From a virus, in IMG/VR virus record IMGVR_UViG_3300027793_000299, positions 1 through 22,557 of that record: a stretch of DNA of 22,557 bases. One strand, 5' to 3'. This document shows positions 1 through 22,557 of the stretch, piece by piece. Under the pieces are notes generated by a model, which ran no database searches, was not told where the DNA came from, and saw only the letters and a program-made list of their open reading frames with translations. The first letter of the stretch is position 1. The number at the start of each line of letters is the position of its first letter. Position numbers and translations under genes: made by a program.

Positions 1-50
1 TTGGGCATGATGCCAAACCGACCGGCCAACGGGCTGAAAAAGTTTCCCAT
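1..50 (-). CDS. Partial gene, start only (unknown)
   Basis: Only the first 16 codons are inside the window; the protein begins MGNFFSPLAGRFGIMP and runs off the left edge. The start is supported by a good ribosome binding site (AGGAG, seven bases before the ATG) directly after the terminator hairpin that follows the capsid gene. It is the next gene in the leftward structural module, so a head-completion or tail protein is likely by position only. Too little sequence is visible to assign a family. Confidence 0.6.
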   Translation of the reverse strand, partial: MGNFFSPLAGRFGIMP

Positions 51-60
51 CGCACACTCC

Positions 61-100
61 TCAAGAAAGGGGTGAAGGGGAGGAGCCGAAGCCCCTCCCC
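61..100 (-). terminator. Intrinsic terminator-like hairpin after the capsid gene
   Basis: Read on the minus strand, bases 100 to 77 form a ten-pair stem (one G-U pair) closed by a C(UUCG)G tetraloop, followed by UUCACCCCUUUCUU. It starts eleven bases after the capsid stop codon. The very stable loop and position fit a terminator or an mRNA 3'-end stabiliser. The U tract is interrupted, so termination may be only partial, letting some transcription reach the next gene. Confidence 0.7.
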
Positions 101-110
101 GTCACGCAGG

Positions 111-1424
111 TTAGACGACGTGCGAGAACCGCGCCGTGTCGGTGTAGCCCGTGATCGACCCGTGGGCGTTGCGGGCGAGGCTGGCGATGTTGCCGTACCA
201 CGCATAGGTGGTCTCGAACGCATCCCGGCCCTGGATCCAGCGCCACGGCCCGGCGCCCTCGAACTCGACGAAGCCCCAGTCCTTGGCATCCACCCACGCG
301 AGCGAGGGGATGTGGAGGAGGTAGATCGTGCCGGCGGGGACGTAGTAGTCCGTCACCAGCGGGATCCCGCACACCTGCAGCGCCTTGTACCCGCCCTTGA
401 TCGTGGTCTCGAAGCCGGCGCTGTCGAAGCGGCGCTGGGCCACAAACGACTGCATCAGCTTCTGGCCAAGACCCGGCGTGGTCATGAGCAGGAACTCCTT
501 CGGACGGAGCTGGGCATCCTTGCCGGAGCGCCCGGCGATCCGCTGGATGAGCACCCAGATGTCGTCCTCGGTCGGCTGCGTGGCATCCGGGGTATCCGTG
601 CCCGCGACCATCCGAATGCTGTCCCAGATGCCGTAGGTGGAGGCCGAGATGTTGTGCAGCGAGGCGTAGGAGCCGCCCCGGTTGGTGATGTTGATGAGGC
701 CGTTCATGGCCGCGTTGAAGGACGTATCGCTGGCGGTCGCCTTCACGATCTTGTCCGTCGAGGCCATGCCGCTGATCGCGGTGCCAAGCGTCAGCGTGGC
801 GTTATCGCCGCTGTTGACGATGGCGGTGATAGCCGACCGGCCCAGCACGGCGTTGGAGACGGAGGTGTCCAGCACGGCGATGTAGTCGCCCACCGAGAGG
901 AGCAGCCCGCCCTGCCCAGCGCCCGACACCCCGTAGGGGGATGAGACGATGATTTCGGTCGTGCTGTTCACGGTGCCGACGAGCGCGACCACGCCGTCCG
1001 CCTTGTTGTGCAGCGCCTGCTGCATGAGGATCTCAGACGCCTGCTTGATTTCCTCCATCGTCTTGGTGGCGATGGTGGTGAAGGCGGCGTCCTTGGACTG
1101 GGTGCCGACGAAGGCGAGCCCGTCGATCTGCCGGGTGGTGTAGGCGCGAACGACGCCCACATTGCCCTGCACTTCGGTGGCCGTCGTGTCGGGCGGGAAG
1201 TACCCGCTCTGCGAGAACGTGGAGCCGGACGGACGCCCGACGACCACGTCGAAGAACACGTTGTTGCCGCCCCAGCGCATGTTGCGCGGGCCGCCCGCCT
1301 TCGCCTTGTTGAGCTGGGCGAGGAGCGGGGTGACGAGGTTCTGGACCTTCTCGCGGTACTGGGAATAGACGTTCTTGAGCAGACCCGTCAGTTCCGCATC
1401 GGTAATGACAGTGGGTGAAGGCAT
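111..1424 (-). CDS. Major capsid protein
   Basis: Predicted 437-residue protein that would form the icosahedral shell. It has the look of an HK97-fold coat protein: a helical N-terminus (residues 10-45), a basic Gly-rich stretch near AGGPRNMRWGG, an alpha/beta middle rich in Ser, Thr and Gly, and a C-terminal part with aromatic segments such as VDAKDWGFVEFEGAGPWRW. Length is typical for coat proteins of phages with a separate scaffold. It lies directly downstream of a scaffold-like gene and a portal gene, the usual order terminase, portal, scaffold, capsid. The ATG is preceded by AGGA about nine bases upstream. No protease gene is seen between portal and capsid, so the head may assemble without a separate prohead protease, or it is encoded elsewhere. 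The assignment rests on context and overall composition rather than a single motif. Confidence 0.85.
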   Translation of the reverse strand: MPSPTVITDAELTGLLKNVYSQYREKVQNLVTPLLAQLNKAKAGGPRNMRWGGNNVFFDVVVGRPSGSTFSQSGYFPPDTTATEVQGNVGVVRAYTTRQIDGLAFVGTQSKDAAFTTIATKTMEEIKQASEILMQQALHNKADGVVALVGTVNSTTEIIVSSPYGVSGAGQGGLLLSVGDYIAVLDTSVSNAVLGRSAITAIVNSGDNATLTLGTAISGMASTDKIVKATASDTSFNAAMNGLINITNRGGSYASLHNISASTYGIWDSIRMVAGTDTPDATQPTEDDIWVLIQRIAGRSGKDAQLRPKEFLLMTTPGLGQKLMQSFVAQRRFDSAGFETTIKGGYKALQVCGIPLVTDYYVPAGTIYLLHIPSLAWVDAKDWGFVEFEGAGPWRWIQGRDAFETTYAWYGNIASLARNAHGSITGYTDTARFSHVV

Positions 1425-1454
1425 GATCTGAAGTTCCTATGGAGAGAGAATGCG

Positions 1455-2540
1455 TTATCGAAGGGAAGAAAGCACCGACGAGAGGGCGCTTTCCACGGCA
1501 TCGTCCACGGAGTGGATCGGCTTCGGCTTGGCCGGACGATCCGGGGTCACCCCCGGCTGCCCCACCGGCTTGAGCTTCTGGCCGACCATACGCTTGGCTT
1601 TCTGCGCTTCCACCTGTGCCCGTTCCAGTTCCGCGTTGGCCTGCACGGCCTGCACGGGCTGGGCTCGACGGACATGGGCCGCTTGCGCCCACAAAGCCAA
1701 GTCCTCGACGATGTACTGCCGGATGGCGTCATAACGTGACGGGGAGATGTAGGGCGTCCCATTGGGCGCCACCTCCGCGTGCGCTTTCATCGCCATCTCC
1801 AGTCGAGACCCCAGTTCTTCCTCAGAAACCGTGGGCAGTGCCTTGCGAATCATCTCAAGGGCTGGCACGACTTCCTGCTGATAGAACTGCTCCCCACTGG
1901 TACTGATCTGCTGCAACTGGTGCTGGACCTTCAGGTCCTCAATGCGCTGTTCCGCACGAGCGGCCCGTTGCTCCGGCGAGTTCTCCGCGAGGTACGCCTC
2001 TTGGACGGCCTCCCGGAACTCTTCATCAATGAGCAGTCGCTCCATCTGGGCTTCGCGCTCCATGAGCAACTGCTGCGCCTGTTCGATCTGCGCGGCGGTC
2101 TCCTGCTGCATCCGCTGCGCTTGGTCCTGATTGTACACGCCCCACTGGGCGAGCTTGACGACCTGATCCAGCCGGTCCTGTCGGACCTTGCCGTTGGCCT
2201 TGTATTCCACGATGAGGGCGGGGATCTCCACCTCGCCCTCGGCATCCATCAGTCGGAAGTCGGTCGCTAACCCTTCGGCAACCGTAGGGACCGCCACATA
2301 CCCGTCTGGGAGGCTGGGCGCCTCCGCTCCCGGCTCATCACTCGCGGAATCCGCCGCATCTTCCGATGACGCAGCGGCAGGCTCAGCCACGTCGGCTGAA
2401 ACCTCGGCATCAGCAGGCGGTTCGGCAGAATCCGGAACGGGCGCGGGAGGGGCATCCTCAACCTCTGGCTGGGGGACGGGCAACGCCGCCGAAACGGCTT
2501 CGTCGATGGCGGTGCTGATGTCCAGAACGGGTGCAGTCAT
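1455..2540 (-). CDS. Scaffold-like protein
   Basis: A 361-residue protein that probably guides assembly of the capsid shell. Residues 1-80 are an Ala/Pro/Glu/Asp-rich, likely disordered acidic tail. Residues about 130-235 are rich in Gln, Glu and Leu and look like a long helix or coiled coil. The end (about 290-345) is basic and Pro-rich, resembling the basic tail with which scaffolds bind coat protein. It sits between the portal and capsid genes, the classic scaffold position. Scaffolds diverge quickly in sequence, so composition and location carry the call. An alternative is a head-decoration or portal-associated protein. The ATG at 2540 is ten bases from the upstream portal stop. Confidence 0.75.
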   Translation of the reverse strand: MTAPVLDISTAIDEAVSAALPVPQPEVEDAPPAPVPDSAEPPADAEVSADVAEPAAASSEDAADSASDEPGAEAPSLPDGYVAVPTVAEGLATDFRLMDAEGEVEIPALIVEYKANGKVRQDRLDQVVKLAQWGVYNQDQAQRMQQETAAQIEQAQQLLMEREAQMERLLIDEEFREAVQEAYLAENSPEQRAARAEQRIEDLKVQHQLQQISTSGEQFYQQEVVPALEMIRKALPTVSEEELGSRLEMAMKAHAEVAPNGTPYISPSRYDAIRQYIVEDLALWAQAAHVRRAQPVQAVQANAELERAQVEAQKAKRMVGQKLKPVGQPGVTPDRPAKPKPIHSVDDAVESALSSVLSSLR

Positions 2541-2549
2541 ACGGGCGTC

Positions 2550-4835
2550 CTATTGCTGGCGGGAGAGGATGTCCGCTTGACGAGCCGCCAGCTCCTCATC
2601 CGGGATACCCGCCAACGCCTGCTGCATCAGGGGCGCGACCCCGATGGGCGGGTTGTTGGCGGCGAGAGGCAAGTTGCCCGGCGGCATCGACGGGACCGAA
2701 GCGGCTGGGGGTCCGCCTTGCGGCGGGCCACCCGGTGCGCCTCCGGGTCCCGGCGGAGCGCCGGGGGCTGGCGGCATCCCTCCGCCCTGTTTCTGTCCGG
2801 CCTGATTGGCCAGTGCCGTCCAGCGTTCCTGCGCGGCGGCGATAATCTCGGGAGGCAGGTCGTCCTGCAGCAGGATCTCCCGCTCCAGCACGTCCTGATG
2901 GATCGCTTCGTTGTCCTGCCAGCGCAGCTCGGGGACCGGTGTCCCCAGCCGAATGGCATCGGCAATCCGACGCGCACGGGCTTCCTGATCCTCGTCCGGC
3001 GACTGGATGTCCCGCGCCACGGCGAACTGCTGCCGGCGGCGGTATTCCTTGAGGTCGATCACGCCGGTCTGGAGCCAGTTGTCCAGCAGGTACATCCGGA
3101 AGGCCATCGGCATCGGCATCATGGACGCCTGCTCCACGCGCACATCCGACTGCCCGTCAAAGTCGGACGCACTCACGGCGCGGGCCAGATCGGGGCGGCC
3201 CTTGCCAATGGCGCCCAGCGAGCGGGGCACATCGTACCCCCACGCCATCCCGGCCAACGTCACCTTCGCCCAGTCCGTAAAGGCATGGGCCATCGCGGCG
3301 ACGACGGGGCTGAAGACGCGCTCCAACTGCTCGCGGGTGGCGATAATCGCCCGGCCCGACTCGCCAGTCGCCTGTCCCCGGCTGACTTGGTTCCACCCCG
3401 AGGCGTTCTCAAACGCCTGCCGTTCCAGCGCCAGCGCCTCTTTCACGTCGGCGCCCACGGAGAACCCGTTGACCGGCTGGATGGAGTCGGACATGCTGCC
3501 CGCGCCACGGACTTCGATCATGGAGGTGACGCCGCCCATGAACGTCTCGGTGGCGATCGCGTTGGGGCGGGTCAGGAACCGGCCCCCGGCGTTGACGCGG
3601 ATGTTCTCCACCCACTTGGAGAGCAGCGCATTGACGCGCATTTGATGGTCGATCCACTGCTCCATCACCGGGCGGGGGAAATAGGACGGATCGCTACTAC
3701 CGTCCCGAACCGGGACCACCGGGATCACACCCCAGAGCAGTGGGGCTGGGCCAAACACGACCTCGTCCCCGACCACCACCATCTGGAGCCCCTCAGGGAG
3801 GACATCCGGGTGGGGCGCCAAGTAGACGGTGAAGCGCTCGGTGACTTCCTCGTCCCGAAGCCGCTGCCCCTCGCCAATCGTCGTCTGCGTCAACACCCAC
3901 GCGCCCATGCCTTCTGAGCCGCTGTAGGTGGGCGTATTGCCCGTATTGAGGCTGGAGGCGCTGGCATCCAAACCCGCAATCCCGTACCGGAACGCCGCCT
4001 CCTGCCGGGCAATGACTTCCCGAATGACCACCCAGCGGGGCGCTTGGGTCGCGGTCGCGTTGGGCGACACGCGGACCTGTTCCACGCGGAGGGTCTGACA
4101 GCCGATGTCGCCCAGCGGCTTCCGCTGCCCCGGACGCTCCCCCAGCCGCTCATCCCACGGGCCTTTGTCAGGATCCCAGTGTAGATGCCAGAAGCTGACC
4201 CCGTCCGTCTGCGCCCAGAAGCCGGCTTCGCGGGCGACGCGGATCATGTTCTGCTGCTCGTACTGGTATTCCAGCGCGAGCTGCTGGGCCTGCGCCTTGC
4301 GCTTGTCTTCCGGGTCTTGCGTGGTCGGGGTGACCGCAAACCCCGGCTTCTGGTCCATCATGATCTGGAGGCGCTGGTCGAGCGCCTTGTCCATCATGTT
4401 GTAGACCACCCGCGCCGCATCCCGAGGACGGGACGGCTCACGCCACGGCCCCAGTCCCTGCGCCGAAATCCACTGCTGGCCGGCGCGGAAGAGGCGGTTC
4501 CGCTCGGCCAAGTGGAGGTGCATCTGGACGGATTCCCGGCGGGAGTCCCACAGGCTCCGGCACCACGCCGCCCACGCCGGCATATCCTCCCGTAGCGCCT
4601 CATCGGCCAGCGGGAAGTCATAGCCGTAGAGCGCCTTGGCCAGCGCGGCCTCCCGCTCGGCCATCGGCTGGCCGTTCTCTTCGGGCGGGTTGGGCGCCAT
4701 CTGCTCATTCGGGGACATCGGGTTGTTAGACAGGCCCGCCATGATCCGGGCCATCTCGTCCTCCAACACCGCGCCCTGAAAGGCCGGATCGGCCATCGGG
4801 TCCGCTTCAGGCGGGAGCATCGGGGGCATCGTCAT
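2550..4835 (-). CDS. Portal protein
   Basis: A 761-residue protein expected to form the ring through which DNA enters and leaves the head. The size matches the large portals of podovirus-type (P22-like) phages. Visible traits: a helical N-terminal part with WRSLWDSR-type segments, a central alpha/beta wing, a long helix near KEALALERQAFENASG followed by a polar loop, and a C-terminal Pro/Gly-rich tail (about residues 690-730). The tail is unusual: low complexity, rich in GGPP-type runs, perhaps a disordered arm. Its start overlaps the previous stop as ATGA, so it is translationally coupled to the small membrane-anchored protein upstream. Position between terL and scaffold/capsid supports the call. 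Confidence 0.85.
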   Translation of the reverse strand: MTMPPMLPPEADPMADPAFQGAVLEDEMARIMAGLSNNPMSPNEQMAPNPPEENGQPMAEREAALAKALYGYDFPLADEALREDMPAWAAWCRSLWDSRRESVQMHLHLAERNRLFRAGQQWISAQGLGPWREPSRPRDAARVVYNMMDKALDQRLQIMMDQKPGFAVTPTTQDPEDKRKAQAQQLALEYQYEQQNMIRVAREAGFWAQTDGVSFWHLHWDPDKGPWDERLGERPGQRKPLGDIGCQTLRVEQVRVSPNATATQAPRWVVIREVIARQEAAFRYGIAGLDASASSLNTGNTPTYSGSEGMGAWVLTQTTIGEGQRLRDEEVTERFTVYLAPHPDVLPEGLQMVVVGDEVVFGPAPLLWGVIPVVPVRDGSSDPSYFPRPVMEQWIDHQMRVNALLSKWVENIRVNAGGRFLTRPNAIATETFMGGVTSMIEVRGAGSMSDSIQPVNGFSVGADVKEALALERQAFENASGWNQVSRGQATGESGRAIIATREQLERVFSPVVAAMAHAFTDWAKVTLAGMAWGYDVPRSLGAIGKGRPDLARAVSASDFDGQSDVRVEQASMMPMPMAFRMYLLDNWLQTGVIDLKEYRRRQQFAVARDIQSPDEDQEARARRIADAIRLGTPVPELRWQDNEAIHQDVLEREILLQDDLPPEIIAAAQERWTALANQAGQKQGGGMPPAPGAPPGPGGAPGGPPQGGPPAASVPSMPPGNLPLAANNPPIGVAPLMQQALAGIPDEELAARQADILSRQQ

Positions 4836-5137
4836 GCGTCATCTCTCCGGCCAAGGCCCATCGCCATGCGGACTTTATTCCAGTCCCGATACTGTTCGTA
4901 CTTCTCGCGGATGACGCGGGTCAGCTCTTCCTGCGCCCAGACTTCGTTCTCCTGCAGCGCCACCGCGATCAGATCCTCCGGGATCTCCACGGCTGCCGGA
5001 ACGCCGGGCATCGACGGCATCGGCTCCGGGCGGCGAGTCTTCACTTCGCTCACCTGCTCCCACGCCGATGCCAGCCGGTGGACCGCAAAGAGCAGCGATC
5101 CACTGACAATCAGGGCGACCAGCGGCGCGTCGGTCAT
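4832..5137 (-). CDS. Small protein with N-terminal membrane helix
   Basis: A 101-residue protein. Residues about 5-21 (LVALIVSGSLLFAVHRL) are hydrophobic and could be a single membrane segment; the rest is charged, with a helical C-terminus (EVWAQEELTRVIREKYEQYRD). The chosen ATG at 5137 lies two bases before the upstream stop codon; the open frame extends further up but that part reads as a shadow of the neighbouring gene. It overlaps the portal start by four bases. Function unknown. The length, the single anchor and the place next to portal do not match a known holin or spanin, so I do not call it a lysis gene. Confidence 0.75.
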   Translation of the reverse strand: MTDAPLVALIVSGSLLFAVHRLASAWEQVSEVKTRRPEPMPSMPGVPAAVEIPEDLIAVALQENEVWAQEELTRVIREKYEQYRDWNKVRMAMGLGRRDDA

Positions 5138-5139
5138 GG

Positions 5140-5493
5140 TCAGGCGAAGATCGTGAAGCCGCGCAGCACGACGGTGGACCGGGTCACCCCGCCGACCGCC
5201 GGGCAGGTGATCGCCGCCGCCACGTTCTCCCCACACCGGATCGGCGCACTGAAGTTGACCGCAATCGGAGCGAACGCGGCGGCGGGCAGTTCGACCCGCT
5301 CCACGGTCGTGGCGCCGTTCGTGATCGTCACACTGACGGCAGCGGCAGGCGCCGCGCCAGCCGAGACGCTGTAGCCGGTGATGAAGTGGATCTGGCCACT
5401 GACGGCGGCTTTGGTCGCTGTCGCGGCCACGTTGGTGTTCTGGGTGGCCACTTCCGACCACTGGGTAAAGTTGCGTCCTGCGGTATCCGCCAT
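5140..5493 (-). CDS. Putative beta-rich virion protein
   Basis: A 117-residue protein rich in Ala, Thr and Val with alternating hydrophobic residues (AVSVTITNGATTVERVELPA), which suggests a beta-sandwich. Two cysteines (in APIRCGE and AITCPA) lie close to each other. There is no signal peptide or charged tail. Its place within the structural cluster and its composition suggest a small head-decoration, neck or fibre-associated protein, but I do not recognise the family. It follows the 172-residue repeat protein by only seven bases. Confidence 0.7.
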   Translation of the reverse strand: MADTAGRNFTQWSEVATQNTNVAATATKAAVSGQIHFITGYSVSAGAAPAAAVSVTITNGATTVERVELPAAAFAPIAVNFSAPIRCGENVAAAITCPAVGGVTRSTVVLRGFTIFA

Positions 5494-5500
5494 AACGTCC

Positions 5501-6019
5501 TCAGTCGGTTTGGTTCCGGCGGAGCCGGGTGGTCAGGTCATCTCCCGGAGCGGGAGGAATCAACGACGTACTGGTACTCCCGGCCTGCGTCAACGTGCCC
5601 GTCACCGTCTTTGACACGCGCACCGCGCCACTCAAACTGGCGTTTTGGGTCAACGTCCCCGCCAGCGCTTGGGTCGCTCGCACGGACGACGCCGTCGTCC
5701 CGCTCATCGTCAGCGTCCCAGTCACGGTTCTGGCAAATCGGCTGAGTCTGGTGATCGCACCAGCTGCTGTCAGCGTCCCGGCCAGCGCCCTCGTATTTCG
5801 GCTGGTCCCAGCCAATGCGCTGTTTGCTGTCAACGTCCCGATCACCGCTCGCGCATTCCGGCTGGTCCCGGCCAGTGCGCCGGCGTTGGTCAGCGTCCCC
5901 GTCAGCGCCTTGGCCGTTCGCGCCGTCCCGGCCAGACTCCCCTGCAACTCCAACGTCCCACCGACCGCTTGCTGAATCGGGCCGGTGCCCGGTGTCGGGA
6001 AAAGCAGCAGGAGCGACAT
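5501..6019 (-). CDS. Virion-associated protein of 20-residue repeats
   Basis: A 172-residue protein starting MSLLLLF, then seven units of exactly 20 residues, each beginning with GTL(T/E). The GTL motif recurs at residues 21, 41, 61, 81, 101, 121 and 141. The consensus is roughly GTLTxAGALAGTSRxARAL. A short polar, basic tail follows. Such perfect periodicity with alternating small and hydrophobic residues suggests a solenoid or a fibrous stalk. The hydrophobic MSLLLLF start is followed by Pro/Gly and is probably not a cleavable signal. The function is unknown; location among structural genes argues for a fibre or appendage. Repeat number could vary between relatives by unequal recombination. 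Confidence 0.7.
   Translation of the reverse strand: MSLLLLFPTPGTGPIQQAVGGTLELQGSLAGTARTAKALTGTLTNAGALAGTSRNARAVIGTLTANSALAGTSRNTRALAGTLTAAGAITRLSRFARTVTGTLTMSGTTASSVRATQALAGTLTQNASLSGAVRVSKTVTGTLTQAGSTSTSLIPPAPGDDLTTRLRRNQTD
5570..5959 (-). repeat. Six and a half in-frame 60-bp repeats
   Basis: These bases encode the 20-residue repeats (residues 21-150) of the preceding protein. The register is exact with no insertion or deletion, but the DNA copies are diverged, so selection seems to act on the protein pattern. The last unit departs after its first eight residues. Confidence 0.85.
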
Positions 6020-6022
6020 GGC

Positions 6023-6655
6023 TTATTCGACCGTGAAAACCAGCACGACGTTGACGTTGCCGACGCTGCTGTTCGTGGTCTGATCCAGCTTGAGCCCCTC
6101 GTTGGCGCGGATCTTGAGCCCCTTCATCGCCGCCAACTCTTGCGTCTGCGGGATGTGATTGAGGCTGCTGGCCATCGCGGCATACGGGAACGTCTCTTCC
6201 GACGCGCCGTTCAAAAACAGCGTCACGGTCGTCCCGGTCGCGCCGGCGGTTGGCTTGAGTCGGCAGGTGACCTGTGCCGGCAGTGCGGTCGAATCCAAGT
6301 CAAACGCCTGTGGGGTCAGCGTGGTCCCACCAGTTCCGACTGCCGTCGTGCGGATGACTTCATATGTCTGCCCCACGCCGGTCACGGCGGTAAGCGCCGG
6401 GATGACATAGCAGCCCACCACGCGCAACACCACGCCCGATCCGGTCGCGTTGAACAGGTCGATCAGCGTGGTGCGGGCCGCCGCCACATGCGCCGTGTTG
6501 CCGGTGCTAACGACCCACGTCGCCTTCGTCCCTTGCAGGTGCCCGACTGAATCGGCGGTGACGACAGCCTGATACTCCTTCGTGCTCACCAACTGAGTGG
6601 CGATAGACGCCCCAGATCCGGGCGTGACCGCAACGGAGTCGTTCGACAGCGCCAT
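6023..6655 (-). CDS. Putative virion structural protein
   Basis: A 210-residue protein with many beta-type alternations (VLRVVGCYVIPALTAV, GTTVTLFLNGASEETFPYA) and a Thr/Ala/Gly-rich composition typical of phage head or tail-fibre proteins. It ends in a strand-like NVNVVLVFTVE. No enzymatic motif is seen. Its ATG is immediately next to the stop of the upstream gene (one-base overlap at 6655), so the two are probably co-translated. Family not recognised; a head fibre, neck or decoration role is inferred from context. Confidence 0.7.
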   Translation of the reverse strand: MALSNDSVAVTPGSGASIATQLVSTKEYQAVVTADSVGHLQGTKATWVVSTGNTAHVAAARTTLIDLFNATGSGVVLRVVGCYVIPALTAVTGVGQTYEVIRTTAVGTGGTTLTPQAFDLDSTALPAQVTCRLKPTAGATGTTVTLFLNGASEETFPYAAMASSLNHIPQTQELAAMKGLKIRANEGLKLDQTTNSSVGNVNVVLVFTVE

Positions 6656-7179
6656 TACGTCCCCGTACTCACGGTCAACGTGTAGGTGAACTCGATCTGC
6701 GAGCCGTTCACCACCGGGATCGCCGTGAACACCGACCGATCCAGCAGCACCCCACTAGTTGAGGCCGAGAAGATCCCGTGTTCCGTGATATTCTGCGAGG
6801 TCGTGTAGGTAATCGTGGCCACCGTCCGGTATTGCGTCGCCGCCGGCTCGCTTTGCGTCCCGGTTGCTCGGGCCGGACCTGCCGGCGTCTGCAATCCGGT
6901 GTCCCCGGCGCTTTCGGCGTTGGTCCCGGTGCCGGAATCGTGGAAGTTCATCGTTTCCAGCTCGGTCAGGTTCTGGAACGCATCCACAATGAACCCGGCT
7001 CCCACGGTCGTGATGACCCGGCGGGATGCCACCCCGAGATCCGTCCAGTCGCCGTCCGGATTCCGGACTCGCGCCCGGAGTTCGGCGTTGAGCCCGATCT
7101 TGGCCAGCCGTTTGGCTTCTTCCTGCCACCCGCGCAGCCGGTGCGGGACGTTTTGGAGCTGCCACAGCCGCCGGTTCAT
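6655..7179 (-). CDS. Conserved phage structural protein (fibre/tail-like)
   Basis: A 174-residue protein. The N-terminus (1-40) is basic and helical (NVPHRLRGWQEEAKRLAK); the remainder follows a pattern I know from many phage structural clusters: a strand VITTVGAGFIVDAFQN, then NFHDSGTGT, then ATITYT...ITEHGIF and LLDRSVF...FTYTLTV. The family is seen beside head and fibre genes, but its exact role is not established as far as I know. The start chosen (7179) overlaps the upstream stop as ATGA; the frame is open further upstream but that segment reads as shadow. Confidence 0.75.
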   Translation of the reverse strand: MNRRLWQLQNVPHRLRGWQEEAKRLAKIGLNAELRARVRNPDGDWTDLGVASRRVITTVGAGFIVDAFQNLTELETMNFHDSGTGTNAESAGDTGLQTPAGPARATGTQSEPAATQYRTVATITYTTSQNITEHGIFSASTSGVLLDRSVFTAIPVVNGSQIEFTYTLTVSTGT

Positions 7180-7433
7180 AGCGCCCCCCAGCATTTCTCC
7201 GCCTTGGCCACCACCTTGGCGACCGCATCGGCGGTGGTTGCGCCCGTCGCGGACAAGGTCGCGTCCGGGCGGATCAAGGTGATCTGCACTTCTTGGTGAT
7301 CGGTCGTGATTTCCCGCAGATACGACGCGCCGTAGGTCGCGCACACCACATCCAGTGGGTGCTGCGGCTCCATCGTCGGCATCTCTGGCGCGTTTTCCCC
7401 CGGCGCCCACCACGTCTTGAGCCAGTTCAGCAT
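7176..7433 (-). CDS. Small hypothetical protein
   Basis: An 85-residue protein beginning MLNWLKTWWAPGE. The middle (DVVCATYGASYLREITTDHQEVQITLI) looks alpha/beta and the end is helical. The ATG at 7433 shares bases with the stop of the upstream gene (TGATG), which favours it over an ATG five codons further up (7448). It overlaps the next gene by four bases. No family recognised. The Trp-rich start could be amphipathic and lie at a membrane or particle surface, but this is a guess. Confidence 0.65.
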   Translation of the reverse strand: MLNWLKTWWAPGENAPEMPTMEPQHPLDVVCATYGASYLREITTDHQEVQITLIRPDATLSATGATTADAVAKVVAKAEKCWGAL

Positions 7434-7705
7434 CAGTCGCAGTCCCATGCCCGCAGGCTCTTGTTGATGCGCGAGTTGGGGTCGTTCGCCGTCTTCGCGC
7501 TGGTCAGTTTCGCTTTCATCCCCTTCATGCGCCGACAAAACGCAATGCGGCGCTTGGCGCTCGTCTCGGAGCGGGCCGCTTCCGCCTTCTTCACCGGCGG
7601 TTTGATGTCCCGCCCTTCGGCACGGAGCGAGGCGCGGCCTTTGGCGTTCAGGCCGCCCTCGGGATTCTTCCCTTCCGCTCGCTGCCACGCCGGTGTCTTC
7701 GGCAC
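7433..7705 (-). CDS. DUF6321-like small basic phage protein
   Basis: A 90-residue, strongly basic protein with the pattern EGKNPEGGLNAKGRAS ... RRIAFCRRMKGMKAKLT ... DPNSRINKSLRAW. I recognise this as a conserved phage family (DUF6321-like) usually found close to terminase and portal genes; its function is unknown. The Lys/Arg-rich sequence and single Cys could suit nucleic-acid binding or packaging. The start is a GTG at 7705 whose last base coupling (TAGTG) overlaps the upstream stop; there is no usable ATG near it. Confidence 0.8.
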   Translation of the reverse strand: MPKTPAWQRAEGKNPEGGLNAKGRASLRAEGRDIKPPVKKAEAARSETSAKRRIAFCRRMKGMKAKLTSAKTANDPNSRINKSLRAWDCD

Positions 7706-8052
7706 TAGTCCTCCTCGTCCTCCATCTCGTCCTCCTCCTCCATGTTCGACTCGTCCTCGTACTCCGAGTCGTTCATGCCGTCCTTGAGGAGGGCGAGTTC
7801 GGCCTTCAGATAGCCGATCTTCTCTTCCAGCGCGGCGATCTTCTCCGCCTTGGACATGCCTTCGCCCTTGGACGCATCCAGCTCCTCCTTCATGGAGGGC
7901 GATTCGTCCTTCCTCTCGCCTTTCATGGCGCCTTTCGGCGGACCCATGGCGATCATGATGGCCACGCCCGGTGGCCCTTTGCGCCGGGCCATCATGCGCC
8001 GCTTGCCGGTCTTGGCGATCACCGCTTCCATCCCTCGCTTCTTGCTGGCCAT
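7705..8052 (-). CDS. Hypothetical protein, basic start and acidic tail
   Basis: A 115-residue protein with two opposite halves. The first 50 residues are rich in Lys, Arg, Met and Gly (KKRGMEAVIAKTGKRRMMARR). Residues about 65-90 form a probable coiled coil (KIAALEEKIGYLKAELALL). The last 20 residues are almost entirely Glu and Asp. The ATG at 8052 overlaps the terL stop as TGATG; a GTG just upstream (8055) is also possible. Function unknown; the charge split could bridge DNA and a packaging or capsid protein. Confidence 0.7.
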   Translation of the reverse strand: MASKKRGMEAVIAKTGKRRMMARRKGPPGVAIMIAMGPPKGAMKGERKDESPSMKEELDASKGEGMSKAEKIAALEEKIGYLKAELALLKDGMNDSEYEDESNMEEEDEMEDEED

Positions 8053-9377
8053 CACCAGCCTCCCGGCAGTTGCGCCGCAAAGTCGCCCGCGATCACCCTC
8101 CGGCGGTTATCCACAGCCTCGCCAGAGTTATCCACATCCAAGTTTGGGTCATCGCCGACAAAACGCAAGCCCGGGGGCGCTTCCGGCACCACCCCCTGCA
8201 CCCGGTCCCACCCGTACAGGGCCAGCGCCAAAGCCATGACGCCGTCATCATGGAACCCGGAGGGGGCCTCATAGCGCACGCCGGTGGCGGTGTACATAAA
8301 CTCAAAGGATTCCAGCTCGCCGATCAGCCACCCGTCCGGAATCGTCAGTTCGGACCCCTGAAACGCCGCTACCAACCGCTGCATCAGGCGCAGTTTGGAT
8401 GGCTGGGTGAAGATATGAGGGGTCACATCCACCCCCATGCCCTGCAGATCGGACACAATGGCATCTCCGACGCCGGTGGCATCGGCCACGATGGGCGTTT
8501 GACCGACGATACCGCGGATTTTCTGCTTGGTTTCGGCCCATGACGCCTGCCATCGGTCCACAAACGCCACTTTTCTATACGCATCCAGCCCAATCACGAC
8601 GGTAAAGTCCATCGACCGCGCCAGATCGACGCCGTAGACGACCGGCTTTTCCGGACTCAGCGGTCCTATGGCCCGGTGGATGGCTTCCAACCCGAAGGGA
8701 TTGGCGCCATCGTCGGTCGGGATGCCCTCGAACTCCTGCGCAAAGACCTCCGGCGGCAGTTCTTTCCGGGCCGATTCGACTTCCTCCGGCGGAATATACG
8801 GGTTGTCCAGCGTCTTGGCGCGGAAGCTGGCCCAGTTGGGCTCGTTCGGGTCGTTTCCCCGGTTGAACAAGACGACAAACCCGTGCCGGCGCCCTCGGGG
8901 CGTGCCGAGAAACAGCCCACCGCCGGACAAATCCACCAGCGTGGGCCGGATCGCCCGCTGCCAGAGGTCCAGCAGGTCGGGCACGATCCCCGCCTCGTCG
9001 ATGATTGCCAGCTTGTATTTGCGCCCAAGGCCGGGATCCGGGGTATCCATCGTCCACATCTCGATCACCCCGCCCGTCACCAGCTCGATCCGGCGCTCCT
9101 GATCATTCGACCGGGCAATCACCGGCTTGAGGCGCTGCAGCAGCTCCCGCCAGACCTCCAGCACGTACTTGTACGTCGGCGCAAACCAGCCTACCGGATG
9201 CCCCGCCAACGCCGCGTCACAGGCTTCCCGGACACCCAGCGCCGTCTTCCCGAACCGGCGCCCACACATCACCACCTTGAACCGGGCCGGGTGCATCACG
9301 ATCTCCTGCTGCCCCGGATGCCGCCGGGCCAGCACGACCTGGACCTCCCCGCCTGACGGTTTCGCCTTTGCCGGCAT
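8052..9377 (-). CDS. terL: Terminase large subunit
   Basis: A 441-residue packaging motor: the N-terminal ATPase drives DNA into the prohead and the C-terminal nuclease cuts concatemers. Visible motifs: Walker A CGRRFGKT (38-45), Walker B LAIIDE (123-128), then an RNase-H-fold nuclease with acidic residues D251 (VYGVDLARS), D299 (PIVADATG) and D377/D378 (FHDDG). Motifs and length are complete. The ATG at 9377 has a GAGAGG site six bases before it. Upstream lies an AT-rich palindromic stretch that may hold its promoter. It ends overlapping the next gene. Confidence 0.95.
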   Translation of the reverse strand: MPAKAKPSGGEVQVVLARRHPGQQEIVMHPARFKVVMCGRRFGKTALGVREACDAALAGHPVGWFAPTYKYVLEVWRELLQRLKPVIARSNDQERRIELVTGGVIEMWTMDTPDPGLGRKYKLAIIDEAGIVPDLLDLWQRAIRPTLVDLSGGGLFLGTPRGRRHGFVVLFNRGNDPNEPNWASFRAKTLDNPYIPPEEVESARKELPPEVFAQEFEGIPTDDGANPFGLEAIHRAIGPLSPEKPVVYGVDLARSMDFTVVIGLDAYRKVAFVDRWQASWAETKQKIRGIVGQTPIVADATGVGDAIVSDLQGMGVDVTPHIFTQPSKLRLMQRLVAAFQGSELTIPDGWLIGELESFEFMYTATGVRYEAPSGFHDDGVMALALALYGWDRVQGVVPEAPPGLRFVGDDPNLDVDNSGEAVDNRRRVIAGDFAAQLPGGW

Positions 9378-9404
9378 ACGTCCTCTCGTAGTCGCGTTCT
9401 CTGA

Positions 9405-9452
9405 GTCTACACGCGTATACGTCTAGTATACTCTATTAACTAGTTATCGTTT
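9405..9452 (-). promoter_or_regulatory. AT-rich palindrome cluster upstream of terL
   Basis: In an otherwise GC-rich genome this short stretch is mostly A and T and holds three perfect palindromes: CGTATACG (9414-9421), AGTATACT (9425-9432) and TAACTAGTTA (9437-9446). AGTATACT provides a TATACT box on either strand; for terL transcription no good -35 lies 17 bases upstream (CAAACG), so an activator bound at the adjacent dyads would be needed. Alternatively the stretch is a DNA-unwinding element beside the dyads. Both readings are inferences. Confidence 0.45.
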
Positions 9453-9611
9453 GGGTGACTCCTGTGTCAGGGGTGACACTGTAGTCACCCCCAAGAAACC
9501 CCGAAGAACAGCCTCGGGGTTCCTTGGTCTGTTTTCTTTTTGCGCGAGGTGTTTGGGCATATTGCGCAGAAGTGATTGGCGTTCAACGCGTTTACTCGTT
9601 TCACGCGTCAA
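9444..9611 (-). CDS. Possible 55-codon basic protein between terS and terL
   Basis: An open frame starting with TTG at 9611 that overlaps the terS stop as TTGA, the same arrangement as the ATGA and GTGA joints elsewhere. An ATG at 9560 would give 38 residues. The peptide is basic and polar (SKRVERQSLLRN, KENRPRNPEAVLRGF, ending VSPLTQESPKR). It fills most of the terS-terL gap. Against it: no clear ribosome site, and the frame contains both the dyad block and the plus-strand hairpin. The ending resembles the linker of the initiator (ESPLTPQS), which follows from the shared DNA block. Function unknown. Confidence 0.35.
   Translation of the reverse strand: MTRETSKRVERQSLLRNMPKHLAQKENRPRNPEAVLRGFLGVTTVSPLTQESPKR
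9453..9491. repeat. GTGAC dyad block, copy B (operator or iterons)
   Basis: Contains GTGAC-N6-GTCAGGGGTGAC (9455-9477), overlapping a perfect inverted repeat GGGGTGAC-ACTGTA-GTCACCCC (9470-9491). The same block, including the same 18-base spacing between GTGAC words, occurs inside the initiator gene at 20443-20465. Both copies are also preceded by TCGTTTGGGTGAC (9447-9459 and 20388-20400). A site for one DNA-binding protein, possibly the phage initiator, is inferred. Confidence 0.6.
9491..9540 (+). terminator. Plus-strand intrinsic terminator-like hairpin
   Basis: A 14-pair stem with one mismatch (CCAAGAAACCCCGA at 9491-9504 against 9514-9527), a nine-base loop and then TCTGTTTTCTTTTT on the plus strand. 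On the minus strand no U tract follows, so termination would act on rightward transcription. No rightward gene ends here; it may block antisense transcription into terS or end a short RNA crossing the dyads. Confidence 0.55.
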
Positions 9612-10129
9612 CTTATTTCACCGTTTCCTGGCGCTAGCATCGGTGTAACGATCTGCGCGACCAGCATACTGCTCACTTCGGCGCTGACCCTCCGGGTCAT
9701 TTCTTCCATGGGCAGTTTTCTTCCCGGCGCCTCCTCCTCCACCACCTTGACTTGTAGCGTCTGGGCGCCTTGATGCTCCACCGTCTGGCGCTCCCCGTAC
9801 TCCGCCGGATTAGCCTTCGCCGCCGCCCACTTCAGCGTGTCGATTAGCAACCGATCCGCGGCGCTGGAATGATTCGTCGTCTCCCGCGCCACCTGGATTG
9901 CCTCCTCCGCCAGCGCCGCCGCCATCAGCTTCTTCGCCCGCTGATACCCCTCCAGCCACTCCGGACGCTCATCCACCCAGCGCCGCACCGTCCCGTGCGA
10001 CACGCCTACCTCCAGCGCCTTCACCGCCTCCTTGAGCGTCTTCCCCTCCGCCATCGCGCCTAACACCGCCAGCACCGTCTCCTGCTTGCTGTCCTTTTTT
10101 TGCTCTTCCTTTTGCGTTCGCCGCGCCAT
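9608..10129 (-). CDS. terS: Terminase small subunit
   Basis: A 173-residue protein that would recognise phage DNA and regulate the large subunit. The basic N-terminus is followed by a helix-turn-helix (about 31-52, TLKEAVKALEVGVSHGTVRRWV), then long helices with the pattern ERPEWLEGYQRAKK ... DTLKWAAAKANPAEYGE, typical of the Sf6/Bam-type small terminases. The C-terminal part (about 115-173) is variable and likely binds the large subunit. Its ATG has a strong site AGGAGGAG five bases upstream. A 20-base direct repeat pair and a G-tract hairpin lie upstream and may belong to its control or to the packaging site. Confidence 0.85.
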   Translation of the reverse strand: MARRTQKEEQKKDSKQETVLAVLGAMAEGKTLKEAVKALEVGVSHGTVRRWVDERPEWLEGYQRAKKLMAAALAEEAIQVARETTNHSSAADRLLIDTLKWAAAKANPAEYGERQTVEHQGAQTLQVKVVEEEAPGRKLPMEEMTRRVSAEVSSMLVAQIVTPMLAPGNGEIS

Positions 10130-10141
10130 CCGCTCCTCCTA

Positions 10142-10225
10142 CGTTGAGTTGTACCACGCGCCCCATGCGCTGAGGCTACACCGCGCCAGCCACCCGCGCT
10201 AGCTGCGTTGACTTGTACCACGTGC
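10142..10225 (-). repeat. Pair of 20-bp direct repeats upstream of terS
   Basis: CGTTGAGTTGTACCACGCGC (10142-10161) and CGTTGACTTGTACCACGTGC (10206-10225) match at 18 of 20 positions and are 64 bases apart. I see no other copy in the window. Both precede terS on the minus strand, where they read GTGGTACAA(C/G)TCAACG. They could be binding sites of a phage regulator, phage-specific promoters, or terminase recognition sites. Confidence 0.55.
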
Positions 10226-10253
10226 GCACTGGCCGGATGGAGGTGGTGCAGCA

Positions 10254-10300
10254 ATCCACCGGACTGCGTCCGGTGGATACCCCCCCCTCCCCCCCCCCTA
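10254..10300. other. Perfect hairpin next to a long G tract
   Basis: Bases 10254-10263 and 10269-10278 form a perfect ten-pair inverted repeat around CTGCG. Directly beside it the minus strand carries ten G, one A and eight G (10280-10298), then TTTTTATTA on its upstream side. The G runs could fold into a quadruplex. The exact lengths of such homopolymers are prone to sequencing error. Confidence 0.6.
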
Positions 10301-10356
10301 ATAAAAAGACGCGCGTTCTTCATCCTTTCGCGGCTCCCAGCCTCGGCTCGGCTCGC

Positions 10357-10574
10357 TTGCCAACGTTTGCCAGCGTCCACCGTCCGTTTGCCAGCGTTGC
10401 CAGCGGTTGCCAGCGAACCAGCCCGCCGAGGGCGCTCGGCGCTATCAAACGGACTCGCGCACGCCCGGGAGCCCCTCGGCCGGGATGGAGAGCGCCACCG
10501 TTCGCCAGCAAGCCAAGCCGTCCACGCGCCAGCCGCGCCACCGATCGCCAACCCGGCGCCCCCGACGTTTGCCA
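10357..10574 (+). repeat. TTTGCCAGCG repeats, left cluster
   Basis: TTGCCA occurs at 10357, 10367, 10388, 10397 and 10407, five times in 56 bases with mostly conserved flanks (TTTGCCAGCG), and once more at 10569. All are in the same orientation. No gene is convincing here. Spacings of 9, 10, 10 and 21 bases would place sites on one helical face, as expected for cooperative protein binding. Confidence 0.6.
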
Positions 10575-10640
10575 GTCCCCGGCCGGCGCTGGCCATGGCA
10601 TCCGGCGGCATCCGGAGGGATCCGGAGGCGCCCGGGCCGT

Positions 10641-10662
10641 CACCTGGTGAACACCTGGTGAA
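10641..10662. repeat. Two tandem copies of CACCTGGTGAA
   Basis: An 11-base unit repeated without gap. Each unit contains CACC-N-GGTG, a small dyad. The pair lies about 85 bases upstream of the -35 box of the plus-strand promoter and could be an operator; the idea rests on position only. Confidence 0.45.
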
Positions 10663-10746
10663 CGGATCCGGCCACCTCCTGGACGATCGGACCCGGTGCC
10701 ATTGACTCGAGGCGCCTCAACTTTCGAGGGAGGCGAAACATTGTGC

Positions 10747-10776
10747 TTGACAAGGCACCCGGCACTTCGCTAAGAT
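10747..10776 (+). promoter_or_regulatory. Sigma70-type promoter for the plus-strand operon
   Basis: A perfect -35 box TTGACA (10747-10752), an 18-base spacer and a -10 box TAAGAT (10771-10776). Transcription would begin near 10783, about 48 bases before the first start codon. It is the best housekeeping-type promoter I see in the window and points only at the opposed operon. Confidence 0.7.
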
Positions 10777-10780
10777 AGGG

Positions 10781-10806
10781 GGCGCCCGGGACTGGCCCGG
10801 TGCGCC
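10781..10806 (+). promoter_or_regulatory. GC-rich hairpin at the mRNA 5' end
   Basis: GGCGCCCGGG (10781-10790) can pair with CCCGGTGCGCC (10796-10806), with one bulged base and an ACTGG loop. It would lie at the very start of the predicted transcript, upstream of the AGGAG ribosome site. A stabilising 5' stem is the simplest reading. Confidence 0.4.
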
Positions 10807-10830
10807 AACCTTCAGCAGGAGCCCCCGCCG

Positions 10831-11106
10831 ATGATCTACACCGCACGGCCCAATCCGAGCACCGACTGGACGTTTGGCGATGTATGCCAGATGGTCCGCG
10901 CCGGCGCGAAGCTGGTTCGCTACTCCTTGACCGCTGGCCGGGTCGGCTTTGCGTACAACAGCACCGAGGCAACGGTGCCGGCCGACTACCTGAACCGGAT
11001 GATTGCATCCGGCGCCATCATGCTGGAATCCCGGAACGGTGGCGACCCGGCGGTCTACGTTTGCCCGATCATCTACACCGCCGCCAACCTTGAGGTGGCC
11101 CAATGA
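10831..11106 (+). CDS. Hypothetical protein, first gene of plus operon
   Basis: A 91-residue protein opening the plus-strand operon. It starts MIYTARPNPSTDWTFGDVC, has a mixed alpha/beta look (AKLVRYSLTAGRVGFAYNST) and ends with hydrophobic strands (AVYVCPIIYTAANLEVAQ). No family recognised. The ATG has AGGAG ten bases upstream and lies about 48 bases from the predicted transcription start. It overlaps the next gene as ATGA. Composition is visibly richer in CCGG and GGCGCC than the minus-strand genes, as for the whole operon. Confidence 0.75.
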   Translation: MIYTARPNPSTDWTFGDVCQMVRAGAKLVRYSLTAGRVGFAYNSTEATVPADYLNRMIASGAIMLESRNGGDPAVYVCPIIYTAANLEVAQ

Positions 11107-11363
11107 TCTACCGCTCGATGCCCACCGCCGCCGACGCCCACCGGGCGATCGCGGCCGCCGCCCGCAACCTTTCATGGGACCGTGAAGACGGCGCCGTTTT
11201 CATGACGGTTGACGGCGCTTGGCTGGCGTTTCTCGATGCGCTCACCGTGGACGCTGCCGTCCGGGACGGCTGGACGCTGGACGAACTGAACGAGGAACTC
11301 ACCGCCGCCCGCCCCGAGGCGGTGGACGTGAACGCCATTCTCGCCGAGGGATGGACCGAATGA
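11103..11363 (+). CDS. Hypothetical acidic protein
   Basis: An 86-residue protein coupled by ATGA overlaps to both neighbours. It is acidic and mostly helical (AADAHRAIAAAARNLSWD, ALTVDAAVRDGWTLDELNEELTAA). A motif of type DGWTLDELNEEL recurs in small phage proteins but I cannot name a family. Its tight coupling to the AAA+ ATPase gene suggests it is made with the ATPase, perhaps as an accessory factor. Confidence 0.7.
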   Translation: MIYRSMPTAADAHRAIAAAARNLSWDREDGAVFMTVDGAWLAFLDALTVDAAVRDGWTLDELNEELTAARPEAVDVNAILAEGWTE

Positions 11364-12742
11364 CCCTTGACCGCTACCCTCTCGAAACGCTGGCCGGGTT
11401 GACCCCCGGCCGGCAGGTCAAACTTGGCCCGGCCATCCCCGACGCCCGGGACCTGATGACCTACACCCCGGCCGAGGAGGTCCGGGACGTTCTGAAGGCG
11501 CACGGCTACACCGGGACGATCGACCAAGTATTGACCCGGGACGTTTCCCGGTTCCCCGTCACCATCCCCGAAGGGACGCGCGGCATCGTCGAAGGCGTGG
11601 ACGCTGACGGCCGCTGGGCCATTGTCGCGTTCGTTTGGAAGACCCCGAAGTCCGGCAAGGTCACCGCCGCGATGGTGCAGGTCGAGCCGGCGCACCTTGT
11701 CAATCATCGTGGTGCCCCGCCGCTGCCCGGGATGCCGCTTCCCGGCACGGCCACCACGTCCACCACGTCCACCACAACCGAGCCCCCCGCCATGCTGCAA
11801 ACCTTGACCGCTACCCCGCCCGCCCCCGCCGCCCCGGCGCCGTCTCTCGGCGCCATGGACGCCCTCCTCAACGCCGTGGTGGACGCCCGAGTCGGCGCCC
11901 GGATTGCGGCGCTGGAGGCCGAACTTGCCAGCCGGCCGACCGGCGCCCCCACGGTCCGAGTCTCCATCTCCGGACTGCCCGAGGTGCAGCTCGAAGGCAA
12001 GGCGCATACCCTACTTCTGGAGGCGCTGCGCTGGGCGGCTAGTCGCCGGCGCAACGGGATGCGGTTCAACATTGCGCTGGTCGGCGACGCCGGCACCGGC
12101 AAGTCCACGCTAGCGGAACAGGTGGCCGAGGCGCTGGGACTCCGCTTCCATCCCTTCAGCTGTTCCGGTGGCGTGGCCGAGTCGAAGCTGTTCGGCCGGA
12201 TGACGCCGAACCTAAACACGGGCGAAGAAGTGTACCGGGCGTCAGAGCTGGTGGACTACTTCCGGAACGGCGGGGTCTTCCTGCTCGACGAAATGGACGG
12301 ACTCGACGCGAACGTCCTCACCGCCGCGAACGGGATGTTCGAGGCCAAGCGCTGGGCCGCGCCGAGCGGTGAGGTGATCGAGCGCCACCCGGACTTCATC
12401 CTGTTCAGCGCCATGAACACCTACGGCACCGGCGCCAGCCGACTCTACACCGGCCGGTCGCAGTTGGACGCTGCGTCGCTGGACCGCTGGGTTGTGCTCG
12501 ATTGCGATTACGACGCCGAGCTGGAACGGTCCCTCTGTTCGGTCCCGGCGATCGTGGACACGTTCCACGGGATCCGCGCCAAAGTCCGGAGTCTGGGGCT
12601 CCGCCGCTGGGTCACCGGCCGCATGATCGAGCGGGCCGAGGTGGCGCACGTTTGCCACGGCGCCACCGTCACGGACGCCGTCCGGGCGCAACTCTCCGGA
12701 TGGACCGACGCGGACCTGAAGGCCGTTGGGGTGGCGTCATGA
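11360..12742 (+). CDS. MoxR/CobS-like AAA+ ATPase
   Basis: A 460-residue ATPase. Residues 60-115 hold a small beta domain (EGTRGIVEGVDADGRWAIVAFVW) resembling an SH3/KOW-type fold. A Thr/Pro/Ala-rich linker follows (118-165), then a short helix. The AAA+ core has Walker A GDAGTGKST (242-250), Walker B FLLDEMD (307-313), a sensor-1 Asn (N353, FSAMNT) and likely finger arginines (R366, R376). The order and the FRNGGVFLLDEMD / YTGRSQLDAASLDRW segments match the MoxR branch (CobS, CbbQ, NirQ, RavA, GvpN), whose members remodel a target with a VWA-domain partner. Such a partner-like gene follows directly. The start at 11360 overlaps the previous stop; an ATG nine bases earlier is possible. A role in cobalamin synthesis is unlikely. 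Confidence 0.88.
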   Translation: MTLDRYPLETLAGLTPGRQVKLGPAIPDARDLMTYTPAEEVRDVLKAHGYTGTIDQVLTRDVSRFPVTIPEGTRGIVEGVDADGRWAIVAFVWKTPKSGKVTAAMVQVEPAHLVNHRGAPPLPGMPLPGTATTSTTSTTTEPPAMLQTLTATPPAPAAPAPSLGAMDALLNAVVDARVGARIAALEAELASRPTGAPTVRVSISGLPEVQLEGKAHTLLLEALRWAASRRRNGMRFNIALVGDAGTGKSTLAEQVAEALGLRFHPFSCSGGVAESKLFGRMTPNLNTGEEVYRASELVDYFRNGGVFLLDEMDGLDANVLTAANGMFEAKRWAAPSGEVIERHPDFILFSAMNTYGTGASRLYTGRSQLDAASLDRWVVLDCDYDAELERSLCSVPAIVDTFHGIRAKVRSLGLRRWVTGRMIERAEVAHVCHGATVTDAVRAQLSGWTDADLKAVGVAS

Positions 12743-13626
12743 ACCGGACCGTTCACGCCGTCAACGATGCGCTAAAGCTCACCACGACGCGCCTTGACGT
12801 GGCCACGCTGGCCACCCTGAGCGCGGCCGACGCCCCGGAGTGCAACCGGGCCGGATTCACCCGGCAGGGTCGCGGGATGGGCGGCAGCTGGACCGGCTGG
12901 CTGGGCAGCATCGAGGAGGCCCGCCAGCTGTTCGCGGCGGGCTGGCAGGCCGGCGCCGACCGGGCCGAGGAGCTCCGGGACCAACTGGCCGGCGCCATCC
13001 CGGCCGGCACCATCACCCGCCGGCGCCGCATCACGGGCGACGAAGGCGAGGAGCTCCGGTTGGACGCCGCGCTTGCCGGCCAGTGGGAAACGGCATGGAC
13101 CCGCCGCGCCCCGGTGCGGGTCGATGACCCGGCCGTCATCAGCCTGTCGGCCGGATGGATGGCGAGCGCTGGCGTCGAACACGAACAGCTGATCTGGAAT
13201 GCGCTGCAGGCCATCGTCCTCACCGACGCGCTGGAAGCGGCCGGCTACCGGGTCGAGTTGCGGGCCATTGATGGCACCGTGACCTACAAGCGCCACGGCT
13301 ACACGCAGCTCGTGGATATGATGCTGAAGCGGGCCGAGGAGCCGCTACGCGCCGACTTGATTGCGGCCGTGATCGGTCACGCTGGCGTCTACCGCTCCCT
13401 TGGATTCCAAGCGCTCTGGACCGTCCCGAAGGAACAGCAGGAGTCAATGGGCAAGTGCTTGAAGCCGGACGGCATCCGCAAGGCCGTGACCGATGCCGCC
13501 GGCGCCGGCATGATCCCGCCCGTATCCTACGTACTCCCCCGGGCCGACAATGCCGCCACCGCGCGGCAGAACTTGCGCGACGCGGTCCGGGCGCTGTTTC
13601 CGGATCGCATTGAGGCGGCCGCATGA
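12739..13626 (+). CDS. DUF7192-like, degenerate VWA partner of the ATPase
   Basis: A 295-residue protein coupled to the ATPase gene by an ATGA overlap. The N-terminal part (45-85) has SWTGWLGSIEEARQLFAAGW, a pattern I associate with DUF7192 proteins of phages, which occur beside MoxR-type ATPases. Residues about 132-285 look like an alpha/beta Rossmann-type (VWA-like) domain: strand VISLSAGWMASA, helix with ALQAIVLTDALEAAGY, strand RVELRAI, then later strands and helices. The metal site DxSxS of true VWA domains is not visible, so metal binding may be lost. Likely the adaptor or substrate-recognition partner of the ATPase. The family assignment is from memory of sequence pattern and could be wrong in name; the coupling to an AAA+ gene is clear. 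Confidence 0.7.
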   Translation: MNRTVHAVNDALKLTTTRLDVATLATLSAADAPECNRAGFTRQGRGMGGSWTGWLGSIEEARQLFAAGWQAGADRAEELRDQLAGAIPAGTITRRRRITGDEGEELRLDAALAGQWETAWTRRAPVRVDDPAVISLSAGWMASAGVEHEQLIWNALQAIVLTDALEAAGYRVELRAIDGTVTYKRHGYTQLVDMMLKRAEEPLRADLIAAVIGHAGVYRSLGFQALWTVPKEQQESMGKCLKPDGIRKAVTDAAGAGMIPPVSYVLPRADNAATARQNLRDAVRALFPDRIEAAA

Positions 13627-13748
13627 CCGCCCCGACCCGCAACCCCGGGGGCCAGGACGCGCCCCCGGCGCCGCCCCCGCCGCGCAACTGTCCGGCCTGC
13701 TGGCTCCCCGTCACCGTCTGCACCTGCCATGAGGATAGCGACGAATGA
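13623..13748 (+). CDS. Small Cys-rich protein
   Basis: A 41-residue protein linked to both neighbours by ATGA overlaps. The first half is Pro/Ala-rich and probably disordered; the second half has CPAC (23-26) and CTCH (33-36), enough ligands for a small zinc knuckle. The two metal-binding pairs and the double coupling argue that it is real despite its size. Function unknown; it might be an adaptor for the ATPase pair. Confidence 0.6.
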   Translation: MTAPTRNPGGQDAPPAPPPPRNCPACWLPVTVCTCHEDSDE

Positions 13749-13840
13749 GCCGGCGCCCGGAGCCTATCCCCGACTGGTTGGTATGCGCCACGATTGCTGC
13801 CCTCTGCTACACCCTCACCCGCTGCACCCTCACCCACTAG
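13745..13840 (+). CDS. Small single-pass membrane protein
   Basis: A 31-residue peptide (start MSRRPEPIPD) with a hydrophobic stretch WLVCATIAALCYTLT (11-25) flanked by a polar, basic N-terminus, so one membrane segment is likely. Three Cys lie in or near it. It overlaps the preceding gene as ATGA and ends ten bases before the next start. If real, it would place part of this operon's products at the membrane. Confidence 0.55.
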   Translation: MSRRPEPIPDWLVCATIAALCYTLTRCTLTH

Positions 13841-13850
13841 GAGCCCCGCC

Positions 13851-14249
13851 ATGCTCAACGCCTTTCTGATCGACACGACCGACGCCCGCGCCGTTGACCA
13901 CCCGCTGACGCTGGAGGCCATGCAGGCCACCGTGGGCGGCTACATCGAGCCGGTGTTCACCATCGACTCCCCGACGCGCCCCGGCTACGCCCTCACCGGC
14001 TACGTCAACGATTCCGGCCTAATCGACGGGCTCCCGTTCACTTGCTTCCTCGACGGCGCCAGCAACCCGCTGGCCGGCCCGCTGCTGATTTGCGGGTTGC
14101 GCTACGAGGATGGCGAGACGGCCGAGCTCACCGCCGAGGAGCTCGATTGGATCGACAAGCGCACCCGACTGGTGATGATGGCCGGCCGCATCACCCCGGC
14201 AGGCGAGCGCGACGCGCACGCCCTGCACGCGCTGGACCTGAGCAAGTAA
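13851..14249 (+). CDS. DUF3846-like protein
   Basis: A 132-residue protein with the typical DUF3846 sequence pattern: LTLEAMQATVGGYIEPV (20-36), then a loop ending in SGLIDGLPFT, then NPLAGPLLICGL followed by a C-terminal LTAEELDWI. The family is common in phages, plasmids and mobile elements; its function is not established, although it often sits near anti-restriction or host-takeover genes. The ATG has GGAG nine bases upstream. This is the last gene before the terminator and the only one not overlapping its neighbour. Confidence 0.8.
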   Translation: MLNAFLIDTTDARAVDHPLTLEAMQATVGGYIEPVFTIDSPTRPGYALTGYVNDSGLIDGLPFTCFLDGASNPLAGPLLICGLRYEDGETAELTAEELDWIDKRTRLVMMAGRITPAGERDAHALHALDLSK

Positions 14250-14264
14250 CCCCACTAGCTTCCT

Positions 14265-14337
14265 GGGTGCGGCCCTCTGGCGGGGGCTCCCGCACCCACC
14301 GCAACCCTCAGCTGCCACGCCCGGCGGCTGGGGGTTG
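14265..14337 (+). terminator. Double hairpin terminator of the plus operon
   Basis: First stem: GGGTGCGG (14265-14272) with CCGCACCC (14290-14297). Second stem: 14 pairs from 14303-14316 with 14323-14336 around ACGCCC, extended by C14302-G14337. Its two non-Watson-Crick pairs are U-G in plus-strand RNA but would be A-C mismatches in minus-strand RNA, so the hairpin is suited to the plus transcript. The tail GUGUGCGUUCC is only weakly U-rich. It lies where the two operons converge. Confidence 0.65.
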
Positions 14338-14685
14338 TGTGCGTTCCGGCGCCCGGCAGTGGGCAGATTTATTGCCAGTGGGCGGAAGTTTGCCAGCCCA
14401 CACCGTTCGCCATGCGGCCAGCCGCGCCACCCGGGCAGCGGCCCGCTTTGCCAGTGCGCCCCGGGATTGCCACCCTCCAGGACGAACCGGCCCCGGATAC
14501 AACGACAACCGGACGCCGTTGACAAAGACAAACGCCGCCGGCAGGTCCGGCCGGGTGGACAGGAGCGCCCGGCAATACTCCGCCGCGCACCCGGCGTCCG
14601 CCGCTTGCCAGCTGGCAAACGCTTGAGCGGGTCCGCCGGGCGGGTCCACCACCGCGACCCACCACGGCCGCCCGTCGGCCGTCAC
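14308..14685 (-). CDS. GTG-started hypothetical protein after the wHTH gene
   Basis: A 125-residue frame whose GTG start overlaps the upstream stop as GTGA. The first 70 residues look like real protein: RPWWVAVVDPPGGPAQAFASW, then AEYCRALLSTRPDLPAAFVFVNGVRLSLYPG, a compact alpha/beta pattern. The rest is Arg/Ala-rich and less convincing. It runs into the plus-strand terminator. Its composition resembles the plus-strand operon more than the early genes. No family recognised. The lack of an ATG or a distinct ribosome site lowers confidence; translational coupling would remove that need. Confidence 0.5.
   Translation of the reverse strand: MTADGRPWWVAVVDPPGGPAQAFASWQAADAGCAAEYCRALLSTRPDLPAAFVFVNGVRLSLYPGPVRPGGWQSRGALAKRAAARVARLAAWRTVWAGKLPPTGNKSAHCRAPERTQPPAAGRGS
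14372..14618. repeat. TTTGCCAG repeats, right cluster, with a perfect palindrome
   Basis: TTGCCA occurs at 14372, 14390, 14448, 14467 and 14605. The last is part of a perfect 14-bp palindrome TTGCCAGCTGGCAA (14605-14618), suggesting that TTGCCAG is a half-site. The same words form the cluster at 10357-10574 on the other side of the plus-strand operon. Confidence 0.5.
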
Positions 14686-15104
14686 GCCCCGCGCCGTAGC
14701 AGGCCGGAGCGGCTCGCGACGGAGCGGCTCGCGGTCTCGGAGCCGGAGCGGCTCGCGGCAGCCCCCGCGCTGGTCAGACCCAGCGCCCTGGCTCGAATCG
14801 GGTTGATCCACGGCACGTTGCGCTGCTTGTTCTCCTCCACCTCTTCCTTCGAGGGGGGTCGGAAGTTGTTCAGGTGCCCTTCCCCGTTGAGCAGCCGGTG
14901 GCCTTTCTCGGTGATCTGCCATGTCTGCTTGGCGATGCGCTGGGTGTAGCCTTTCGTGGTCAGCCGGCAGGCGGCGGAGCGGAGGGTCTCCAGCTTGGTC
15001 TCCGGGTGGAGCGTGCCAAGCTGGTCGAGGGTCAGCCCCTCCGGGTGATCGGCCAAGGCCCGGAGGATGCGGAGGGCGGAGGTGCTGTAGGTCTTCTCAG
15101 GCAT
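14682..15104 (-). CDS. Winged-helix protein with repetitive tail
   Basis: A 140-residue protein. Residues 8-75 form a winged helix-turn-helix (SALRILRALADHPEGLTLDQLGTL, then a recognition helix LETLRSAACRLTTKGY, then wing TWQITEKGHRLL). A polar segment KEEVEENKQRNVPWINPIRARAL follows, then a Ser/Arg/Ala tail (ASRSGSETASRSVASRSG) encoded by a triplicated 14-mer. It is probably a transcriptional regulator, perhaps of the early operon or of the neighbouring plus-strand unit. No clear ribosome site; it overlaps the previous gene by eight bases, so re-initiation is likely. Confidence 0.75.
   Translation of the reverse strand: MPEKTYSTSALRILRALADHPEGLTLDQLGTLHPETKLETLRSAACRLTTKGYTQRIAKQTWQITEKGHRLLNGEGHLNNFRPPSKEEVEENKQRNVPWINPIRARALGLTSAGAAASRSGSETASRSVASRSGLLRRGA
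14705..14757. repeat. Three copies of CGGAGCGGCTCGCG
   Basis: Exact 14-mers at 14705, 14720 and 14744, offset by 15 and 24 bases, both multiples of three, so the reading frame of the winged-helix gene is kept. They encode its Ser/Arg tail. Slippage or recombination could change the copy number without breaking the gene. Confidence 0.8.
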
Positions 15105-15390
15105 GGGGTGGGGTGGTGGGGAGGTCGTATTGGCCGGTGGCTTGAGCGGTGGCGGTGAGTTCGTCGAGTGGCGGCTTTGGGGTCCGACTGTACGGGCTCA
15201 GGATGTAGTGCAGGGGACAGTTGGGTGCGATCCACCATGCGCGGGTTGGCTGTCCCGGTGGGCTGTACTTGAGGATCACACCCTGCCCACGGGCGTTGTC
15301 GCCAGCCGCGCAGGTGCAGCCGTTGGCAATGGCTTCCGGGCTGCCGGGTTCGCGTTCACGATTCATGAACGGTGAACGGTCGGTGGTCAT
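15097..15390 (-). CDS. Small hypothetical phage protein
   Basis: A 97-residue protein with the conserved-looking core GSPEAIANGCTCAAGDNARGQG followed by AWWIAPNCPLHY. Three Cys (two in CTC, one in NCPLH) and a His could bind a metal. The segment resembles short proteins in phage early regions that I recall only as hypothetical. The ATG at 15390 overlaps the upstream stop as ATGA; the open frame further up is shadow. Confidence 0.7.
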   Translation of the reverse strand: MTTDRSPFMNREREPGSPEAIANGCTCAAGDNARGQGVILKYSPPGQPTRAWWIAPNCPLHYILSPYSRTPKPPLDELTATAQATGQYDLPTTPPHA

Positions 15391-15617
15391 GCGCTGGCCT
15401 CCCGTTCGGCGATGGTGAGTGCGGCGTTGAGCATGGCTGGGACATCGCCCGTCCGAGACCATGCGGTCATGGCTCTGGCCAGCACGTCGAGGTCCGGCTT
15501 CCGCAGCATGGCAAGGATGGCCCGGAGCCGGACAATTTCATCGGCCATCCGGTCGCTTGACCCGCCCGGAACGGCGGGCGTGGCATAGAACTCTTTTAAC
15601 ACCTCATCCCTCGTCAT
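15387..15617 (-). CDS. Helical protein, tandem family copy 3
   Basis: A 76-residue helical protein. Its second half (RLRAILAMLRKPDLDVLARAM ... ALTIAEREASA) matches the pattern of the two genes upstream: ILAxLRxP, a spacer, then Ala-rich AEREASA. It is the shortest copy and lacks the longer N-terminal part. The ATG at 15617 lies inside the end of the previous gene. Function unknown. Confidence 0.7.
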   Translation of the reverse strand: MTRDEVLKEFYATPAVPGGSSDRMADEIVRLRAILAMLRKPDLDVLARAMTAWSRTGDVPAMLNAALTIAEREASA

Positions 15618-15903
15618 TGGCCACCTCCTGTTCCGCTGCGGCCACGGCGGCTTCGATGATCTCGTCGATGTCCTCTCCGATGATCGGGTCAGTCACTTTC
15701 CGGGCGTTGAGCGCATCATGCACCGCCTCCCGCATCTCTCGGCTCGGCTCCCGCAACGCGGCGAGGATGCGCCATGTACGCCACAGCTCATGGCGCAACG
15801 CTTGTTCGTGCGATGCCGGTCGATCCTTCGCAGGAGCCGTAAACCCCGTGTCGTCATAGAACCGCTTGGCCAGCACTTCATCCTGCTCGGTTACGTCACT
15901 CAT
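15604..15903 (-). CDS. Helical protein, tandem family copy 2
   Basis: A 99-residue protein, mainly helical and acidic. It carries RILAALREPSREMREAVHDAL and the ending IIEAAVAAAEQEVAN, the same two motifs as its neighbours on both sides. An unrelated N-terminus (EQDEVLAKRFYDDTGF) may be its own module. The start overlaps the previous stop as ATGA. Function unknown; such ILAALREPS proteins recur in phage early regions without known role. Confidence 0.75.
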   Translation of the reverse strand: MSDVTEQDEVLAKRFYDDTGFTAPAKDRPASHEQALRHELWRTWRILAALREPSREMREAVHDALNARKVTDPIIGEDIDEIIEAAVAAAEQEVANDEG

Positions 15904-16355
15904 GCGCTCACCTCCTGCTCTGCTGCCGCGACGGCGACACGGATCGCTTTCAGCGCCTCATCAAAGCACGACAGGTTGTAGATCTGCTCCCGCAAGGCGT
16001 CCACCATCAGGTCGCTTGGATTGCGCAGCGCGGCGAGGATGTCACGGGCACGTTCGTATTCCTTCTCGTACATCACGCTCATGCCAAAATGCGAATCACT
16101 GGTGCGCCGTTCGCGCTCTAGCAGCAACTCTGCGGTCATACGCGCCGTGTCGTGTTCATCCAACGCCTTCCGCAGCCGGTCGATCTCCTGCACCAGCACT
16201 AGCCCTTCGCCAGCGGCCAGCGTCCAGCCTTTCCGGGCCGTGGCAATGATGCGGTCCAGCCGGTCGCCGTAGCCGGCGCGGTGGTTGCCGAAGTTCCCGT
16301 CAGCCTTCGCGTCGGTCGGATCGGGGACGCGGCAGTCGGTCGGGGCGCTGCTCAT
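15900..16355 (-). CDS. Helical protein, tandem family copy 1
   Basis: A 151-residue protein. The N-terminal 40 residues are polar; residues 40-90 are likely coiled coil (VQEIDRLRKALDEHDTARMTAELLLERERR); the C-terminus has DILAALRNPSDLMVDALREQI and AIRVAVAAAEQEVSA, matching copies 2 and 3. The ATG at 16355 overlaps the upstream stop as ATGA; a longer frame upstream is shadow. Function unknown. Confidence 0.75.
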   Translation of the reverse strand: MSSAPTDCRVPDPTDAKADGNFGNHRAGYGDRLDRIIATARKGWTLAAGEGLVLVQEIDRLRKALDEHDTARMTAELLLERERRTSDSHFGMSVMYEKEYERARDILAALRNPSDLMVDALREQIYNLSCFDEALKAIRVAVAAAEQEVSA

Positions 16356-16528
16356 GCGACCTCCTGCAACTTCGCCTGCGCGGCTCGCGCTTGGGCGTGG
16401 TGCTTGTCGGCGTTCTGCAGTGCCAACGCCACCCGATCCAGCACCTTCCGATCCGCGTCGGAGATGACATGCCCCACCGCCAGATCGCGCACCCACTGCG
16501 TGAGGTAGCTGTCCAGTCTATCGCTCAT
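16352..16528 (-). CDS. Small helical protein
   Basis: A 58-residue protein, MSDRLDSYLTQWVRDLAVGH then a helix rich in Ala, Gln and Leu (RVALALQNADKHHAQARAAQAK). Overlaps both neighbours by four bases. No family recognised; size and coupling suggest a genuine accessory gene of the early operon. Confidence 0.65.
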   Translation of the reverse strand: MSDRLDSYLTQWVRDLAVGHVISDADRKVLDRVALALQNADKHHAQARAAQAKLQEVA

Positions 16529-16749
16529 GCGTCCTCCTCTGTCGGCTGGCGCAGGAAGCAGGGCGTGGTCTCGCCCACCCATGCGCCGAGGGTGTTGAAG
16601 TCGAAGTATTCCCACGCCTCGTCCTCGCTCATGCCATCCGCCTGGTACTTGGCAATGACCTGCGCCAGATCGTAGCAGCGAATCGGCGGTTGGCCGAACC
16701 GTTCCACAATCCCGAGGAGGTACGGCTCAAGGTCGGGGTACTGGATCAC
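16525..16749 (-). CDS. Small conserved-looking phage protein
   Basis: A 74-residue protein whose GTG start (16749) overlaps the upstream stop as GTGA. The core GMSEDEAWEYFDFNTLGAWV followed by GETTPCFL looks highly ordered and resembles small proteins I have seen in other phages, all of unknown function. It contains two Cys. No ATG lies near the N-terminus. Confidence 0.7.
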   Translation of the reverse strand: MIQYPDLEPYLLGIVERFGQPPIRCYDLAQVIAKYQADGMSEDEAWEYFDFNTLGAWVGETTPCFLRQPTEEDA

Positions 16750-16943
16750 TCGTCCTCCATCCCCACGTCGGTGACGACCATTGGCGACAGGCTCCCCACC
16801 ATCTCTTCGATGGTGAGGTGCATCACGATGTTGACGCGCTTCGCTTGCAGGTCCGACAGCTCCTTCAGGATGGCGCTGATGCGGTGGTCGATCTCGGCCA
16901 GCGCGTGCGGGCCGTGGTCACAGATGGCCTTCGTGAGATTCAT
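16746..16943 (-). CDS. Small helical protein
   Basis: A 65-residue protein with a long predicted helix (ALAEIDHRISAILKELSDLQAKRVNI) that could form a coiled-coil dimer. It has its own ribosome site (GAGGGAG eight bases before the ATG) and is separated by 13 bases from the resolvase gene, one of the few non-overlapping joints here. Function unknown. Confidence 0.65.
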   Translation of the reverse strand: MNLTKAICDHGPHALAEIDHRISAILKELSDLQAKRVNIVMHLTIEEMVGSLSPMVVTDVGMEDE

Positions 16944-16956
16944 GGCGGGGACTCCC

Positions 16957-17337
16957 TCAGAGAATGGTGATGGTGATGGTGGCCCCAGCGTCAGCCTTGC
17001 TGGGGGTACTGCGCTCGGGATCGAACAGCATATGCTCGTCGCGCACTTGGCAGTCGTCCCACCAGACCGCCTGCGATTCGCTGATCCCGTCCTTCAGGTT
17101 CTTGCTGAAGTTCAGATCCCTGATGCGGCGGTCGGGTTCGCGGATGACGACGTGCAGCTTGAGGCGTTTGTCAGAGATCGTCCATCCAGCGGCGCGCGCC
17201 GCCTGCAACGCATACCACCCGATGCTCTGCTTGCTCAGGCGGTACTCCTTCGACAGCGTGTAGCCCTTCACATACTTCCGGTTGTCACTGCACAACGCTT
17301 CCCACGGGACGAGGAAGGTCAGTTGCGTTCCTTCCAC
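16957..17337 (-). CDS. RusA-like Holliday junction resolvase
   Basis: A 126-residue protein related to RusA, which cuts branched DNA during phage recombination and before packaging. The family core is visible: a strand LKLHVVIREPD (60-69), RRIRDLNFSKNLKD (70-83) and VWWDDCQV (91-98). In E. coli RusA the active site uses three Asp in RDID and DD; here the second Asp of RDID appears as Asn76, an unusual change, although D74 and D94/D95 remain. The start is uncertain: GTG at 17337 lies within the end of the primase-helicase gene, and a CTG further in has a better upstream AAGGAA. Confidence 0.75.
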   Translation of the reverse strand: MEGTQLTFLVPWEALCSDNRKYVKGYTLSKEYRLSKQSIGWYALQAARAAGWTISDKRLKLHVVIREPDRRIRDLNFSKNLKDGISESQAVWWDDCQVRDEHMLFDPERSTPSKADAGATITITIL

Positions 17338-19064
17338 TTGGGTAGCATCGGCCCGTGGATGGCCTCCTCCTCCCGGATGCTGGGGATGCGGTGCGACAGG
17401 CGCAACGTCCGGTAGTCCCACTGCACGGGCAGGTCGGCGACGGGACCGTGGCGATTTTTGTCCATCAGCAGCCATGTGTCAGCGAGGTTGCCGCTTCGCG
17501 TGAAGCGGGAGTGATCGAAGAGCAGGACCTGGTGGCTGTCATTCTCCAGCGCACTGCCACCCATCAGACCCTGCGCGACCGGACGCTCGGCTCGCACGGC
17601 GCTGGTCTGCCGGTTGAACTGCGAGAGCGTGATCATCACTACGTTGTGCGTATGCGTCAGCTCGCGCAACTGGTGGCTGACGAGTTCCATGCGCTCCTGA
17701 ATGCTGTGCGCATTGGCTGTCCAGATCAGCTGGATGTAGTCGATCACGAAGTAGCGACTGCCCAACGTCTCCACATGGTACTTAATACTGGACACCACAT
17801 CCTGCAGCCGGGACAAGGGGCGCCGGTTCATCAGGATCTCCCCTCCCGTCTGCTCCTTCAGGCGGTCCATGGCCTGCTGCGCTCGGCGGAATGCCGCTTG
17901 ATCGAACGACGGGCCTTGTTCCAGTAGCTGCGTACTCTCTCCGCTGACAATGGAAAGCAGGCGGGTGGCCAACTCACTGCGCCCCATCTCCAAGCTGATG
18001 AACGTGGCGGTCTCGCCATGCTTCGCCGCTTCCGCCACAAGGTTGAGCCCGATCAGCGTCTTGCCCGTGCCGGTGTTGGCGCCGATGGTCATGTACCAGC
18101 CCCGCGCCAGCCCCACCCCACCGCCGCCACCGTGGCAGAGCGCGTTCCACCCGGGCAGCATGGTCGGCACGGCGTCGATGGGCGCCAGCTTCTCCTGCAG
18201 CAGATGCTCCAGCGTCCCGCCGGTCATGCTGTCAAACACCATCACGCTCGACTCCGCGCCGATGGGCGTGGCGCTGGCGACCACCGTGCGCCAGACGCTG
18301 GCCCAGTCGTCGCCGTGCGCCTGCACCGCTTGATGCAGGTCACAGAAGTCCTTGATCGTGGCGCCCTTGTACTGCACCTCGCGCAACACCTTCGCCTTGG
18401 GGAGCGAGCCGCTGATCTTGGCGACCATCGTGGCGCCGCCTTCATCCGGCTCTTGCCACACCAGCACTTCCCGCCCGGCGAGAAGCGGAGCGAACTCCGG
18501 CTTCCAGTTGCTCGCGCCGGGGAGACCGACGGCGCACACGCCGCGCTGCCATGCGGCATGACAGTCCGACTCCCCCTCGACCAACAGCACCGGGCCGGTG
18601 AGCTGCGACAGCATCCACTGCCCATACAGCGGGGTGCCCGTCCCGTCCGGCAGCCAGAACGTGCCCTTCCGGGTACGCACCTTGGTCCGAAGCAGTGTCT
18701 TGTCTGGCCCGTAGTACGGGATCTGCACCACCGGCTGGCCGAACTTGCCCTGCCCGTCGGTCACGCCGGCCTTGGTCATGGTGGCGAGGGCGAGTCCTTT
18801 GCGCTCGGCGTACTCCACGACGGTGAGCCCGGCGCCAGTCGCTGCAGGGATCTCCACACCCAGCTTCTCGGCCAGCGACGATAGCCCACGAGAAAACCCA
18901 CAGGCACTGCAGCCCCACGCATGGTCTCCGAGCCATGCGCTGGCGGTACTGTCGGCGTGTTCAGGACAGCGAAACGCCACGCGCGTTCCCGATTTTCTCG
19001 CCGCATACTCTCGCCTCCCCAGCAGATGCTGGCGCAAGATCCCCGATGCATCGAGCGTGTTCAT
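17319..19064 (-). CDS. Bifunctional primase-helicase (T7 gp4-like)
   Basis: A 581-residue enzyme that would make RNA primers and unwind DNA at the fork. In order: a zinc ribbon (C33, H36, C52, C55), a TOPRIM primase domain with LLVEGESD (160-167) and a second acidic motif WQEPDEGG (203-210), a linker, then a RecA/DnaB-type helicase with Walker A GANTGTGKT (328-336), Walker B VIDYIQL (440-446, D442) and the DnaB-like MITLSQFNR and GGSALENDSHQVLLF segments. All expected motifs are intact. The ATG overlaps the upstream stop as ATGA. No DNA polymerase is seen in the window, so it lies further along or is supplied by the host. Confidence 0.93.
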   Translation of the reverse strand: MNTLDASGILRQHLLGRREYAARKSGTRVAFRCPEHADSTASAWLGDHAWGCSACGFSRGLSSLAEKLGVEIPAATGAGLTVVEYAERKGLALATMTKAGVTDGQGKFGQPVVQIPYYGPDKTLLRTKVRTRKGTFWLPDGTGTPLYGQWMLSQLTGPVLLVEGESDCHAAWQRGVCAVGLPGASNWKPEFAPLLAGREVLVWQEPDEGGATMVAKISGSLPKAKVLREVQYKGATIKDFCDLHQAVQAHGDDWASVWRTVVASATPIGAESSVMVFDSMTGGTLEHLLQEKLAPIDAVPTMLPGWNALCHGGGGGVGLARGWYMTIGANTGTGKTLIGLNLVAEAAKHGETATFISLEMGRSELATRLLSIVSGESTQLLEQGPSFDQAAFRRAQQAMDRLKEQTGGEILMNRRPLSRLQDVVSSIKYHVETLGSRYFVIDYIQLIWTANAHSIQERMELVSHQLRELTHTHNVVMITLSQFNRQTSAVRAERPVAQGLMGGSALENDSHQVLLFDHSRFTRSGNLADTWLLMDKNRHGPVADLPVQWDYRTLRLSHRIPSIREEEAIHGPMLPKWKERN

Positions 19065-19624
19065 TCAACGCTCCAGCTGCGGTCCTGCCGCTTCACCTTC
19101 GGCACCCCACGGACGTTCGTGAAGGACTTGTCATACAGCAGGAGCTGATCCTGCGGCACCCAGACAAACCCGCCGGTGTTGAGCGCCACCACCCAGAGGT
19201 GTTTGTGTTGCGCCGGGTAGGTGCTGAAGCCGTCCTTCACATGATCGACCGCGAACCAGAGGTTGCCCATCTCCCCCACTTCTTGGTGCGTTTCGGACAG
19301 AACCGACACCGGCATCTCGTTGAGGTAGTCGCAGATGAACAGCTCGGCATCCCAGCCGTAACTGTCCCACGTCGCGCCGACGATCTCCGCCTCGTCTGAC
19401 GTGGGCTTCAGCTCCGCATCGTGCCGGAGCGCGTTGAGCGGGAGATCGACGACCATTGCGCCGTCTTCCAGCAGGACATGACACCCCAACGTTCGGTTGG
19501 GCTGGACACTGACGCCCCACCACACCGCCGGGATGAGCGGCTCAATAGCCACGGTCTCTGGGCGCACGAACGACGGGATGACGTAGACGTACTTGTGGGT
19601 CGGGAGCGGAATGTTATGTGGCAT
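19061..19624 (-). CDS. Conserved phage protein of unknown function
   Basis: A 187-residue protein with a pattern I recognise from many phage early regions: VIPSFVRPETVAIEPLIPAVWWGV, NRTLGCHVLLEDGAMVVDLP, then TWDSYGWD and a C-terminal strand segment. The family has no established function to my knowledge. It is Trp- and Tyr-rich and probably soluble. Its ATG shares bases with the upstream stop (TGATG) and its stop overlaps the primase-helicase start, linking it to replication. Confidence 0.8.
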   Translation of the reverse strand: MPHNIPLPTHKYVYVIPSFVRPETVAIEPLIPAVWWGVSVQPNRTLGCHVLLEDGAMVVDLPLNALRHDAELKPTSDEAEIVGATWDSYGWDAELFICDYLNEMPVSVLSETHQEVGEMGNLWFAVDHVKDGFSTYPAQHKHLWVVALNTGGFVWVPQDQLLLYDKSFTNVRGVPKVKRQDRSWSVE

Positions 19625-19845
19625 CAGTCTTCCTCCCCTTCATCCCAGCCCATCGACGCCCACTCCGCGCTGGTGACCCCAGTCATGAGGAACTCCCGGT
19701 CTTCCGGCGAGAGGTGCGGGACGATCTGCTGGATCAGTCGCTTGCGCTGGGGATCTTCGATCTCCCGGAGTTGCGCCGGAGTGATGTCGATGTCCTTGGT
19801 GCGCGTTACGCCGCTGATCTTGGACGTGCGGTTGATCTGCATCAT
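19624..19845 (-). CDS. Conserved small phage protein (REFLMTGVT motif)
   Basis: A 73-residue protein with RTSKISGVTRTKDIDITPAQL at the start and LSPEDREFLMTGVTSAEW near the end. I recognise this pattern from small proteins found across unrelated phages, including microviruses, always unnamed. It is not a restriction or toxin family that I know. It overlaps both neighbours. The first of two adjacent ATG codons (19845) fits the ATGA joint. Confidence 0.8.
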   Translation of the reverse strand: MMQINRTSKISGVTRTKDIDITPAQLREIEDPQRKRLIQQIVPHLSPEDREFLMTGVTSAEWASMGWDEGEED

Positions 19846-20030
19846 GACGCGGACGCCTCCTGCTTCCGGTTCTTCTGCTCTTCACGCAGCAGGACGTTGA
19901 CCTTGGCCACCCGCTCCCGAACCCGGCGCCGCTGATGATCATCCCAGTACGCCATGAGATAGGTGTCCAAATGATCGAAGGCGTCGATCAACGCGACGAG
20001 CAACTCGTCAGAAACCTGGGCGTGCGTCAT
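19842..20030 (-). CDS. Small helical protein
   Basis: A 62-residue protein, helical and highly charged toward the end (HQRRRVRERVAKVNVLLREEQKNRKQE). The front is acidic and hydrophobic. Four-base overlaps at both ends tie it to the initiator gene upstream and the REFLMTG protein downstream. In lambda the gene after O is P, the helicase loader; this protein is much too short for P, so no such claim is made. Confidence 0.65.
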   Translation of the reverse strand: MTHAQVSDELLVALIDAFDHLDTYLMAYWDDHQRRRVRERVAKVNVLLREEQKNRKQEASAS

Positions 20031-20725
20031 GCGCTCAACTCCGTGGCAAGTCGGTCAAACTCCTGAACATCCTGTCCGCTTCTAGCCCACTCATCCCGGG
20101 TCCGGCCGTGGACCGTGACGGCCGACTCATAGGTCAGCCATGCGCCATCGGCAAAGAACCGATGCAGACTGCGCACAAAGCGGGGTTCGGTCTGTTTCCT
20201 GAAACACTCCTTGGTGTACTGCTCGGCAGCTTTGACCAGCTGCGCCGGGTCAGCGCCATCCTGCAGGCACTGCTTGATTGCCCGAAGCGCCGGAGGGAAA
20301 AGGTGGGGCGTATCACGATCCGGGTAGACGCTCCAGATCATCTTCGTCACCTGTTGCGCTAGATCGTTCAGTTTATCGTTCTTCTTCTCGTTTGGGTGAC
20401 ACAGCTGTGTCGGGGGTGGGGTGACTGCCCTGTCGCCCCCCAGTGACTGGGGAGTCAGGGGTGACTCTAGCACCACCTCGTACACGCTGGTCTTTCCGGG
20501 GCGTGGCATTTGGCGCAAATAGCCCTTGGTAATCAGGACCGGCAGCGCCCGCTGAACTGTCCTGGTAGACAGGTTGCAGGTTTTTGCCATCGTCTGGACA
20601 CTGGCCCAGACATTCCCGCCCAGTCGATTCGTAAACGTCCCGATGGCGCACAGGACGCGGACTTGGGTATCGCTCAGGTCAGGGTCAGCCACGGCAGCGG
20701 CGGGGATAATGGACAACACGGGCAT
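20027..20725 (-). CDS. Lambda-O-like replication initiator
   Basis: A 232-residue protein with an N-terminal winged helix (about 17-86: DTQVRVLCAIGTFTNR, VWASVQTMAKTCNLSTRTVQRALPVLITKGYL, then wing SVYEVVL), a low-complexity Pro/Thr linker (87-116) and a C-terminal helical domain (117-232). This is the build of phage initiators such as lambda O, where the DNA-binding domain binds iterons inside its own gene. Here the linker codons 87-111 coincide with the GTGAC repeat block at 20394-20468. It lies between HTH/nuclease genes and a primase-helicase. A transcriptional regulator is the main alternative. A GGAG lies about 11 bases before the ATG. Confidence 0.7.
   Translation of the reverse strand: MPVLSIIPAAAVADPDLSDTQVRVLCAIGTFTNRLGGNVWASVQTMAKTCNLSTRTVQRALPVLITKGYLRQMPRPGKTSVYEVVLESPLTPQSLGGDRAVTPPPTQLCHPNEKKNDKLNDLAQQVTKMIWSVYPDRDTPHLFPPALRAIKQCLQDGADPAQLVKAAEQYTKECFRKQTEPRFVRSLHRFFADGAWLTYESAVTVHGRTRDEWARSGQDVQEFDRLATELSA
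20394..20468. repeat. GTGAC dyad/iteron block, copy A (candidate origin)
   Basis: GTGAC recurs at 20396, 20421, 20443 and 20461. Named elements: a perfect palindrome GACACAGCTGTGTC (20398-20411), a near-perfect dyad GGGGTGAC-TGCCCT-GTCGCCCC (20418-20439), and GTGAC-TGGGGA-GTCAGGGGTGAC (20443-20465) identical outside the N6 to 9455-9477. It lies in codons 87-111 of the initiator gene. A T-rich, GC-poor stretch (20367-20390) adjoins it, as an unwinding element would. Origin function is inferred from the lambda parallel. Confidence 0.55.
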
Positions 20726-20740
20726 GGCGGGGGCGCTCCG

Positions 20741-20962
20741 TTACTTGCGGTGTCTGGAATGGGTGCCTTGGTTGCCGCCTCGCGGCCGGCGTTCGATGCC
20801 CGCCCGCTGCAGCATGGAGTGGACCGCTTGCGGCGTGACGCCCACCATGTCCGCAACGGCGCGGATAGACAGGCCGCTTTGATACAACGCCGCCACGGCT
20901 TGTCGCCGGTCCTCGTTCGGTCGCTGCCCGGTATGGGCAAACCGCTTGGTGCCTTTGGCCAT
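20741..20962 (-). CDS. Small helix-turn-helix protein
   Basis: A 73-residue protein with a resolvase/Hin-type helix-turn-helix at about 20-57 (EDRRQAVAALYQSGLSIRAV, ADMVGVTPQAVHSMLQRAGI) followed by a basic tail (ERRPRGGNQ). The ATG at 20962 shares bases with the nuclease stop (TGATG), so the six codons upstream are left out. Probably a DNA-binding regulator of early genes or a partner of the initiator just downstream. Confidence 0.75.
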   Translation of the reverse strand: MAKGTKRFAHTGQRPNEDRRQAVAALYQSGLSIRAVADMVGVTPQAVHSMLQRAGIERRPRGGNQGTHSRHRK

Positions 20963-21792
20963 CACAGTCCTCCATCCCACTGCGGGCAGAAAAGGGATAC
21001 GTCACAGTAGTGTTGACACCGCTTGTACTCCCCCGGCCGGGTCTGCACTTCGTACCCTGCCGGGACTTCGCTGTCAGCTGGCGGCGCCTCGTACAGCTTC
21101 AAGGCACGGGAAGCCCCGGGCTTGATTACGGCGTACTTCGTGCCGCTGTACCACCGCTCTTCGTCCGTGCAGGCAATCGGCTTGCCCGCCCGGGCCTGCT
21201 GGTGCAGGGCCACCCGCTCTTCGATGAAATCCTGCGCTTCCTGCAAATCCCACACGGGGATTTCGATGCGCTGGATCGCCGCCTTGGGGTAGTCGTCCGA
21301 CCGTTCCGCCTCCGTCTTTCGCCAGTCGCGGAAGATGGCAATGATCTCCAGCGTCTCCACCTCGTACCCGTTCTGCGCGGCCAGCCAGCGCAGCACGTTG
21401 AGCTGCTGGATCCACTTGTCGTTCCCCTTGGCCTTGTAAACGGTCGTGACTTTGTAATCACTGATCCGCTTCTGGTCCAAGTCCATCACGTCGAACTGGC
21501 CAGAGACGGACCAGCCCATCACCTCGGCAAAGAGGCGCTGCTCCGCGATCATCCCTTCCTGCCGGAGCCCGGCCCGCTCCAGAATCGTATGGACCGCCTG
21601 CCCCAGCAGGGACCACACCCGCTCAGACACATCGACCACGATCTCGTTGTGATGCCGGCGGCTTAACTCCGCCACCTGGGGGGCGTCGATCAGCTTCGTG
21701 GCGCTGATGTCCCCGCCCCCGGTGTACGGGTCGTTGGTCACGGCTGCCACGATACTCTGTGGCAAGCCGTGGACGTTCGTCACTTTGGGCAT
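20962..21792 (-). CDS. RecB/Cas4-type PD-(D/E)XK nuclease
   Basis: A 276-residue exonuclease-like protein. Core motifs: GQAVHTILE with H68, SGQFDVM with D101, ISDYK with D112 and K114, and the helix QQLNVLRWL (Q130), the order of RecB-family nucleases. Cysteines at 208, 259, 263 and 269 (the last three in RCQHYCDVSLFC) are placed as in enzymes such as Cas4 and AddB that hold an iron-sulfur cluster. It would process DNA ends for recombination or degrade host DNA. It is not near any CRISPR array. Co-encoded with an OB-fold-like protein just upstream. Confidence 0.85.
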   Translation of the reverse strand: MPKVTNVHGLPQSIVAAVTNDPYTGGGDISATKLIDAPQVAELSRRHHNEIVVDVSERVWSLLGQAVHTILERAGLRQEGMIAEQRLFAEVMGWSVSGQFDVMDLDQKRISDYKVTTVYKAKGNDKWIQQLNVLRWLAAQNGYEVETLEIIAIFRDWRKTEAERSDDYPKAAIQRIEIPVWDLQEAQDFIEERVALHQQARAGKPIACTDEERWYSGTKYAVIKPGASRALKLYEAPPADSEVPAGYEVQTRPGEYKRCQHYCDVSLFCPQWDGGL

Positions 21793-22028
21793 CAGGATGC
21801 CCCCGACGCATCGGCATCCAGCACCGCCTTGGCCATCGCAAGGGACGCCTCCAGCTTCTCCAGCGCCCGCTCGGCCACCGCGTTACTGTCCGCGATCCGC
21901 ATAATCATGGCGCCCAGCTCTTGCACCGCCTCTTTGTCGCCGGACAGAAAGGCCGCGCCCAGATGGGCCAGCATCGTGACGATGACCACCTCGCTCGCCT
22001 GCAGGTCCAGCTCGATTTGCGTGGTCAT
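21792..22028 (-). CDS. Small helical protein
   Basis: A 78-residue, mostly helical acidic protein (EVVIVTMLAHLGAAFLSG, AVAERALEKLEASLAMAKAVLD). Overlaps the neighbouring genes at both ends (ATGA-type upstream and TGATG downstream). It lies between the OB-like protein and the nuclease, so it may assist them. No family recognised. Confidence 0.65.
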   Translation of the reverse strand: MTTQIELDLQASEVVIVTMLAHLGAAFLSGDKEAVQELGAMIMRIADSNAVAERALEKLEASLAMAKAVLDADASGAS

Positions 22029-22492
22029 CGGGTCGCCTTGATGAACAGGGTTGCCGCTGCCGCCTGAATGGCCTCCGCGTTGACCCCGATCCCGGCGTCT
22101 TCACACTGCCGGTAGAGATGCTCAAACGCCAGCGCCACGCACTGCCCGTACAGGGCGCCCAGTTCTTCGATGGACAGCTTCGGTGCCGCCGCCGGCGCGG
22201 CGGTCGCCGCCCGTGGCGCTGCCGCTCCAGCCGACGAGCCAGCCGCCAGCGAGATATTAGTGAAGGTGGTGCCGTTCTTCTTCACCTGCTCCAAGTGGAT
22301 CGTCTTGCCCACCACCGACTGCAGATCCAGCTGCAGGCGGGCCAGCTGCTTCTGCGCCGGGAGTTCGTTGACGTACACGTCCGTGCCGTCCTCTCCCATA
22401 AACCGGACCTGCGCCCCAAACTTCCCTTCGACACTCTCTGCCCCAATGACGGTAATCGCCACCGGACCATCCGCGAGCTTGTGAATCGGCAT
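22025..22492 (-). CDS. OB-fold-like (ssDNA-binding-like) protein
   Basis: A 155-residue protein. Residues 10-82 read as a five-strand barrel: VAITVIGAESVEGKFGAQVRF, TDVYVNELP, QSVVGKTIHLEQVKK, TFTNISLA. An Ala/Pro linker (83-106) leads to a helical C-terminus (107-155). The layout suits a phage single-strand DNA-binding or recombination protein, but no clear SSB motif is seen, so this is a fold-level guess. The ATG has AGGAG seven bases upstream and is not coupled to the previous gene. Confidence 0.55.
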   Translation of the reverse strand: MPIHKLADGPVAITVIGAESVEGKFGAQVRFMGEDGTDVYVNELPAQKQLARLQLDLQSVVGKTIHLEQVKKNGTTFTNISLAAGSSAGAAAPRAATAAPAAAPKLSIEELGALYGQCVALAFEHLYRQCEDAGIGVNAEAIQAAAATLFIKATR

Positions 22493-22506
22493 CTGTTCTC
22501 CTGTCG

Positions 22507-22557
22507 TTAGCTGACCAACTCCGACGCCGCCGAAGTGCGGTCGTCGTCCTCCATCCC
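22507..22557 (-). CDS. Partial gene, C-terminal end (unknown)
   Basis: Only the last 16 codons of a leftward gene are visible, ending EDDDRTSAASELVS before a TAA. The acidic end and the short gap to the next gene fit another early gene. No family can be assigned. Confidence 0.5.
   Translation of the reverse strand, partial: GMEDDDRTSAASELVS

Follow-up and report, generated by a model that had tools for sequence, protein, structure and literature searches.

A dyad array between the terminase genes terS and terL, candidate second site for an O-like replication initiator and for control of late genes

The terS–terL gap and its dyad array

The window, the whole stretch of DNA analysed here, is a virus record of 22,557 bases, and all half-site and stability counts reported below cover its full length. 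On the minus strand, the gene coding for the terminase small subunit (terS, Sf6-like; 9608-10129) precedes that of the terminase large subunit (terL; 8052-9377), and the gap between the two contains an ordered set of elements, namely, after terS, a strong hairpin, an array of two dyads, a AAACGATAA tail, an AT-rich stretch and the terL leader. The array (9453-9491, minus strand), which has terS directly upstream and terL as the first gene downstream, was delimited from its sequence and its conservation in relatives. It is formed by two dyads 18 bp apart, with the organisation GGGTGAC-N6-GTCA-CCCC-TGAC-N6-GTCACCC, in which the spacers are TACAGT and ACAGGA, in that order. The tail (9444-9452, minus strand) directly follows the last GTCACCC.

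The initial annotation had reported that this block recurs far away in the same genome, and reading of both sequences confirmed that 9455-9477 (GTGACTCCTGTGTCAGGGGTGAC) and 20443-20465 (GTGACTGGGGAGTCAGGGGTGAC) are identical except for the N6. In addition, TCGTTTGGGTGAC is present at both loci (9447-9459 and about 20388-20400), and the terL copy includes the perfect GGGGTGAC-N6-GTCACCCC that had been described, at 9470-9491 (GGGGTGAC-ACTGTA-GTCACCCC). The best match to the latter inside the initiator gene, at 20418-20439, has one mismatch (GTCGCCCC). The word GTGAC-N6-GTCA occurs four times in the window, against 0.23 expected occurrences and at most two in any of 100 shuffled sequences. The half-site GGGTGAC/GTCACCC is present in 10 copies, and clusters of at least three half-sites within 80 bp are found in the window only at the terL and origin loci, while not even one such cluster was produced in 1000 first-order Markov simulations. 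Chance or scattered repeats are thus ruled out by the shuffles, by the simulations and by the confinement of the dyads to two loci in relatives (see below). Many scattered copies would have spoken against the proposed recurrence, and the motif scan instead places the copies at two loci.

The AT-rich palindromic stretch noted beside the terL copy is also borne out, as no other 40-bp segment in the 22.5 kb is less stable than 9415-9454; this segment contains the palindromes ACTAGT and GTATAC and a -10-like TATACT. The third least stable 40 bp in the window (20359-20398) adjoins the origin array, low-stability DNA being located on the same side of both arrays, and the terL-side segment is also the least stable in several relatives. 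A turn of the GC skew is absent at both loci, including the main origin. The hairpin (9491-9527, minus strand), situated between terS and the array, has a 16-bp stem and a 5-nt loop (z = -6.6), and a hairpin is kept at the same place in other sequences of the subclade of the window. In one sequence (L005) the stem is changed on both arms with the pairing preserved. This hairpin is a possible terS terminator, although it has no U-tract.

The origin array and the probable binder of the dyads

The second copy of the dyads is located 11 kb from the terL array, inside the gene of an O-like replication initiator (20027-20725, minus strand), the proposed binder of both arrays. The protein has an N-terminal HTH_36 domain (E-value 3e-12) and matches phrog_270, replication initiation protein (E-value 5e-20), as well as phrog_391 and phrog_678 ('replication initiation O-like'). 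The origin array (20388-20466, minus strand) includes three dyads and one half-site, 22 and 24 bp apart; these dyad iterons occupy the linker-coding region after the HTH domain. The array is followed by AAACGAG and a ladder of AACGR with a period of 12-13 bp. AAACG(A/G) also trails the origin copy at the position that matches the terL tail. These main initiator sites, inside the initiator's own gene, would constitute the replication origin. The array is conserved at the DNA level, since the clade origin word GTCACCC-(A/T)AACG(A/G) is kept even though it is read as a CHPNE-like peptide in six genomes and as an SPKR-like peptide in nine. The retention of the same DNA in two reading frames indicates that the DNA itself is under selection, and excludes conservation at the protein level as the cause of the repeats.

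A blind scan for GGGGTGAC-N6-GTCACCCC was performed over 2.9 million viral contigs (IMG/VR), and 80 loci were analysed. In 41 of these the dyad lies in, or no more than 200 bp from, an ORF matching the profile of the initiator N-terminal domain, and in 38 it is inside this ORF, in most cases 10-85 residues past the HTH domain. A control dyad of equal composition gave 16 loci, with no profile-matching ORF at any of them. With one exception, the profile matches of the dyad-bearing ORFs are weak in sequence (E-values 1e-8 to 1e-2), which points to distant family members and not to copies of the window phage.

Variants of the dyad are also shared between the two loci of the same genome: relative G003 has N8 spacers, and G019 the right arm GACACCC, at the origin and terL loci alike. 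In two other relatives, G013 and G017, the O protein has no N-terminal HTH and neither array is present. The truncated initiator homologues of these phages, devoid of the N-terminal DNA-binding domain, are found at about record 37451-37860 (L207) and about 16003-16413 (L218), and their origin must be recognised in some other way. The window codes for a further candidate, a small HTH protein (20741-20980, minus strand) next to the initiator gene, which is disfavoured as the binder because its gene is retained in G013 and G017, where the dyads are absent. The blind-scan matches in O-like ORFs, the conservation of DNA in two frames, and the joint absence of HTH and arrays in G013 and G017 make the initiator the most likely binder, and we consider it very probable that the dyad is the recognition site of the HTH_36 O-like initiator family. 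The proposed connection of the initiator to both loci is well supported on comparative grounds, by the dyads in other O-like genes, the shared variants and the phages that lack both HTH and arrays.

The terL array in relatives and the module that replaces it

An array upstream of terL is present in many relatives. Across 14 distinct terL-array sequences the terL-proximal arm and the tail are near-invariant, and the spacers variable. In relatives' records of 14-40 kb, some of them as long as 38-40 kb, perfect or near-perfect dyads are practically confined to two places, the origin and the region before terL. In two-dyad terL arrays the spacing is always 18 bp (20 with N8 spacers), compared to 22-25 bp for the origin dyads, and the terL array has neither the third dyad nor the AACGR ladder, both found at the origin. 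The two arrays have the same orientation and a common (A/T)AACGR tail. As judged from these sequence comparisons, the dyads common to both loci are tied to this family of initiators, and the conserved terL array has a geometry of its own. No second cluster of perfect dyads was found in the 26 other dyad-bearing records, several of which are fragments, so the terL copy looks clade-specific. No close cultured phage relatives and no prophage relative of the initiator were found, and the search with terL gave only one distant match (26% identity, in a Chitinophagaceae MAG contig). The dyads are absent from PP496355 and MZ127829, the two cultured phages examined that have a distant match to the O protein, and solved structures gave no sequence match.

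Some close relatives lack the terL array. In G001 the initiator is 99% identical and TerL 95% identical to those of the window, and G016 is likewise without the array; given the near-identity of the G001 initiator, the array must be dispensable at the level of the clade. The initial annotation had considered that absence from close relatives at both loci would count against its proposal: both loci do recur among relatives, although the terL copy is missing from these close ones.

The array-less phages with a complete initiator have TTGACA or TTGACG in the same terS–terL gap, preceded by direct repeats of 11 bp (GATTAAGATTN-like) (G001, L196, 18764; G016, L216, 5249; G004, L201, record 32514; G007, L226, 11212; G009, L234, 5245). 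This element is found nowhere in the array-bearing phages, and the exchange of the array for a promoter-like module at the same gap suggests a common regulatory role. The module resembles the sites of an OmpR/PhoB-type activator, and in several array-less relatives the 11-bp repeat and TTGACA are accompanied by a TAGGTT-like hexamer. No regulator gene common to every array-less phage was found; only the inserted genes of phages with a long gap correlate. In these long-gap relatives, genes for metallophosphoesterase-like and HELCH metallopeptidase-like proteins lie between terS and terL (L206, record 7506-9721; L226, 9395-11254; L234, 3519-5375; L201, record 32387-34226), together with a tRNA-Met in three of the four. 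The gap of G001 also contains GGTATGAC-GCTACA-GTCATACC (L196, 18722-18743), a possible altered dyad or terminator. In other relatives, low-complexity (TAGTAGC)n or (AACGAGT)n of variable length lies between the array and terL (L027, about 2590-2750; L039, about 9870-10000).

Late-operon control and alternative readings

We propose that the terL array controls the late operon (terL, portal, scaffold and capsid) in response to the initiator, a reading to which we assign a probability of about one half. The broader idea, that the initiator doubles as a late-transcription switch using a dedicated operator of distinct geometry (18 bp, against 22-25 bp at the origin), timing genome copying as well as packaging and head synthesis, is more tentative. 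According to this proposal, 9453-9491 would be a second binding array for the O-like initiator, located where the late operon begins, and initiator dimers would occupy its two dyads in a fixed geometry unlike that of the origin. The occupied array would act as a switch for the transcription of packaging and head genes, more likely by activation or licensing than by repression, and the late genes would be switched on once the initiator accumulates and templates multiply. A scan for sigma-70-like promoters gave no hit in the array gaps or in two array-less gaps, and no -10-like hexamer is found at a fixed distance from the array, TATACT being present downstream in some clades at varying distances. 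We infer the presence of a late promoter in the terS–terL gap itself, as well as the binding of the initiator at terL and the sign of the regulation.

Of the three roles initially offered for the terL copy, an operator for late genes fits best, and a link between replication and packaging is suggested by the position of the array. The third, a second origin, is weakened by the different spacing and by the missing third dyad and AACGR ladder, but deserves closer consideration because the same architecture is known from the Bacillus phage SPP1. In SPP1, gp38 has two binding regions, oriL, which lies within the gp38 gene, and oriR, which is part of the late region at a distance of about 12-13 kb; both include repeats and an AT-rich unwinding element, oriR being described as built like oriL, and gp38 bound at oriR has been proposed to stall forks (PMC6316719, PMC3485210). 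The likeness to our system is one of architecture, comprising an origin in the initiator gene, a distant second array in the late region, and AT-rich DNA beside both. In contrast to SPP1, the second array here has another spacing and fewer elements, is located exactly between terS and terL, and its sites are dyads. By analogy with oriR, the bound initiator would fire a second origin, or stall forks that arrive from the origin, 11 kb distant, and so promote a switch from theta replication to concatemers for packaging. The same orientation, the AACGR tail common to both arrays and the low-stability DNA on the same side of each are origin-like features that count against the operator, and the window also encodes an exonuclease, which the recombination-dependent switch would need. 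However, the gap is also AT-rich in the array-less G001, where it is the least stable part of its half of the contig, making AT-richness a weak argument for a second origin. The absence of a GC-skew turn also speaks against this role, albeit by a criterion that fails at the main origin as well, as does the absence of the array in G001 and G016. The AACGAGT/TAGTAGC repeats before terL were considered as an unwinding element for such an origin, a possibility weakened by similar repeats in the array-less G001 and G009. Overall, we regard an oriR-like second origin or fork barrier as the main alternative, if a rather less likely one.

It is improbable that the terL array is a titration or handcuffing locus, which would limit replication by soaking up the initiator or pairing with the origin, as the incA/incC iteron clusters of plasmids do. 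These are extra initiator-binding clusters outside the origin, near the replicon, and in this they resemble the terL array, but they do not precede structural genes. High-quality palindromic sites with a fixed geometry away from the origin would suit titration, but the position is bound to the terS–terL gap, and not merely distant from the origin, and it is there that the promoter-like module replaces the array. Slightly less probable still is a packaging signal, in which the array would mark or block the start of packaging by the terminase beside terS. The array does directly follow terS, and headful phages have pac in or near this gene (in SPP1, pac overlaps late promoters), but all comparative evidence assigns the motif to the initiator, and closely related terminase pairs exist without the array. 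Finally, RNA hairpins in the terL leader, controlling translation or termination, are highly improbable, since, even though the minus-strand RNA folds into the 16-bp hairpin and then a dyad hairpin, the dyad arms are near-invariant rather than compensated, the spacers are free to vary, and the origin has the same dyads.

Other systems share some of these traits. In phage lambda, the O protein has an N-terminal domain of the winged-HTH type, followed by a linker whose coding sequence contains dyad iterons, with AT-rich DNA adjoining them, as observed here, but the iteron sequence is different. The late genes of lambda depend on Q, and a second array of O sites is not known to precede its terminase genes. 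The small genome of the satellite phage P4 also has two initiator-site clusters far apart from each other (ori and crr), of which crr is required in cis for replication, but the P4 initiator is unrelated.

The two-site architecture is known from SPP1. As far as could be checked in the open-access literature, the new aspects are the location of the array in the terS–terL gap, its distinct geometry and the exchange of modules. How phages with no known late activator start their late genes after replication is often unknown, and the initiator is a testable candidate. In SPP1, late transcription requires an early factor that has yet to be identified, which makes the idea of the initiator as a switch worth testing. 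A natural experiment is available in sister phages whose initiators and terminases are almost the same and which carry at the same place either the array or the TTAAG-repeat/TTGACA module. In addition, GTGAC-N6-GTCAC can be used as a motif to search for origins across a wide range of HTH_36 initiators. If the proposal is correct, one protein may link the copying of the genome to its packing.

Follow-up and report, generated by a model that had tools for sequence, protein, structure and literature searches.

An exchangeable gene unit encoding an AAA+ ATPase and a DUF7192 protein, opposed to its flanking modules, in an uncultivated group of bacterial viruses

The 22,557-nt stretch of viral DNA analysed here (the window) comes from an uncultivated bacterial-virus group and carries, adjoining the DNA-packaging genes, seven plus-strand genes (10831-14249) with a minus-strand phage module on either side. 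Relatives collected via the large terminase (terL) also have an opposed unit in this position; its cargo is swapped, and each type of AAA+ ATPase that it carries has its own type of partner. We consider it reasonably probable that these genes form an exchangeable accessory operon, likely early and host-directed, in which a ring formed by gene C and its predicted adaptor, gene D, remodels a host complex. The unit looks like a changeable tool slot directed at the host cell; the early expression, the host-directed function and the recombination route are what we infer.

To the left of the unit, the minus strand encodes the MCP, portal, terL and terS; to the right, it encodes RusA, a DnaB-like primase/helicase, a replication initiator and an exonuclease. 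The strand and ORF layout bears out the opposition to the flanking modules described in a first-pass annotation of this DNA. Within the unit, ATGA overlaps join five of the six gene junctions, and gene G co-occurs with genes C and D in L003, L035, L040, L044 and L047. The features are as follows.

9608-10129, minus strand: terminase small subunit, left neighbour, divergent from the unit (PF20901, 2.2e-21)
10747-10776, plus strand: promoter-like site TTGACA-N18-TAAGAT (10 of 12 matches)
10816-10830, plus strand: leader end CAGGAGCCCCCGCCG, ribosome-binding-site-like, kept in the alignment while the next gene differs
10831-11106, plus strand: gene A, 91 aa, first-cassette gene without a family match; not detected in L002, L003 and L005
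11103-11363, plus strand: gene B, 86 aa, without a family match; directly after the leader in L005, not detected in L002 and L003
11360-12742, plus strand: gene C, 460 aa, MoxR/CobS/Midasin-like AAA+ ATPase carrying an N-terminal region of its own (Pfam AAA_5, 2.1e-17; phrog_249, 5.6e-39)
12739-13626, plus strand: gene D, 295 aa, DUF7192 (PF23822, 3e-20), predicted VWA-fold partner of gene C
13623-13748, plus strand: gene E, 41 aa, common to L002 and L003
13745-13840, plus strand: gene F, 31 aa, common to L002 and L003
13851-14249, plus strand: gene G, 132 aa, DUF3846 (PF12957, 9.2e-14)
14264-14298, plus strand: conserved hairpin with invariant UGGCGGGG (model R1, 14264-14295)
14300-14339, plus strand: second hairpin, strong and terminator-like (14300-14345: -33.8 kcal/mol, z -5.8), without a good U tract in the window
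14682-15104, minus strand: small regulator-like protein, right neighbour, convergent with the unit (phrog_2440, 1.5e-6)

The promoter-like site, recovered where the first-pass annotation had placed it, is weak taken alone, because a scan of 9000-16000 gave 2 sites against 0.8 expected; its weight derives from alignment with L002, L003 and L005, in which it is conserved in position. Promoter and leader are retained in close relatives while the first downstream gene differs. Across 18 upstream regions, partly related to one another, a promoter score of at least 9 was reached on the unit strand in 13 and on the other strand in 6, with 0.97 expected; the remaining 5 regions had no promoter-like site at score 9 on the unit strand. 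A search of viral contigs with the promoter pattern matched only in three contigs already known. Early expression and transcription by the host polymerase are plausible.

At the opposite end, the double hairpin (14264-14339) proved to be plus-strand-specific, as had been claimed: the plus strand folds at -59.4 kcal/mol (z -4.3, a value equalled in 0 of 200 shuffles), as compared with -48.6 kcal/mol for the minus strand (z -0.95, 32 of 200 shuffles as good). The double hairpin is also retained in L003. Irrespective of cargo, the UGGCGGGG hairpin followed by a terminator ends the unit in 10 of the 13 contigs compared; L031, L053 and L058 are without the UGGCGGGG hairpin. U-rich tails follow the second hairpin in several relatives. 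No known RNA family matched the 3′ part of the unit at E up to 1 (9400-15500). The motif for collecting hairpin members was picked by eye, and the 13 model matches under E 0.05 comprise the model's own 10 training rows and three near-copies (L041, L044, L022); one outside match, G015 (E 0.0024), is located at the edge of its contig and is followed by a terminator-like hairpin. As a register control, the pairing partners were slid by +2 columns, yielding 4 pairs with two-sided changes versus 3 in the true register, and 68.3% paired cells versus 92.1%. L048 matches the hairpin only with the register shifted, and the L043 sequence folded by itself favours a different structure. Taken together, the predicted start and stop signals support the description of the unit as self-contained.

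The position of the unit is kept among relatives and its contents are not. The slot holds an AAA gene with DUF7192, as in the window, or an AAA gene with a VWA protein; in other relatives the AAA gene is missing and ArdC, GP88 or amidoligase genes are found instead. ArdC, an anti-restriction family, occupies the slot of L016. The flanks of L035 and L042 share 78-96% DNA identity while the unit interiors are without any match, and their terL proteins are 95% identical while the AAA proteins are 29% identical. An AU test on terL rejects the AAA grouping of the window, L002, L003 and L035 (p 5e-64), and the reciprocal test on AAA rejects the pair of L035 and L042 (p 1e-4). On the terL tree, the unit types require 7 changes against a minimum of 2. 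For these comparisons, the scope upstream of terS was ~4.1 kb in L009 and ~3.4 kb in L016; the contigs of L005, L030 and L045 stop within the unit, and L038 was left unclassed in the tree. The conflict between the AAA and terL trees, together with unrelated cargo between conserved flanks, indicates an exchangeable unit. The interpretation given in the first-pass annotation is partly supported by the relatives: the comparison shows contents exchanged while the opposed slot itself recurs.

Composition, the other sign of transfer that had been put forward, did not hold. The unit is indeed rich in CCGG (24.0/kb versus 14.9 left and 10.2 right) and GGCGCC (4.5/kb versus 1.7 and 1.3), but the neighbouring 8101-10800 exceeds it: overlapping windows there have CCGG observed/expected ratios of 1.91-2.07 against 1.69 in the unit, and GGCGCC ratios of 3.3-3.9 against 2.6. 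Because the excess extends into the terminase region, it is no marker of foreign origin. Codon usage likewise gave no sign of foreignness, GC3 being core-like at 0.86 in the unit versus 0.83 and 0.82 in the flanks; the gap is larger at GC2 (0.52 versus 0.48 and 0.45), which reflects amino acid make-up. Composition as proof of foreign origin was therefore rejected. Conservation of the block in all relatives with core composition had been named as evidence against acquisition; of this, the conserved slot and orientation and the core-like GC3 were found, whereas the contents vary. In L035, the CCGG ratio is 1.20 in the unit versus 0.08 and 0.47 in the flanks, a gap that fits transfer in that contig.

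Gene C contains the AAA core with Walker A and B (AAA_5, 63.9 bits versus a cut-off of 22), and its Walker residues G247, K248, D310 and E311 are invariant in nine relatives. The nearest solved structures are Midasin (5e-26), CobS (1.8e-8) and NorQ (8.5e-5), and all 10 solved-structure matches are Midasin, CobS, NorQ or CbbQ/NorQ-type, that is, VWA-dependent AAA proteins. Partners follow AAA type: DUF7192 is present in 6 of the 6 distinct AAA-type-1 contigs reaching the partner position (the window, L002, L003, L035, L040/L044 and L047; L005 ends before that position and was not counted), and a VWA protein is present in all 4 distinct AAA-type-2 contigs examined (L042, L048, L030, L023). An AAA gene also adjoins DUF7192 in L089, L091 and L107, phages beyond the terL set. 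Genes A, B, C, D and G had no match among known counter-defence families, and PADLOC returned only a weak AAA match.

We predict gene D to be an adaptor with a VWA fold for the MoxR-type ATPase; the fold searches, whose best matches are VWA domains, favour this, and a profile comparison does not. For model 2, which is of middling confidence (pLDDT 65.5, pTM 0.68), the top five Foldseek matches come from NorD, each a VWA domain in complex with NorQ; the best E is 2.1e-4, and the best TM-scores are 0.26-0.29 with rmsd of 13-16 Å. In VIA, Rea1/MDN1-MIDAS and NorD take the first eight places at Z 7.0-7.9, where Z below 8 can be a common arrangement. DUF7192 is the sole Pfam match of gene D, and an assignment as a VWA domain by sequence failed: profile-profile comparison with VWA partners (hhalign) was negative at 0.1% probability, and no solved structure matched by sequence. 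The MIDAS metal-site motif DxSxS is not seen at the end of strand 1 of gene D in alignments A1 and A4. DUF7192 had no NCBIfam match, gene D had no tblastn match to annotated phages at 1e-5, extra relatives for a deeper alignment were few, and the term 'DUF7192' was not found in the literature searched.

Two alternatives concern the origin of the block. It is improbable that the block is an ordinary early operon, vertically inherited and merely fast-diverging. Its GC3 is close to that of the core, and among close relatives with a readable slot the AAA gene is in L002, L003 and L005, not in L009; the tree conflict and the unrelated cargo within conserved flanks contradict vertical inheritance for the lineage, and it could hold for the window's near clade. 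A true moron, expressed from a prophage to the benefit of the host, is the least probable of the explanations weighed here. The predicted promoter and terminator, the opposed strand and the exchangeability would suit one; however, integrase PF00589 and resolvase PF00239 were found in 0 of 18 contigs, mostly fragments, leaving the prophage sense of the first-pass annotation unsupported, and a terL scan of genome contigs returned two short binned contigs only. One of these, a binned Verrucomicrobia contig, has a 66% terL match, too weak for a host to be named.

The other two alternatives concern what the pair does. It is unlikely that it serves as a virion-assembly chaperone, a role proposed in PMC7824862 for the MoxR-vWA pairs found in jumbo phages and in Acidianus two-tailed virus and one that would agree with the adjoining packaging genes. 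Contigs of 38-40 kb with alike terminases (G002, G003, G014, G016) are without an AAA gene anywhere, and the AAA phylogeny departs from the terL tree; near relatives do without the pair, which argues against a general chaperone of this kind in the lineage, while a chaperone client within the variable tail is possible. Very improbable is a cobaltochelatase-like CobS/CobT pair boosting host cobalamin output as an auxiliary metabolic unit. A cobalamin-related role has been proposed for viral cobST in PMC8651126, phrog_249 bears the label 'porphyrin biosynthesis', and gene C weakly matches CobS TIGR01650. That match, at 34.3 bits, is far below the equivalog cut-off of 558.55, DUF7192 lacks an NCBIfam counterpart, ribonucleotide reductase PF02867 was not found in 18 contigs, and CobS ranks second to Midasin among solved structures.

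For the exchangeable, host-directed operon that we favour, a working model can be drawn. The operon holds a fixed position between terS and the replication module, oriented away from terS. On infection, host RNA polymerase would transcribe it from the sigma-70-type promoter, separately from the late genes, and the conserved small hairpin and terminator would halt the transcript ahead of the convergent right module. Cargo is exchanged, putatively through recombination in the conserved flanks, the first gene after the leader varying among the closest relatives. The main cargo in the window is the MoxR-type ring of gene C and its DUF7192 partner, gene D, which may dock on the ring and steer it towards a host protein complex that the ring would remodel; take-over or counter-defence is the likeliest purpose. 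A bolder version, which we entertain only tentatively, envisages a standing exchange slot with a host-type promoter at one end and a new UGGCGGGG hairpin family plus terminator at the other, in which whole operons are swapped, DUF7192 is a metal-site-free VWA adaptor letting the MoxR ring attack a host complex, and the hairpin may act in exchange or RNA control.

If the favoured model is true, the two conserved ends could be used to gather genes directed at the host from uncultivated phages, with no prior knowledge of those genes, and DUF7192, a family without an assigned function, gains a testable role as an AAA adaptor.

Like phage morons, the unit has its own promoter and terminator and exchangeable cargo; unlike them, it is without sign of lysogeny, its slot is fixed and its GC3 is core-like. 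PMC11065993 describes early promoters of archaeal viruses that are conserved and followed by anti-defence genes; there as here, regulatory sequence is kept and the genes behind it vary, while the window represents another virus with another promoter, and counter-defence is suggested here by context only, namely ArdC in L016. NorQ-NorD, CbbQ-CbbO, CobS-CobT and Rea1/Midasin share with the window the AAA type of gene C and an adjacent partner gene, for which in the window the predicted fold points to VWA; the window partner differs in being DUF7192, in which no metal-site motif is visible and no sequence similarity was detected, and, compared with MoxR AAA+/VWA pairs at large, the pair is phage-borne and within an exchangeable unit. 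Viral AAA and vWA pairs (Hardycor1, HCTV-2/HHTV-2, jumbo phages, cyanophage cobST) likewise have the AAA gene adjoining its partner, and in Hardycor1 the pair lies on the strand opposite terL, as in the window. In the window, DUF7192 replaces the vWA protein of these pairs, whereas its sister phages have either the classical vWA type or no pair.

The 22,557-base virus record is a tailed-phage fragment in which the minus strand encodes the major capsid protein, portal, terL and terS in its left part, and a RusA-like resolvase, DnaB-like primase/helicase, replication initiator and exonuclease in its right part. Between the two lies an opposed unit, genes A–G.

10831–14249, plus strand: unit genes, seven ORFs between the two minus-strand parts
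Starting 84 bases before the first start codon of the unit, plus strand: promoter-like TTGACA-N18-TAAGAT
14264–14298 and 14300–14339, plus strand: two hairpins closing the unit, folding well only as plus-strand RNA

The ORF positions, a sequence scan and RNA folding thus bear out the first-pass annotation, which had described seven genes opposed to the flanking phage modules, with this promoter-like sequence in front and a plus-strand-specific double hairpin at the end. ATGA overlaps occur at five of the six junctions between unit ORFs. Relative to expectation, GATC is enriched 2.27- and 2.38-fold in the flanks, and less so, 1.48-fold, in the unit. Translations of the convergent neighbour gene (14682–15104, minus strand; L048, L031, L040, L047, L016) have a common tail like W-I/V-NPIRARALGL and differing front parts.

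Gene C encodes an AAA+ protein of the MoxR type (Pfam AAA_5, 2.1e-17; PHROG 249, 5.6e-39), to which the closest solved structures by sequence are Midasin, CobS, NorQ and CbbQ. Genes D and G match Pfam DUF7192 (3e-20) and DUF3846 (9.2e-14); genes A, B, E and F have no family match in Pfam or PHROG, nor A and B in NCBIfam.

A terL search returned 308 relatives, and the analysis went on with the 80 best matches, at 79 loci; the slot between terS and the replication module was surveyed by mapping the genes of the window on 83 loci and by iterated profiles. Many contigs holding that stretch carry an opposed AAA gene upstream of, and divergent from, terS, and this gene is of two types.

Opposed slot genes in the window and its terL relatives (L-numbered contigs)
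Type 1, AAA + DUF7192 (+ DUF3846): window, L002, L003, L035, L040/L044, L047
Type 1 by partial AAA: L005
Type 2, distant AAA + protein with DMSGSM or DFSGSM metal-site motif: L041/L042, L048, L030, L021–L023
No AAA, ArdC: L016
No AAA, GP88: L031, L058
No AAA, apparently GP88-like protein: L038
No AAA, amidoligase + glutamine amidotransferase: L009
No AAA, small ORFs: L043, L052/L053

The two AAA types are 21–22% identical, and the type-2 partner was read in L042, L048, L030 and L023; in L023, GP88 adjoins the AAA gene. An AAA gene was found in 11 of 23 records searched, Hardycor1 among them (7.9e-10), and not in the other 12, four of which are 38–40 kb. In L043 and L058 the replication module has the opposite orientation to that of the window and is co-directional with the opposed unit. 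An extra gene, metallo-phosphoesterase-like by a family search on L053 only, separates terS and terL in L031, L043, L053 and L016.

The contents of the unit are exchanged among these relatives. On a 51-row terL tree, the three unit types are clustered yet mixed, requiring seven changes (minimum two). Identity between L035 and L042 is 95% for terL and 29% for AAA; the terL of L023 has 85% identity to that of the window, but L023 carries the other AAA type. Tree tests rejected the AAA grouping on terL data and the L035/L042 pair, close sisters in terL, on AAA data. The DNA of L035 and L042 matches at 78–96% up to L035:5163 and from L035:9407, with no match between; within the corresponding interval, the sole piece common to L040 and L042 is 92 bases comprising the 3′ hairpin and terminator. 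Of the moron-like cargo proposed at first pass, an exchangeable accessory operon stands, given the conflicting terL/AAA relations and the unrelated cargo between matching flanks; a prophage moron is not supported.

Both ends of the unit are conserved. In alignment, the promoter and a leader ending in AGGAGCCCCCGCC are kept in the window, L005, L002 and L003 while what follows varies: the window has A and then B there, L005 has B, L002 a different small ORF and L003 the AAA gene itself. Promoter-like scores of at least 9 occurred in 13 of 18 upstream regions on the unit strand and 6 of 18 on the other, against an expectation of 0.97 by shuffling, in regions that are not independent of one another. 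Genes A and B share ATGATCTAC as their first bases (10831–10839 and 11103–11111), the string at which the leader of L005 runs straight into B; gene A may have entered by short homology. Shortly upstream of terS, and in its orientation, GTACNNGTCAA (10206–10219, minus strand) is found in the window and 13 of 16 listed relatives; its longer form has a one-mismatch copy at 10142–10155 (three matches in the window versus 1.2 expected). A late promoter or operator is possible.

The 3′ hairpin, with invariant UGGCGGGG, is present in 10 of 13 distinct contigs whose unit end was judged present (window, L003, L035, L040, L047, L042, L048, L023, L016, L043) and was not found in L031, L053 and L058. Standard pairs fill 92.1% of its cells, three pairs show changes in both partners, and its covariation score was reached by 0 of 500 shuffles; sliding by +2 columns gave four such pairs but only 68.3% pairing. 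A U run follows the next hairpin in L040, L047, L042, L043 and L048. The 3′ hairpin part had no match in Rfam.

Because C by sequence and D by fold independently indicate the same two partner families, we favour genes C and D as a predicted AAA/VWA-type pair. A first model of gene D reached pLDDT 54.6, and a second (residues 47–295, nine sequences) pLDDT 65.5 and pTM 0.68, both with strand-helix-strand-strand-helix order. The five top Foldseek matches of the second model are NorD VWA domains of NorQ–NorD complexes (best E 2.1e-4, though TM is 0.26–0.29). In VIA, Rea1/MDN1-MIDAS and NorD fill the top eight rows (Z 7.0–7.9); ranked below them are domains of integrin, von Willebrand factor, complement, collagen VI, Ku, pilus-tip and similar proteins, which we take to be of the VWA fold. 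Two results count against this fold: alignment of DUF7192 with the VWA partners by hhalign gave a probability of 0.1%, and the VWA metal-site motif is absent from gene D.

Viral MoxR–vWA pairs are proposed as assembly chaperones in passages of PMC7824862 and as cobalamin genes in passages of PMC8651126. A general virion-assembly role for the C–D pair is opposed, in this lineage, by the absence of the AAA gene from phages with similar terminases, and a cobalamin role by a CobS score of gene C far below cut-off and by the failure to find a ribonucleotide reductase in the 18 contigs searched. That ArdC takes the place of the unit in the slot of L016 favours a putative host-directed role. In NorQD, as part of PMC13036017 describes, a finger of the VWA domain enters the AAA pore and the VWA domain turns; gene D might likewise insert a finger into the pore of the gene C ring. 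Hardycor1, a distant terL relative, carries a pair that PMC7911831 describes as AAA and vWA; terL and this pair are on opposite strands, as with the opposed AAA unit here.
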